Shown one piece after another: positions 1 through 53,680 of a stretch of DNA of 53,680 nt. Position 1 is the first letter of the stretch. Every line of letters starts with the position of its first letter. The DNA is from Prochloron sp. SulCav_FS08_3_32_3330 (GTDB lineage Bacteria; Cyanobacteriota; Cyanobacteriia; Cyanobacteriales; DYNF01): contig DYNF01000021.1 of NCBI GenBank assembly GCA_020721205.1, positions 1 through 53,680 of the forward strand, given 5' to 3'. A program made the position numbers and the translations under genes. The notes beneath the pieces are model-generated. The model did no database searches and was not told the DNA's origin. It worked only from the letters and a program-made list of their open reading frames with translations.

Positions 1-57
1 ATCCCTAGAAAGCCGTCCTAGAAGGACGGGGTTTTAAACCCATAATTTCTGATAAAA
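1..57 (-). mobile_element. IS200/IS605-like left-end fragment
   Basis: Read on the minus strand, positions 57-9 match positions 18569-18617 almost base for base. The shared part includes a 7-bp hairpin with a 3-nt loop (13-29, stem CCGTCCT). The same hairpin starts the IS200/IS605-derived remnant at 18.6 kb, so this looks like the left end of a related element whose body lies off the left edge of the window. Short subterminal hairpins are the normal recognition structures of TnpA_REP/IS200 transposases. Only one end is visible, so an isolated relic is equally possible. Confidence 0.5.
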
Positions 58-66
58 AATTCATGA

Positions 67-864
67 TTACCTAGTTAAATTTTCTAATTGACTGATTAAT
101 TCTACCGTAATTTGATATTGATTTTGATCTCCTTGTAGGGAAAAAATTTGAGCAGAATGTCTTAAATCATTTAATGCCAACTCAATATTATTTAATTTAT
201 AATAAGTCAAACCACGATTATAATAAGCTTCGACAAATTGTCCATTTAAAAGTATACTTTGATCATAATCTAAAATTGCTTTTTCGTGAAATTCTAAACG
301 GTTATAACCTAAAGCTCGATTGTAATATGCCTGTGCATTATTCGGATTAAGTTGAATTGCTTGATCATAATTAACGATCGCCCCTTGAGTATCTCCTGAG
401 TCATCTCTGGCGTTACCTAGTTGAATATAAAAATTACTATTATTAGGTTGTAAATTAACTGCTTTTTCACAATCAGCGATCGCTTGGGTATAATTTTTAG
501 ATAAATAATAAGCATAACAGCGATTACCGTAAGCAAAAGCAAAATTTTGATTAAGATTTAAAGCCAAAGTATAATCATTAATAGCGCTTTGATAATCCCC
601 TAAAACATGATAAACATAACCTCGATTATAATAAGCATCGGCATCGGGGGTGATTTCAAGAGAAGCAGAAAAAGAAGCGATCGCCCCTTGATAATTTCCC
701 GTTTCCAGTTGATCTACCCCTTGATTGTATAAAGAAACGGCTGTAGGAGTAGTATTTTCCGTTTCTTGTGCCTTTAGGGATTGAGGCAATAAAATCAGAT
801 AATTTGTGATGATACTGGTTAAGAATAGAGTCTTAATCAGAATTTTACCAAGAGATTTAAACAC
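67..864 (-). CDS. Secreted tetratricopeptide-repeat protein
   Basis: 265 residues. A basic N-terminus and a hydrophobic stretch (about residues 8-30, ending near LKAQ) look like a cleavable signal peptide, so the mature protein is probably periplasmic or lumenal. From about residue 42 to 245 there are roughly six TPR units with the usual spacing (AIASFSASLEITPDADAYYN, AINDYTLALNLNQ, AIADCEKAVNLQPNN, AIVNYDQAIQLNPNN, AILDYDQSILLNG). TPR arrays bind other proteins; no partner can be read from the neighbours. It is monocistronic, with a repeat-rich upstream region and an element end just downstream. The TPR call is firm; the role is unknown. Confidence 0.88.
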   Translation of the reverse strand: MFKSLGKILIKTLFLTSIITNYLILLPQSLKAQETENTTPTAVSLYNQGVDQLETGNYQGAIASFSASLEITPDADAYYNRGYVYHVLGDYQSAINDYTLALNLNQNFAFAYGNRCYAYYLSKNYTQAIADCEKAVNLQPNNSNFYIQLGNARDDSGDTQGAIVNYDQAIQLNPNNAQAYYNRALGYNRLEFHEKAILDYDQSILLNGQFVEAYYNRGLTYYKLNNIELALNDLRHSAQIFSLQGDQNQYQITVELISQLENLTR

Positions 865-867
865 AAT

Positions 868-927
868 GTTAAAAGTTAAAAGTTAAAAATTCAAAATTCA
901 AAATTCAAAATTCAAAATAATAATCAA
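868..927. repeat. Short low-complexity tandem repeat
   Basis: Tandem 10-mers of the types AAAGTTAAAAG and AATTCAAAATTC lie immediately upstream of the TPR gene. Such simple arrays recur in this window (see 16905-16940 and 45421-45738). Confidence 0.75.
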
Positions 928-961
928 TCTTAGGTTAATTTTATCAGAAAAAAATCAAATT

Positions 962-994
962 AGAAACCAGATTTCTTCAAGAAATCTGGTTTCT
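962..994. repeat. Perfect 16-bp-arm palindrome
   Basis: AGAAACCAGATTTCTT, one base, then its exact reverse complement. There is no T-run on either side, so it is weak as an intrinsic terminator. It resembles the dispersed GAAACC...GGTTTC palindromes common in cyanobacterial genomes. It sits between two minus-strand genes. Confidence 0.7.
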
Positions 995-1022
995 AAGATT
1001 ATATAACGATATTATCGAAATA

Positions 1023-1505
1023 TTATCGAATAGTTTTACGAGCCATTTTACGGAATTTATCTAAATTATCATCATTGCGTTGACGCTCAGAAGATTGTTT
1101 AACGGTATCACATAAATTCATTTTGCGAAACTGACTCAGATTACTGTCATTTTTTTGACGATCTGTTTTTGAAGTAAACTGCATTTTAGGAAATGCGGGG
1201 GAGAAGCCTGTAGGAGAAAAGCTTTTTGCCTGATCTAAATCACCCGATGGAGAAACTTCTGTGGAAGTAGTGATTTCACGGGCTTTAGGAATACTGCTTA
1301 CAGGAGTGGAAGAAGTCTCTTTTTTAGGTTGTGCTTCAACTTCGGTTACATTAGTAGCTGAAACCTCTTGTATTAACTCTCCGCCACCTTTCGCTTTAGG
1401 AAAAGTCCGTTTAGTTTTGACAGCTTTGCGCATATATTCCACATCACCCAAACTGATTGCTTCATCGGGATCTAGGAAAAAAGCGTCTTTACGTTCTTCT
1501 GCCAT
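1023..1505 (-). CDS. Conserved cyanobacterial protein of unknown function
   Basis: 160 residues, not recognised as a named family. The N-terminus (residues 1-40: DAFFLDPDEAISLGDVEYMR, then RTFPKAKGG) looks conserved and ordered. The middle (about 45-105) is a Ser/Thr/Pro-rich linker. The C-terminus carries two near-identical motifs, RQKNDSNLSQFRKM (about 116-129) and RQRNDDNLDKFRKM (about 141-154). No signal peptide or membrane segment is visible. The duplicated basic QFRKM motif suggests a binding element used twice. Function unknown. Confidence 0.75.
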   Translation of the reverse strand: MAEERKDAFFLDPDEAISLGDVEYMRKAVKTKRTFPKAKGGGELIQEVSATNVTEVEAQPKKETSSTPVSSIPKAREITTSTEVSPSGDLDQAKSFSPTGFSPAFPKMQFTSKTDRQKNDSNLSQFRKMNLCDTVKQSSERQRNDDNLDKFRKMARKTIR

Positions 1506-1583
1506 TGATGTTAATCCTCTATTGTTATATTGAGTTGCTTAAAAAAATATTATTGGTGATTATATCATTGAATGTGGCGCTAA

Positions 1584-1790
1584 AGGTTCGTTGTTGCACT
1601 TTAGTGCTAAATTTTGTTTAAAGGTTCGTTGTTGCGCTTTAGCGCTAAAGATTCGTTGTTGCACTTTAGTGCTAAATTTTGTTTAAAGGTTCGTTGTTGC
1701 GCTTTAGCACTAAAGGTTCGTTGTTGCGCTTTAGCGCTAAATTTTATTGCTAAAGTGCAATAAATTTTGTGGTGCTGAAAGCACCACAAC
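1584..1790. repeat. Palindromic repeat array (GTTCGTTGTTGCGCTTTAGCGC family)
   Basis: Five copies of a 27-nt unit of the form GGTTCGTTGTTG + CRCTTTAGYRCTAAA start at about 1585, 1623, 1650, 1687 and 1714. They are followed by a hairpin of GTGGTGCT/AGCACCAC (about 1769-1788). The core GCGCTTTAGCGCTAAAGC is self-complementary. Single or paired copies occur in at least eight other intergenic spaces here. The array abuts and partly encodes the C-terminus of sfsA. Confidence 0.85.
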
Positions 1791-2481
1791 AAACACCTAA
1801 ATAATTAATTCCTTCGGGAGTAATTTTAAAACGATAGGGTAATATTTCCACTCCTTTTTTAACGGCTTCCCTAAATAATTTTCCATATTCGGGATCCATG
1901 CGATCGCCCGGGGCAAAAAGATCACAATCAGAACGATTAATAAAATATAACATTACACAACGATTATCAGGAACTAAATTCATTAATTCCTTTAAATGTT
2001 TTTGTCCTCGAGTAGTAACAGTATCAGGAAAAAGAGCAAGATTAGCCTCCGCAAAAGTGGTACTTTTTACCTCAAGATAAATCGGTTTTTTATTTTCCCC
2101 CGTTAATAAAAAATCAATCCGACTGTTTTTATTTTCACCGTAAGGAACTTCAGGTTTAATTGTGGTATAATCGTTTGCTAATTCGGGTAAAATTTTCTTT
2201 TCTAATGCTAATTTGATCACTTTATTCGGAATATTTGTATTAATTCCGACCCAAGTTTGATTAATCTTAATCATTTCCCAAGTATAAGCTAATTTGCGCT
2301 TAGGATTATCACTGTGAGAAACTTGTACTGGACTACCTATTTCACATACGCCTGTCATGGGACCAGTATTTGGACAATGAGCGGTAATTATTTCTCCTGA
2401 ATCTAACTGAATATCGGCTAAAAATCGTTTATATCTTTTTAATAAAATACCAGAGGAAAGAGTCGGATATTGATAAATCAT
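1750..2481 (-). CDS. sfsA: SfsA family protein (DNA/RNA nuclease SfsA)
   Basis: 243 residues, the usual SfsA length. Family signatures are present: LLKRYKRFLADI near residues 13-24, then the TAHCPNTGPMTG segment, NTNIPNKVI, SRIDFLL and YLEVKSTT (the D...ExK-type nuclease core), and FPDTVTTRGQKHLKEL. SfsA was first described as a sugar fermentation stimulation protein in E. coli and is now annotated as a nuclease. The last dozen codons (CGAFSTTKFIAL) run into the palindromic repeat array, so the natural C-terminus has probably been replaced or extended by repeat sequence. It is transcribed divergently from the hybrid kinase gene. Confidence 0.92.
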   Translation of the reverse strand: MIYQYPTLSSGILLKRYKRFLADIQLDSGEIITAHCPNTGPMTGVCEIGSPVQVSHSDNPKRKLAYTWEMIKINQTWVGINTNIPNKVIKLALEKKILPELANDYTTIKPEVPYGENKNSRIDFLLTGENKKPIYLEVKSTTFAEANLALFPDTVTTRGQKHLKELMNLVPDNRCVMLYFINRSDCDLFAPGDRMDPEYGKLFREAVKKGVEILPYRFKITPEGINYLGVCCGAFSTTKFIAL

Positions 2482-2674
2482 GTTATTTGTTAATCGTTAT
2501 TGGTTATTTGTTATTAGAAAAACAATCGGTTTAGACTAAATAAATAATATAGTAGTCCTAAATCAATTATAATAAGTTATTTCATTTCTCAGTTACCGTT
2601 ACAACTTAACAGTTAACAAGTTAGACTACTATTACAAAAGAATGAATAACGAATAGCGAATCACAAAAAATAAA
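2482..2674. promoter_or_regulatory. Divergent intergenic region with inverted repeat
   Basis: 193-bp spacer between divergent sfsA and the hybrid kinase gene. It holds an interrupted inverted repeat: ATAGTAGTC-C-TAA near 2550-2562 and TTAGACTACTAT near 2621-2632. Promoters for both genes should lie here, but no single -35/-10 pair is convincing. The arms could be an operator or a small MITE-like element. Confidence 0.4.
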
Positions 2675-5600
2675 ATGTATAGCGAACATCAGATCACCCA
2701 AACTTTAACTTATCCTAAGATTTTCAACGCTCTTGATCAATCTCCTTTGATTGTAACACCCGATCGCCCGTTAAATGAGGTAATCTCATTGATGAGGGAA
2801 GAAGACTCCAAAAGTTATGTTCTTGTGTGTGACGAAGGAAGTTCACTTATACGAGGAATTTTTACAGAAAGAGATGGAGTAAAATTAGCGATCAAAAGGG
2901 ATAAAATCCAAGGAATGACGGTGAAAGAGGCAATGACTACTGCGATTATTACCTTAACGATTACAGAAAATACAGGGCTATTAACGGCTTTAAAAATATT
3001 AGAAAAACACTCGATCCGCCATCTTCCCGCCGTAGATCTACTGGGAAATTTATTGGGAGTATTAACCGGAGAAAGTATACGCCTTTGTTTACAACCTGTC
3101 AACCTGCTCAAACTAAGACTGGTAAGGGAAGTAATGACGATCAATGTGTTAACAGCACTGCCGAGCGAATCAATTTTAAAAATTGCCCATCAAATCCTTG
3201 ACAATCAAGTTAGTTGTATCGTTATTTGTGAAGAACCTTCCACTTTAAAACCTTTTAAACAACCCCTCGGTATTGTAACAGAAAAAGATATTGTTCAACT
3301 CCATAATTTAGAATTAGAATTAGATCAAGTTCAAGCTCAATCAGTGATGAATATTCCCCTCCAAATGTTAACACCGGAGGAATCTTTATGGAATGCTCAA
3401 AATAAAATGCAAAAGTTAAAAATCCGCAGATTTGTGATTGTAAATGAAGATCAAAGTTTAGCAGGAATTTTAACCCAAAGTAATCTTTTAAAAATTTTTA
3501 ATCCGGTAGAAATTACGGGAGTTATTAATACATTAAAAGAATCTATTGCTCAGAAGAAACAAGCATTAGAAAGTATTAATCAACAATTATACAATAGAGA
3601 GCAACTTTATCAAGGTTTAATTCAAAATTTTCCGAATGGGGCAATTTTAGTTTTTGATGAAGAACTAACTTTAATGTTAGCAGATGGCACAGCTTTAGAA
3701 ACCGTTGGTTTATTAAAAAAAGAAATAGAAGGTAAAAGAATTTGGCAAGTATTTCCGCCGGAAGTATCCGCTCAAATTGAACCTTTATATCGGCACACTT
3801 TACAAGGAGAAAATACTGTGGGAGAATTGGTCTATAAATCTCATATTTATTTAAGTCATACTCAGCCCCTCAAAACGGATCAAGGTCATATTATTGGTGG
3901 TATAATGGTGGTGCAAGATATCGGTCAACAAAAGAAATCTGAACTGGATATTTTGGAAAGAGAAAGGGTGTTACGTCAAGTGATTGATTTAGTTCCTCAT
4001 TTAATTTTTGCGAAGGATAAACAGGATAATTTTTTATTAGTTAATCAGGCGGTAGCAGAACTTTATGGTACAACAGTAGAAAAACTTTTAGAAAAAAAAG
4101 AGTCAAAAATTGTGGTTTCTCTAAAAGATGAACATAAATTTCATCAAGTTGATTTAGAAGTGATTGAACAGGGGAAAATTAAGAAAATTGAACGGGAAAC
4201 ATTGACAGATATTAAGGGAAATATTCGCATTTTACAAACTACAAAAATTCCTTTTAAATCTCCTAATTCTGAAGAAACTGCTTTATTAGGGGTGGCTATT
4301 GATATTACCGATCGCAACAAATTTGAACAGGAATTGAGAAATAATGAAGCGGCAATAAGAGCATTATATAAAGTCACTACATCTTCTGATTTAAGTTTTG
4401 AGGAGCGGGTACTTCAAATGTTAAGAATGGGCTGTAAAAGATTTCAATTAGAAATAGGTATTCTCAGTAAAATTAAGGAAAGTTTATATAAGATTCAAAA
4501 CTGTTATTTAACCACTAATATTGACATTAAACAAGGGGATTGTTTTAATCTTAGAGATACCTATTGTCAAGAAACTATTTATGCTTTAGATGTGATTTAT
4601 TTTGAAAATGCTAGTCAGAGTGAATGGCAAAAACATCCAGCTTATCAAAAGTTTAAAATAGAGGCTTATCTCGGGACAAAAATTATGGTGAATGGGGAAG
4701 TTTATGGCACTCTTAATTTTTCTAGTTTTGAGCCTCGACAACGAAAATTTAAAGCCGTTGATAAAGAACTTTTAAAATTAATGGCACAATGGATCGGCTC
4801 AGAAATTGAACGTCAAGAAACTCAAAAAGCTTTAGAAAAACAACTTAGACGAGCTAAATTATTAAAAAAAATTACTCAAGAAATTCGCTCAACTTTAGTA
4901 CCTGAAGAAATATTTAAAACTACTACTCGTCAAATAGGAAAAGCTTTTAATGTTAGTCGTTGTTTAATTTATCGTTATAAAACTGATAAGGAAAAGTTAG
5001 AAATTCCTCGGGTAGCTGAATATTTAAGTCAAGGGATTACTTCCCTAGAAGATTTTAAAATTAACGTGGAAGATTATGCTTATATTCAACATATTTTAAA
5101 TCAGGATCAGGCAATTTTTACTAATAATATTAATGAGACTTCTTTATTAGGAAATTTAAAACCTATTTGCGAAAATTTTGAAGTTAAAGCGATTATGTCA
5201 ATCCGCACTTCTTCTCAAGGAAAAGTTAATGGTTTTATCTGTCTTCATCATTGTCAAAATGTTCATTATTGGAGTGAAGATGAAATTAGTTTATTAGAAG
5301 ATATCGCTGATCAAGTTGGTATTGCGATCGAACAGGCGGATCTCCTTGAAAAACAAACCAAATATGCACAAACTTTAAGTCAAAAAAATCTCGAATTAAA
5401 TCAAGCCCGTCAAATAGCTGATACGGCAAGTCAAGCGAAAAGCGATTTTTTGGCTACGATGAGTCACGAAATACGCACTCCGATGAATGCGATTATTGGG
5501 ATGACGGGCTTACTTCAAGATACGATTTTATCCCCAGAACAGAAGTCTTTAGCTAATACGATTCGAGATAGTGGTGATACCTTACTCAATATCATTAATG

Positions 5601-7501
5601 ATATTTTGGATTTTTCTAAAATTGAATCGGGTAAACTGGAAATCGAAAAACATCCCCTCGACTTAAATCAAGTGATAGAAAGTGTTTTAGACTTGATCTC
5701 CCTTTCGGCAACGGATAAAGGTTTAGAATTGAATTATTATATTACCTCTGATACTCCTGATATTTTATTGAGTGATGAGACGAGATTAAGGCAAATATTA
5801 CTAAATTTACTGAGCAATGCGGTTAAATTTACCGTTAATGGAAGGATAATAATTGGAGTTGCTCAGAGAATAATCGAGGGAAATACCTCAGAAATCTTGT
5901 TTTCTGTAAGTGATACGGGGATAGGGATTCCCCCTGAAAGGATGAATCGCTTATTTAAGGCTTTTTCTCAGGTGGATTCTTCTACGACTAGACATTATGG
6001 GGGAACGGGGCTAGGTTTGGCAATTTCTCAAAGTTTAAGTCAGATGATGGGAGGAAAAATGTGGGTGGAAAGTAATAGTTCTATAGTGGGAGAATACTCT
6101 GAAGATTGGCAGAAACAGAAGGAAAAATTACCCTCTATTTGTACTCATAATATTGCTACAACTTTTTATTTTACGATTACTTGTGATATTTTACCGGAAA
6201 AATCTCCGGTAGAAAATATTAATTCAAACTTAATCAATAAAGAAATTTTAGTTTTAATTAATCAGCCGATTGATCGGGAAATTTTAACTCAAAATCTTCA
6301 AGCTTGGGGTATTAAAATTTATGCTTTTGCTGAAGCTAGTCAAATAATTAATCAATTACAAAATCATTCTAAGTTAAGATTAGATGCTGTTATAATTGAT
6401 CTATCTAAATTAGATCAAGATTTGCTTTCTTTTATCAAAATTTTAAATCAATTACTTGAAGTTGAGTCAATTCCTCTAATTTTGATTTTACCTAGAGGTC
6501 AAAAATCAAGGGAAATGGAAGCTTATTTTACCCAAATATGTGATGAAGAAAAATGTTTATTAATCTCAGGTTTTTTACAAAAACCTTTGAAAAAAACCTC
6601 CCTTCTTCTCCTTTTAAATCGTTTATTTTCTCAAGAAATTAATCGAGAAAATTCTTCTAGTTTAGCCCCATTATCTTTATTAAATCCCCTTCCTAAATTT
6701 GAAAATTTAAGTAAGGATTATCCTTTAAAAATTTTAGTGGTGGAAGATAATCTGACTAATCAAAAAGTAGCTCTTTTAATGTTACAAAAATTAGGTTATA
6801 AAGCAGATGTGGCAAATAATGGACTAGAAGCAATTTCTGCTTTACACCGTCAATATTATGATTTATTATTTATGGATATTTCGATGCCGGAAATGGATGG
6901 TATTACTGCAACTTTAGAGATAAGAAAGGAAGGACAAAATCCTTCTAAACCTTGGATTGTGGCTATGACAGCTAATGCTACTAGCAGCGATCGCCAAAAA
7001 TGTTTAGACTCAGGAATGAATGATTATATTAGTAAACCTGTGCGAGAATCTCAATTAATCCAAGCGTTAAAAAATTGTCCTTTGGGAGAAAAAATCACCC
7101 CGATTTTACCCGAAAATCCTAGCATTTCTTCTGAGATTAAATTAGAAACAATTGATGAAAATGCCTTTTTAAAATTATTAGAAATGATTGGTGAAGATTC
7201 TTTTGAGTTATTAATAGATATAATTAATAGTTATTTAGAAGATGGAGAAACTTTGATCTACGAGCTTGAAGAAGGGATCAAAAATCGAGATCCACAACAA
7301 ATTTATCATAGTGCGCACACTTTAAAATCTAGCAGTGCTACTCTTGGTGCGTTAACATTATCTAAATTATGTGCAGATCTTGAAACCAAAGGAAGAAACG
7401 GTAATATAGAGGGTATAACTGAGTTATTATCTCAGTTACAATCTGAATATAAAAGAGTGGATCAAATGCTCCGACAAAAACAACAACAGTATTTGCAATG
7501 A
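2675..7501 (+). CDS. Hybrid sensor histidine kinase (CBS-PAS-GAF-HK-REC-REC-Hpt)
   Basis: 1608 residues. Order seen: four CBS motifs as two pairs (about 15-280), a coiled-coil linker, PAS (about 305-420), PAS (about 430-550), GAF (about 575-710), GAF (about 725-905), HisKA with [14 protein letters not shown] (phospho-His 931), HATPase with N box, DTGIGIP and [10 protein letters not shown], a degenerate receiver (about 1190-1320, IIDLSK around D1242 but no acidic pair), a canonical receiver ([17 protein letters not shown], phospho-Asp 1401), and Hpt (AHTLKSSS, His 1548). There are no membrane segments, so it is cytosolic. CBS pairs usually bind adenine nucleotides, which suggests energy-status sensing (inference). 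The Hpt can pass phosphate to the downstream REC-GGDEF protein, whose start overlaps this stop by 4 nt (ATGA). Confidence 0.93.
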
Positions 7502-8526
7502 AGTCAAATTTTCCCGAAAAAAAGCGCCCTTTAATCCTTGTGACTGACGATGATCCAGTGATGAGGAAAATGATTTGTCATCGGATGAAACAAGACGGTT
7601 ATCGGATAATCGAAGCGAGTAATGGTCAAGAATGTTTAGACGCTTATCAACTCGAATCCCCTGATATGATTTTGCTTGATGCGATGATGCCTGTGATGGA
7701 TGGTTTTACTTGTTGCCAACTTCTAAGTAAAATGATTCGTAGTGAGCATAGTCGTCGTAAATCTGATTCCCTTCATGATGATAGCCCTTTGAGTCAAACG
7801 GATCAAATTCTTGCTTCGATTGAGCGCACTCCCATCCTGATGGTGACAGGTTTAGATGATACGGAGTCGGTAGATTATGCTTTTGAAATGGGGGCAACGG
7901 ATTTTATTCGTAAACCGATTCATTGGGCAGTTTTACGTCAACGAGTGCGTCGTCTGATCCAACAATCTAATCTTTATCAACAACTAGAAATCGCAAATGC
8001 TGAATTAAAAAGAATGGCTATTTTAGATGGTTTAACTCAATTAGCAAATCGTCGTTATTTTGACGAATATCTTGATCAGCAATGGAAAATTATGGAGGAA
8101 AAACAGTTACCTTTGGCTTTAATCCTTTGTGATATAGACTTTTTTAAATTTTATAATGATACTTATGGTCATCAGGATGGGGATAGTTGTTTAATCCAAG
8201 TGGCTAAGGCTCTCACAGACGAAGTTAAACGGCTAGGGGATTTGGTTGCCCGTTATGGCGGGGAAGAAATGGCGATTATTTTACCTGATACTAATGGCGA
8301 AGGGGCTTTTTTCCTCGCTCAAAAAATTCGAGAGCGGATTAACAGTTTACAAGTTGAGCATTCTGCTTCCCCGATTAATCAATATCTTACTCTTAGTTTG
8401 GGGGTAGCTTCGGTGATTCCTTCTCCGGTTGATTCTCCTCAAAATTTAATTAAATTTGCGGATAGTGCGCTTTATTTGGCTAAACAAAATGGTCGCAATC
8501 GCTCTATTTTATATACTGTAGATTGA
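7498..8526 (+). CDS. Response regulator with diguanylate cyclase domain (REC-GGDEF)
   Basis: 342 residues. The N-terminal receiver has TDDD acidic residues and phospho-Asp D61 in [11 protein letters not shown]; a longer than usual loop (about 80-105, charged) precedes the TPILMVTG strand. A short helix links it to the GGDEF domain (about 175-335) with [10 protein letters not shown] and [15 protein letters not shown]. The signature is GGEEM (254-258) rather than GGDEF. An RxxD inhibitory site (R245-D248) sits five residues before it. The domain probably makes cyclic di-GMP from two GTP, with product feedback, though Met at the fifth signature position is less common. The overlap with the kinase gene makes it the likely phosphorelay output. 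Confidence 0.92.
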
Positions 8527-8545
8527 ATCAAGGAGACATGGAAAA

Positions 8546-8944
8546 ATGAATGTTGAACAAATCTCTCAAAGTTGGCAAAAAATCGCACCGTTGTTAATTC
8601 CTATTTCCAGCGAAGAAGATTGTGATCGTAGAGAAGAACAACTTAAAAATTTAATTAACTTAAATCAAAAGAAAAAAGACCCTCAAATTACACATTTAAT
8701 TAGATCTATTGCTGTCACTATTGAAGAATATGAAAAAAAAGAATTTCCTTTAGAGAAAGCTGAAGGAATTGAGGTACTTCAATATTTAATGAGAGAACAT
8801 GGCTTAACAGAATCAGATTTACCAGAAATAGGAGATCAAAATTTAGTATTAGATCTAGTTAATCGAAAAAAAGAATTAAACTTAAAAATGATTAAAGCTT
8901 TAGCCAAACGATTTAATCTTACAGAACAAACTTTTCTCGGATGA
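8546..8944 (+). CDS. HigA-like helix-turn-helix protein
   Basis: 132 residues. The C-terminal half (about 70-132: IEVLQYLMREHGLTESDL ... NRKKELNLKMIKALAKRFNL) matches the XRE-type DNA-binding fold of HigA antitoxins of host-inhibition modules. The N-terminal helical segment is also as in HigA. An AAGGAG Shine-Dalgarno lies about 10 nt before the ATG, and the gap from the diguanylate cyclase gene is 20 nt, so it is probably the third gene of the signalling operon. No HigB-type toxin is adjacent. It may be an orphan antitoxin used as an operon regulator. Confidence 0.8.
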   Translation: MNVEQISQSWQKIAPLLIPISSEEDCDRREEQLKNLINLNQKKKDPQITHLIRSIAVTIEEYEKKEFPLEKAEGIEVLQYLMREHGLTESDLPEIGDQNLVLDLVNRKKELNLKMIKALAKRFNLTEQTFLG

Positions 8945-8980
8945 ACTACCACGCAAAAATGAATTTTACGTCTTATCTTA

Positions 8981-9230
8981 GGTTTGTTGTTGTGCTTTAG
9001 CACCACAATTCTATAGCGTTAAAGCACAATAATTTTATAGCGTTAAAGCACAATAATTATATAGCACTTTAGCACCACAATTATATAGCGCTAAAGTACA
9101 ATAATTTTATAGCGCTAAAGTACAATAATTTTATAGGGCTAAAGTACAATAATTCTATAGGGCTAAAGTACAATAATTCTATAGCGCTAAAGTACAATAA
9201 TTTTATAGCGCTAAAGCGCAACAACGAGCC
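8981..9230. repeat. Nine-unit 24-bp tandem array inside a palindromic repeat
   Basis: From 9011 to 9226 there are exactly nine 24-nt units of consensus TATAGCGCTAAAGTACAATAAT plus two variable bases, with no indel. The array is framed by the left arm of the window-wide palindrome (GGTTTGTTGTTGTGCTTTAG, 8981-9000) and its inverted right arm (CTAAAGCGCAACAACGAGCC, 9211-9230). It therefore looks like one palindromic element whose interior was amplified. It fills the 327-bp gap between the HigA-like gene and the TIGR03032 fusion gene; no promoter was confidently seen. Confidence 0.88.
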
Positions 9231-9271
9231 TTTATAAACTCTACATTTTCTCTTAATTATTTTCAATCAAT

Positions 9272-11632
9272 ATGACTGAACCTTTAGCTTTACGGAGTAT
9301 TCACACTACAAATTTTCCTTTTTTATTGAAAAAATTGGGAATTTCTTTTGTTGTTTCTACTTATCAAGCAGGAAAATTAATTATTATAAGGGCAGATGGA
9401 GATAAAATTAATACCCATTTCCGAGTCTTTGATAAACCCATGGGTGTAACTGCTACAAGGGAAAAAATGGCGATCGGGACGGCTTTTCAAATTTGGGAAT
9501 TACGCAACACCCCCGCCGTCTGTAGTCAACTTGAGCCTCCCGATCGCCATGATGCTTGTTATTTGCCTCGCAAAACTCATATTACCGGAGATATTGATAT
9601 TCATGAGATGGCTTACATAGAAGATGAATTATGGTTTATTAATACTCGCTTTTCCTGCTTATGTACTCTCGATTCTATTCATAGCTTTATTCCCCGTTGG
9701 CGACCGCCTTTTGTGAGTGCTTATGATATCACCGATCGCACCCATTTAAACGGTTTAGGCTTAAGAGACGGAAAAGCAAGATATGTAAGTGCTTTGGGTG
9801 CGACAGATCGTAAAGAAGGATGGCGTAAAAATAAAGCAAAGGGAGGAATATTACTTGATATCAGCAATAATGAATTTATCGCTCAAGGGCTGTCTATGCC
9901 TCATTCTCCGAGATGGTATCAAGATCAGTTATGGATCTTAGAATCAGGGAAAGGTAGTTTTGGTAAAGTTGATCTCAATACGGGTAAAATAACCACCGTA
10001 GTAGAGTTACCCGGATTTACAAGAGGATTAGACTTTTATGGAGATTTTGCCTTTATTGGTTTATCTCAGGTGAGAGAAACAGCGATATTTAGCGGTATTC
10101 CCATCACAGAAAGCTTACAGGAAAGGAATTGTGGCGTTTGGGTCGTCAATATTTATACGGGTCAAATAGTGGCTTTTTTGAAGTTTGAGGATGCAATACA
10201 GGAGATATTTGCGATATCGGTATTACCCGGAATTTTATTTCCAGAAGTAATAGATTGGGATGAAAAATTATTAGGCTCATCCTTTATTTTACCCGATCAA
10301 GTGTTAAAAGAAACTGTGATCAGGGAGCAGTTTGATCCCCCCCTACCCCCCTTAAAAAAGGGGGAGAATGAAAGTAATATTGATCAACTTTTAAATTTAG
10401 GCAATTCTGCTTATTTTAAACGAGATTTATCTACAGCAGAAAATTATTATCAACAATGTTTAAAATTAAATCCTAATTTAATTATCGTAAGGTATAATTT
10501 AGGAGTAGTTTATTTAGAACAGGAAAAATGGGAAAAAGCAAAAATAGAATTAAAACAGGTCATTAAAGCCGATCCAAATTATGCCCAAGCTTATAATAAT
10601 TTAGGTATGTATTATCAACATCAACATCAATTAAATACAGCAATTAAACATTATCAAAAAGCGATAGAAATTGAAAAAGATTTTCCTGACGCTCATCTAA
10701 ATTTAAGTATGGCATTATTACAAAAAGGAGATTTTCAAAAAGGTTTAATAGAATGGGAATGGCGTTGGCAAACTAATCAATTTACTCCTTTTCAATGCCC
10801 TCATCCTCAATGGAATGGAGAGAATATTTTTGATCAAAATTTATTAGTTTATACCGAACAAGGGGCAGGAGATGCAATTCAATTTATTCGTTATCTTCCC
10901 TTACTTAAAAATAAATGTAAAAAAATTATATTTATCTGTGTTAAAGAATTATTTTCCTTATTTTCTACGATTAAAGAAATTGATCAAATATTAACACCCG
11001 GAGATATTTTATTATCGGAATTTCACACTTATATTCCTTTAATGAGTCTTCCTCGTATTTTTGGCACAAATTTAACCAATATTCCCGCTAAAATTCCCTA
11101 TTTACAAGTACCATTAATTAATCAAGAAAAATCATGGCAAAATTTAATGAAACTTGATCTAATTCCCCAAAATAATGTTAAAATAGGCATCGTTTGGTCA
11201 GGAAGTAACACCCATAAAGATAATCATAATCGTTCTTGTTCTCTTAAGGACTTTTCTCCTTTATTTTCTCTTAAAAATTGTGCTTTTTATAGTTTACAAA
11301 AAGAAATAAATATGACCGAAAAAGAGCAACTTAAAAAGTATAATATCCAAGATTTAAGCCTTCATTTATCAGATTTTGGTGATACGGCGGCGGTAATTTC
11401 TTATTTAGATTTAATCATTACTGTAGATACTTCTGTCGCTCATCTTGCCGGGGCTTTAGGTAAACAAGTTTGGACTCTTTTATGTTATACTCCTGATTGG
11501 CGTTGGCTATTAGAAAATAATCATACCCCTTGGTATCCAACGATGAAATTATTTAGACAAAATAAACCGAAAAAATGGCTAAATGTTTTGACAGAAGTTA
11601 AACAAGAATTATTAAAATTATTAAACAATTAA
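9272..11632 (+). CDS. TIGR03032-TPR-glycosyltransferase-like fusion protein
   Basis: 786 residues in three parts. Residues 1-340 match the TIGR03032 family (FVVSTYQAGKLIIIRADG, RPPFVSAYDITDRTHLNGLG, LWILESGKGSFG), a predicted beta-propeller-like domain of unknown role. Residues about 365-490 hold three to four TPR units (NYAQAYNNLGMYYQ). Residues about 500-786 resemble the C-terminal half of TPR-linked GT-B transferases (IGIVWSGSNTHKDNHNR, ITVDTSVAHLAGALGKQVW, WRWLLENNHTPWYPT). It may glycosylate a protein or surface polymer (inference). An in-frame DPPLPPLKKGE insertion (10334-10366) sits between the first two parts. It lies 35 bp upstream of the DndD-like gene, probably co-transcribed. Confidence 0.82.
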   Translation: MTEPLALRSIHTTNFPFLLKKLGISFVVSTYQAGKLIIIRADGDKINTHFRVFDKPMGVTATREKMAIGTAFQIWELRNTPAVCSQLEPPDRHDACYLPRKTHITGDIDIHEMAYIEDELWFINTRFSCLCTLDSIHSFIPRWRPPFVSAYDITDRTHLNGLGLRDGKARYVSALGATDRKEGWRKNKAKGGILLDISNNEFIAQGLSMPHSPRWYQDQLWILESGKGSFGKVDLNTGKITTVVELPGFTRGLDFYGDFAFIGLSQVRETAIFSGIPITESLQERNCGVWVVNIYTGQIVAFLKFEDAIQEIFAISVLPGILFPEVIDWDEKLLGSSFILPDQVLKETVIREQFDPPLPPLKKGENESNIDQLLNLGNSAYFKRDLSTAENYYQQCLKLNPNLIIVRYNLGVVYLEQEKWEKAKIELKQVIKADPNYAQAYNNLGMYYQHQHQLNTAIKHYQKAIEIEKDFPDAHLNLSMALLQKGDFQKGLIEWEWRWQTNQFTPFQCPHPQWNGENIFDQNLLVYTEQGAGDAIQFIRYLPLLKNKCKKIIFICVKELFSLFSTIKEIDQILTPGDILLSEFHTYIPLMSLPRIFGTNLTNIPAKIPYLQVPLINQEKSWQNLMKLDLIPQNNVKIGIVWSGSNTHKDNHNRSCSLKDFSPLFSLKNCAFYSLQKEINMTEKEQLKKYNIQDLSLHLSDFGDTAAVISYLDLIITVDTSVAHLAGALGKQVWTLLCYTPDWRWLLENNHTPWYPTMKLFRQNKPKKWLNVLTEVKQELLKLLNN
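10334..10366 (+). repeat. In-frame DPPLPPLKKGE-coding repeat
   Basis: C-run/G-run hairpin (CCCCCC...GGGGG, 10346-10364) translated as DPPLPPLKKGE at the linker between the TIGR03032 and TPR parts. A diverged copy in the opposite genomic orientation is inside the cobD-like gene (36301-36332, DPSLPPFKRGE). This peptide is a familiar product of a dispersed cyanobacterial repeat. Confidence 0.8.
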
Positions 11633-11667
11633 CATTAAATTAGACAAGATAAAAAGGTAATAAAAAA

Positions 11668-13650
11668 ATGATTTTTCGTGAATTAATTTTACAAAATTTT
11701 GGTCCTTATTTGGGAAAAAATGTAATTAAACTTGCCCCTGATAACAGAGATAATACTCCTCCAATTATTTTATTTGGCGGGATGAATGGCGGTGGAAAAA
11801 CCACTTTAATGGATGCGATTCGTTTAACTTTATATGGACAAAGAGCGCAATGTTCTACTAGGGGAAATTTAAGTTATAATGATTTTTTATTACAATGTAT
11901 TAATAGTCAAACTCCTTTAGGAGAAAAAACGAGAATTGAATTAGAATTTGAACAAATTGTTAATGAAGAATTACATATTTTTAGAATTGTGCGTCATTGG
12001 GATCAAAAAACTAAAGAGGGTAAGGATAATTTAGGTATTTTAAATCAAGATTGGCTGGATAAAGCTTTAGTTAATACTTGGGATGAATATATTGAAAATA
12101 TCCTCCCTTTAGGAATATCTAATTTATTTTTATTTGATGGGGAACAAGTCAAAGAATTAGCGGATCAAGATGTGCCAACTCCCGATGTTATAACGGCAAT
12201 TAAATCTTTATTAGGTTTAGAATTAGCAGAAAGATTAGATGAAGATTTAGATATTTTAGCCCTGCGAAAAAGAAAAGAATTAACAGACCTTAAAAAATTA
12301 CAAAATTTACAAGAACTTGAAGAAAAATTAAACTTATTAAAAGGAAAAAAAGAGGAGGCAGATCATCAATTTAAAGCTTTAAAAAATGCCCTAAAAACTG
12401 CTGAATTAGAAGAAAAAGAAACTTGGGAAAAATTCCAGTTAGAAGGGGGAAAAATGGCAGGGGAAAAAAGTAATTTACAAACTCAAAATAAGCGTCTTGA
12501 AGAAGCGGTGGATCATCAAAGAGATGAAATGATTAAATTAGCAACTAGATCTTTACCTTTGAGTTTAATTACGCCTTTATTAAAACAGGCAAAAATTCAA
12601 GGGGAAAAAGAACTAAAATCTGAACAGGCTAAACTGGCTCAACAGGTATTACAAGCAAGGGATCAACGGTTATTATCCTATCTGGATCAATTATCTTTAA
12701 AACCTCAAGATTTTGGGAAAATTCAAGATTTTTTAAACCAAGAAAATGAAGCTTTAAATCATGATATTGAGGAAGTAACTAATCCTTGGTTAAAAATTGG
12801 TTTAGCTGAAATTAAACAGTTAGAAACTATTTTAGATCATCAACTTCCTTTACAAATTAATCAGGCAAAAATTCATCAACAAAAATTACAAGAATTAGAG
12901 TCAGAAATAGAAAATAATGAAAGACAATTAGCGATCGCTGCTTCCCCGGAAGCTTATTTAGCTTTAACTCAAAGTTTAAATGAAGCAAAAAAAACCCTTG
13001 CACAAGTAAAAATGGAACTAGAAAGAACGAAAAAATCTCAACTGGAATTAGAGCAAAAAATTAAACAAACTAATCAAGAATTAACTGCTTATACAGAGGA
13101 GGTTTTACATCTTCAAAATAATGAACATATTTTACAATCTATTCATAAAGTTAAGCAAACTTTACAACAATTTAGAGAAAGATTAACTTTAAATAAATTA
13201 AATAAATTAGAAGGGGAAGTAAGCGAGTGTTTTCGCTATTTACTCCATAAATCAAATCTTGTTCATCGAGTAATTATTGATCAAAATACCTTTAGTTTAA
13301 CCCTCTATGATAACCAAGGAAAACTAATACCAAAACATCGTCTTTCTGCCGGAGAAAAACAACTTTTAGCCATCTCTCTTTTATGGGGTTTAGCAAGGGT
13401 TTCCTCTCGTCATTTACCCGTAGCGATTGATACTCCTTTAGGACGTTTAGATTCCTCTCATCGTCATAATCTAGTAGAGCGATATTTTCCTAGTGCTTCT
13501 CATCAAGTAATATTACTTTCTACCGATACAGAAATAGATCAAAAACAAGTAGAAAACCTGAGAAAAAATGAAGCGATCGCTTTAGAATATTTGTTAGAAT
13601 ATGATCAAGAAAAACGTCAAACTACAGTAAAAAATGGTTATTTTTGGTAA
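11668..13650 (+). CDS. dndD: DndD-type SMC-like ATPase (orphan)
   Basis: 660 residues. MIFRELILQNFGPYLGKN, then Walker A GGMNGGGKTTLMDAI (about residues 38-52), LFDGEQVKELAD, a long coiled coil (about 195-490), the ABC signature LSAGEKQLLAISLLWGLARV (about 565-585), Walker B AIDTPLGRLD and the switch LLSTDTEI. This is the layout of DndD, the DNA-dependent ATPase of the phosphorothioate (Dnd) system. The dndB, dndC, dndE and cysteine desulfurase partners are not in the window. No zinc-hook CxxC is seen in the coiled coil. Downstream, 13654-13692 can form a hairpin. It may act alone in DNA repair or in a reduced Dnd system (inference). Confidence 0.85.
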   Translation: MIFRELILQNFGPYLGKNVIKLAPDNRDNTPPIILFGGMNGGGKTTLMDAIRLTLYGQRAQCSTRGNLSYNDFLLQCINSQTPLGEKTRIELEFEQIVNEELHIFRIVRHWDQKTKEGKDNLGILNQDWLDKALVNTWDEYIENILPLGISNLFLFDGEQVKELADQDVPTPDVITAIKSLLGLELAERLDEDLDILALRKRKELTDLKKLQNLQELEEKLNLLKGKKEEADHQFKALKNALKTAELEEKETWEKFQLEGGKMAGEKSNLQTQNKRLEEAVDHQRDEMIKLATRSLPLSLITPLLKQAKIQGEKELKSEQAKLAQQVLQARDQRLLSYLDQLSLKPQDFGKIQDFLNQENEALNHDIEEVTNPWLKIGLAEIKQLETILDHQLPLQINQAKIHQQKLQELESEIENNERQLAIAASPEAYLALTQSLNEAKKTLAQVKMELERTKKSQLELEQKIKQTNQELTAYTEEVLHLQNNEHILQSIHKVKQTLQQFRERLTLNKLNKLEGEVSECFRYLLHKSNLVHRVIIDQNTFSLTLYDNQGKLIPKHRLSAGEKQLLAISLLWGLARVSSRHLPVAIDTPLGRLDSSHRHNLVERYFPSASHQVILLSTDTEIDQKQVENLRKNEAIALEYLLEYDQEKRQTTVKNGYFW

Positions 13651-13653
13651 AGT

Positions 13654-13692
13654 TTTGTTGGGTTGAGGAAAACCAAAACCCCACAAAACTTT
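13654..13692 (+). terminator. Probable hairpin after the dndD-like gene
   Basis: AGTTTTGTTGGG and CCCCACAAAACT can pair with one mismatch around a 15-nt loop starting 4 nt after the stop codon. The tail TTTAATTAATAA is T-poor, so termination strength is uncertain. Confidence 0.45.
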
Positions 13693-13947
13693 AATTAATA
13701 ATATTAGGTATTAAAACTTAAGAAATCTTGAAGATTTCAGCAGTTTTTGATCAAAAACTCTGAAAAAAAGAATTTTTGATTAAAATAAATTATAATAGAA
13801 AAAAATGAATAATAAAAATTAATCCGTAAATTTACGGTGATCACTTTTCTCAAAAAAATGGTCAATCTAAGAATAGTAAAACTTTTTAAAATTCATTTAT
13901 TCCCTACGCTTAAATATATGTATTCTTCTGACATTTACCACCCGGAA

Positions 13948-14520
13948 ATGAGTATAACTCTAATCATTCAACTTTTAGCAATACTTTCCGTCTCCGCCGC
14001 CGCCGGAATGAGAATCGGTTTACCTCTTTTAGTGATCGGTTTGCTGAATATGGATTCTTTATGGTCTGAAGTTCCTCTTTTATCTACTATTCATCCTCAA
14101 GTTTTAATCGCAATTTTAACCAGTTGGTCATTATTTGAGTTTTTTGGCTCTAAAAAACTCTTAGGACAAAGAATTTTACAGCAGATTCAACTCTTATTTA
14201 GTCCTATTGTCGGCGCAATATTAGCCATGACGGTGGCAAAATTATTAACCGTAGCAATTCAACCTCTTTGGTTAATTGGCTTAGTGGGCGGTTTACTCGC
14301 TTTTGTGATTAAATTAGTACAAATAGGCTGGTTCTTCCGTTTAAGAGGTATTCCGATTTCCGTCGTGTTTTTAGAGGATGCTCTTTGTGTGTTTTTAGTG
14401 TTTTTCGCCTTCAATGCCCCGGAAGAAGGAGGATTGATTGCCATGTTATTACTGTGGATCGCTATTCGTAGCTCTACAGAATGGAGACAGTGGTATTTAG
14501 ACAAAAAGACTCTCCATTAA
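13948..14520 (+). CDS. DUF4126-family membrane protein
   Basis: About 190 residues from the chosen ATG (an in-frame GTG at 13837 and ATG at 13918 would add 37 and 10 residues). I chose 13948 because the family-like sequence begins there (MSITLIIQLLAILSVSAAAGMRIGLPLL). Four to five hydrophobic segments follow, including SPIVGAILAMTVAKLL, PLWLIGLVGGLLAFVIKLV and DALCVFLVFFAFNAPEEGG. It is an inner-membrane protein of unknown function. Its stop overlaps the stop of the convergent kinase gene by 4 bp (TTAA), so there is no room for a terminator between them. Confidence 0.75.
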   Translation: MSITLIIQLLAILSVSAAAGMRIGLPLLVIGLLNMDSLWSEVPLLSTIHPQVLIAILTSWSLFEFFGSKKLLGQRILQQIQLLFSPIVGAILAMTVAKLLTVAIQPLWLIGLVGGLLAFVIKLVQIGWFFRLRGIPISVVFLEDALCVFLVFFAFNAPEEGGLIAMLLLWIAIRSSTEWRQWYLDKKTLH

Positions 14521-16895
14521 AGTTGATTACCATTTTGTTGAAGTTGAGATGTATCATCCATATTTAAACCCTCAAAACCATTACCCGTTAAATCACAATT
14601 TGTCATTGTACCTTGACCTTGATCATGAATATAAAGACCATGTTCTTTATTTTGATTAATTTTACAATCTTGTAGGGTTAAATTGCCATTTTCTCTAATT
14701 TCTATCCCTGAATAAATATTTTGATAAATCTCAGATTTTTCAATCGTCCCAAGTCCATTTTGATAACAAAGAATCCCTACTTGTAAATTACTATAAATTT
14801 TACATTGATTAACATAAGGTGAGCCATAATTAATAATAGAAATTCCGTGAAAAGTATGATTGAAAATTTCGCAATTTTCAATCGAACCTGTGCCATAATC
14901 ATGAACATAAATACCGCTATTTTTTCCATCAGAAATTTTGCAATTACTAATATAAGGATTACCTCTATTCGCAATTTCAATTCCTGAGCCAAAAGTAGTA
15001 TCAAGAATCTGACAATTTTTAATTGTTCCCTTGCCATCTTCATCAATAAAAATGCCTCCATGATTAATTGTACATTGATTAATCGAAGGATCCGCAAATT
15101 TATAAATAGAAATACCGGAGGCTTCATTACCATAAATATTACAATTTTCTAATGAACCTTTGCCATTTTCGTAGGAATAAAAACCATTACCTTTACAATT
15201 GTAAATATTAGAATTTTTAATCAACGGATCCGCACTGCTAGTAATAGCAACTCCTGAAAAAGCATTATCATAAATTTCACAATCTGTTATTAAACCTTTC
15301 GCATTTTCATAGATATAAACACCACTTCCTTTCGTACTACCATGAATAGAACAAAAACTTATTTCAGGAGTGGTATTAATCCCATAAATGCCAATACAAG
15401 CAAGAGATTCTGAGGTGATATCACAAGCTTCTAAAACTAAATTTCCTTGAGCTATATCAATAGTATAACCATCAGTTTCTTCCGTTCCTGCTAGACGTTT
15501 AAAAGTCATATTTTTCACCGTCGCATAATCAGTTTGCATAGCGAAACAATAGGAATTACTACATTGAATAATAACGGTTTCTTTTTCTCCTTCACCAATA
15601 ATTTCTAAAGGTTTATTAATAATAAAAAACTCTTGATATAATCCGGGTTTAACCATAATAATACTATTAGCAGAAACATTTTTAATTGCTTCACTAATAC
15701 TGGTATAATCGCCACTACCATCAATAGTAACTGTTACGGTTTCTCCTTCGTCAAAATTAGGTTTGTTGCCATTATTATTTGAGCCATTCTGATTAGAAGA
15801 ATTGTCATTTGATCTATTACTTAAATATTGTTCTATTCCTACAGCGATCAGTAAACTTCCGGCGGTTAAACCCATAATTTTAAGGGCTTTTCTGCGATTA
15901 ATAGGGGAAACTGTCTGATTAATATTACTTTGAATTTCTGGATTTTTACTAACAATAGTAGGAGAAATAATGGGAATATTTTTAGTGAGAGGAAGTTGAG
16001 AAATTGGTTTAACTTTTGCAGAAATTTCTTGTAACTTTTGTAAAATTAAAGTAGTAGATTGAGGACGATTATTAGCTTTATCTGCCATTAAATAATCAAT
16101 AAAATCTGCTAATTCGGGAATAATTTGAGGGGCGTGTCCTCGCCAATTTAAAGTATCATTATACCGATCATAAATATCAGGATGAACGGGGGATTTTCCT
16201 GTTAATAAATAAACAAAAGTTCGCCCCAAAGCATAAAAATCAGATTGAGGTACAGCGTAACCTTTTTCCTGTTCAGGCGGGGCAAATCCGGGGGTAAAAA
16301 TCCCTGTATTTTGTCCTCCTCCTAAAATAGTTGCTGTTACTTGACGTACTGCGCCAAAATCAATTAAAGTTAACTGTCCATCCGCGCGTAAAATAATATT
16401 AGAAGGTTTAATATCTCGATGAAAAAAGTTATGAGAATGGACTTCATTTAAAATATTAGCTAATTGTAATAACCATTCTATTGCTAATATTTGATCAATC
16501 GGCTGATTATTACGTTGTTTTTGATATTCTTCTAAGTCCATCCCCTCAATTTTTTCCATAACTAAACAATATAAAGGAGTTTGACTATTGCGGGGGAAAT
16601 AATTAAATATTCCTTCACCTTTAGGGATTCCGGGATGATTTAATTGAGATAAAACATCGGCTTCTTTGTGGAATAATTCTATGGCTTTAGGATGATTATT
16701 TGTTAAAACTTTTAAGACTTTTAATTGATGATTGTGGGACACTTCATAAGTATTACCAAAACCGCCTTTATCACTTAATAAACGCATTACTTGATAACGT
16801 CCTGCTAATAATAATTCTGACCCACAGGATTGACAAAATAATTGTTGATCTTGATTCTCAGGTTGAGAACACTTAGGATTAATACAAAGAGACAT
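14517..16895 (-). CDS. Ser/Thr protein kinase with beta-helix C-terminus
   Basis: 792 residues. A zinc ribbon (C4-C9, C21-C24) is followed by a kinase domain (about 31-290) with the glycine loop SDKGGFGNTYE, HRDIKPSN (159-166) and DFG (179-181). An Arg-rich patch, one membrane helix (about 338-357) and an Asn/Gly linker (360-380) lead to a parallel beta-helix of about 400 residues. This begins DGSGDYTSISEAI, like pectin-esterase folds, and then has many about 23-residue rungs (GSGVYIYENAKGLITDCEIY). A cytosolic kinase with an outward-facing sugar- or ligand-binding helix is the natural reading. The kinase part is nearly identical in DNA to the next gene upstream. Confidence 0.93.
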   Translation of the reverse strand: MSLCINPKCSQPENQDQQLFCQSCGSELLLAGRYQVMRLLSDKGGFGNTYEVSHNHQLKVLKVLTNNHPKAIELFHKEADVLSQLNHPGIPKGEGIFNYFPRNSQTPLYCLVMEKIEGMDLEEYQKQRNNQPIDQILAIEWLLQLANILNEVHSHNFFHRDIKPSNIILRADGQLTLIDFGAVRQVTATILGGGQNTGIFTPGFAPPEQEKGYAVPQSDFYALGRTFVYLLTGKSPVHPDIYDRYNDTLNWRGHAPQIIPELADFIDYLMADKANNRPQSTTLILQKLQEISAKVKPISQLPLTKNIPIISPTIVSKNPEIQSNINQTVSPINRRKALKIMGLTAGSLLIAVGIEQYLSNRSNDNSSNQNGSNNNGNKPNFDEGETVTVTIDGSGDYTSISEAIKNVSANSIIMVKPGLYQEFFIINKPLEIIGEGEKETVIIQCSNSYCFAMQTDYATVKNMTFKRLAGTEETDGYTIDIAQGNLVLEACDITSESLACIGIYGINTTPEISFCSIHGSTKGSGVYIYENAKGLITDCEIYDNAFSGVAITSSADPLIKNSNIYNCKGNGFYSYENGKGSLENCNIYGNEASGISIYKFADPSINQCTINHGGIFIDEDGKGTIKNCQILDTTFGSGIEIANRGNPYISNCKISDGKNSGIYVHDYGTGSIENCEIFNHTFHGISIINYGSPYVNQCKIYSNLQVGILCYQNGLGTIEKSEIYQNIYSGIEIRENGNLTLQDCKINQNKEHGLYIHDQGQGTMTNCDLTGNGFEGLNMDDTSQLQQNGNQL

Positions 16896-16904
16896 AATTT
16901 TAGT

Positions 16905-16940
16905 TGATAGTTGACAGTTGATAGTGGATAGTTGACTTTT
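16905..16940. repeat. Short tandem repeat of the GTTGATAGTTGACA type
   Basis: Directly upstream of the beta-helix kinase gene lies TAGTTGATAGTTGACAGTTG and related text. It is the reverse complement of the ACTATCAACTATCAA run before anmK (45705-45738), so it belongs to a dispersed simple-repeat family. Confidence 0.6.
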
Positions 16941-17024
16941 GCTATTTGTTTACTGTGAAATGAATTTCACGGCGGATTATTAAATTAACCAATAAAAAAC
17001 AACTAATAACTAATAAATAAATTA

Positions 17025-18539
17025 TTATTTTTGAATTACTAAAGTATCGGAAAGCATATCATGTAAAGCTCGTTTTTTCTCTGTCCAACCTGCACAAAAA
17101 TAGCCAAAATAAATAATAATTGAAGAAAGAATTTTCGTCCAATATCTAATATTGGCTTGTCCAAAAGATACCCTTTCTCCATGAGTATTTGTTACTTTTA
17201 AACCCACCATTTTTTTACCCGGTGTTCCTTGTGCTTTTGAACATTCAAAAATAATATAATAAGCCCATTTTATTATAATACCAATAAAAAAACCTCCTGT
17301 AAGAAATTTTGATTCACTATTCATATTAGAAGGATCAATTACGATTACAAATGCCATTATAATTCCAGTAATTTGTCCAAAAACAGTCGTACCTCCGATC
17401 AAACCTCCTAAAATAGGGTCAACATCTGAATTATAAATAATTCCCATATCTGATAACATAGCACTAACTATTCCGCCAGTTATACCTATCACCATAAAAA
17501 CTAAAAGATTATCAATAATTGCCGCCGCACACCGTTTCCAAAATCCGGCATAGATTACAATTGCTCCTTGATTTTGAAGATTTGGATTAACAATTGTTGC
17601 GGGAATTTCTTGTTTTTTTTGATAAGGATTTTCATAACGATGAGATGGATGTAACTGTTGATCAATTTGGGTTATTTCCCTTAATAAAGTAGTAGAATCG
17701 GGAGGACGTTGAGTTGCTTTTTCTGCCACTAAATAGTTAATAAAATTTGTTAAATTAGGTGTTAAATTAGGGGCATATTTTTCCCAATGTAATTCATTAT
17801 TATAACGATCATAAATGTCAGGATCCGTGGGATTTTTTCCTGTTAATAAATAGATAAAAGTTCGCCCTAAAGCAAAAAAATCTGACTGTTGTACAGCGTA
17901 ACCTTTTTCCTGTTCAGGGGGGGCAAATCCGGGGGTGAAAATCCCTGTATTTTGTCCTCCTCCTAAAATAGTTGCTGTTACTTGACGTACTGCGCCAAAA
18001 TCAATTAAAGTTAACTGTCCATCCGCGCGTAAAATAATATTAGAAGGCTTAATATCTCGGTGAAAAAAGTTATGAGAATGAACTTCATTTAAAATATTAG
18101 CTAATTGTAATAACCATTCAATTGCTAAAGCTTGATCAATCGGTTGATTATTGCGTTTTTTTTGATATTCTTCTAAGTCCATTCCCTCAATTTTTTCCAT
18201 TACTAAACAATGTAAAGGAGTTTTACTATCTCTGGGAAAATAAGTTAATTCTCCTTCACCTTTAGGGATGCCGGGATGATTTAATTGAGTTAAAACATCG
18301 GCTTCTTTTTTGAAAAGTTCAATCGCTTTTGGATGATTATTTGTTAATATTTTAACTACTTTAGGTTTATAATGAGAATCAATGGCTTCATAAGTATTAC
18401 CAAAACCCCCTTTATCACTTAATAATTTAATAATACGATAACGCCCACTAATCAGAAGTTCTGAGCCACAACATTGACAAAATAAATTCTGATCTGAATT
18501 ATTCGGTTTTGGACAATTTGGATTAATACATAAACTCAT
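17025..18539 (-). CDS. Ser/Thr protein kinase with RDD membrane domain
   Basis: About 504 residues from the chosen MSLCINPNC start; an ATG two codons earlier is possible, but the paralogue also starts MSL. It has a zinc ribbon (CINPNC, CQCC) and a kinase domain with SDKGGFGNTYEA, HRDIKPSNI and DFGAVRQV, both catalytic motifs intact. After a linker come an RDD-type segment (FWKRCAAAIIDNLLVFMVI) and four hydrophobic helices (about 340-500). RDD domains occur in membrane proteins, often proposed to be transport-related. About 170 bp of the kinase core are almost base-identical to the neighbouring kinase, which implies recent duplication or gene conversion. Confidence 0.92.
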   Translation of the reverse strand: MSLCINPNCPKPNNSDQNLFCQCCGSELLISGRYRIIKLLSDKGGFGNTYEAIDSHYKPKVVKILTNNHPKAIELFKKEADVLTQLNHPGIPKGEGELTYFPRDSKTPLHCLVMEKIEGMDLEEYQKKRNNQPIDQALAIEWLLQLANILNEVHSHNFFHRDIKPSNIILRADGQLTLIDFGAVRQVTATILGGGQNTGIFTPGFAPPEQEKGYAVQQSDFFALGRTFIYLLTGKNPTDPDIYDRYNNELHWEKYAPNLTPNLTNFINYLVAEKATQRPPDSTTLLREITQIDQQLHPSHRYENPYQKKQEIPATIVNPNLQNQGAIVIYAGFWKRCAAAIIDNLLVFMVIGITGGIVSAMLSDMGIIYNSDVDPILGGLIGGTTVFGQITGIIMAFVIVIDPSNMNSESKFLTGGFFIGIIIKWAYYIIFECSKAQGTPGKKMVGLKVTNTHGERVSFGQANIRYWTKILSSIIIYFGYFCAGWTEKKRALHDMLSDTLVIQK

Positions 18540-18568
18540 GATCATTGCACCTTTTTTATCGGTATTAT

Positions 18569-18827
18569 TTTTATCAGAAAAAATGGGTTTAAAACCCCGT
18601 CCTTCTAGGACGGCTTTGTGTTAGAATGAAAGAGTAGCAAATATGCTACCTAGTCGGAGTCCCCGACGAAGTGACGACTAACCTTGAATCGGCAAGGTGT
18701 CTGGGTTTCCCAGATGGATATATGAGTAGTGGTTTCACGCTCAGCCTAGTAAACCTCGTAAGAGAGTAGGTTTTAGTAGTAATTACTAAATCTGAATCCT
18801 CGTACCTTTAGGTCGGGGAGCAGTCAA
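18569..18827 (+). mobile_element. IS200/IS605-derived remnant with omega-RNA-like right end, no transposase
   Basis: It begins with the left-end hairpin also found at the window start (18597-18613, stem CCGTCCT). It continues through several hairpins (GTAGCA/TGCTAC 18634-18649; ACCTTG/CAAGGT around 18690; CTGGG/CCCAG 18701-18713). It finishes with the CCTCG...CGGGGAG hairpin and terminal GTCAA (18798-18827). That ending matches the right-end pattern seen inverted at 53628-53667 and is the place where TnpB guide (omega/re) RNA scaffolds lie. A 32-codon open stretch ending at TAG 18767 may be a leftover of a tnpB 3' end. Neither tnpA nor tnpB remains, so it is a non-autonomous (PATE-like) element. 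Confidence 0.68.
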
Positions 18828-18912
18828 CTTAAATCAAAATTCCCAAACTGAGATAAATTTAAAATTTAACGAAAAATCTGGTTTCAATGAATTGAGATTA
18901 GCACGAAAATAA

Positions 18913-18966
18913 GTTTGTTGTTGGGCTTTAGCACTACCAATATAGTGCTAAAGCCCAACAACGAAC
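18913..18966. repeat. Palindromic dispersed repeat
   Basis: GTTTGTTGTTGGGCTTTAGC ... GCTAAAGCCCAACAACGAAC: a 20-bp nearly perfect inverted repeat of the window-wide family, with an interior AGTGCT/AGCACT. It lies just upstream of the rpsO promoter. Confidence 0.8.
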
Positions 18967-18984
18967 GCATTTATCAGCAAAAAC

Positions 18985-19015
18985 TTGACTAATGATCAAT
19001 TGATAGTGTTATGAT
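18985..19015 (+). promoter_or_regulatory. Candidate sigma-70-type promoter of rpsO
   Basis: TTGACT (18985-18990) and TATGAT (19010-19015) are separated by 19 bp. The spacing is slightly long, but these are the best match ahead of rpsO, whose ATG is 43 nt further on. Confidence 0.45.
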
Positions 19016-19057
19016 AGGAGATTGCAATATAAATATTATTCAAACAAAAATATCATT

Positions 19058-19327
19058 ATGGCACTCACGCAAGAGCGTAAACAAGAACTTATCTCTGAAT
19101 ATCAAATTCACGAAACCGATACCGGATCGGCTGATTTGCAAATTGCGATGTTAACTACTCGTATTGGTCAGTTATCTAGCCACCTGAAAGGCAACAAAAA
19201 AGATCATTCTTCCAGACGAGGACTGTTAAAAATGATTGGTCATCGTAAACGTCTGTTAAGTTTTGTTAAAACAGAAAATCCTGACCGTTATAGAGCTTTA
19301 ATTACTCGTTTAGGTATTAGAGGTTAA
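19058..19327 (+). CDS. rpsO: Ribosomal protein S15
   Basis: 89 residues, the standard S15 length. MALTQERKQELISEYQIHET, GSADLQIAMLTTRI, HSSRRGLLKMIGHRKRLL and RYRALITRLGIRG are typical. S15 binds 16S rRNA early in 30S assembly. I chose ATG 19058 because it gives the canonical N-terminus; an upstream TTG would add 12 non-conserved residues. The next gene, pam68-like, starts 41 bp downstream and is likely co-transcribed. Confidence 0.98.
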   Translation: MALTQERKQELISEYQIHETDTGSADLQIAMLTTRIGQLSSHLKGNKKDHSSRRGLLKMIGHRKRLLSFVKTENPDRYRALITRLGIRG

Positions 19328-19368
19328 TCTCAGCTTAAATTCAATTATTAAACTTAGAAAAAAAGCTT

Positions 19369-19962
19369 ATGTCTTCTGGAAGTTCCCAAGAAAAGATACC
19401 TTTTGAACCCCGTCCAAAAAAGAAAAAAACGAAGATTCAAAGTTCTGAATCTTCTGCTCAAACTTCTCAATCTTCTCAAGTAGAATCTCAAAAAATTACT
19501 TCTGAAACTAACATTTCTACAAGTAAAACTTCTGAAAATAAAATTTCTACCAGTAAGATTTCTGAAAGTAAAAATAAAACAGTAACTAAGAAGAAAAAAA
19601 CTCAAATTGATCGCTCTGAAACTACTCTTTCAGCTATTCCTGAAATTGTCAGTAAAAGGATGATCAAAAGAATGGTAATTTTTGCTGGAGTCCCCACTTT
19701 TCTAGGATTTTTGTCTTTTATTGCTTTTTATTTCGTAGTAAGTAAAGGAGGGATAGAAATTCCTAATGTTGCCGTTTTAATTGTTAGTATTATCTTTTTT
19801 GGCACAGGATTTTTAGGCTTAAGTTATGGGATTTTTTCCACTTCTTGGGATGAAAATTATTTAGGAAGTCTTTGGGGGTGGGAACAATTTAGTCTTAATT
19901 TTGGGCGTACTATTTCAGCTTGGCGCACATCCAGAAAAGAAGCTAAAGCCTCTAAAAAATAA
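19369..19962 (+). CDS. pam68: PAM68-family photosystem II assembly protein
   Basis: 197 residues. A long Lys/Ser/Thr-rich N-terminal region (1-75, low complexity) precedes IPEIVSKRMIKRM and two membrane helices (about 100-122 and 132-152). These lead into the conserved FSTSWDENYLGSLWGWEQF and a basic tail. PAM68 proteins help build photosystem II (CP47 module insertion) in cyanobacteria and chloroplasts. Adjacency to rpsO supports the call. A strong intrinsic terminator follows. Confidence 0.92.
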   Translation: MSSGSSQEKIPFEPRPKKKKTKIQSSESSAQTSQSSQVESQKITSETNISTSKTSENKISTSKISESKNKTVTKKKKTQIDRSETTLSAIPEIVSKRMIKRMVIFAGVPTFLGFLSFIAFYFVVSKGGIEIPNVAVLIVSIIFFGTGFLGLSYGIFSTSWDENYLGSLWGWEQFSLNFGRTISAWRTSRKEAKASKK

Positions 19963-19984
19963 TCCTAGATTAATAGTAATAATT

Positions 19985-20031
19985 CCTACATTTATTTGAT
20001 TATTTGATTAAGAAAAATGTAGGTTTTTTTT
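19985..20031 (+). terminator. Intrinsic terminator after rpsO-pam68
   Basis: CCTACATTT and AAATGTAGG form a 9-bp stem, followed by eight T residues (20024-20031). It lies 20 nt after the pam68 stop. Confidence 0.85.
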
Positions 20032-20051
20032 GTTCATCTTTTAAGGTAAGA

Positions 20052-20116
20052 TGGGCAATGTTAATTAAAATCTTGCTTAATTTTTACTTAATTTTTAAGG
20101 TTAAGCTTATTGCCCA
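20052..20116. repeat. TGGGCAAT...ATTGCCCA inverted-repeat element
   Basis: 8-bp arms at 20052-20059 and 20109-20116 surround an AT-rich core. Relatives with the same TGGGCAA core are at 26837-26902 and 33065-33117, which makes a small MITE-like family. This copy lies in the recF upstream region. Confidence 0.6.
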
Positions 20117-20147
20117 CTCTACAATATATTGGCATCATTGATCAAAA

Positions 20148-21290
20148 ATGTATCTTACTCATTTATCTTTAAACAATTTTCGGAATTATCATCAACAAAT
20201 TGTTAATTTTGAGGCTAAAAAAACAATTATTTTAGGGAATAATGCTCAGGGTAAATCTAATTTATTAGAAGCAGTTTCTTTACTTTCTACTCTTAAAAGT
20301 CATCGCACTAGCAAGGATAAGGATTTAGTTTTAGAAGGGCAAGAAGAAAGTAAAATAGAAGGTATTTTAGAAAGAAAATATGGTAAATCTGAATTGAGTT
20401 TAATTTTACGCAGTCAAGGACGAAAAACTTTAATTTTAAATAAAGAAAATGTCCGTAAACAGGTGGAATTTTTAGGCATATTAAATACTGTTCAATTTTC
20501 TAGTTTAGATTTAGATTTAGTTAGGGGTGCGCCGGATTGTAGACGTAACTGGCTAGATAGTTTATTAATTCAATTAGAGCCTATTTATTCCTATATTTTA
20601 AATCAATATAATAGTATTTTAAAACAAAGAAATGCTTTATTAAAAAAAATTCGTACCAGTGTAGCAGAAGGGGAAAAAGAGACGATTATTAGTAATTATT
20701 TAGCTCAACTTTCTTTATGGAATGAACAGTTAGCTGAATCTGGATCAAGAGTTACCCGAAGACGTGCTAGAATCTTAAAAAGACTTGCTCCTCTTGCTCA
20801 ATATTGGCATAGTAATATTAGTGGGAAAAAAGAGGAATTAAATGTTATTTATGCACCCCATATTCCTTGGTCTGAAGATAATCCTAATTTAGTAAAAGAA
20901 GCTTTTTTAAATAAGATTGAACAAAGAAAAATGGCTGAACAATATCAAGGTAAAACTTTAGTGGGAACGCATCGAGATGAAATTGAGTTAATAATTAATA
21001 AAACTCCGGCTAGATCTTATGGTTCTCAAGGACAACAAAGGACTTTAGTTTTAGCTTTAAAATTAGCAGAATTAAATTTAATTGAAGAAATAATAGGAGA
21101 GCCTCCTATTTTACTTTTAGATGATGTTTTAGCGGAATTAGATCCCCAACGTCAAAACTTTTTATTAGAGACAATTCAATCTAATTTTCAAACTTTAATT
21201 ACTGCTACTCATCTTAATTCTTTTGATGCTCATTGGCTGAAAGAATCCCAAATTTTGTCTGTGGAATCAGGTAAAATTACAGATTTTTAA
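20148..21290 (+). CDS. recF: DNA replication and repair protein RecF
   Basis: 380 residues, normal for RecF. MYLTHLSLNNFRNYHQ, Walker A GNNAQGKSNLLEAV (from residue 30), the RRNWLDSLL segment, VGTHRDEIEL, the signature SYGSQGQQRTLVLALKLAEL and Walker B PILLLDDVLAELD. RecF is an SMC-like ATPase that, with RecO and RecR, loads RecA at ssDNA gaps. In this genome it is not next to dnaA-dnaN-gyrB, as is usual in cyanobacteria. Confidence 0.97.
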   Translation: MYLTHLSLNNFRNYHQQIVNFEAKKTIILGNNAQGKSNLLEAVSLLSTLKSHRTSKDKDLVLEGQEESKIEGILERKYGKSELSLILRSQGRKTLILNKENVRKQVEFLGILNTVQFSSLDLDLVRGAPDCRRNWLDSLLIQLEPIYSYILNQYNSILKQRNALLKKIRTSVAEGEKETIISNYLAQLSLWNEQLAESGSRVTRRRARILKRLAPLAQYWHSNISGKKEELNVIYAPHIPWSEDNPNLVKEAFLNKIEQRKMAEQYQGKTLVGTHRDEIELIINKTPARSYGSQGQQRTLVLALKLAELNLIEEIIGEPPILLLDDVLAELDPQRQNFLLETIQSNFQTLITATHLNSFDAHWLKESQILSVESGKITDF

Positions 21291-21594
21291 GGTTCGATGT
21301 GGCACTAAAGTAGGGTGTTTTCATTCTTTTTTTTCCAACGGGTTAAAACCCTTTGCTACCTAGACAAAACCACGGGAGTCCTAGGTTATATAATTAAATA
21401 TTAACTAATATTAAAAAAATCAACCTGCGTAGGCAGGTTTTGCTTATGTAGCAACGGGTTTCAACCCGTTGCTTTTTGGAGAATGAAAACGCTCTGGCAC
21501 TTTAGCGCCTTAGATTTGGGTTCTACAGAAATTGTGATATAATATTAATAAGATTATTTAAGAATAAACCGATTAATAGTTATTATCAAAAAAT
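21291..21594. repeat. Repeat-filled intergenic region
   Basis: A 304-bp spacer made mostly of dispersed repeats. It has a partial GTGGCACTAAAG arm (about 21299), then CAACGGGTTAAAACCC (21339 on) and a 76-nt unit (21397-21472). That unit reads AATATTAACTAATATT..., CCTGCGTAGGCAGG and GCAACGGGTTTCAACCCGTTGC, and its near-identical inverted copy is at 49206-49281. Then GGCACTTTAGCGCC (about 21496). AT-rich sequence at 21536-21594 presumably holds the next gene's promoter. Confidence 0.7.
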
Positions 21595-22200
21595 ATGCCT
21601 TACAGTGAATTTACCCTCAATCAAGTCAGAAAACAATTTAATCTAAAAATACAAGAAATCCCTAATTTATTTATTGAGATTAAGCCAATTAAACCCAGTG
21701 AAAACTTTTGTAATACCCTTGAAGAAACTTTATCTTTAGCAGTAGCTATTGATACAGAAAAAGCAAGATCAGAATTAATTATTATGCCAATTTTATTGGA
21801 ACTTTGGCGAAAATTCAATCATCAAATTAGTTTATTTTCGGGGACAGAATTTAATGTAGATTCAGCACAGGGTTTAAAAGGTTATTGTGATTATTTAATT
21901 AGTCTTTCTTCCGAACAACTGTCCTTGCGTAGTCCTGTTATTACAATAGTAGAAACAAAAAACGAAAATATTAATCTAGGTTTTGGTCAATGTATTAGTG
22001 AAATGGTAGCCGCACAAATTTTTAATCAACAGGAAGAAAATCAAATTAAAGCCATTTATGGTGTAGTAACAATTGGGACAATTTGGCGCTTTATTAAATT
22101 AGAAGAATCCACAGTATTTATTGATTTAAAAGAATATTATATTAGAGATATTGAACAAATTTTTGGTATTTTATGTTTGGCGATCGAAGATAATTTATAA
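21595..22200 (+). CDS. Predicted PD-(D/E)XK nuclease-like protein, cyanobacterial
   Basis: 201 residues, no named family recalled with certainty. ARSELIIMPILLELWRK is followed by FNVDSAQGLKGYCDYLIS, ITIVETKNENINLGFGQCI and IYGVVTIGTIWRFIK. A helix with Glu, then an acidic GYCDY strand, then VETK gives the E...D...ExK pattern of PD-(D/E)XK nuclease folds (restriction endonuclease-like). Single-gene unit flanked by palindromic repeats on both sides. Nuclease activity is inferred, and the substrate is unknown. Confidence 0.6.
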   Translation: MPYSEFTLNQVRKQFNLKIQEIPNLFIEIKPIKPSENFCNTLEETLSLAVAIDTEKARSELIIMPILLELWRKFNHQISLFSGTEFNVDSAQGLKGYCDYLISLSSEQLSLRSPVITIVETKNENINLGFGQCISEMVAAQIFNQQEENQIKAIYGVVTIGTIWRFIKLEESTVFIDLKEYYIRDIEQIFGILCLAIEDNL

Positions 22201-22210
22201 AGAAAAAAAA

Positions 22211-22265
22211 GGTTCGTTGTTGCGCTTTAGCGCCTTAGATTTTTTGTGCTAAAGCCCAACAACAA
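22211..22265. repeat. Palindromic dispersed repeat
   Basis: GGTTCGTTGTTGCGCTTTAG ... CTAAAGCCCAACAACAAAG, a member of the window-wide palindrome family in the convergent gap between the nuclease-like gene and ylqD-like. Confidence 0.8.
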
Positions 22266-22292
22266 AGCATCTTTTTAATTTATCAAAAACAG

Positions 22293-22739
22293 TTAAATTT
22301 CTCCTCTAATTTCCTCCACAACTCCATCTCTGACCACAATTTCCACTTGTAATTTTTGCACTAAATTATCTCCTTTTTCTAAACGGAAAAAACTCTCCAT
22401 TTGACCTTGATAAATCTCTTGTTCTAACTCTAAATTTTGAGACTGTTGAAGTTGTTGGAGAGACTTATTTTTTTGTTCTAAAAGTTGACTTTTTTTCTGG
22501 TTAACTTGAGATTGAATACTCTCAATCTGTTGTTGAACTTGAGTCGTCAGAGGCTGAAGACTTTGTTGTTGAATATCAGCGATCGCCCGTTGACCTTGCA
22601 TTTCTAACTGTTGAAGTTGTTGATCCAACTGATTAATCTGTTTTTGTAATTGATCCTGTACTTCGTCTTTCCAACGGGGAGTAACAATCACTTTCACATT
22701 AATCGGGCGTTTTAGCAATAATTGTTTTGAGTCTTCCAT
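22293..22739 (-). CDS. YlqD-family coiled-coil protein
   Basis: 148 residues from ATG 22739 (an in-frame TTG two codons earlier is less likely). The N-terminus LLLKRPINVKVIVTPRWKDE is followed by a long Gln-rich coiled coil (about 28-110) and a C-terminal beta segment VQKLQVEIVVRDGVVEEIRG. This matches the YlqD family, found in Firmicutes and cyanobacteria, whose function is unknown. It is 23 bp downstream of the acyl-activating enzyme gene and probably in its operon. Confidence 0.8.
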   Translation of the reverse strand: MEDSKQLLLKRPINVKVIVTPRWKDEVQDQLQKQINQLDQQLQQLEMQGQRAIADIQQQSLQPLTTQVQQQIESIQSQVNQKKSQLLEQKNKSLQQLQQSQNLELEQEIYQGQMESFFRLEKGDNLVQKLQVEIVVRDGVVEEIRGEI

Positions 22740-22762
22740 TGTCAATTTAATCCTTAAATTTT

Positions 22763-24673
22763 TTAACTAAACATTGAGTTAATAATAACCTGATATTGTG
22801 TCATTATTACAGGACGTTTTACTTTTAAAGTTTGAGTCATCATTCCATTTTCGATCGAAAAAGGTTCTAAAATCAATTCAAACACCTTAATTTGGTCATC
22901 TGGACGATAGCCTGAACGATTTTTGATTTCTCTCGTAAATTCCTCTTTAAAAAGATTAATAATTTTTTTATTATAAAGATTACTCGCTTTAATTTCTGCG
23001 AAAGAAGCATTAAACTCAGGAAAAGTTAGGTTTAAATTTTGTTGAATAGCCCATTTTGTGAGGGCATCTAAATTAGGAACAATTAACGCACCTAAATAGC
23101 GTTGATCCTGTCCCACTAACATAATTTGATCAATATAAGCACTACGCACACAAGCATCTTCAATCCCTTGAGGCTCAATATTTTCCCCATTAGTTAAGAC
23201 GATCGTATCCTTCGCACGTCCAGTTAAAACAACATCCTGATCCGGTGTTAAATAGCCAATATCCCCCGTATCAAACCAACCTTGAGGATCAATAACTTTC
23301 GCCGTTGCCTCCGGTTTTTTGTAATAACCTTGCATAATCTGAGAACCTTTAATTAAAACTAGCCCTTTTTCCCCATTGGCTAAGGGTTGACGGGTTTCTA
23401 AATCCACAATTTTAAAATCTGTTTCTGGGATCGGTTTACCCGACGAGCCTCTTAAATTATGTTTCACCGTGCGCACGGATACAACGGGAGAAGTTTCTGT
23501 TAAACCATAGCCTACTAATACGGGGATATTAATAATTTCAAAAAAAGTTTCTAAATGTCTTGCTAAAGCGCCCCCGCCACTTAAAACGGCGGTAAAATTT
23601 CCTCCTGTACCTTCTCTGATTTTTTGATACACAATTTTGTCTCCTAAAACATGACCAAAAAATAACACCATTGCCGTTATTTTTGCTTTTAAACGGTCAG
23701 TAACGGAGGCGTTAAGGTGTTCTAAACTTAAGTTATTAGCAATGCGTTTAGCGAGAATATAATTTTCAGAAAGATTAAAGAAAAAATTAATTAATTTTTG
23801 TTTATTAACAGATTGATCTCGAAATTGTTTTTGTACTCCTTCATAAATAGATTCCCATAAACGAGGTACAGCTATCATATATTTTGGCTTAAATATTTTA
23901 AGGTCTTTTTTAACAGATCGTAAATTAGTATAAATAATTGTACAACCGTTCGCAAATAAAAAATATTCACAAGTTCTTTCATAAGAATGCCAAGTAGGAA
24001 GAATACTTAAAATAGGGTCTCCTATTTCGGGATAAATTACCCCATAAATATTAATAACTTGATGTAATAAATTACCATGAGATAACATAACTCCTTTTGG
24101 TTTACCCGTTGTCCCTGAAGTATAAATTAAAGTAGCTAAATCTTGAGGAGTATGAGGAGAAAATTGCAAATTATGATCCTTCCCAACGTCCATTAACTGA
24201 GAAAAATTAACAATTGTAAGATTATCTTCCGGGACAGTTTCATCAGATAATAAAACAATTAATTTTAAATTAAACTGTTCTAAACTATCTCTTAATTTAT
24301 TAAAACTTTTGAGATCTTCTACAATTAAAGCAACGCTATCACTATCTTCTAAAATGTAAAGTAATTCATTTTTTTCAGCTTGAGAAGATCTTACCACATT
24401 TACTCCTCCCATACTCATAATACCCTGATCAGCTATTAGCCAACGGGGACTATTATCAGCAAATAAAGAGACTTTTTCATCGGTTTTTATGCCTAAAAAT
24501 TGCAATCCAGAAGCAAATTTTTGAATCTGATCCCATAATTGATGATAAGTTAATTTAACCTCCGGTTTATTATGGGGATCATAGACAGCTAAAGTATCAC
24601 GAAAAAACTTAACTGCTTCTTGCCAAATACCCGGCAAACATTTGATATGAGAATAATTTATTTGAGACGACAT
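22763..24673 (-). CDS. aas: Long-chain acyl-ACP/acyl-CoA synthetase (AMP-forming)
   Basis: 636 residues. AMP-binding P-loop YTSGTTGKPKG (184-194), then SILPTWHSYERTCEYF, GYGLTETSPVVSVR, WFDTGDIGYL and TGRAKDTIVLTNGENIEP. This is the ANL superfamily layout of long-chain fatty acid activating enzymes. Cyanobacteria typically carry one such gene (slr1609 type), which acts as acyl-ACP synthetase and recycles free fatty acids to acyl-ACP at the membrane. The choice of ACP over CoA as acceptor is from that precedent, not from the sequence. Confidence 0.93.
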   Translation of the reverse strand: MSSQINYSHIKCLPGIWQEAVKFFRDTLAVYDPHNKPEVKLTYHQLWDQIQKFASGLQFLGIKTDEKVSLFADNSPRWLIADQGIMSMGGVNVVRSSQAEKNELLYILEDSDSVALIVEDLKSFNKLRDSLEQFNLKLIVLLSDETVPEDNLTIVNFSQLMDVGKDHNLQFSPHTPQDLATLIYTSGTTGKPKGVMLSHGNLLHQVINIYGVIYPEIGDPILSILPTWHSYERTCEYFLFANGCTIIYTNLRSVKKDLKIFKPKYMIAVPRLWESIYEGVQKQFRDQSVNKQKLINFFFNLSENYILAKRIANNLSLEHLNASVTDRLKAKITAMVLFFGHVLGDKIVYQKIREGTGGNFTAVLSGGGALARHLETFFEIINIPVLVGYGLTETSPVVSVRTVKHNLRGSSGKPIPETDFKIVDLETRQPLANGEKGLVLIKGSQIMQGYYKKPEATAKVIDPQGWFDTGDIGYLTPDQDVVLTGRAKDTIVLTNGENIEPQGIEDACVRSAYIDQIMLVGQDQRYLGALIVPNLDALTKWAIQQNLNLTFPEFNASFAEIKASNLYNKKIINLFKEEFTREIKNRSGYRPDDQIKVFELILEPFSIENGMMTQTLKVKRPVIMTQYQVIINSMFS

Positions 24674-24754
24674 AAAAATAATTCCTTAATCATTTACATC
24701 TTTAGAATAATGTAGATTTTTACTTTTTGAGAAAATATTTTATTAAGGGAGGGA

Positions 24755-24776
24755 GGCAAAGGGTTTAAACCCGTTG
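24755..24776. repeat. CAAAGGGTTTAAACCCGTTG repeat copy
   Basis: A short single copy of the GGGTTTAAACCC dispersed repeat in the 218-bp spacer upstream of the acyl-ACP synthetase gene. The rest of the spacer is AT-rich, with no feature I can name. Confidence 0.6.
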
Positions 24777-24891
24777 TATTCAGGAGTAAAAATTAACATA
24801 ATAAAAAGTAATATGAAGTATAGTAAACTCAAATATTAAATTTTATTAAATTTTGTTAACATTGAGTTAAGATGATGAAGCAAGTTAATTA

Positions 24892-25092
24892 ATGAATTTA
24901 ATAACAAAAACCAATATGGCTACTCAACTATTATCTAAAGATTCTTGTTCAGACCAAACCCCTACTACCGTAAAAGATCCTCGTGTTATCGCTTTACAAA
25001 AAGCTTATTGTGCAGATCAACAAGTCAAATATCTTCATCTTGACGCTGAAATAAATATTTTATTACAACAATTACAGAATTTAAAAAAATAA
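24892..25092 (+). CDS. Small conserved cyanobacterial protein, unknown function
   Basis: 66 residues (58 if the ATG at 24916, MATQLLSK, is used; neither start has a good Shine-Dalgarno). The C-terminal part DPRVIALQKAYCADQQVKYLHLDAEINILLQQLQNL looks conserved and forms a predicted amphipathic helix. No membrane segment. A strong terminator follows, which supports a real transcript. Confidence 0.65.
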   Translation: MNLITKTNMATQLLSKDSCSDQTPTTVKDPRVIALQKAYCADQQVKYLHLDAEINILLQQLQNLKK

Positions 25093-25125
25093 ATAAAATT
25101 AATATTTAAAATTAATATTTATCTT

Positions 25126-25164
25126 GAAAAACCAAAGTTCTTAAATAACCTTGGTTTTTCTTTT
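25126..25164 (+). terminator. Intrinsic terminator
   Basis: GAAAAACCAA (25126-25135) pairs with TTGGTTTTTC (25151-25160), with TTTT following. It lies between the convergent small gene and mntP and may serve both strands. Confidence 0.75.
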
Positions 25165-25187
25165 GTAAAATTGTATTTACTTATTAC

Positions 25188-25745
25188 TTATGTTAAATGT
25201 TCAAATAAGATTTGAGCGCCAATAAAAATTAAAATTAAACCCCCTAAAATTTCCATATTTTTATTAAATAAATTCCCAAATTTATGCCCGGCAAACACTC
25301 CCATTAAACAAAAAAGAAAGGTGACAACTCCGATTAAAGTTGCCGCTAAATAAATAGAATAATCAATCATTGTTAAACCTAAACCTGCCGCTAAAGCATC
25401 AATACTGGTGGCGATCGCTAACACAAAAAGAGTATAATTATCAAGGGGATCATATTTTTTAACTTCCTCCTCCATTTGTTGAGATTCATAAATCATTTTT
25501 CCGCCAATCAGACAGAGTAAAATAAAAGCAATCCAATGATCATAATCGGCAATTAAATCTTTAAAAGTTAAGCCACCTAACCAACCTAAAATCGGCATAA
25601 TTCCCTGAAAAATTCCAAAAAATAGAGCAATTTTTAAAGCTTTATTAATGTGAATATGTTTAATAATCATGCCACTGGTAATAGATACGGTTAAAGCATC
25701 CATCGCTAAACCGATCGCTAAGAATAGAGTTGTCCAAAATTCCAT
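25188..25745 (-). CDS. mntP: Manganese efflux pump MntP
   Basis: 185 residues with six hydrophobic helices. FLAIGLAMDALTVSITSG near the start and the repeat-like AIATSIDALAAGLGLTMI in the second half give the paired Asp-containing D-A motifs of the MntP (DUF204) family, which exports Mn2+ across the inner membrane. Photosynthetic cells need high but controlled Mn for photosystem II. No Mn riboswitch was recognised upstream. Confidence 0.93.
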   Translation of the reverse strand: MEFWTTLFLAIGLAMDALTVSITSGMIIKHIHINKALKIALFFGIFQGIMPILGWLGGLTFKDLIADYDHWIAFILLCLIGGKMIYESQQMEEEVKKYDPLDNYTLFVLAIATSIDALAAGLGLTMIDYSIYLAATLIGVVTFLFCLMGVFAGHKFGNLFNKNMEILGGLILIFIGAQILFEHLT

Positions 25746-25874
25746 AGTAATTAAAAATAAATAATATATTATATTATCATTTTAACCTTTTTTTGTGATG
25801 ATTAATTATCATGTTTATCTCATTATTTATTCATATTTATTTAAGATTTGGCATTATCTAAAAATTTATTTTGA

Positions 25875-25897
25875 GTGCTAAAGCCCAACAACGAACC
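25875..25897. repeat. Half-copy of the palindromic repeat
   Basis: GTGCTAAAGCCCAACAACGAACC, one arm of the dispersed family, about 60 bp before pheA. Confidence 0.65.
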
Positions 25898-25959
25898 TTG
25901 ATTTATGTTATGCTTAAAAAGAAACTTTTATATTTATTCCTAATAACAAATAAATTATT

Positions 25960-26799
25960 ATGACTTATTCGATTGCTTATTTAGGTCCCACAGGTACTTA
26001 TACAGAAAATGTGGCTTTATCCTATCTTGCTTATTTAGAAAAAGAAACAAAAGAAAAATGGGTTTTAACACCTTTTTCTAGTATTATTAAAACTTTAAAT
26101 GCTGTTACTAATCAAGAAGCAAAATTAGCGGTTGTCCCGGTAGAAAATTCAATTCATGGTAGTGTAGTAATTACCTTAGATACTATTTGGGAATCTAATC
26201 AATTACAGATCCAAAAAGAGTTAATTTTACCCATTAATCATGCCCTTTTATCTAACAGTAATTCCTTAGAAAATATTACTCAAGTTTATTCCCATCCTCA
26301 AGCTTTAGCACAATGTCAAAGATGGTTAGAAACCTACTTACCTTTTGCTAATACTATCGCCATGAATAGTACCACAGAAGCATTAGAAATAATCAAAAAT
26401 GAGCCTACTTCGGGAGCTATTTCATCGCCGAGGGCTTCAGACATTTATAACATTCCAATTTTAGCCACAAATATTAATGATTACCCCCATAATTGTACTC
26501 GTTTTTGGGTATTAGGATTTAATTCTTCCACTCAAGGAGAGCGTCTTTCTTTTGCATTTACTTTACCTAAAAATATTCCGGGTGCATTAGAAAAAGCTTT
26601 ACATAGTTTTTCTAAAAGAAATATTAATTTAAGTCGGATTGAGTCGCGCCCAACAAAGCGTTATTTAGGGGAATATTTATTTTATATTGATGTAGAAGGA
26701 TGCGAAAATCAACCATTAGTTAAAGATGCTTTAGATGAGTTAAAAAATCATGCAGAAATAGTCAAAATTTTCGGTAATTATGATATTTTAACGATTTAA
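25960..26799 (+). CDS. pheA: Prephenate dehydratase
   Basis: 279 residues, monofunctional length. IAYLGPTGTYTENVAL at the start, VVPVENSIHGSV, the catalytic-region NCTRFWVLG (about residues 177-186) and a C-terminal ACT domain (about 195-279) with ESRPTKRYLGEYLFYIDVEG. It converts prephenate to phenylpyruvate for phenylalanine synthesis; the ACT domain is the site of phenylalanine feedback. It stands alone, with repeat elements on both sides. Confidence 0.96.
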   Translation: MTYSIAYLGPTGTYTENVALSYLAYLEKETKEKWVLTPFSSIIKTLNAVTNQEAKLAVVPVENSIHGSVVITLDTIWESNQLQIQKELILPINHALLSNSNSLENITQVYSHPQALAQCQRWLETYLPFANTIAMNSTTEALEIIKNEPTSGAISSPRASDIYNIPILATNINDYPHNCTRFWVLGFNSSTQGERLSFAFTLPKNIPGALEKALHSFSKRNINLSRIESRPTKRYLGEYLFYIDVEGCENQPLVKDALDELKNHAEIVKIFGNYDILTI

Positions 26800-26803
26800 A
26801 ATA

Positions 26804-26902
26804 GGTTTGTTGTTGTGCTTTAGCACTAGATAATAGTAAGGTGGGCAAAGCTCCAAAAAATCTTAAACTTATCCACAAATACTGTTAACTTTGCCCACCT
26901 TA
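26804..26902. repeat. Two adjoining dispersed repeats
   Basis: GGTTTGTTGTTGTGCTTTAG (26804-26823) is one arm of the palindromic family. It adjoins a second element with 14-bp perfect arms TAAGGTGGGCAAAG (26837-26850) and CTTTGCCCACCTTA (26889-26902). The second could also serve as a terminator for pheA. Confidence 0.7.
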
Positions 26903-27020
26903 CAACGATAGTAACAGGCAGATTGCCTGTTTTGCATAAATTTGTACAAAGTACACAGAAATGGGTTATACTAACAATAGATTTGCATAATTCTTACAAA
27001 GTAATTCGATAAATAAGCAA

Positions 27021-27257
27021 ATGTTGAATCTCTCTAATACTTTAACCAAGCCAGAAATTATGAAAATTTCTGAAATTTCCTTAAGATATCCTAAAAATTG
27101 GGTAACAATAGACATTACCCAAAGAGATAAATATGGATGGCCCCTTAAAGGAAAAGTTTTATTCAATTCCCAAAATAAAGAGGAAATTATCGAAAAAACT
27201 CAATCTATAGAAGGGGAAGATTTATATTTCTTCTATACTGGTTGTATTGACGATTAA
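27021..27257 (+). CDS. Small protein of unknown function upstream of protease
   Basis: 78 residues from ATG 27021; an ATG at 27060 (MKISEISLRYPKNWVTIDIT) may be the true start, giving 65. Compact and charged, with VTIDITQRDKYGWPLKGKVLF and a C-terminal EGEDLYFFYTGCIDD. No signal peptide. It precedes the retropepsin-like gene by 46 bp, so the two are likely co-transcribed. It might be a substrate, inhibitor or chaperone of the protease (inference). Confidence 0.65.
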   Translation: MLNLSNTLTKPEIMKISEISLRYPKNWVTIDITQRDKYGWPLKGKVLFNSQNKEEIIEKTQSIEGEDLYFFYTGCIDD

Positions 27258-27303
27258 ATAACCTAAAGTGTAGAATAAATTACAAGTATTAATCTGATTA
27301 AAT

Positions 27304-27738
27304 ATGGCTGTAATTGTAGTTAAACATGAGTTTGAAGGAGATAAAAACTTTGCTAAACTATCACTTTGGGTAATTCCTATTACCTTAACATATTGTGCAA
27401 AAAGATTGAATGTTAATTTCCTTTTAGATACGGGAGCGCAACAAACTGTAATAGTTTCTGATGTGCAAAAATTGCTTAATTTACCTAATACAAATAAATT
27501 TCAACAGGGAATAGGAATTTCAGGAAAATTAAACTATTCTTTAGGAGAAATTGATAACTTAGAAATTGGCTCAATCTCATTAGGAAGTGTTACTGTTTTA
27601 ATTGGTACACTTCCTCCAGTTTTTCAAACATATAATATTTCAGGATTATTAGGTGCGGATCTTTTAAAAATGCTTTGTTTAACTATTGATTATCCTCAAA
27701 AATTATTAGCTATAGAAAAAACAATTGTGCTACCTTAG
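27304..27738 (+). CDS. Retropepsin-like aspartic protease
   Basis: 144 residues, the size of a single-domain clan AA protease that dimerises. The catalytic motif is FLLDTGAQQTVI (about residues 38-49). The second half has ISGLLGADLLK, the expected hydrophobic-hydrophobic-Gly flap-end motif of retropepsins. No signal peptide, so cytosolic. It lies in a three-gene cluster with small proteins on either side. Confidence 0.8.
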   Translation: MAVIVVKHEFEGDKNFAKLSLWVIPITLTYCAKRLNVNFLLDTGAQQTVIVSDVQKLLNLPNTNKFQQGIGISGKLNYSLGEIDNLEIGSISLGSVTVLIGTLPPVFQTYNISGLLGADLLKMLCLTIDYPQKLLAIEKTIVLP

Positions 27739-27776
27739 AATTATAGTAAAATTTAGCAATTTATCACAATAAGTAT

Positions 27777-28085
27777 ATGTCTAAAACTTCTTCAACAGGA
27801 AAAAAGCTTAAGGTTATTTCTTTAGAGCCTAAAGTTGTTATTGTTAACAACAATCAATCAGAAATTGAATCTAGTCAATCTGATGAAGATTCAGTAATTC
27901 TTGCCCCTTTTCTGCTCAATCAAGAGGATATGATTGAAGATTTAGGAGAATTAATTGATAAAGTTTATAATGAATTTAATCAAGCTTGTGAGAGTCGTAA
28001 TTTAACTTGGGAAGCAGAGCTTGAATTAGGAATGGAATTTGGTGTTAAATTTACGGCAAAATTAAAAATAGCACCTAAACAATAA
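27777..28085 (+). CDS. Small acidic protein, possibly Trypco-like
   Basis: 102 residues. A Ser/Asp-rich N-terminus (to about residue 45) and a C-terminal region DMIEDLGELIDKVYNEFNQA ... WEAELELGMEFGVKFTAKLKI. The last part loosely recalls the CU044_2847/Trypco1-type domains that accompany peptidases, an uncertain resemblance. It is 38 bp after the protease gene and ends before a strong bidirectional terminator. Confidence 0.6.
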   Translation: MSKTSSTGKKLKVISLEPKVVIVNNNQSEIESSQSDEDSVILAPFLLNQEDMIEDLGELIDKVYNEFNQACESRNLTWEAELELGMEFGVKFTAKLKIAPKQ

Positions 28086-28106
28086 AATATTATCTAAAAG
28101 TAACTA

Positions 28107-28139
28107 AAAAGTCGGGGATTTTCAAAATCCCCGACTTTT
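28107..28139. terminator. Bidirectional intrinsic terminator
   Basis: AAAAGTCGGGGATTTT, one base, then its perfect complement ending in TTTT. It sits exactly between the two convergent transcription units at 28085 and 28146. A decayed relative is at 51938-51972. Confidence 0.88.
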
Positions 28140-28145
28140 AATTAA

Positions 28146-30020
28146 TTATTGTAATTTTAAATGTTTAATTTCTTTTTCACTAATTACATATAAACCTTGA
28201 TCTCCTAATAATAACTGACAGTTACTATCTACAAAAGATTCTGTATCAGTGAAAATTTTAGTTTGAATAATTTGATTATTTTGTACTTCTATTCTCACAA
28301 TACCTTCATCCGTAGCTATTAAGAGAAAATTATTAACAGCACAATGACCATAGAGAGAAGTTAACCAATCTTTTTCGCCAAAAATTGCTTCTAAATTAGC
28401 TAAAATTTGACCATTTTTATTAATTACAAAAACTCTTTGAATAATATTACCTTGAACTTGAGAATTAATCAATAACCAAGCATATTGATCCCTTAAAATA
28501 CAATTAATTTCTATAATTTGACCTGATAAAATCGGTAATTTTATTTGATCATTAATACCCGGTCTTTGTAAGTCAAAAATAAAAGCAATATTCAGATTTC
28601 CCGCTCGATAAAAACCAAAACCAAAATGCTCTCCTAACCAAAATTGAGTTTGATTTTGTAGCACATCTCCGATATATTCTTGACCTAATTTTCCCTCTTT
28701 TAAAAGTTGTCCATTATGACAGAAATAAGCTTGATTATGATTAGTTTGTAATATCGGTAAATTTTCATAAGTATCTACTAATTTTTTAGTAATATCTCCA
28801 TTTTTACTAAAGATAATTACTTGATTTTGTTGTCCAATTAATGTATCATTTTCTTTTAGCCAAAATTTCATTTGTTGGTTTAAATTTCCTGTAAAAATTA
28901 CTCTTTGATCTTCTCGTTTAAATTGTCCTTTTTCGTGATATAAATAAGTTAATTTATTACTATTATTCGTAACTAAAATTACCCCTTCAGTTTTAAAAAT
29001 TGAAGTTACAGTTACACTTCCTTTCACAAAAATAGGCGTAACTTTTGTTAATTGAGGTTTAATTTGAGTACATTGAGGACAAGTTAATCTAGCGTGTTCA
29101 AAACCACAATTTAAACATTTTGTCCATCTTAAATTTTGTAATAAATTAACAGGAATTTCTCCTCTTTGATCTTCTAAAAATTGACGATGAAATTGTTGTA
29201 ATAAATCATCGGGTAAAACATGATAAGGAATAGCAGGTTTAGGATATTTTACTTCAGGATTAAAGATAGTTATGCGATGTAAAGGTCTAGCAATATGGGG
29301 AATATTTTTACCTTGATTTTTTGGTTTATAAACGCCTCCGTAGGGATTAACAAATAATAAACATTGCATTAACATTACATGATAAGCATACCAATCGGAA
29401 TTTTTGTTATGATTCTTAATTAAAATTGGTGAATTTTCTAAAGGATCACATAATAAAGGATCAACAAAACGACTGGTAAATACTTGACAATAAAAATTAT
29501 TAAATTGAAAAGAATCAGCATCAATAAAATAGGCTTTTTCTGCTTGATTTACTAACACATTTAAGTCGTTAAAATCCCCAATTATTACTTGACTTTCATG
29601 TACTTTTGTGATAGTATTATATAAGTCAAGAAAAATATTAATAATACTTTGTTGATTAATTCCACTTTGAGTGCGAAAATTGCGATCACTATACTTTAAT
29701 AAAGGGTTAGTTTGACTTAATAAAGGCATCGTATAACCTAAAATAAATTGACCTTTTTTATCAGTAGCTAACTCTTGAGGGGTAATAACATTAGGGGGTA
29801 AAGATTGAGGAAAATTTTTTAATTTTATTTGATGTTCTTTTAATCTTGTTTCGGCGGCTTTTGCTTCAAAAGGTAAACCTTGATAATCAGGATGATCGGG
29901 CTGTTTAAACACTTTAACAGCGAGGTTATTTCCTAAGTCAAAAACCTCCGCTTCTCCTCCTTTGCCGATAGATTTTTGAGGGGAAAGTTTAATTTTTTTT
30001 CTATTAACATAAATGTCCAT
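28146..30020 (-). CDS. Kinase-like, zinc-ribbon and propeller-like protein
   Basis: 624 residues. The N-terminus is a protein-kinase fold of the YegI type: IGKGGEAEVFDLGNNLAVKVF (glycine loop and Lys), a catalytic loop IIGDFNDLNVLV with Asp and Asn but no HRD His-Arg, and YFIDADSF in place of DFG. Residues about 300-325 form a zinc ribbon (CLNCGFEHARLTCPQC). The remaining 300 residues are beta-rich repeats (FGFYRAGNLNIAF, QYAWLLINSQVQG), probably a beta-propeller. Such kinases often sit beside von Willebrand and PP2C genes; here none is adjacent. Activity uncertain because of the altered loop. Confidence 0.75.
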   Translation of the reverse strand: MDIYVNRKKIKLSPQKSIGKGGEAEVFDLGNNLAVKVFKQPDHPDYQGLPFEAKAAETRLKEHQIKLKNFPQSLPPNVITPQELATDKKGQFILGYTMPLLSQTNPLLKYSDRNFRTQSGINQQSIINIFLDLYNTITKVHESQVIIGDFNDLNVLVNQAEKAYFIDADSFQFNNFYCQVFTSRFVDPLLCDPLENSPILIKNHNKNSDWYAYHVMLMQCLLFVNPYGGVYKPKNQGKNIPHIARPLHRITIFNPEVKYPKPAIPYHVLPDDLLQQFHRQFLEDQRGEIPVNLLQNLRWTKCLNCGFEHARLTCPQCTQIKPQLTKVTPIFVKGSVTVTSIFKTEGVILVTNNSNKLTYLYHEKGQFKREDQRVIFTGNLNQQMKFWLKENDTLIGQQNQVIIFSKNGDITKKLVDTYENLPILQTNHNQAYFCHNGQLLKEGKLGQEYIGDVLQNQTQFWLGEHFGFGFYRAGNLNIAFIFDLQRPGINDQIKLPILSGQIIEINCILRDQYAWLLINSQVQGNIIQRVFVINKNGQILANLEAIFGEKDWLTSLYGHCAVNNFLLIATDEGIVRIEVQNNQIIQTKIFTDTESFVDSNCQLLLGDQGLYVISEKEIKHLKLQ

Positions 30021-30040
30021 TTTTTTACCTCTTTATTTTT

Positions 30041-30132
30041 CAACGGGTTAAAACCCGTGAAGACGGGTTTTGTTTATGTAGCAACGGGTTTAAACCCGTT
30101 GCTAAAATCTACTAAAATCTACTAAAATCTAT
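30041..30132. repeat. CAACGGGTTTAAACCCGTTG repeats plus AAAATCTACT triplicate
   Basis: Two GGGTT(T)AAACCC palindromes (30041-30056, 30081-30102) joined by AGACGGGTTTTGTTTATGTA, the same family as 21397-21472. Then three tandem AAAATCTACT 10-mers (30103-30132) run up to the polA stop codon. Confidence 0.75.
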
Positions 30133-33027
30133 TTATTTCGCCTCCATCCAATTATTTCCGGCGTGAATATCTACCACTAAAGGAATAGATAAAGTAACCG
30201 CATTTTCCATCGTTTCTTTAATTTTTATTTGCAAAATTTCCCATTCCTCTACAGGGATTTCAAAGATTAATTCATCATGGACTTGTAATAATAATTTAGC
30301 TTGAAAATCTTGCAATATTTGATCAATTTTGATCATTGCTATTTTAATTATATCCGCACTAGATCCCTGAATAGGAGCATTTGCCGCTCCTCTTAATAGT
30401 TGAATATCGTTATAATTATCTTTAATTTTATCTAAATTAATCTCAGAAATTGGTTTATTTCTTAACTGTTTAATTGTCTCACTTTCAAAGTTTAAATAAC
30501 GTCTTCTCCCTAATATTGTCTCCACAAAACCTTGAGAAATTGCCTGTTTTTTTACCGTTTCTAAATATTCAAAAACTTTAGAGTAACGCTGACGATATTT
30601 TTCAATAAATTCCTTCCCCTGTGGCGCAGAAACTCCTGCTTCTCTCGCAAATCTTTGCGCTCCCATGCCATAAATTACACCAAAATTAATAATTTTTCCT
30701 AAACGTCTTTCTTCTGAAGAAATATCCTCTTTTTCAAAGATTAATTTAGCGGTAACTTTATGCACATCTAAATTATTTTGATAAGCTTCTAATAAGACAG
30801 GCTCTTGACTTAAATGAGTTAAAATTCTTAACTCAATTTGAGAATAATCAGCAGATACTAATAAGCAATTTTCAGCAGGAATAAATGCTTTACGAATTTG
30901 TCTGGAAAACTCGGTACGAATAGGAATATTTTGTAAATTAGGATCGCTAGATGATAGTCGCCCCGTAGTTGTTAGAGTTTGATTAAAGTTAGTATGAACT
31001 CGTTTTGTATCTTTTCTCACTAACAAAGGTAAGGCATCAATATAGGTTGATTTTAACTTAGCAAGAGTACGATATTCTAAAATTTTATCAATAATGGGAT
31101 GATCTCCTTGTAACTTTTCTAAAATTGCATGATTAGTGGAATAACCTGTTTTAGTTTTCTTAGTTTTTCTCTTATCTAAACCTAATTTTTCAAAGAGAAT
31201 TTCCCCTAGTTGTTTAGGTGAAGCAATGTTAAAATTTTCCCCAGCATCTTCATAAGTATGGGTTTCAATTTTGTTTAATTCTATTTCTAATTGTTGCGAT
31301 AATTGCTTAAGATAATTAATATCAATACTAATCCCTATTTGTTCCATTTTAGCTAAAACTGGCTCTAAAGGTTGTTCCACTTCTAACAAAAGTTTTTCTA
31401 AAGTGGGAATTTCTTTTAATTTTGCTTGTAATTTTTCTGCTAATAAGAAAGTACCATACACATCCATGCCACAATAATCAGCAACGGTAGAAATATCTAA
31501 ATTAGCAATCGTTTTACCTTTCGGAATACCTAAATCTTTATAACTTAGGGAAATTATATCTCCTAAATATTTATAACATAAATCTGTTAAGTTATGTTTA
31601 CCTTCAGGATCCAGTAAATAACTAGCTAACATGGTATCAAAAACTACGCCTTTTAAGTTAATACCTTGATTGAGAAAAATTAGACGATCAAATTTTGCAT
31701 TTTGAAAAACTTTAGGATAATTTTCGCTTTCTAAAATGGGGGCTAATTTTGTTAAAATTTCCTCTTGTTTTAAGTAAATTCCTGATGTATGATACACCGG
31801 AATATAAGCCAGATCGGTAATATTTTCACCCCAACAACAACCGATTCCCACTAATTTTACATCCCTTGGCTCTAAACCAGTTGTTTCCGTATCCCAAGCC
31901 ACATTAATATTAGTAAATGTCTTAAGTTTGTTAACTAATAGCTCTAATTTTTCTGTAGTATCAATAATTTCTGGTTTTATGGGAATTTCTGTATAAAAAT
32001 TGGCTGTAATATTCCCAGAATTATCTACATTATCAAATAAAGATAATTGAGTATTACCTGCTAAATTTGTTTCAGATTTAACAATTGTTTCTTCCACTTC
32101 AATATTAACAGTTTCTCCTCCCAATTTTTCCTGTACTTTAGCAATCTCTTTGAGAAATTTATTTAATTCTAATTCTGCTAAAACTGGTTTAATAATATCT
32201 AAATTAAAACCTTGTAATTTTAAAGTTTCTATCTCCATCTCTAAAGGCATATCTGTAATAATTTTGGCTAACATTTGAGAATGTAAAGCATCAGTTTTAC
32301 CTGCTTCCAATTTCTTTTTAATTGCTCCTTTAATCTGATCAATATTTTGATAAACTTTCTCTAAACTTTCATATTCTTGTAATAATTTAACCGCCGTTTT
32401 TTCCCCGATTCCTAACACTCCCGGAATATTATCAGACTTATCACCACATAAGGCTTTATAATCTATAACTTGATGAGGTTTAATCCCTAAAGTTTCCTCA
32501 ACTTTTGCTGGATTAAATTCCGTAATTCCTAATTTTGAAGTGCTTTTAACCGCATTTTTATCTAAATATAAAACCTCAATTTTTTCATCTTCTGTTACTA
32601 ATTGAAATAAATCCCGATCGCCGCTTACAATTTTCACATTATAACCCTTTTCACTACCTTTTATTGCTAAAGTACCTAAAATATCATCAGCTTCAAAACC
32701 TTGATAAGTTATCACGGGTAAATTAAAGGTTTTTAATAACTCTTGAAGATTGATAATATCCACAATAAAATCCTCTGGAGTTTCCTTACGATTTGCCTTA
32801 TAATTAACATCAGATTCATGGCGAAAAGTAGGGGCAGAAGTATCAAAAGCAATAGCGATCGCCGTAGGATTATAGTTATTAATTACGCTAAATAAAGAAT
32901 TTAAAAAACCAAAACAAACGCTAGTAGGAATACCTTTTGAAGTGCGTAAAGGATTTTTAATAAAAGCATAATAAGCACGAAAAGCGAGAGAATGACCGTC
33001 AATTAATAGTAAAGTAGAATTATTCAT
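30133..33027 (-). CDS. polA: DNA polymerase I
   Basis: 964 residues from ATG 33027 (MNNSTLLLIDGHSLAFRAYY); an open frame continues 36 codons upstream but lacks family similarity and runs into a repeat. Domains: 5' nuclease (1-290, LLIDGH, DRDLFQLV, GDKSDNIPG), 3'-5' exonuclease (about 360-540) with WDTETTGLE, NAKFDRL and YCGMD, so the proofreading residues look intact, and family A polymerase (about 590-964) with SADYSQIELRIL, RLGKIINFGVIYGMGA and LLQVHDELIFE. It fills gaps and removes RNA primers. Confidence 0.97.
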   Translation of the reverse strand: MNNSTLLLIDGHSLAFRAYYAFIKNPLRTSKGIPTSVCFGFLNSLFSVINNYNPTAIAIAFDTSAPTFRHESDVNYKANRKETPEDFIVDIINLQELLKTFNLPVITYQGFEADDILGTLAIKGSEKGYNVKIVSGDRDLFQLVTEDEKIEVLYLDKNAVKSTSKLGITEFNPAKVEETLGIKPHQVIDYKALCGDKSDNIPGVLGIGEKTAVKLLQEYESLEKVYQNIDQIKGAIKKKLEAGKTDALHSQMLAKIITDMPLEMEIETLKLQGFNLDIIKPVLAELELNKFLKEIAKVQEKLGGETVNIEVEETIVKSETNLAGNTQLSLFDNVDNSGNITANFYTEIPIKPEIIDTTEKLELLVNKLKTFTNINVAWDTETTGLEPRDVKLVGIGCCWGENITDLAYIPVYHTSGIYLKQEEILTKLAPILESENYPKVFQNAKFDRLIFLNQGINLKGVVFDTMLASYLLDPEGKHNLTDLCYKYLGDIISLSYKDLGIPKGKTIANLDISTVADYCGMDVYGTFLLAEKLQAKLKEIPTLEKLLLEVEQPLEPVLAKMEQIGISIDINYLKQLSQQLEIELNKIETHTYEDAGENFNIASPKQLGEILFEKLGLDKRKTKKTKTGYSTNHAILEKLQGDHPIIDKILEYRTLAKLKSTYIDALPLLVRKDTKRVHTNFNQTLTTTGRLSSSDPNLQNIPIRTEFSRQIRKAFIPAENCLLVSADYSQIELRILTHLSQEPVLLEAYQNNLDVHKVTAKLIFEKEDISSEERRLGKIINFGVIYGMGAQRFAREAGVSAPQGKEFIEKYRQRYSKVFEYLETVKKQAISQGFVETILGRRRYLNFESETIKQLRNKPISEINLDKIKDNYNDIQLLRGAANAPIQGSSADIIKIAMIKIDQILQDFQAKLLLQVHDELIFEIPVEEWEILQIKIKETMENAVTLSIPLVVDIHAGNNWMEAK

Positions 33028-33064
33028 TAATTTAAGATAAAAATATACTAAAATATTGTAGAGT

Positions 33065-33117
33065 GGGCAAGGGCTATCATAATCTTTTGATAAAAATCTA
33101 AGATTTTTTCTTGCCCC
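33065..33117. repeat. GGGCAAG...CTTGCCC inverted-repeat element upstream of polA
   Basis: 7-bp arms at 33065-33071 and 33111-33117 around an interior hairpin AATCTTTTGAT/ATCTAAGATT. Same family as 20052-20116 and 26837-26902. It lies in the polA leader and so may affect its expression. Confidence 0.6.
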
Positions 33118-33259
33118 TGCCTTAATTATAACCATTTACTTTATTTCAAATAAAAAAATAAAAAAAGTTAAATATTTTTGTTATTTTTTATTTAAAAGTT
33201 AAAAGAATGTTATTTTTATGATACACTATAATTAGAAATATTACAATTATTAAGTAAGT

Positions 33260-33766
33260 ATGAAAAAGATATCATCTAAGCGTCAAAAAGTCAAATTATT
33301 ATTAACAATAATTTTTGAAATTTGTTTTTTCCTGTTGCCATTTTGGGCAATAATTTGTCTTCCTAGTGAAGCCATCCCTTTAACATCAAAAATAGAGCAT
33401 ATTAATCAAGAAAACTTACAAAAAAATATTGAAAATTATCTAACTTCAATGCCCAATAATTATTACACAATTTGGACAATGGAAACTCTAAAAAATACAG
33501 ATGATTTATTAATTATTGATGTGAGAAAACCATCGGAATATAAAACAGGACATATTCCTAAAGCACTCAATATTCCTCTTAATTCTTTGACTAAAAATAT
33601 CGCTAAAATTCCTAAAGATATTCCTGTAATTTTATATTGTTCTACGGGTTATCGCTCTGCAATGGGGGTAATGGCTTTACAAATGTTAGGATACAGCAAT
33701 GTTAGAGGTTTTCCCCCTAGTCTGAAAGGTTGGGAAGAAGCCGGAGAAATATTAGAAGTTAACTAA
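33260..33766 (+). CDS. Exported or membrane-anchored rhodanese-domain protein
   Basis: 168 residues. A basic N-terminus plus a strong hydrophobic stretch (about 14-38) forms a signal peptide or anchor. The rhodanese domain (about 68-165) has LLIIDVRKPSEYKTGHIPKALNIPL and the active-site loop YCSTGYRSAMG with Cys about 131, then GFPPSLKGWEEAG. A single catalytic domain, so probably a sulfur carrier or redox-sensing role outside the cytosol. TATAAT at 33227-33232 is a plausible -10 but lacks a clear -35. Confidence 0.88.
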   Translation: MKKISSKRQKVKLLLTIIFEICFFLLPFWAIICLPSEAIPLTSKIEHINQENLQKNIENYLTSMPNNYYTIWTMETLKNTDDLLIIDVRKPSEYKTGHIPKALNIPLNSLTKNIAKIPKDIPVILYCSTGYRSAMGVMALQMLGYSNVRGFPPSLKGWEEAGEILEVN

Positions 33767-33902
33767 ATCAGAACAAAAAAAGAAGGTTTGTAGTTGGGCT
33801 TCGGTTTCCCTATATAGGGCTAAAGCCCAACTACGAACTTTAAAATGTAAACTTTTGTAACAAAAATGATCCATAAATGAGAAAAGATATTATATTTATA
33901 AA

Positions 33903-34187
33903 TAAGGCACAAGGGAGTACAGAAACCTCTCACACCGGAAGGGATTAGAGTTTGTGCCACCCGCTCGAAGTCCGCCCAATGTTTTCTTAACTAAATACAC
34001 CAATCAATAAAGATAGTTACCTGTGTATATGGTACTATAATCAACGCCTGAGTCGGCATATTGATGTTTGAAATACGAGAAAATTTTGTGGTCATCTTAT
34101 CCTAAGTTATTTTTGTTTACAAATTTTTTTTCAGGAGTCCAAATTAATCACTTGTTTATTCCTTGACCTGTCCCCTCGGACGGGTCT
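33903..34187 (+). ncRNA. Candidate structured non-coding RNA
   Basis: A GC-rich, hairpin-bearing stretch in an otherwise AT-rich spacer downstream of both neighbouring genes, so not a leader of either. It follows an AT-rich TATATTTATAAAT box (33891-33903) and ends in a 9-bp hairpin with a 4-nt loop followed by a weak T-rich tail. I could not match it to tmRNA, RNase P RNA, SRP RNA or 6S RNA by their usual motifs. The CTCTCACACCGG segment faintly recalls the CUCACACC core of cyanobacterial Yfr1 RNA, but the match is not good enough to name. Strand is uncertain. Confidence 0.35.
34165..34186 (+). terminator. Hairpin, possible terminator
   Basis: GACCTGTCC-CCTC-GGACGGGTC, 9 bp with one G-U pair, followed by TATTGTCGTTT. 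A stable stem with a poor U-tract; it could end the candidate RNA or the minus-strand flavoprotein transcript. Confidence 0.5.
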
Positions 34188-34219
34188 ATTGTCGTTTATA
34201 ATAGTTTAGGTATAATAGT

Positions 34220-35560
34220 TTAGGTATTAGTTAGTTGATTAAAGTTAATTTTTTTCTGCATTGCTAAAGCAAAAAGATTAATTAATTGATCTGCATTTTC
34301 GCCAATAATATGTACTCCTAAAATAGTTTGATTTTTACTTAAAATTATTTTTAAATAATCAATAGTTTTACTGGTTAATCTATTAAGTATATTTGTATTA
34401 TATTCTTCAATAATAATTGAATTTTGATCATAAACTTTTGCTTGTTTTTCAGTTAAACCCACTCTAGCACAATTAGGATAATTTAGAATTTGATAGGGTA
34501 AATAATTATAATTAATTTTAGTAGAAAAAATCGAATTAGATTTAATATTTTTAATCGAAATTTTTGCTTCCTCTCGACTAATATTAAAATTATTATAACC
34601 ACCAATAACGCTACCACAAGCATAAATATTATGATTAGTAGTTTGTAATTTTTGATTAACGATAAGTCCTTGATTATTATAATCTACTTTGACACCTTCT
34701 AAATTTAATTCTTGAAAATTAGGGCTAGATTTTCCCATATAAATAATATCATTAATTTCGGTCGCTTGATCTCCCGCTTGAATCCAGATTTGTTGAGCAA
34801 TTTTTTTAATTTGAGTAATCTTACTATGGGTAATAATGTAAATCCCTTTTGCCTCTAACATTGCTTGAATATAATTAGAAATACTAACATCTTCATAAGG
34901 TAAAATAGTTTGATCTGGATAAATTAAAGTAATTTCTTTCCCTAAAATTGCTAAACTATAAGCTAATTCTATTCCTGTAGTATCTTCAGTAAAAATTGTA
35001 ATTTTATCAGAAAGAGAAATTAATTTTTCTTGATTAAATAAATCGGTTAAAGTTAAATAAGAAAAACTATTAAAATCTTCTAAATTTGGTAAACGATAAT
35101 AACTACCCGTAGCAATTAAATATTTTTTAGCAAATAACTGTCTAGTTTCCGTCATAAAACCAAGCTTAGGAAGTTTACAAAAATCCCCATTTTCCTGAAT
35201 TATATCAACTCCTAACGCCCCTAAAATAGCTAAAGAATATTCATTTTCTATACTAATAATCTGCTCTTTTATATAGGCTAAAATTTGACTATATTCAGGG
35301 ATTAAAGTAAAATTTTCCTTTGCGTCTTTGCGTCTTTGCGAGAAATTTTCAGAAAAATTAAAACCTATTTCACCATCTTTTTCAAAATCATTTTTAATCT
35401 TAGCAAAATAGCTTAACCCCTGATTAAAAACGCTCTGATTGTAAGCTAAATTCGATTTAAACGGCAATTCTACCAGTGCAACCCGATAATTGAGGTTAAC
35501 TGCCTTTCTCGCCGCATATCGCCCTTCTAAACCGTTACTAATAATTACCAGATCATACAT
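34220..35560 (-). CDS. FAD/NAD-linked disulfide-reductase family protein lacking redox cysteines
   Basis: 446 residues. N-terminal FAD-binding fold (YDLVIISNGLEGRYAARKA), a second Rossmann motif region (ITIFTEDTTGIELAYSLAIL), the GNADL-like NHNIYACGSVIGG segment binding FAD, and a dimerisation domain (about 340-446). The CxxxxC redox pair expected near residues 40-50 in glutathione or dihydrolipoamide reductases is absent (YNQSVFNQGLSYF is there instead). The C-terminal His-Glu pair is also missing, though GVHIIGENADQLI is present. An in-frame FSQRRKDAKE insertion (35319-35342) follows. It probably acts as an NAD(P)H oxidase or quinone reductase rather than a thiol reductase. Confidence 0.82.
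   Translation of the reverse strand: MYDLVIISNGLEGRYAARKAVNLNYRVALVELPFKSNLAYNQSVFNQGLSYFAKIKNDFEKDGEIGFNFSENFSQRRKDAKENFTLIPEYSQILAYIKEQIISIENEYSLAILGALGVDIIQENGDFCKLPKLGFMTETRQLFAKKYLIATGSYYRLPNLEDFNSFSYLTLTDLFNQEKLISLSDKITIFTEDTTGIELAYSLAILGKEITLIYPDQTILPYEDVSISNYIQAMLEAKGIYIITHSKITQIKKIAQQIWIQAGDQATEINDIIYMGKSSPNFQELNLEGVKVDYNNQGLIVNQKLQTTNHNIYACGSVIGGYNNFNISREEAKISIKNIKSNSIFSTKINYNYLPYQILNYPNCARVGLTEKQAKVYDQNSIIIEEYNTNILNRLTSKTIDYLKIILSKNQTILGVHIIGENADQLINLFALAMQKKINFNQLTNT
35319..35342 (-). repeat. In-frame GCAAAGACGCAAAGACGC repeat
   Basis: On the minus strand, CGCAAAGACGCAAAGACGCA is translated as SQRRKDAKE inside the flavoprotein at residues 74-81. This tandem 9-mer is a widespread intergenic repeat in cyanobacteria; here it lies inside a gene without breaking the frame. 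Confidence 0.75.
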
Positions 35561-35565
35561 AAATA

Positions 35566-35594
35566 GGTTCGTTGTGGTGCTAAAAGCACCACAA
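35566..35594. repeat. Palindromic dispersed repeat
   Basis: GGTTCGTTGTGGTGCTAAAAGCACCACAA, a short member with stem GTGGTGCT/AGCACCAC, between the flavoprotein and cobD-like genes. Confidence 0.75.
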
Positions 35595-35621
35595 ATTTAG
35601 TAAAGATGGAGTTAAAACAAT

Positions 35622-36722
35622 TTAGATTAACAAATTTAAAGCATTTAATAATTTATTATTCTCATCTTCAAGTTTAACAGCTATTCTAAAATAATGCTCC
35701 CCTAATTCGGGAAAACTTAAACAATCTCTAATTAAAATTTGATAATTTTTTAACAATTTTTCTTGTAATTTTAAACTAGAAATATCTGTTTTTACTAATA
35801 AAAAATTAGCACTACTATTAAAAGGATATAACCCTTTAATTTTCCCCAATTCTTGATATAATTTTAACCTAGTTGGGGGCAACCATTTTAAAGTTTTTTC
35901 TCGAAATTCTTGATCCTTAATTACTGTTTGTGCTACTAAATCCGCTAATATATTTACACTCCAAGGATCCCGCCACTTTTGCCATTTTTTAAGGCGATCG
36001 GGCTGAGTAATAGCGTAGCCTATTCTTAGCCCCGGAATAGCGTAAAATTTCGTCAGCGATCGCAAAATAATTAAATTAGGATAATCTTTAACTAAAGAAA
36101 TTAAACTTTGATCTTGATCCGGTGGTAAAAAATCCATAAAAGCCTCATCTATTACTACCAAAGCAAATTGATCTAAATATTTCTTAATTTCTTCTTTTTT
36201 AAATAATTTACCCGTTGGATTATGAGGATTATTGAGTAAGAAACCCGAATTATTTTTGAAATTACATTGAGTAAAACTAGCAGGTAAATCCCTCAAAAAC
36301 TCCCCCCTTTTGAAGGGGGGCAGGGAGGGATCAAAATCTATTAAAAAACCCTGAATTTTCCCATGAAAAGCCTCCAAAGCTCTGATATAATCATGAAAAG
36401 CCGGAGTTAAAAGATATGTAACCTCCGTATTCGCCAATTCCCTCCCCACATAACTCAATAACTCCGCCGAGCCATTTCCGGGTAAAATATAATCAGGATT
36501 AATCTGATGATACTGAGCTAAAATATTTCTAAGGTTTGTATAGCTTGGATCAGGATAATTACTCAGTTGAGTTAAATTATTTTGAATCGTAGCGATCGCA
36601 CTTTTAGGAATACCGAGAGGATTAATACTAGCGGAAAAATCTAAAATAGAGGAAATTGGACAACAGGCGATCGCCGTTGCCCAACTTAAATTTCCGCCAT
36701 GAATAGGACGAATTTTAGTCAC
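35622..36722 (-). CDS. cobD: Threonine-phosphate decarboxylase-like aminotransferase (CobD/HisC family)
   Basis: 366 residues, fold-type I PLP enzyme. HGGNLSWATAIACCPISSILDFSASINPLG is the CobD-type start (HisC lacks HGGN). PGNGSAELL, NNPHNPTG, the DEAF strand and the PLP Lys in SLTKFYAIPGLRIGY (K225) are present. CobD decarboxylates threonine phosphate to the aminopropanol arm of cobamides; cyanobacteria mostly make pseudocobalamin. Residues 131-141 (DPSLPPFKRGE) are an in-frame repeat insertion. HisC-type activity cannot be ruled out. It is 15 bp downstream of the HU gene. Confidence 0.85.
   Translation of the reverse strand: MTKIRPIHGGNLSWATAIACCPISSILDFSASINPLGIPKSAIATIQNNLTQLSNYPDPSYTNLRNILAQYHQINPDYILPGNGSAELLSYVGRELANTEVTYLLTPAFHDYIRALEAFHGKIQGFLIDFDPSLPPFKRGEFLRDLPASFTQCNFKNNSGFLLNNPHNPTGKLFKKEEIKKYLDQFALVVIDEAFMDFLPPDQDQSLISLVKDYPNLIILRSLTKFYAIPGLRIGYAITQPDRLKKWQKWRDPWSVNILADLVAQTVIKDQEFREKTLKWLPPTRLKLYQELGKIKGLYPFNSSANFLLVKTDISSLKLQEKLLKNYQILIRDCLSFPELGEHYFRIAVKLEDENNKLLNALNLLI
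36301..36332 (-). repeat. In-frame DPSLPPFKRGE-coding repeat
   Basis: CCCCCC...GGGGGG hairpin with the reading DPSLPPFKRGE inside the cobD-like gene. It is a relative of 10334-10366. Confidence 0.78.
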
Positions 36723-36737
36723 CCTCCTAAATTAAAC

Positions 36738-37019
36738 CTAATCTTGAGGGGCAACTTTTTCCTTAAACAATTTACCCGCCGAAAAAGCGGGTACAGTAGT
36801 CGCCGGAATTTCCATTTTATCGCCAGTTTTAGGATTACGTCCTTCTCGTGCCTTGCGATCTCGGGGTTCAAAAGTACCAAAGCCCACTAAGGTAACTTTT
36901 TCACCATCGGCTAAGGTTTCCATAATCGTATCTACAGTTGCCGTCACAATTTGTTCAGCCGCTTTTTTGGTGACACCTGCTTTTTTGGCAACCTGATCAA
37001 CTAATTCTCCTTTATTCAT
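36738..37019 (-). CDS. hup: Nucleoid protein HU
   Basis: 93 residues. MNKGELVDQVAKKAGVTKKAAEQIV, then VTLVGFGTFEPRDRKAREGRNPKTGDKMEIPAT and FSAGKLFKEKV, a full HU/IHF family pattern including the conserved RNPKTG in the DNA-binding arm. AAAGGAG lies about 9 nt before the ATG. HU bends and compacts DNA. The 317-bp upstream region has AT-rich promoter-like sequence but no clear operator. Confidence 0.97.
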   Translation of the reverse strand: MNKGELVDQVAKKAGVTKKAAEQIVTATVDTIMETLADGEKVTLVGFGTFEPRDRKAREGRNPKTGDKMEIPATTVPAFSAGKLFKEKVAPQD

Positions 37020-37285
37020 TTTCTGAATCTCCTTTTTAGATTTTCTGTAATGTTTTAATTTATAAACTATCTATTAGTATATGTAAAGTTTTATTGTCGA
37101 AATACCTATACAATCATAGTTTACCACATTTATTCTAATCTTTATTTGTTCAATCTGGATCAATTAAATAATTAAATTTATCTTACTTTAATAAACTTGA
37201 GAAAAAAAAATTTGTTTAGTGTGACGAATGATAACAGTTAAAAAGCTTGTTATAAAAGGAATACAGCCTTGATAAAAAATATCGG

Positions 37286-37315
37286 TGTAGAGACGTAATA
37301 TATTACGTCTCTACA
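37286..37315. terminator. 30-nt perfect palindrome
   Basis: TGTAGAGACGTAATA followed by its exact reverse complement. It lies 21 bp after the pilQ stop, in the right place for a terminator of the pil operon, but with no T-run. TGTAGAGACG palindromes are common dispersed repeats in cyanobacteria. Confidence 0.6.
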
Positions 37316-37336
37316 AGTGAAATAGGATCACATTAA

Positions 37337-39463
37337 TTAAAAATTAGGAGTAGGAACATAAAAACCCCGATCCTCTAACATTCCACGAGCATCCTCTCCG
37401 GGGACATAATTATAACCCCATCCAGCCTGTTCCGAATCATCTAAAATTTGAGGAGTAACTAAGACAATAACCTCATTTCTTTGATAAGTGGTGCTAGAAC
37501 TTCTGAATAAAGCCCCTAAAATGGGAATATCTCCTAAAATTGGCACTTTTGTCACAGAAGCACGATCAGATTCCTGAATAATCCCTGCTAAAATCAATGT
37601 TTGACCATCCCGCATCCGAATAGAGCCAGACTCAAGAGTTCTTGACTGAATCAGAGTAATAGGACCTTGATTCGTTGCCACTTCATTGCCGGGTGCCGAA
37701 ACGATAGGTTTTACTTGTAAAGTGATAAAACCATTATCATCAATCCCTTCTACAATAATTCCCAATTGAAGTCCTGCTTCTTTAATAATGGGTCTTTGAA
37801 TAGGAGTCGAAATCTCATTAATGTCAATATATTGTATTTCAAACCCTCCAAATACCTCTTGAGTCAAGTTAATACTCGCAGTTTGTCCCGACTGGATCAC
37901 TAGAGTGGGATCAGTCAAGATTTTAGCACTACCATTAGTAATTTGAGTATCAAGGGAAGCGAGAAATTTAGTCGGATATTGAATATAATTAGCTAAAGAA
38001 GTGGTAATAGAACCGGGGGTACCGAGGGAGGTAGAAATAGTAGGGGGTGCCGTGGCACTGGTAGTCGTAGTAATAACCGTATCCGTTGCTTGTGTTATAT
38101 CGGTAATACCCACACTAAAAGGATCAGTGCCAATAGCCGTAGTGGGAACGAAAAAAGTGCCATCACTTCTGGGAGTATAACCAGTTAAAACACCATTAAG
38201 AAACTGTTGAGTTCCAGGGGCTGTAGAAGGAACGGTGAAAAAGTTAGTAGGGTCTAAAAAAATAGTAGCATCAGATAATTGGTTAGCGACAATGGGGGGA
38301 CTTACTCCTAGATTAGAGGAGGCAGTAGCAGGGGACAAATTCCCGTAATTTGTCGAAAAAGTTCCATTATTAACTGAAAAGAAATTATTAGCAATACCGA
38401 AGGAAAAACTGGTGTTAACACTTTCAGTATTGAGTAAGTTTACATCTACAATTTTCACATTAACAGCCACTTGTCTTTGACGGGCATCTAACTGAACTAA
38501 AAACTTACTGGCAATTTCAATTTGACGAGGTTCACCCACTAAAGTAATCGCATTAAGTCGAGGCTCCGCTATCACTTGCATTCCTGTTAGTAATGGCTCA
38601 CGCCCAATCGTACCTCCTACTTCTCCTGTAAGGAAAATTTGAGCGTCTTCTGCTTTGACTTGATTTAAACGAAAACTTCGTGTCACTAGATCCCTTGCCT
38701 GTACAGGAAGTGCCGCTCCAATAAAAATAGTACGTCCTCGACGAGTTGCCTGTAAACCAGACACAATTAAAACCGAATTGAATACATCCTGTACCGATTC
38801 ATTTTCTAAATCTAAGGTAATATTTGAGCTTGTTGCCCCTGCTGCTGTTCCCTCGGCGGCGGCGTTGGTATAAACCACATTTAGATCCGCCGCACGAGCC
38901 AATAAACTTAATACTTCTTGAACAGGAGCTTCCCTTAAAACTAATCTTGGTACTCTTGCCGCCGTACCTAAATCCACATATTCGGGGGAAGAATCAATAT
39001 TAGAAACGGCTATATCTCCCACGGGAGGAGCTACGGCTCTGGGGAGGAAAGGGGGAGCCGGGGCTACGGGTTGAATCGGGTTAGCAGTGGGGGCAGGTCT
39101 ACCATCAATGGTAATAGTAGGATTAGGAAAAAGAATCTCCGGTTGAGGTGGCGGATTATTAGTAGGATTTGTTGGTTGATCAGGGGTACTTTGAGCTATT
39201 ATAGCCGGAATAGATAGATTATTATTTTCTATAATATCTGTTTGTTCTCCCAAATTTAAGGTAATATTTGTATTGTTTTCTGCTGATATTTCCTGAGAAA
39301 ATAAATTATTTTCTTCAGTTTCTATCGAGATTTGAGAAATATTCTCATTAGACTCTATTTCCTCCCCTGTTAGGGCAAGGGTACTAGCTAAAGTGGGATT
39401 GACTACGGATAAAACAGTAGCAACCACCGTTAAAAAATGGAGCGGATTTTGATGATGTTTCAC
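37337..39463 (-). CDS. pilQ: Type IV pilus secretin PilQ
   Basis: About 708 residues from the GTG at 39463, chosen because GAGGAG sits 6 nt before it. N-terminal signal-like segment (FLTVVATVLSVVNPTLAS), Pro-rich linker (about 95-155), secretin N domains (about 175-330: PRLVLREAPVQEVLSLLAR, FRLNQVKAEDAQIFLTG, RLNAITLVG), a Thr-rich insertion (about 450-500) and the secretin barrel with LQVKPIVSAPG, RMRDGQTLILAGII, VPILGDIPILGALFRS and EVIVLVTPQI. It forms the outer-membrane pore for pili used in twitching and DNA uptake. Last gene of pilMNOQ. Confidence 0.95.
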   Translation of the reverse strand: MKHHQNPLHFLTVVATVLSVVNPTLASTLALTGEEIESNENISQISIETEENNLFSQEISAENNTNITLNLGEQTDIIENNNLSIPAIIAQSTPDQPTNPTNNPPPQPEILFPNPTITIDGRPAPTANPIQPVAPAPPFLPRAVAPPVGDIAVSNIDSSPEYVDLGTAARVPRLVLREAPVQEVLSLLARAADLNVVYTNAAAEGTAAGATSSNITLDLENESVQDVFNSVLIVSGLQATRRGRTIFIGAALPVQARDLVTRSFRLNQVKAEDAQIFLTGEVGGTIGREPLLTGMQVIAEPRLNAITLVGEPRQIEIASKFLVQLDARQRQVAVNVKIVDVNLLNTESVNTSFSFGIANNFFSVNNGTFSTNYGNLSPATASSNLGVSPPIVANQLSDATIFLDPTNFFTVPSTAPGTQQFLNGVLTGYTPRSDGTFFVPTTAIGTDPFSVGITDITQATDTVITTTTSATAPPTISTSLGTPGSITTSLANYIQYPTKFLASLDTQITNGSAKILTDPTLVIQSGQTASINLTQEVFGGFEIQYIDINEISTPIQRPIIKEAGLQLGIIVEGIDDNGFITLQVKPIVSAPGNEVATNQGPITLIQSRTLESGSIRMRDGQTLILAGIIQESDRASVTKVPILGDIPILGALFRSSSTTYQRNEVIVLVTPQILDDSEQAGWGYNYVPGEDARGMLEDRGFYVPTPNF

Positions 39464-39648
39464 GAGAGACTCCTCAACCAAATAAGATGTTATTTATTTA
39501 AAAATAAAAAAATTTGTAATTAGTAAATCAAAGAAAAAATTAATAAACTCTAATGGATCAAAATCACCAGATGTAAATTAATCTTACTGTAAATTGTCCA
39601 TTCGGGATCATTAAATCAAGATAGGTACAAGTTAAGCTTGAAAATAAA

Positions 39649-40362
39649 TTAAGGCTCCTCTGAAGAAATGGGATAAACCACATCCACATCAAAAGAAACA
39701 TCCAAAATCGGCGCTCCTTGAAGTTTGATTTCCCCTTTATTAAACACAAAAGTGGGGGGAGTAGAGACCTTAGCATTAAAATTTTTAATTACCACAAGGG
39801 ATTGGAATCTTTCCAGTCTCTGAATAATAGACTGAGTTTGAGTGATTGTTCCCTCAAAACCAATAGCAATAGTACGACGTTGTAGTTTACCATTAACTAA
39901 TTCCCCAAAAGAGCCATCGTCAACTACTAACAGAGGTTCTCCATTCGGTCCAGAAACGGGTTCATATTTTGTTAAAATCACCTTTTCCTGTTGAAAAATT
40001 TTATTGAAATCAAGCAATAAAGTATCCACCGTTTTACTTGAGGATAATAACGCCAAAATTTGAGGTTGACGATTTTGTTGTTGGGCGATCTGAGCTTGAA
40101 GCTGAACAATTTTTTGTTGAGCATTCCCCACTTTAGTTTGAGCTAATTTAGCCGCAGTTTCCTCCTTTTTCTGTTCTAAACCTTGATACTCTTTATAAGC
40201 GGGTAAAACCTTCGCCCAAGTGAGATAACCTCCTCCTCCAATACCTACTACTAACAACAGAATAAATATTACCTTGGGTGAAAAAGTAATCCCAAAAGCG
40301 GCGGGGTATTCACCACCATCTTCCGGGTTGTTACCGGGTGTAAAATCTTCGGCGATGGTCAT
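39649..40362 (-). CDS. pilO: Type IV pilus assembly protein PilO
   Basis: 237 residues. One membrane helix (about 28-50, KVIFILLLVVGIGGGGYLTW), a coiled coil (about 55-100) and a C-terminal ferredoxin-like domain (LLLDFNKIFQQEKVILTKYEP ... RTIAIGFEGTITQTQSIIQRLERFQSLVVIKNF). PilO pairs with PilN in the inner-membrane alignment subcomplex. The start overlaps the pilN stop by 4 nt (ATGA). A Pro-rich N-terminus faces the cytosol. Confidence 0.93.
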   Translation of the reverse strand: MTIAEDFTPGNNPEDGGEYPAAFGITFSPKVIFILLLVVGIGGGGYLTWAKVLPAYKEYQGLEQKKEETAAKLAQTKVGNAQQKIVQLQAQIAQQQNRQPQILALLSSSKTVDTLLLDFNKIFQQEKVILTKYEPVSGPNGEPLLVVDDGSFGELVNGKLQRRTIAIGFEGTITQTQSIIQRLERFQSLVVIKNFNAKVSTPPTFVFNKGEIKLQGAPILDVSFDVDVVYPISSEEP

Positions 40363-41207
40363 TCTGCAATTACTCCTTTTTCTTGAAGAATTTTAATACG
40401 AGAAACTAAACCTAAAGCTCCTTTGTTGTTTAGATCATCGAGAATTTCTGAAGCTGGACGAACTTTAATCGTGGCTTCGATCGAATATTTAACCACTTGG
40501 GGAAATTCCACAATTAAATTTTCAGGAATATCCTCAATCGCTCCTGCCGACGGATTTTCGGTTAAAGATACACTGGTTAAATAAATTTTATCTTTAACAA
40601 AAAAATCTGATTTTTTCAAAGTTAAGAGAAAATCATTTGCCTGATCGTAGGAGGAAGCAATACCGTCTATCATTAACTTTTGAGTAATATTTGTTTGAGG
40701 TGTAGCCGGAGGTGTAGCCGGAGGTGTACCCGCCGGAGGTGTACCCGCCGGAGGTGTAGCCGGAGGTGCGGTAGGTTGAACTGTCTCCTCCAGTTCATTT
40801 TGAGTAATAGAATCAATTTGTACCCCCGCAGGTACATTATCTAATAAGTCTTGAACGATCGCCGAAATAGGTTGTATTTTATTAAAAATATCAACAAAAG
40901 CATCAGCTTGTTGTTTAATCTGGTTAAACTCCCCTTGAAGTCGGGTAATTTCTGCTCCTTCCTCCTCTGCTTTTTTTATTTCCGCTTCTAGTTTGGCTAT
41001 TTCTTCCGTCGCTTCGGTTTTTTTGCCATCAATCCAAAATATGCCTAAAAATGGTAAACCGATTAGGGCGATCGCAATAATTCCCCCCGCTACCATCGGG
41101 ATCATATTTCCGATCGGTTGGGCGGCTTTCCTAGTTTTCGTAGGAGTTGCGGCTTCTTCTGGTTTCCGATTAGGATCCTTAAGAAAATTAATATCTAAAC
41201 TATACAT
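40359..41207 (-). CDS. pilN: Type IV pilus assembly protein PilN
   Basis: 282 residues. MYSLDINFLKDPNR is the typical N-terminal PilM-binding start; one membrane helix (about 36-58), a coiled coil (60-95), then a periplasmic domain. Residues about 160-190 are a Pro/Ala/Thr repeat (PPAGTPPAGTPPATPPATP) coded by direct DNA repeats (about 40699-40770), so this linker may vary in length between strains. It couples cytosolic PilM to PilO and PilQ. Confidence 0.93.
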   Translation of the reverse strand: MYSLDINFLKDPNRKPEEAATPTKTRKAAQPIGNMIPMVAGGIIAIALIGLPFLGIFWIDGKKTEATEEIAKLEAEIKKAEEEGAEITRLQGEFNQIKQQADAFVDIFNKIQPISAIVQDLLDNVPAGVQIDSITQNELEETVQPTAPPATPPAGTPPAGTPPATPPATPQTNITQKLMIDGIASSYDQANDFLLTLKKSDFFVKDKIYLTSVSLTENPSAGAIEDIPENLIVEFPQVVKYSIEATIKVRPASEILDDLNNKGALGLVSRIKILQEKGVIAE

Positions 41208-41214
41208 TTTCGGT

Positions 41215-42321
41215 TTAAACCTCCCTCATTCCTAAACCTAAGATAATTCCCATAGACGGACGTTGCATCGCCTCAATTTCTTCACTATGCTCTAAAGCTA
41301 AGGAAGTGATCGGATCAATCGCCATACTAGGAATACTTAAACGCTGTCCAAAAAACTCATCAATTTGTCCTAAACCGCCACCGGGACCTGCTAAAAGTAA
41401 TTGTGCCACTTCTAGTTCCCCACTTTGATTAAGATAAAAATCAATGGAACGACGTAATTCATCAGCTAACTCTCCTAATACCCTCAATAAAGCCGCCATT
41501 CCCGGGTTAATGCCCGTTGCCCCGGTTCTGGTACTATCTACGGGCATATTCGTAGGAATAGTCATACCTTGGAGTAACTCTGTATTACGAGAAGCGGGTA
41601 AATTCATTGCCCTTGATAAAGCTTCTTGAAGTTGAAATGTACCAATAGGTACAGTTCTGGAAAATTGGGGAACTCCATCCACAATAATGGCAATTTCTGT
41701 GCTATCAAATTCAATATCTACTAATACCGCCGCCTCTTTAGAGCCAAACTGTCGTAGTTGTTCTCTAATGGTGCGAATTAAAGCAAAACTATTAATATCC
41801 AGTACATCTACCTGTAGTTGAGCCTGTCTGAAAGTTTCTAGGTACATATCAGTAACTTCTTTGCGAGTTGCCACTAATAAAACTTGAACCTTCTCAATGC
41901 CGTCCTCATCTACAAAATACCCTAATTTTTGATAATCAAGGTCTACTTCTTCTCGGGGATAGGGTAAATATAAACCAGCTTCGTGATTTAAGACCATATC
42001 CTTAAGTTCAGCATCATCTAATTCTGCTGGAATGGGAATAATGCGAATAATCGCTTCTCGCATCGGTACAGCCGTGGCTACTTTAGTCGCATTAATATTA
42101 TGTTTAGCGAGGGTTTCTTGCAATAATTCCGCTAAAGCAGGGGAGTCTACGATTTGTCCATCACTAAAAAGTCCTTCGGGAACTTCCTCGGAGATAAATT
42201 TGACTAATTTATAGACTTGTCCTTGCTTTTTCATTTGGACAATATTAATGCGTTCGGCGGCTATTTCTAGCCCGATCCCACTAGCTTTTGATCCAAAAAG
42301 TTTTTTTAAACGTTCTAACAT
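41215..42321 (-). CDS. pilM: Type IV pilus assembly protein PilM
   Basis: 368 residues, actin-like ATPase fold. GIGLEIAAERINIVQMKKQG near the start, LVDIEFDSTEIAIIVDGVPQFSR and LLLAGPGGGLGQIDEFFGQRL are the nucleotide-binding segments. It sits on the cytosolic side and binds the N-terminus of PilN. First gene of the cluster, 7 bp before pilN. Confidence 0.95.
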   Translation of the reverse strand: MLERLKKLFGSKASGIGLEIAAERINIVQMKKQGQVYKLVKFISEEVPEGLFSDGQIVDSPALAELLQETLAKHNINATKVATAVPMREAIIRIIPIPAELDDAELKDMVLNHEAGLYLPYPREEVDLDYQKLGYFVDEDGIEKVQVLLVATRKEVTDMYLETFRQAQLQVDVLDINSFALIRTIREQLRQFGSKEAAVLVDIEFDSTEIAIIVDGVPQFSRTVPIGTFQLQEALSRAMNLPASRNTELLQGMTIPTNMPVDSTRTGATGINPGMAALLRVLGELADELRRSIDFYLNQSGELEVAQLLLAGPGGGLGQIDEFFGQRLSIPSMAIDPITSLALEHSEEIEAMQRPSMGIILGLGMREV

Positions 42322-42336
42322 AAAACAGTTATCCCT

Positions 42337-42457
42337 ATTAGGTGGTAGTGATAGGTGGTAGAAAGGTATGGTGGGGGAAGGGAAGTTGGCGATTATTGGT
42401 TATCCTCCTACCGTAGAGTCTTAATCTGAATTAAGTCTCTACCCACTACCACCTAAT
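42337..42457. repeat. Nested inverted-repeat element between divergent genes
   Basis: Outer arms ATTAGGTGGTAGTG (42337-42350) and CACTACCACCTAAT (42444-42457) are perfect complements. An inner pair, GTAGAG-T-CTTAAT / ATTAAG-T-CTCTAC (42413-42442), is nested at the right. This 121-bp MITE-like unit fills most of the space between pilM and the solute-binding lipoprotein gene, so it probably includes or displaces their promoters. Confidence 0.65.
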
Positions 42458-42496
42458 TAAATTTGTGACAATTTTACATAGAATAATAAACCAACA

Positions 42497-43789
42497 ATGA
42501 AAAACCTAATCAGAAAAATTAAAAATCTTATTTTATGGTTATTACTAGGATTAACTTTAAGTTGGATTTTAAGTTGTAGTCCTAATCCTAATACTTCTAA
42601 CTCTCAGATGAAAGAAGTGGAATTTTGGACGATGCAACTTCAACCTAAGTTTACTTCCTATTTTAACAATGTGATTACTAATTTTGAATCTAGTCATCCA
42701 GAGGTAAAATTACGCTGGATTGATGTGCCTTGGAATGCGATGGAAAGTAAAATTTTAACGGCGGTTTCTGCTAATACGTCCCCGGATCTGGTAAATTTAA
42801 ACCCCAATTTTGCTTCTCAATTAGCCAGTCGTGATTCTTTACTGATCCTTAATTCTCTCATCAAAAGTGAGATTGTGCAACAATATTTACCCAAAATTTG
42901 GTCGGCTAGTAGTATTGAGGAGCAAACTTTTGGCATTCCTTGGTATTTAACTACTAGAGTAACCCTTTATAATCAAGATTTGTTAACTAAAGCAGGAATT
43001 AAAGCCCCGGCGAAAACTTATCAAGAATTGGGAGAAATGGCGAAAATTATTAAGGAAAAAACGGGTAAATATGCGTTTTTTGTGACTTTTGTTCCGGGAG
43101 ATTCGGGGGAAGTTTTAGAATCTTTGGTCCAAATGGGTGTAACTTTAGTTGATCAAAATGGTAAAGCCTCTTTTAATACTCCTGAAGGTTTAGAAGCTTT
43201 TAAATATTGGGTTAATTTATATCAACAAAAATTATTACCCCCGGAAGTTTTAACTCAAGGTCATTCTCAGGCGATCGAGTTATATCAAGCTGGAGAAACG
43301 GCTTTTCTTTCTTCTAGTGCGGAATTTCTCAATACGATCGCTACAAATGCTCCTACTATTTCTAATGTTACCTCTGCATCCTCTCAAATTACGGGGAAAA
43401 CGGGTAAAAAAAATGTCGCAGTGATGAATTGGGTAATTCCTAAAAATACGGATATTCCTGATCTGGCTTTAGAATTTGGTTTATTTGTTACTAATGGGGA
43501 AAATCAGTTAGCTTTTGCGAAGGAGGCTAATGTTTTACCTTCTAATAAGGATGCGATCGCAAAATACATTAAAGATTTAGAGGAAAACTCAGAAGTTTCA
43601 GCTTTGGCACAAGCGAGAAAAGTGAGTGCGTTACAATTAGAGTCTGCTGAGGTTTTAGTCCCAGCGATGAAGGATCTGAATTTATTACAAAAAGCAATTT
43701 ACGAAAATTTACAACAGGCAATGTTAGGAGAAAAAACAGTAGAACAAGCTGTTAAAGATGCGGCACAATTATGGGATAATCGAAGTTAA
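42497..43789 (+). CDS. ABC transporter solute-binding lipoprotein (sugar type)
   Basis: 430 residues. Basic N-terminus, hydrophobic core and a lipobox-like ILSC (Cys about 27), so a lipid-anchored periplasmic protein. EVEFWTMQLQPKFTSYFNNVI, SHPEVKLRWIDVPW, DLVNLNPNFASQLA, PWYLTTRVTLYNQDLLTKAGI and NWVIPKNTDIPDLALEFGLF are typical of cluster B (sugar, ugpB-like) binding proteins. The permease and ATPase genes are not adjacent, which is common for cyanobacterial sugar transporters. Confidence 0.9.
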   Translation: MKNLIRKIKNLILWLLLGLTLSWILSCSPNPNTSNSQMKEVEFWTMQLQPKFTSYFNNVITNFESSHPEVKLRWIDVPWNAMESKILTAVSANTSPDLVNLNPNFASQLASRDSLLILNSLIKSEIVQQYLPKIWSASSIEEQTFGIPWYLTTRVTLYNQDLLTKAGIKAPAKTYQELGEMAKIIKEKTGKYAFFVTFVPGDSGEVLESLVQMGVTLVDQNGKASFNTPEGLEAFKYWVNLYQQKLLPPEVLTQGHSQAIELYQAGETAFLSSSAEFLNTIATNAPTISNVTSASSQITGKTGKKNVAVMNWVIPKNTDIPDLALEFGLFVTNGENQLAFAKEANVLPSNKDAIAKYIKDLEENSEVSALAQARKVSALQLESAEVLVPAMKDLNLLQKAIYENLQQAMLGEKTVEQAVKDAAQLWDNRS

Positions 43790-43792
43790 TCA

Positions 43793-43812
43793 AATAACAG
43801 GTTTTGAACTTC
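43793..43812 (+). repeat. Direct repeat, left copy
   Basis: AATAACAGGTTTTGAACTTC, identical to 44238-44257. Similarity continues for about 28 further bases (TTTCGGGAGTTTT against TTTCGGAAGTTTT). The two copies flank the UPF0175 cassette. Confidence 0.8.
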
Positions 43813-43851
43813 CGAAATAACTAAAATTTCGGGAGTTTTCATCAGTTTATT

Positions 43852-43926
43852 TTAGATTTCTTTCACAGTTTGTAAAACCTGTTCATAAAGAGATTGATTA
43901 ACCCAATATTGAGCATAATTAATCAT
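43852..43926 (-). pseudogene. Collapsed DUF3368-type toxin (start plus C-terminal tail)
   Basis: A 24-codon frame, MINYAQYWVNQSLYEQVLQT plus VKEI. Its start overlaps the antitoxin stop (ATGA), as in intact UPF0175-DUF3368 operons. The end resembles the last 20 residues of DUF3368 (VapC-like PIN) proteins, which finish in a W/F-x-[IV]-[SN]-x-x-LY-x-x-VL pattern. The whole PIN catalytic core is missing, in frame, between the MI start and this tail. The simplest reading is an internal deletion that killed the toxin. Confidence 0.6.
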
Positions 43927-44168
43927 ATCATCTCTCCTGCTTGAATAGATAGGATATCTTCAGCTAAATCTTCCTCATTATAATGACGTTCAATCTGATT
44001 TTTTCCTAATAATTGTTGTAATTCCCAAACAGAAATATTTAATAAACGACGCACTTGTCCAAAGGTAAATATTTTTTGTTGATATAATTGAATTGCTACT
44101 TGTTCTAAGATTGCTTTTTCTCCTTCTGTAATAGATGTTATTGGAATTTCAAGATTAATTGTCTTCAT
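43923..44168 (-). CDS. UPF0175-family antitoxin
   Basis: 81 residues. KAILEQVAIQLYQQKIFTFGQVRRLLNISVWELQQLLGKNQIERHYNEEDLAEDI is the classical UPF0175 core (small helix-turn-helix-like protein paired with PIN toxins). It lies upstream of a 75-nt toxin remnant. The frame and motif look intact, so the antitoxin may persist as an orphan. The cassette is bracketed by 20-bp direct repeats. Confidence 0.87.
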   Translation of the reverse strand: MKTINLEIPITSITEGEKAILEQVAIQLYQQKIFTFGQVRRLLNISVWELQQLLGKNQIERHYNEEDLAEDILSIQAGEMI

Positions 44169-44237
44169 GATTAGTCTCCTTATGTTATAATTTTTTCTTG
44201 TTCAGAATTTCTAATGGTAACATTTTTAGTATAATAC

Positions 44238-44257
44238 AATAACAGGTTTTGAACTTC
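44238..44257 (+). repeat. Direct repeat, right copy
   Basis: Second copy of AATAACAGGTTTTGAACTTC, 445 bp from the first. Confidence 0.8.
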
Positions 44258-44429
44258 AGCAGTTTTAGCAATTTCGGAAGTTTTAGTTAAGGAATTGTTA
44301 TATTATTTATTGATGGCAATAAATAAATCAATTAAAATATCATTAGACTATCAATAAAAACTCTATTATGACTACAAAAATTGTTTATCCTCATATTTCT
44401 TTGTAAAAATGCACAGTAAAGGTTGAATA

Positions 44430-44458
44430 TTTACCTTTTTAAATTTCTCTTGTATACT
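44430..44458 (+). promoter_or_regulatory. Candidate sigma-70-type promoter of thrB
   Basis: TTTACC (44430-44435), a 17-bp spacer and TATACT (44453-44458), 41 nt ahead of the ATG. The remainder of the 331-bp upstream region holds the direct repeat and AT-rich sequence without other signals. Confidence 0.55.
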
Positions 44459-44499
44459 ATTATTTTATTTATTTTATCATTTAATTTCTCTTACAAAAA

Positions 44500-45423
44500 A
44501 TGTCCACAATTACAATTAAAGTACCCGCAACAACGGCAAATATTGGTTCAGGTTTTGATTGTTTAGGGACGGCTTTAAGTCTCTATAATTATTTTAAATT
44601 TACTCCTCTTGATTCTACTTCCGAAACTCCTGAATTGAAAATTACTGTGACTGGATCAGAAGCGGATCGAGTTAGCACGGATAAAACTAATTTGCTTTAT
44701 CAATCTTTTGAGCGTTTCTATCAGGAAATAAATAAACCTGTTCCTTCTATAAGTATGGAAATTGAGTTAGGAATACCTTTAGCGAGAGGGCTAGGAAGTT
44801 CTGCTACTGCTATTATTGGCGGTTTAATGGGTGCTAATGAAATAGAAGGCAATCCTTTAACTAAAACCGAAATTATGAATCTAGCAATTTCCATGGAAGG
44901 TCATCCTGATAATGTTGTTCCTACTTTACTCGGTAATTGTCAGCTTTCTGTAACAAATGGGACGGTTTGGGAAATTTGCGAAATTCCTTGGCACAGTGAA
45001 ATTATCCCTGTGGTAGCTATTCCCGATTTTGAGTTGTCTACAGAAGAAGCGCGATCGGTACTGCCAAAACAACTAAGTTATAGTGATGCGATTTTTGATA
45101 TTGCTCATCTTGGTTTATTATTAAGAGGATTAGAGACTAATAACGAAAAATGGTTAAGAGTTGCTTTAGAGGATAAATTACATCAACCTTATCGTCAAAG
45201 TTTAATTAAAGGCTATAATGAGGTTAAAAAATCAGCTTTAGAGGCGGGGGCTTATGGCATGGTGATCAGTGGGGCTGGTTCTACTTTGTTAGCTTTAACA
45301 GGCTCTCAAAACACAGAAAGAGTAATTACAGCGATCGCTCAAACATGGTTAGAAATGGGAATTAAACCTCAAGTTAAAGCATTACAATTAGATCAAAAAG
45401 GTGCTATAGCAATCCTAAATTAG
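44500..45423 (+). CDS. thrB: Homoserine kinase
   Basis: 307 residues, GHMP kinase fold. VPATTANIGSGFDCLGTALS at the N-terminus, the ATP loop GIPLARGLGSSATAIIGG (91-108), EGHPDNVVP and GMVISGAGSTLLAL near the C-terminus. It phosphorylates homoserine for threonine synthesis. It is followed by a long simple-repeat tract rather than a partner gene. Confidence 0.96.
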   Translation: MSTITIKVPATTANIGSGFDCLGTALSLYNYFKFTPLDSTSETPELKITVTGSEADRVSTDKTNLLYQSFERFYQEINKPVPSISMEIELGIPLARGLGSSATAIIGGLMGANEIEGNPLTKTEIMNLAISMEGHPDNVVPTLLGNCQLSVTNGTVWEICEIPWHSEIIPVVAIPDFELSTEEARSVLPKQLSYSDAIFDIAHLGLLLRGLETNNEKWLRVALEDKLHQPYRQSLIKGYNEVKKSALEAGAYGMVISGAGSTLLALTGSQNTERVITAIAQTWLEMGIKPQVKALQLDQKGAIAILN

Positions 45424-45738
45424 TCATTGGTCGTTTGTCATTAGTCATTGGTCGTTTGTCGTTTGTCATTGGTCATTAGTCATTAGTCATTGGTCGTTTG
45501 TCATTGGTCATTGGTCATTAGTCATTGGTCATTAGTCATTAGTCATTGGTCATTAGTCATTAGTCATTGGTCATTGGTCATTGGTCATTAGTCGTTTGTC
45601 CGATAGCTTTTAACAAAGGACAAATGACAAATGACAAATGACAAATGACAAATGACAAATGACAAATGACAAAGGACAAAGGACAAAGGACAAAGGACAA
45701 ATGACAACTATCAACTATCAACTATCAACTATCAACTA
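45421..45738. repeat. Long simple-sequence inverted tract (GTCATTGGTCATTA / AATGACAAATGAC)
   Basis: About 180 bp of 7- to 10-mers such as TCATTGGTCATTAGTCATT, a short break (CGATAGCTTTTAACAAA), then about 100 bp of ACAAATGACAAATGACAAAG, roughly the complement of the first half, and finally ACTATCAACTATCAACT up to anmK. The two halves can fold into one large imperfect hairpin. The whole 317-bp thrB-anmK gap is this repeat; no promoter can be distinguished. Confidence 0.88.
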
Positions 45739-45740
45739 TT

Positions 45741-46886
45741 ATGATCGTTATTGGGTTAATTAGTGGCACATCAGTGGATGGTATTGATGCGGCTTTAGTC
45801 GTCATAACAGGACAGAATCTGGATTTAAACGTAAAATTATTAAACGGTAAAACCTATCCCTACCCTGAAAAATTAAGAGCGGAAATCTTAGCAGTTTGTG
45901 GGGGAAAACCTGTTTCTCTGGCAGAATTAAGCCATTTAGATGATGCGATCGCTACGGAATTTGCGATCGCCGCTTTTAATATTCAAAAAAACCTCCCTAA
46001 AGCAGAATTAATCGGCTCTCATGGACAAACAGTTTTTCATCGTCCTCCCCAAAATCAGCACCTTGGTTATAGTTTACAACTAGGAAGGGGGGATCTGATT
46101 GCTCATTTAACCAAAACCACGACGGTGAGTAATTTTCGAGTTGCTGACATCGCCGTGGGAGGACAAGGTGCGCCCCTTGTGCCGAAAATAGACGCTTGTT
46201 TATTAGCTCATCCCACCTTAACTAGATGTATTCAAAATCTAGGCGGTATTGGGAATGTGACTTATTTACCCCCCCGTCAAACGGAAAATTGGGAAAATAA
46301 AATAATGGGTTGGGATACCGGACCTAGCAATGTTTTAATAGACTTAGCGATAACGAAAATGACCCAAGGAAAACAAACTTTTGATGCTCAAGGTCAATGG
46401 GCATCCCAAGGGACACCTTGTCAAGATATAATAAAACAATGGTTAGAATTGGACTTTTTTCGCCAACCTCCACCAAAATCAACGGGACGAGAATTATTTA
46501 GTCCTGCTTACTTAGAGCAATGTTGGCAAGAGGCTCAACCTTATCAACTCAGTGAGGCTGACTGGTTGGCTACTTTAACCGAGTTTACCGTCGCTTCTAT
46601 TGTGGACAGTTATCAGCGTTTTTTACCGAAAATGCCTGATCAAATTTTATTATGTGGAGGGGGAAGTCGAAATCTTTATTTAAAACATCTTCTCCAAGAA
46701 AAAGTTAAACCGACGGAGGTTTTAACCACTGAAGAAGTGGCAAGTATGTGCTGTGATAATAAAGAAGCGATCGCTTTTGGAATCCTTGCTTATTGGCGAT
46801 TTGTTTGTCAGTTTCCGGGAAACTTACCTTTAGTGACAGGTGCGTCTAAAGATCAACTTTTGGGAGATGTCCATTTGATATATTAA
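45741..46886 (+). CDS. anmK: Anhydro-N-acetylmuramic acid kinase
   Basis: 381 residues. [68 protein letters not shown] and [12 protein letters not shown] follow the AnmK pattern. It phosphorylates and opens anhydroMurNAc during peptidoglycan recycling. The start is the ATG directly after the repeat tract. Confidence 0.96.
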
Positions 46887-46922
46887 AGATATATTTATTT
46901 AGTTAATTTAAGGAGTGAAACA

Positions 46923-47366
46923 GTGCCACATACTTTTTTGATGGAGGCGGGAAAATGGAATCTTGAAGGTCATTGGATTGATAAAGATGAACTACCGATT
47001 ATCGTTAAAGGAAGAACTCTCATTGCGTGGAGTGCGGATAATTGGTTTACAATGGTGACAAAATTAGTTTTTCCTAAACAGGATAAAAGTGATATTACTT
47101 TTCAATATAAAGGAAGATTGGAAGCTGAAGAACGTCGTTATACCTATTTTCTCAATCAAACTGCTCTCGGACAAGTGGAGGGGGAAGGCTGGGTTGGGAT
47201 GGATTCGATTATTCAAAGATATTGGGTACTCAGCGATCGCCAACGTCGTAACGGTTTTGAAACTTTTTATCGAATGAATGATCAAACCTATTATTATTCT
47301 AGTGGTATTCATGCTGGTTTAAATATAACCAGTATGATGGAAGCAGTGTTAACCCGTCAAACTTGA
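46923..47366 (+). CDS. Conserved cyanobacterial protein of unknown function
   Basis: 147 residues with a GTG start supported by AAGGAG 8 nt upstream. Beta-rich: LMEAGKWNLEGHWID, IVKGRTLIAWSADNWFTMVTKLVF, GQVEGEGWVGMDSIIQRYWVL, RNGFETFYRMNDQTYYYSSGIHAG. This suggests a small lipocalin- or calycin-like barrel (inference). It is 36 bp after anmK and probably co-transcribed. No family name recalled. Confidence 0.7.
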   Translation: MPHTFLMEAGKWNLEGHWIDKDELPIIVKGRTLIAWSADNWFTMVTKLVFPKQDKSDITFQYKGRLEAEERRYTYFLNQTALGQVEGEGWVGMDSIIQRYWVLSDRQRRNGFETFYRMNDQTYYYSSGIHAGLNITSMMEAVLTRQT

Positions 47367-47385
47367 TCCTCTTTGTCATTAATGA

Positions 47386-47501
47386 ATAGACTTCTTGCGA
47401 AAGTAAAAAGTCTAATCAATTTTCATAAAGAAACAATCAATTCTTATCCTTATTACTCCTTACTTATTACTCATTACTCGACTTCTGCAAGAAGTCTAAT
47501 A
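47386..47501. repeat. Inverted-repeat unit of the AGACTTCTTGC type
   Basis: TAGACTTCTTGC near 47387 and GCAAGAAGTCTA near 47490 are complementary 12-bp arms. Between them lie TTATTACTCCTTACTTATTACTCATTACTC-type short repeats. It fills most of the spacer before the third kinase gene. Confidence 0.6.
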
Positions 47502-47544
47502 ATTATTTATTATTCAAAAATAGCTGATTTTTCTCCCCTTAACT

Positions 47545-49173
47545 ATGGCTAAAGACTCGAAACCTGGACGTTTATTAGGAAACCGCTACCGACTGATTGA
47601 GTTAGTGGGAAAAGGTGCTATGGGAAGGGTTTACAGAGCAGAAGATATCTTATTAGGGGGGGTAATCGTTGCGGTTAAATTTCTTTCTCAAACTCTCCTG
47701 AATGAAAAAATGAAGGAGCGTTTTGAACGGGAAGCGACGATTTGTGCTTTACTTGGGGAAAAATGTATCCATATTGTGCGAGTGAGAGATTATGGTATAG
47801 ATGTAGAGGAAATTCCCTATTATGTGATGGAATTTTTAGAAGGGGAAAGTTTAGGCGATCGCATTAAATATCAACCTTTATCAGTGCCTGAATTTTTACC
47901 GATTACCCGTCAAATCTGTATTGCGATGGAAGCCGCTCATAAAGGTATCATTTTTAAAGGGGAATTATGTTCAATTATTCATAGGGATATTAAACCGAGT
48001 AATATTGTAATTCTTCAGGATCCCAGTTTAGGGGAATTAATTAAAGTTTTAGATTTTGGGATTGCGAAATTAGTTCAAACCAGTCAAGCTCAAACACAAA
48101 CCTTTATGGGGACTTTGGCTTATTGTTCCCCTGAACAAATGGAAGGACGAGAATTAGATAATCGCTCCGATATCTATAGTTTGGGCATTATGATGTATGA
48201 AATGCTCACTTCGGCGATGCCTCTATTTCCTGATAATCCTAATTTTGGCGGTTGGTATAAAGCTCATCATTTTTCTGAGCCTGAGCCTTTTCCTGAACAT
48301 ATCCCTATTCCTGATCAGTTAAAAAAAATTGTCATGGGCTGTATGGCAAAAAAGCCAAGCGATCGCCCTGACACTATCTCGAAGCTTTTGTTAGCTTTAA
48401 ATCAATTAGATCCGAGTCGTCAAAGCTTTTTCCCTCTTATTCCTGTTTCCCAAAAACCGGAAACTCCATCTTTCACTTCAGAAATGTTAAAACAATTAGA
48501 GGAAGAAGATGAGGATGATGAGGATGATGATCAAGATACAATTATTGTAGATCCGAAGTTAATTACGAAAACCAGTGAACAAATAAAAGTTACTGTTCCT
48601 TCAGAGATTTCAATAAATGATCTGTTGATGAGATCAACTTGGCCCGAGGATAAACCTCAGAAAAAAATTGTTTTTCCTCGTCTAGTACAGATTCAAGAAG
48701 AAACTTTTGCGACTCTGTGGGTAATGTTAGAACAAACTGATATTATTAAACGTCTTTCTAGTACCCGCTATAATCAATTTTTATTTCTGAGTATTCCACA
48801 CCCGATGATCCTCTGGATTACGGTGTTATATAATCGCAATGAAGGCGCAAGATGGCTACCTTGTTATTTAGATCTGAAAACTTCAGCCGGACAAAAAGTT
48901 ACTCAATATTTAGGGAAAGTGGGAATGTATCGGATTCTTTTCTTTGCCCTAAGTAATCCTCAAGCCTGTCAACATATTATGAGTTCAACTATTGCCTCTA
49001 ATCAATGTCAAATGCTTAAGGATTGGCTCCAATCTAGTCAGGTATTATCTTCTGGTAATGCTAACATGAGTAAACAAATTTTACAACAAGAATTTCAAAA
49101 ATTAAAACCCAAAATTTTATTAAAATTAGAAAATCTTTATACTACCGACGCACCGACGGATATTTCCGGTTAA
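47545..49173 (+). CDS. Ser/Thr protein kinase with cyanobacterial C-terminal domain
   Basis: 542 residues. Kinase domain (about 13-280): LVGKGAMGRVYRAED, VAVKFLS, IIHRDIKPSNIV, DFGIAKL, GTLAYCSPEQM. A linker with an acidic run (EEEDEDDEDDDQD, about 315-327) precedes a 190-residue C-terminal domain (LVQIQEETFATLWVMLEQ ... WLPCYLDLKTSAGQKV) of unknown function. No zinc ribbon and no membrane helix, unlike the pair at 14.5-18.5 kb, so it is a cytosolic kinase of a different subgroup. Confidence 0.92.
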   Translation: MAKDSKPGRLLGNRYRLIELVGKGAMGRVYRAEDILLGGVIVAVKFLSQTLLNEKMKERFEREATICALLGEKCIHIVRVRDYGIDVEEIPYYVMEFLEGESLGDRIKYQPLSVPEFLPITRQICIAMEAAHKGIIFKGELCSIIHRDIKPSNIVILQDPSLGELIKVLDFGIAKLVQTSQAQTQTFMGTLAYCSPEQMEGRELDNRSDIYSLGIMMYEMLTSAMPLFPDNPNFGGWYKAHHFSEPEPFPEHIPIPDQLKKIVMGCMAKKPSDRPDTISKLLLALNQLDPSRQSFFPLIPVSQKPETPSFTSEMLKQLEEEDEDDEDDDQDTIIVDPKLITKTSEQIKVTVPSEISINDLLMRSTWPEDKPQKKIVFPRLVQIQEETFATLWVMLEQTDIIKRLSSTRYNQFLFLSIPHPMILWITVLYNRNEGARWLPCYLDLKTSAGQKVTQYLGKVGMYRILFFALSNPQACQHIMSSTIASNQCQMLKDWLQSSQVLSSGNANMSKQILQQEFQKLKPKILLKLENLYTTDAPTDISG

Positions 49174-49205
49174 ATTATTTTTCTTAATTTTAAAAATTAA
49201 GAGGG

Positions 49206-49281
49206 GCAACGGGTTTAAACCTGTTGCTACATAAGCAAAACAGGCATACGCAGGTTGATTTTTTTAATATTAGTTAATATT
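49206..49281 (-). repeat. 76-nt dispersed repeat, inverted copy
   Basis: Reverse complement of 21397-21472 with few changes: GCAACGGGTTTAAACCTGTTGC, CATAAGCAAAACAGGC and AATATTAGTTAATATT. It overlaps the last two codons and the stop of the TPR gene (49274), so the insertion supplies that gene's stop codon region. Confidence 0.8.
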
Positions 49282-50341
49282 GATTTCCATATAAAACCTC
49301 AGATAACTGAGTTTTTAGTAAAGCTACTTCCTGATCCGCACCGATCGCCCTTGCTAAATCAATCGCTTTTTGATAAAATATCAGAGCATTCTCCTGATCT
49401 CTTAACTCCCAATAAAAATAAGCGGATAAACGAGTTACATTTAACTGTTGATCCAGATTACCAGTAGCGATCGCCAGATTACCCCATTCATTTAAAAAGC
49501 GAAAAGCCGTTTTGTGATAACCTAAAGCTCCGTAAGACTCAGCTAAACCTTCCCAAGCTCGATATTGACTATCTAAATCCCCCAAACCCTCAGCTACAAC
49601 TAAAGCGAGACGATAATTATTAATACTTTTCCAATATTGATCAGTTTCTTGGTAGGCATCCCCCAAATTATTCAGAGTATTAACCTGCCCTAAAATATCA
49701 TTACCATCAAGACGATAGTTCACCGCAGACTCATAAAACTCAATTGCCTGAACATAATACCCCTCAAAATAAGCCAAACGTCCTAAATTACTGAGGGATA
49801 AACCTTGTCCCGCTAAATCACCTACAGCTTGAGAAATTTCTAAAGCCTCAGTAAATAAAGACTCTATTTCATCTAAATTCCTACCCATTTCTAACAATAA
49901 TGTACCTAAATTATTGAGAGAACGGATCATAGTTTGTTGATCCTGTCTTGATCTAGTCACAGCAAGATGTCTACGCATCGCATTTTCGGCGGCGGCAAAA
50001 TCCCCTAACTCTAAATAAACTGGGGCTAAATACCCGGAAACTTTACCAATACCGTATAAATCAGGAATAGACTCATATAAACGTAAGGCTTCTAGCCAAT
50101 GACTAATCGCTTGATCCCTATCGCCACTTTGTAAAGCCTGATCTCCTAAATTAACTTCTTGATCAGCATTTGAGCGCACTTCTAAATTAAGATTAATCCG
50201 AGGAGTAACATTAAGTTGATCTTCTAAACTTTGTCCTTGAACAATGTTAGGTAAAAAGATTTCTGTTAAACTTAATATTAACAATAAACTCGAAAAAAAA
50301 GCTAATTTTAAAGATTTTTGTTTAAATACAAAATAATTCAT
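49274..50341 (-). CDS. Exported tetratricopeptide-repeat protein
   Basis: 355 residues. A basic start then a hydrophobic run (about 12-36, LAFFSSLLLILSLTEIFL) as signal peptide. Six to seven TPR-like units of about 40 residues follow, of the Rap/NB-ARC-associated type (AISHWLEALRLYESIPDLYGIGKVSG, EIESLFTEALEISQAVGDLAGQGLSLSNLG, AIEFYESAVNYRLDGNDILG). Partner unknown. The 3' end overlaps the 76-nt repeat. Confidence 0.85.
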   Translation of the reverse strand: MNYFVFKQKSLKLAFFSSLLLILSLTEIFLPNIVQGQSLEDQLNVTPRINLNLEVRSNADQEVNLGDQALQSGDRDQAISHWLEALRLYESIPDLYGIGKVSGYLAPVYLELGDFAAAENAMRRHLAVTRSRQDQQTMIRSLNNLGTLLLEMGRNLDEIESLFTEALEISQAVGDLAGQGLSLSNLGRLAYFEGYYVQAIEFYESAVNYRLDGNDILGQVNTLNNLGDAYQETDQYWKSINNYRLALVVAEGLGDLDSQYRAWEGLAESYGALGYHKTAFRFLNEWGNLAIATGNLDQQLNVTRLSAYFYWELRDQENALIFYQKAIDLARAIGADQEVALLKTQLSEVLYGNQY

Positions 50342-50390
50342 AATTAAAGTTATTTGTTATTTGTTATTTTTGCTATGATTATACTTTGAT

Positions 50391-50419
50391 GTACGGACAT
50401 AATAATATTATGTCCGTAC
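50391..50419. repeat. Perfect palindrome GTACGGACATAAT...
   Basis: 13-bp perfect arms (GTACGGACATAAT / ATTATGTCCGTAC) with a 3-nt centre, between the minus-strand TPR and M48 genes. It has the shape of a terminator but no T-run; such palindromes are dispersed in cyanobacterial genomes. Confidence 0.65.
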
Positions 50420-50485
50420 GATTGATTAGGATTTTAACATCTAATTAATCATGCTAATCATAATCTAATCATTTAATCATAGTAT

Positions 50486-51442
50486 TTACTTTTCTGATTT
50501 TATCTTGTTAATTTCCGATTTTAAATCCTCAATTTGACGACGTAAAACTTCCGCTTCATCCTCAGAAGATTTCACATCTACCGAGCCTTCTTTATCTGAA
50601 TGGTGATAATTTCCCCTTTTAATCTCCGTATATTCTGAAGATTTAGACCAATCTTTAAGATAATGTAATCTTTCTACAGGGAAAGGATGGGTTAAAAAAG
50701 TACCATTACCGCCATTATAAATCAAAAATTTATAAATTTGATTCAAATTATCCTGATCTAAATCTCGATATTGATCCGCTTGACTTTCAAATTCCTTGAT
50801 ACTACACTCATGACCATATTTCACACTACCCCCCGCCATTTTCATCATAGAGGTCATAATCGGATTAAGATCATCCATGACCAATAAAGCCGCGCGATCG
50901 GCAGATAACTCCGCTTTACGTCGCCACTCATAAAAAGCAAAAATTAAACCATTACTAATAATATTACCCAAACCTAAAGTTAATTCTCCCAATAAAGAAG
51001 CCGCGCCCATGACCCAAATCGCCATAGAAATTAAAATAGTATGATCACACTTAATATGCCCTAACTCATGGGCGATCACCGTGCGTAACTCAGCTTCAGT
51101 TAACAAATCCATTAAAGCCGTATTAACCACAATATAAGGCTTTTCATGCCCTAAAGCATAACTATTAACCATCGGATTTTGATTAACATATAAAATCGGT
51201 TCATTCGTCATATCTAAATCCCTTAAACACTCTCGAAAAATACCATAAAGAGTGGAATATTGTCTAGGTCCAGCTTTAATATTATTACCCATTAAAAACA
51301 CCTGTTGAGGGCGTTCATAAAGGTATTCCACAAAAGTTCTCGCCACGATATCAAAACCGGGTACACTACGCAAAGCTTGTTCAGCTTGTCTATCTAAAGG
51401 GTGTTTAAAAGCTTCACTGGAAATTCCTGTATAAGTAGGCAT
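50486..51442 (-). CDS. M48-family zinc metalloprotease
   Basis: 318 residues. HELGH at 125-129 provides the two zinc His ligands and catalytic Glu; the third ligand is the Glu in WRRKAELSADRAALL about 50 residues later. Two hydrophobic stretches (ILISMAIWVMGAASLLGELTLGLG, about 135-160, and IISNGLIFAFYEW) suggest membrane association, as in HtpX-like proteases. The C-terminus (about 285-318) is a coiled coil. Likely role in membrane protein quality control (inference). Confidence 0.9.
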   Translation of the reverse strand: MPTYTGISSEAFKHPLDRQAEQALRSVPGFDIVARTFVEYLYERPQQVFLMGNNIKAGPRQYSTLYGIFRECLRDLDMTNEPILYVNQNPMVNSYALGHEKPYIVVNTALMDLLTEAELRTVIAHELGHIKCDHTILISMAIWVMGAASLLGELTLGLGNIISNGLIFAFYEWRRKAELSADRAALLVMDDLNPIMTSMMKMAGGSVKYGHECSIKEFESQADQYRDLDQDNLNQIYKFLIYNGGNGTFLTHPFPVERLHYLKDWSKSSEYTEIKRGNYHHSDKEGSVDVKSSEDEAEVLRRQIEDLKSEINKIKSEK

Positions 51443-51519
51443 TTTTCTTATTCCTTTGTTGAAAACTTGACTAATTTTTATTATATAGCAGATAGATTTT
51501 ATTGCCCATCAATCAAATA

Positions 51520-51864
51520 TTATGTACCTAATAATTTTTCTAAAAGCACTTTTATTTGTCCCTGTTGTACGTCAAGACGCTCATTAATGAGTCTCATTTC
51601 TTCTTGTTGTTGCCTCATTTCTTGTTGACGCTCCCGATCTTCCTGTTGATGTTGAGCGGCTAACTGTAATAACGCTTGTGCCGTTATTCTCAAGCCATCA
51701 ACACTATCTTTTGTCTCAGCTATTCCCTCTCTTAACTCCGATATATCTGATTTTAACTCAGATAGTTCCTCACGAAATTGCTGATGATCCTGAGCTACAG
51801 AATCAGCAAATTTATCTAACTTTTCATCAGTCCATCTTTCTCTTGCTTGATTATTAGTAGTCAT
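51520..51864 (-). CDS. Coiled-coil protein of unknown function
   Basis: 114 residues, almost entirely heptad-like helix: FREELSELKSDISELREGIAETKD, then the Gln/Glu/Arg-rich AQHQQEDRERQQEMRQQQ. No membrane or signal segment. Similar short proteins are frequent in cyanobacterial accessory regions. Low complexity makes homology hard to judge. Confidence 0.65.
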   Translation of the reverse strand: MTTNNQARERWTDEKLDKFADSVAQDHQQFREELSELKSDISELREGIAETKDSVDGLRITAQALLQLAAQHQQEDRERQQEMRQQQEEMRLINERLDVQQGQIKVLLEKLLGT

Positions 51865-51937
51865 AAACTTAACCTCAATTTTTAAATTAATAATTATTGA
51901 TTATAACAAAATATTTTTTAACCCACAATAGGGAGTT

Positions 51938-51972
51938 TCAAAAGTCAGGAATGTTCAAAATCCCCAACTTTT
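51938..51972. repeat. Decayed AAAGTCGGGGATTTT palindrome
   Basis: TTTCAAAAGTCAGGAATGTTCAAAATCCCC resembles the terminator at 28107-28139 but with a broken stem. Confidence 0.5.
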
Positions 51973-51986
51973 ATTAAATCTATCTT

Positions 51987-52150
51987 TTAATCAGATTCTT
52001 CTATTTCTATCGCTTTAACTAATTCTAAATTAACCTCTAAAATCTCAGCAATTTCTTCATCACTTAAACCTTTTGCTTTTAATTTTTTAATTTTAGTTAT
52101 TTCTTTACTCTTTCTGCTTTGTGAAAAAGTAAATAAGTTTCTTGAGGAAA
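51987..52150 (-). pseudogene. C-terminal remnant of an Rpn/PD-(D/E)XK nuclease-like gene
   Basis: The minus strand carries an open stretch without a start: FTFSQSRKSKEITKIKKLKA, then KGLSDEEIAEILEVNLELVK and a Glu-rich end. A Lys-rich helix followed by GLSxEEIAEIxxxxxExV is the usual tail of Rpn-type (recombination-promoting nuclease/transposase-like) proteins. Nothing of the nuclease domain is found upstream, so only the tail of the gene survives. Confidence 0.5.
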
Positions 52151-52270
52151 AAAACTAGATTAACAGTGTGTTATCATGGTGTGCTTAAATGCGATCGCCA
52201 ATTTTAAAGGGTGGGTAATACTCACCCTTTAATGATTAAAATTAATTAAAATAGTAAAAAAAAATAAATC

Positions 52271-52498
52271 TGTAGGGGAAACCTGACATCAGTAACTTTT
52301 GTTACTAATTATTAAATTATATTTTGTCATGCCCCACCTCTAATTATTAAATTATATTTTGTCATGCCCCACCTCACCAATAACTATCAAAAAAAATACT
52401 AATTTAGTTTAATTTTTAATTTAATACTAAGTTTGGGCATGGCATTTTTAATGTTATTTGTGAGTATCATAATTGAAGGATGCCAGGTTTCCCCTACA
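52271..52498. mobile_element. 228-bp MITE with 20-bp terminal inverted repeats
   Basis: TGTAGGGGAAACCTGACATC (52271-52290) and GATGCCAGGTTTCCCCTACA (52479-52498) match at 19 of 20 positions. Inside are two exact tandem copies of a 35-nt unit (52305-52339 and 52340-52374) containing TTTGTCATGCCCCACCT, and TGGGCATGGCA facing them. It has no coding capacity. A clear target duplication is not seen. Confidence 0.8.
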
Positions 52499-52524
52499 AT
52501 ATCAACTGTCGTTAATTTTGTAGA

Positions 52525-52560
52525 ATGAGGTATAATTAAAGTTAATTAATTAAAATAGAG
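52525..52560 (+). promoter_or_regulatory. Shared promoter/operator segment, copy 1 (MazEF-like operon)
   Basis: 36 nt identical to 53190-53225: ATGAGGTATAATTAAAG followed by TTAATTAATTAA and AATAGAG. TATAAT (52531-52536) is a good -10; the palindromic TTAATTAATTAA is a likely antitoxin operator. The -35 is weak here. Confidence 0.6.
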
Positions 52561-52616
52561 TAAAATTATTAAATGAATACTAAGTTAACTTGATTAACTC
52601 AACTGAAAATAAAAAT

Positions 52617-52847
52617 ATGATTAAAACTCAAGTTTTAGAAGCAATTAAGCAAATGCCAAATGTAGAGCGAATCGAAATTATTGAATTTGCTCTGCGGTTA
52701 TTGCGTGAAGAAATCAAACAACCTAACAAACTTAGTTTAAAAGAAGCGGCTCAAATGATGCTTCCCTATTATAAAGAAAATAGCGAATTAACAGAATTTG
52801 TTGATTCCTGTAGTGAAGATTTTTATGGGTATAATGACTATGCTTAG
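52617..52847 (+). CDS. Antitoxin of MazF-type module
   Basis: 76 residues from ATG 52617 (MIKTQVLEAIKQMPNVERIE). An in-frame TTG nine codons earlier is less likely. Helical start (VERIEIIEFALRLLREEI), then SLKEAAQMMLPYYKENSELTEF and an acidic C-terminus, as expected for an antitoxin tail that wraps the toxin. It overlaps the toxin start by 8 nt (ATGCTTAG). Confidence 0.8.
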   Translation: MIKTQVLEAIKQMPNVERIEIIEFALRLLREEIKQPNKLSLKEAAQMMLPYYKENSELTEFVDSCSEDFYGYNDYA

Positions 52848-53181
52848 AGGAGAAATTTGGCTTTATAATGCCGATCCTACAGTGGGCGATGAAATTGCTA
52901 AAACTCGTCCTTGTGTAATTGTCAGTAATGATGAAATTGGTATTTTAAGATTAAAAGTTATTGTACCGATTACTGGATGGAATGATCTATTTGATCAAGT
53001 TCCTTGGATGGTGAAAATTGAACCGACACCAGAAAATAATTTAAGTAAATTATCAGCAATAGATACATTTCAACTACGTTCAGTTTCAGAACAAAGATTA
53101 ATCAAAAAAGTGGGCAATATTACTGATGAAATTATGACAAAGATTAGCAATGCTTTGGCAATTGTTTTAAAAATTGATTAA
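52840..53181 (+). CDS. MazF/PemK-family toxin
   Basis: 113 residues from ATG 52840; ATGs at 52834 and 52825 also lie inside the antitoxin gene. MLRGEIWLYNADPTVGDEIAKTRPCVIVSN is the MazF/PemK start, followed by LKVIVPITGW, KLSAIDTFQLRSVSEQRL and a C-terminal helix. Members are sequence-specific mRNA endoribonucleases held by the partner antitoxin. All core motifs (GEIW, RP, DxFQxR) look intact. Confidence 0.92.
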   Translation: MLRGEIWLYNADPTVGDEIAKTRPCVIVSNDEIGILRLKVIVPITGWNDLFDQVPWMVKIEPTPENNLSKLSAIDTFQLRSVSEQRLIKKVGNITDEIMTKISNALAIVLKID

Positions 53182-53225
53182 AATTAAAGATGAGGTATAA
53201 TTAAAGTTAATTAATTAAAATAGAG
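53174..53225 (+). promoter_or_regulatory. Shared promoter/operator segment, copy 2 (second TA operon)
   Basis: TTGATT (53174-53179), a 17-bp spacer and TATAAT (53197-53202), then the same TTAATTAATTAA palindrome as copy 1. The 36-nt block 53190-53225 equals 52525-52560 exactly. Confidence 0.65.
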
Positions 53226-53243
53226 GAAAAACTTTTAACAACT

Positions 53244-53462
53244 ATGACTGAATTACTTGAACGTGCTATTGCTCAGTTAAAAATTAGACCTGTAGACCAA
53301 CAAAATGCGATCGCCACGATGATTTTAGAAGAATTAGAAGAAGAAGCAAAATGGGATCAATCTTTTGCTCGTTCTCCTGATCTATTAGCTAAACTTGCAT
53401 CAGAAGCGATGGCAGAATATCATACAGGTAAAACTCAAGAATTAGATCCAGAAAACTTGTGA
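53244..53462 (+). CDS. Antitoxin of RelE/ParE-like module
   Basis: 72 residues. MTELLERAIAQLKIRPVDQQ, ILEELEEEAKWDQSFARSPDLLAKLASEAMAEYHTGKTQEL is the well-known cyanobacterial antitoxin layout. It overlaps the toxin start by 4 nt (GTGA). Its toxin is truncated, so it may be an orphan. Confidence 0.87.
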   Translation: MTELLERAIAQLKIRPVDQQNAIATMILEELEEEAKWDQSFARSPDLLAKLASEAMAEYHTGKTQELDPENL

Positions 53463-53627
53463 AATCTCGTATAACAACTCAGTTTCGTCAAATGTTTGCT
53501 GATCTACCTAAGCAAGTTCAGGAACAAACTCGCAAAGCTTATAAACAATTTAAACAAGAGCCGAGTTATTCAAGTTTAAGATTTAAAAAAGTTCATCCTA
53601 AATTACCAATTTATTCTGTTAGGATTA
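53459..53627 (+). pseudogene. RelE/ParE-like toxin truncated by an IS200/IS605 element
   Basis: GTG start; 56 residues of toxin sequence (TQFRQMFADLPKQVQEQTRK ... RFKKVHPKLPIYSVRI). Intact relatives have about 85-90 residues and continue after SVRI with a beta strand bearing the catalytic region. Here the sequence runs into TTGACATACTCCCC, the right end of an IS element, and stops a few codons later. The inactivation is clear as long as the rest of the gene is not elsewhere; the remainder would lie beyond the right edge. Confidence 0.85.
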
Positions 53628-53680
53628 TTGACATACTCCCCCGTTAAGCCTTGCTGTAACAGGGGATTCTTAAATTCACA
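53628..53680 (-). mobile_element. IS200/IS605-family right end interrupting the toxin gene
   Basis: TTGACATACTCCCCCGTTA ... TAACAGGGGATTC; the reverse complement ends GGGGGAGTATGTCAA. A CCCC...GGGG hairpin just inside TCAA is the tnpB/omega-RNA right-end pattern, as at 18798-18827. The element body lies to the right, off the window, transcribed toward this end. Confidence 0.8.

Follow-up and report, generated by a model that had tools for sequence, protein, structure and literature searches.

Comparison of homologous loci places positions 33905-34192 of the plus strand in a family of free-standing structured RNA genes that is widespread in cyanobacteria. The window referred to throughout is a stretch of 53,680 nucleotides from Prochloron sp. 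SulCav_FS08_3_32_3330 (contig DYNF01000021.1). There is very little doubt that the feature is a real, functional RNA, and as far as Rfam and the literature show, the family and its architecture are new; its mode of action may prove ordinary. Our best guess, to which we give a probability of roughly 0.6, is an RpaB-linked RNA that acts in trans in light acclimation.

The locus and its conserved architecture

A preliminary description of the window had placed a structured RNA between two 3' ends, and this is indeed the arrangement: the feature is flanked by a rhodanese gene (33260-33766, +) and a pyridine nucleotide-disulphide oxidoreductase gene (34220-35560, -). It had also been called a GC-richer island, and G+C in 60-nt steps agrees, at 47, 38 and 40% over 33900-34079 and 42% over 34140-34199, with a dip to 25% over 34080-34139 inside the feature. 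Most of the surrounding steps lie at 12-33%; higher values occur over 33660-33839 (35-45%) and in two further steps (37%).

The stems do not stand out by folding energy, and the case for an RNA therefore rests on comparison. The energy of the feature is indistinguishable from chance on the plus strand (z -0.87, with 14 of 100 shuffles as good), and on the minus strand z is -0.36 (37 of 100 shuffles as good). When fold energy is ranked given G+C, the six 100-nt windows starting at 33901-34151 come 142nd to 1020th of 1072. The conserved fold is not the computed minimum either: it comes to -45.4 against -63.1 kcal/mol (without the pseudoknot), and to -59.8 kcal/mol with just its helices enforced. 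Directly after the rhodanese stop lies a 19-bp (89%) inverted repeat at 33783-33841, and when fold energy is ranked in the same way, the 100-nt window containing it comes 4th of 1072; the repeat is possibly the rhodanese terminator or a repeat element.

The anatomy that is conserved consists of a 5' H-type pseudoknot, the long-range stem P2 enclosing P3 and P4, unpaired stretches and a 3' hairpin (Table 1). Most of the stems drawn in the preliminary description recur in it: the perfect 7-bp outer stem is present as P1, the GCC/GGC hairpin is found at 34046-34048/34055-34057, and the 9-bp end hairpin, with one G.U on the plus strand, pairs 34165-34173 with 34178-34186. The CCGGAAGG-capped hairpin did not hold up, being a mere 2 bp in the computed fold and a linker in the conserved structure, in which the inner hairpin is instead the GGGAG/CUCUC pairing. 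For the adopted helices 56 pairs were chosen in the window, which are standard pairs by choice. The unpaired stretches AGGAGUCCA (in the window and in genomes of another cyanobacterial family, f8) and ACCUUA are conserved in part of the RNA family.

Table 1. Parts of the element in the window
Feature	Position	Strand	Basis or remark
HLR1-type direct repeat AATGTAAACTTTTGTAAC	33844-33861	+	RpaB-site consensus matched perfectly, antisense orientation; degenerate form about 60 nt upstream of many homologues
Probable -10 box TATATT	33891-33896	+	Family-wide pattern TGnTAnnnT
Structured RNA, probably non-coding; predicted start and end	33905-34192	+	Homologue searches, profile, models R1 and R2
P1: GGCACAA 33906-33912 with UUGUGCC 33952-33958	33906-33958	+	Covariation, partner swaps
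P1a hairpin: GGGAG 33913-33917 with CUCUC 33927-33931	33913-33931	+	Covariation, partner swaps
Pseudoknot helix: 33942-33951 with 33963-33973, enclosing the P1 3' strand	33942-33973	+	Covariation, swaps; outside model R2
P2 long-range stem: 33977-33987 with 34078-34088	33977-34088	+	Helix scan, covariation, swaps
P3: AUAGU-U-ACC 34013-34021 with GGU-ACUAU 34031-34038	34013-34038	+	Helix scan, covariation
P4: conserved AAUCAACGCCUGAGUCGGC element (34039-34057); GCC/GGC plus AUCAA/UUGAU	34039-34065	+	Alignment, covariation
Conserved unpaired AGGAGUCCA	34133-34141	+	Alignment
P5 terminal 9-bp hairpin, possible transcription terminator; no T run after it	34165-34186	+	Helix scan, covariation

Homologues, distribution and covariation

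When the window copy was compared by blastn with 100 relatives, weak matches only were found besides the window (best E 0.003). The view that the element is unique to the window was rejected because two of these weak matches, L009 (genome G094) and L019 (G010), are true homologues. In blastn over 388 genomes of the order, two boxes, one at the 5' end and one in the middle, matched in f8, where the five loci that were read hold one co-linear element of about 330-350 nt; a search of f8 with one f8 copy gave a single match in each of 34 of 50 genomes. All 31 copies tried, 30 of them fetched and the other that of the window, align along almost the whole of an iterated profile, the window scoring 150.8 bits with an aligned region of 304 nt and an RNA of 288 nt between its predicted ends.

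Two covariance models extend this distribution. Model R1, built on the 3' half, matches 59 of the 388 genomes at E<=0.1, and in 20 further R1 loci (E up to 0.03) the 5'-domain profile was placed upstream in 18, weakly so in L126 (E 0.037) and L137 (E 0.25); L134 and L136 gave no placement. Model R2, built on the 5' domain, matches 195 of the 388 genomes and 89 of 149 genera at E<=0.01; 184 of the 195 genomes have just one match each. Phylum-wide, R2 matches 69 of 386 genomes. Of these, 60 belong to the same order, one being the window's own genome, and 7 to other orders of the class, where three reach E below 1e-11; the 2 from outside the class are weak partial matches that we distrust. Both of these large searches ran stricter filters that lose weak matches, and a missing match is not proof of absence. 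Among 49 loci fetched for other reasons, R2 gave three matches at E<=0.01, namely two true homologues and L011 (20.1 bits, E 0.002). Because the L011 match lies in apparent coding DNA, chance may account for some of the lowest-scoring among the 195 genome matches; with E<=0.01 for each, about 4 would nominally be expected, although the E-values are rough. The plasmid and phage collections that were searched gave no match to the RNA. In genome G043, one contig (C376, locus L205, about 2243-3318 in contig coordinates) carries three tandem copies of the RNA gene some 500 nt apart with similar upstream regions, and a fourth match lies on a separate contig.

The alignments were composed as follows. 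A2 holds 26 of the 31 copies (L086, L087, L089, L090 and L091 were omitted as near-duplicates), and the 25 copies of A3 additionally omit L081, a decayed copy in G191. A4 has 34 rows; L064, L065, L066, L068, L070, L084 and L085 were dropped as well to thin close relatives, and the 20 later R1 loci enter without L129, L134, L136 and L139 (genus already represented, or decayed). A5 comprises 100 chosen loci and excludes L081, L134, L136, L139 and several near-duplicates; all were known carriers, and the match rate of 100 of 100 is therefore by selection.

An unguided scan for covarying helices in A2 (26 full-length sequences) ranked P2 first, P3 third and P5 sixth, with the remaining three of the six best helices being other pairings, outside the adopted structure. 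In the same 26 sequences the whole proposed structure pairs in 83.9% of cells, against 34-44% when the partners are slid, and its covariation is 0.222 against 0.169 shuffled, a value that none of 500 shuffles reaches. On four of five measures no shuffle of the 500 does as well as the structure; the fifth, the number of further pair types (53), does not favour it, since 438 of 500 shuffles are as high. The larger sample of A5 aligned to R2 (99 distinct sequences) gives 86.1% paired cells for P1, P1a and the pseudoknot against 29-51% slid, covariation of 0.296 against 0.179 shuffled, and 187 double-change cells against 80 shuffled; here no shuffle of 500 reaches any of the five measures. P1 occurs as GGCAC/GUGCC, GGUAC/GUACC, GACAC/GUGUC and once GAUAC/GUAUC. 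The pseudoknot helix, which changes on both sides in 9 of its 11 pairs, is absent from the R2 search model and so was not favoured by the alignment. Its outer pairs have many non-standard cells in A5 (56 and 52 of 98, and 40 of 99 at columns 80/113), which we think arise partly from one-base alignment shifts.

A test that is independent of column alignment compares the duplex energies of each sequence's own two strands with those of swapped partners (5000 swaps), in sequences below 80% identity taken from the 100; for P2, those with the TNNACMYTW motif were used. The values are -871 against -627 (sd 19) for the pseudoknot and -685 against -528 (sd 16) for P1, each with 76 sequences, -320 against -204 (sd 11) for P1a with 63, and -622 against -429 (sd 19) for P2 with 47, and in every case none of the 5000 swaps reaches the observed value. 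Shared ancestry inflates such tests, though in our judgement not by ten standard deviations in four helices. The TNNACMYTW motif is present in 47 of the 76 sequences, whereas 200 shuffles average 14 and never exceed 25; it was not found in the window. G.U cells outnumber A.C cells (179:96 and 122:88), which favours an RNA from the plus strand. A chance fold is rejected, since the feature is lifted above chance by its conservation and covariation. The preliminary description had named a lack of conservation in relatives, together with the lack of a transcript, as refuting its reading; conservation proved strong and is accompanied by covariation, which supports the reading of a structured RNA.

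Predicted promoter, neighbours and possible function

Just upstream of the RNA lies a possible -10 box, at which relatives show an extended -10 pattern, and we infer that the RNA is transcribed from its own predicted promoter. About 45-60 nt upstream there is a tandem repeat, which in the window matches perfectly the HLR1 consensus of RpaB given in PMC11633204, (G/T)TTACA(T/A)(T/A)NN(G/T)TTACA(T/A)(T/A). With one mismatch allowed, the window contains 2 HLR1 matches (the second having one mismatch) against 0.68 expected by shuffling. Over 76 diverse upstream regions the best match has on average 3.47 mismatches, compared with 5.14 for shuffles and 4.91 when the orientation is reversed, and in 29 of these regions its start lies at -59 to -61; mismatches number 0 in 1 region, 1 in 3, 2 in 15 and 3-6 in 57. 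Because the HLR1 match is perfect in the window only, what is conserved is the repeat, and we infer from it the RpaB site. We lean slightly towards an RNA that is linked to RpaB. RpaB sites lying some 50-100 nt upstream are reported to activate in low light (PMC11633204), and the low-light behaviour that we predict for the RNA follows from this position rule.

Gene neighbourhoods were compared across 60 loci whose flanks are long. On the downstream side 48 of them have a convergent gene, 11 a gene on the same strand and 1 none; on the upstream side the counts are 38 for a same-strand gene, 21 for a divergent one and 1 for none. The flanking genes vary from lineage to lineage. In 10 of the 60 loci polA adjoins the RNA, pointing away from it, and in the window polA is one gene further off, with the rhodanese gene between, an arrangement that supports orthology. 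A scan of the genome's contigs for the neighbouring oxidoreductase found one distant locus. Because the downstream gene is mostly convergent and the neighbours vary, the RNA is probably trans-acting. Where the upstream gene is on the same strand (38 of 60), the RNA could conceivably originate by read-through or as a 3' UTR. More generally, the feature might be a cis element of a neighbouring gene, whether leader, attenuator, terminator or part of a 3' UTR, as the terminator-like end hairpin, the loci with a same-strand gene downstream (11 of 60) or upstream, and the adjacency of polA would allow. The prevailing convergence of the downstream gene, the RNA's own -10 pattern and upstream repeat, the outward orientation of polA and the turnover of neighbours by lineage make this very improbable; the convergence likewise disfavours a leader role, in line with the preliminary description, which had called the feature not a leader of any gene.

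Some further features of the locus may be recorded here. The polA open reading frame as listed starts at 33135; counted from the methionine at 33027, residue 5 is already the first of the Pfam 5'-3' exonuclease domain, and the longer start is therefore probably wrong. An inverted repeat, GGGCAAG...CTTGCCC, was seen by eye upstream of polA (33065-33116). A 34-aa reading frame that runs from 34095 down to 33991 on the other strand was weighed as a possible leader peptide and rejected, since the longest closed ATG reading frames on either strand of 100 homologues have a median of 24 codons with stop (maximum 81).

On the reading that we prefer, a non-coding RNA would be transcribed from its own promoter, and since that promoter carries an RpaB-type (HLR1) repeat, the level of the RNA would follow light or redox state. 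The RNA would act in trans: its conserved unpaired stretches would base-pair with mRNAs, and the molecule itself would be protected by its pseudoknot and terminator. The conserved unpaired stretches (AGGAGUCCA, TNNACMYTW) suggest pairing sites, and the elaborate fold suggests a protein partner; base-pairing is the most likely mode, with the balance between the two about even. A protein-binding RNA in the manner of 6S RNA (a scaffold, decoy or RNP core) in place of a base-pairing regulator is thus a substantial, if somewhat less probable, alternative. It would account for a long, pseudoknotted RNA whose fold is kept better than its sequence and which gives a single match in nearly all matching genomes, whereas the sequence conservation of short unpaired stretches (AGGAGUCCA, ACCUUA), seen in some members of the family, is what one expects of pairing sites. 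A bolder and rather doubtful extension is a class-wide ribonucleoprotein RNA that predates the order, is under the control of the photosynthetic redox regulator RpaB and binds a conserved protein partner through its pseudoknotted core. If true, a core component of light acclimation would have been missed until now, because the RNA keeps its fold but lets its sequence drift. The RNA of a selfish or mobile element is the least probable reading of all: the tandem copies in G043 and the varied genomic positions would suit it, but the usual single match per genome and the conserved upstream region would not, and no transposase or reverse transcriptase was recognised by eye among the shared flanking families listed.

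A possible link to photosynthesis was followed in reduced genomes. The window's own genome has PSII reaction-centre genes, and in genus g88 of f8 the three genomes with PSII genes (G168, G330 and G333) carry copies of 150-166 bits by R1, whereas the reduced genomes G181, G191, G229 and G251 give 36-93 bits by R1 and no R2 match. Their RNA copies are eroded (L139, L081, L134 and L136, respectively); G181 has a broken PSII gene fragment, and a search for PSII genes at E<=1e-10 found none in the other three. The small genomes G274 and G286 show neither a PSII match nor an RNA match, and in G270 a PSII fragment occurs without any match to R1 or R2. Presence of the RNA does not track photosynthesis strictly, because neither model matches G309, G035 or G058, although these have PSII genes. 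The decay pattern fits a dispensable function that belongs to free-living phototrophs, but it may also be general gene loss, as erosion in symbionts would look alike.

Comparison with known RNAs

A pseudoknotted RNA with matches in half of the sampled genomes of an order, and in other orders too, represents a large gap in the catalogue, and light acclimation would gain an RNA branch should the RpaB link prove right. Start-site data have been published for Nodularia spumigena CCY9414, the apparent source of genome G297, in which a homologue lies at 2989120 (+), so that its transcription could be looked up directly.

The Rfam search proposed in the preliminary description was run with Rfam 15 (4227 models) and gave no match at the gathering threshold in the window or in 14 homologous loci, and none at E<=0.5 in three further divergent ones; permissive settings returned 8 sub-threshold matches to implausible families in the window region. 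A known housekeeping RNA is accordingly rejected for want of a gathering-score match. A CRISPR tracrRNA, a retron or an IscB/TnpB guide RNA was also dismissed, with no Rfam match and no such genes seen by eye among the reading frames of 28000-40000. The literature that was searched contained nothing identifiable as this RNA, although an unnamed entry may sit in the supplementary tables of transcriptome studies (PMC3610870, PMC4734099, PMC5386190).

The length class, which resembles that of several housekeeping RNAs, would suit a diverged member of some known family, such as 6S, RNase P, tmRNA, SRP or a cyanobacterial RNA already described, but the Rfam results make this highly unlikely. Like 6S RNA (RF00013, ssaA), the RNA is structured, of the same broad size class and matched once in this genome; the 6S model does not match it, however, and the sole match of that model in the genome at E<=10 lies elsewhere (C132:4534-4720, 88.5 bits). 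Similarly, the Nodularia homologue lies apart from all six RNAs in Table 3 of PMC3610870 (ssrA, ssaA, ffs, rnpB, yfr2 and nsiR3). Yfr1 and Yfr2 are broadly conserved cyanobacterial RNAs like this one, but the lengths do not fit: Yfr1 is described as 54-57 nt with the motif CACUCCUCACACC, and Yfr2 members in Synechocystis as 65-80 nt. Weinberg 2010 (PMC2864571) predicted structured RNAs in cyanobacteria or cyanophage and tabulated their Rfam accessions. Cyano-1, Cyano-2, psaA, PhotoRC-I, PhotoRC-II, psbNH, glnA and Downstream-peptide are not among the Rfam matches here, and several of the motifs in that study are leaders of protein genes, unlike this free-standing RNA.

PsrR1 (SyR1) comes closest. 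Its gene in Synechocystis is described in the fabF-hoxH spacer, and the RNA is reported as RpaB-linked and 131 nt long (PMC6202907); the RNA described here is set apart from it by size and place, with about 290-350 nt and a pseudoknot. No fabF was recognised by eye beside locus L122, which is presumed to be Synechocystis-like, and the neighbours in G007 are NspC-like and CbiO-like genes (labels by eye). Both are nevertheless intergenic cyanobacterial RNA genes, one RpaB-linked and the other with an HLR1-type repeat, and by this analogy PsrR1 is the nearest functional parallel.
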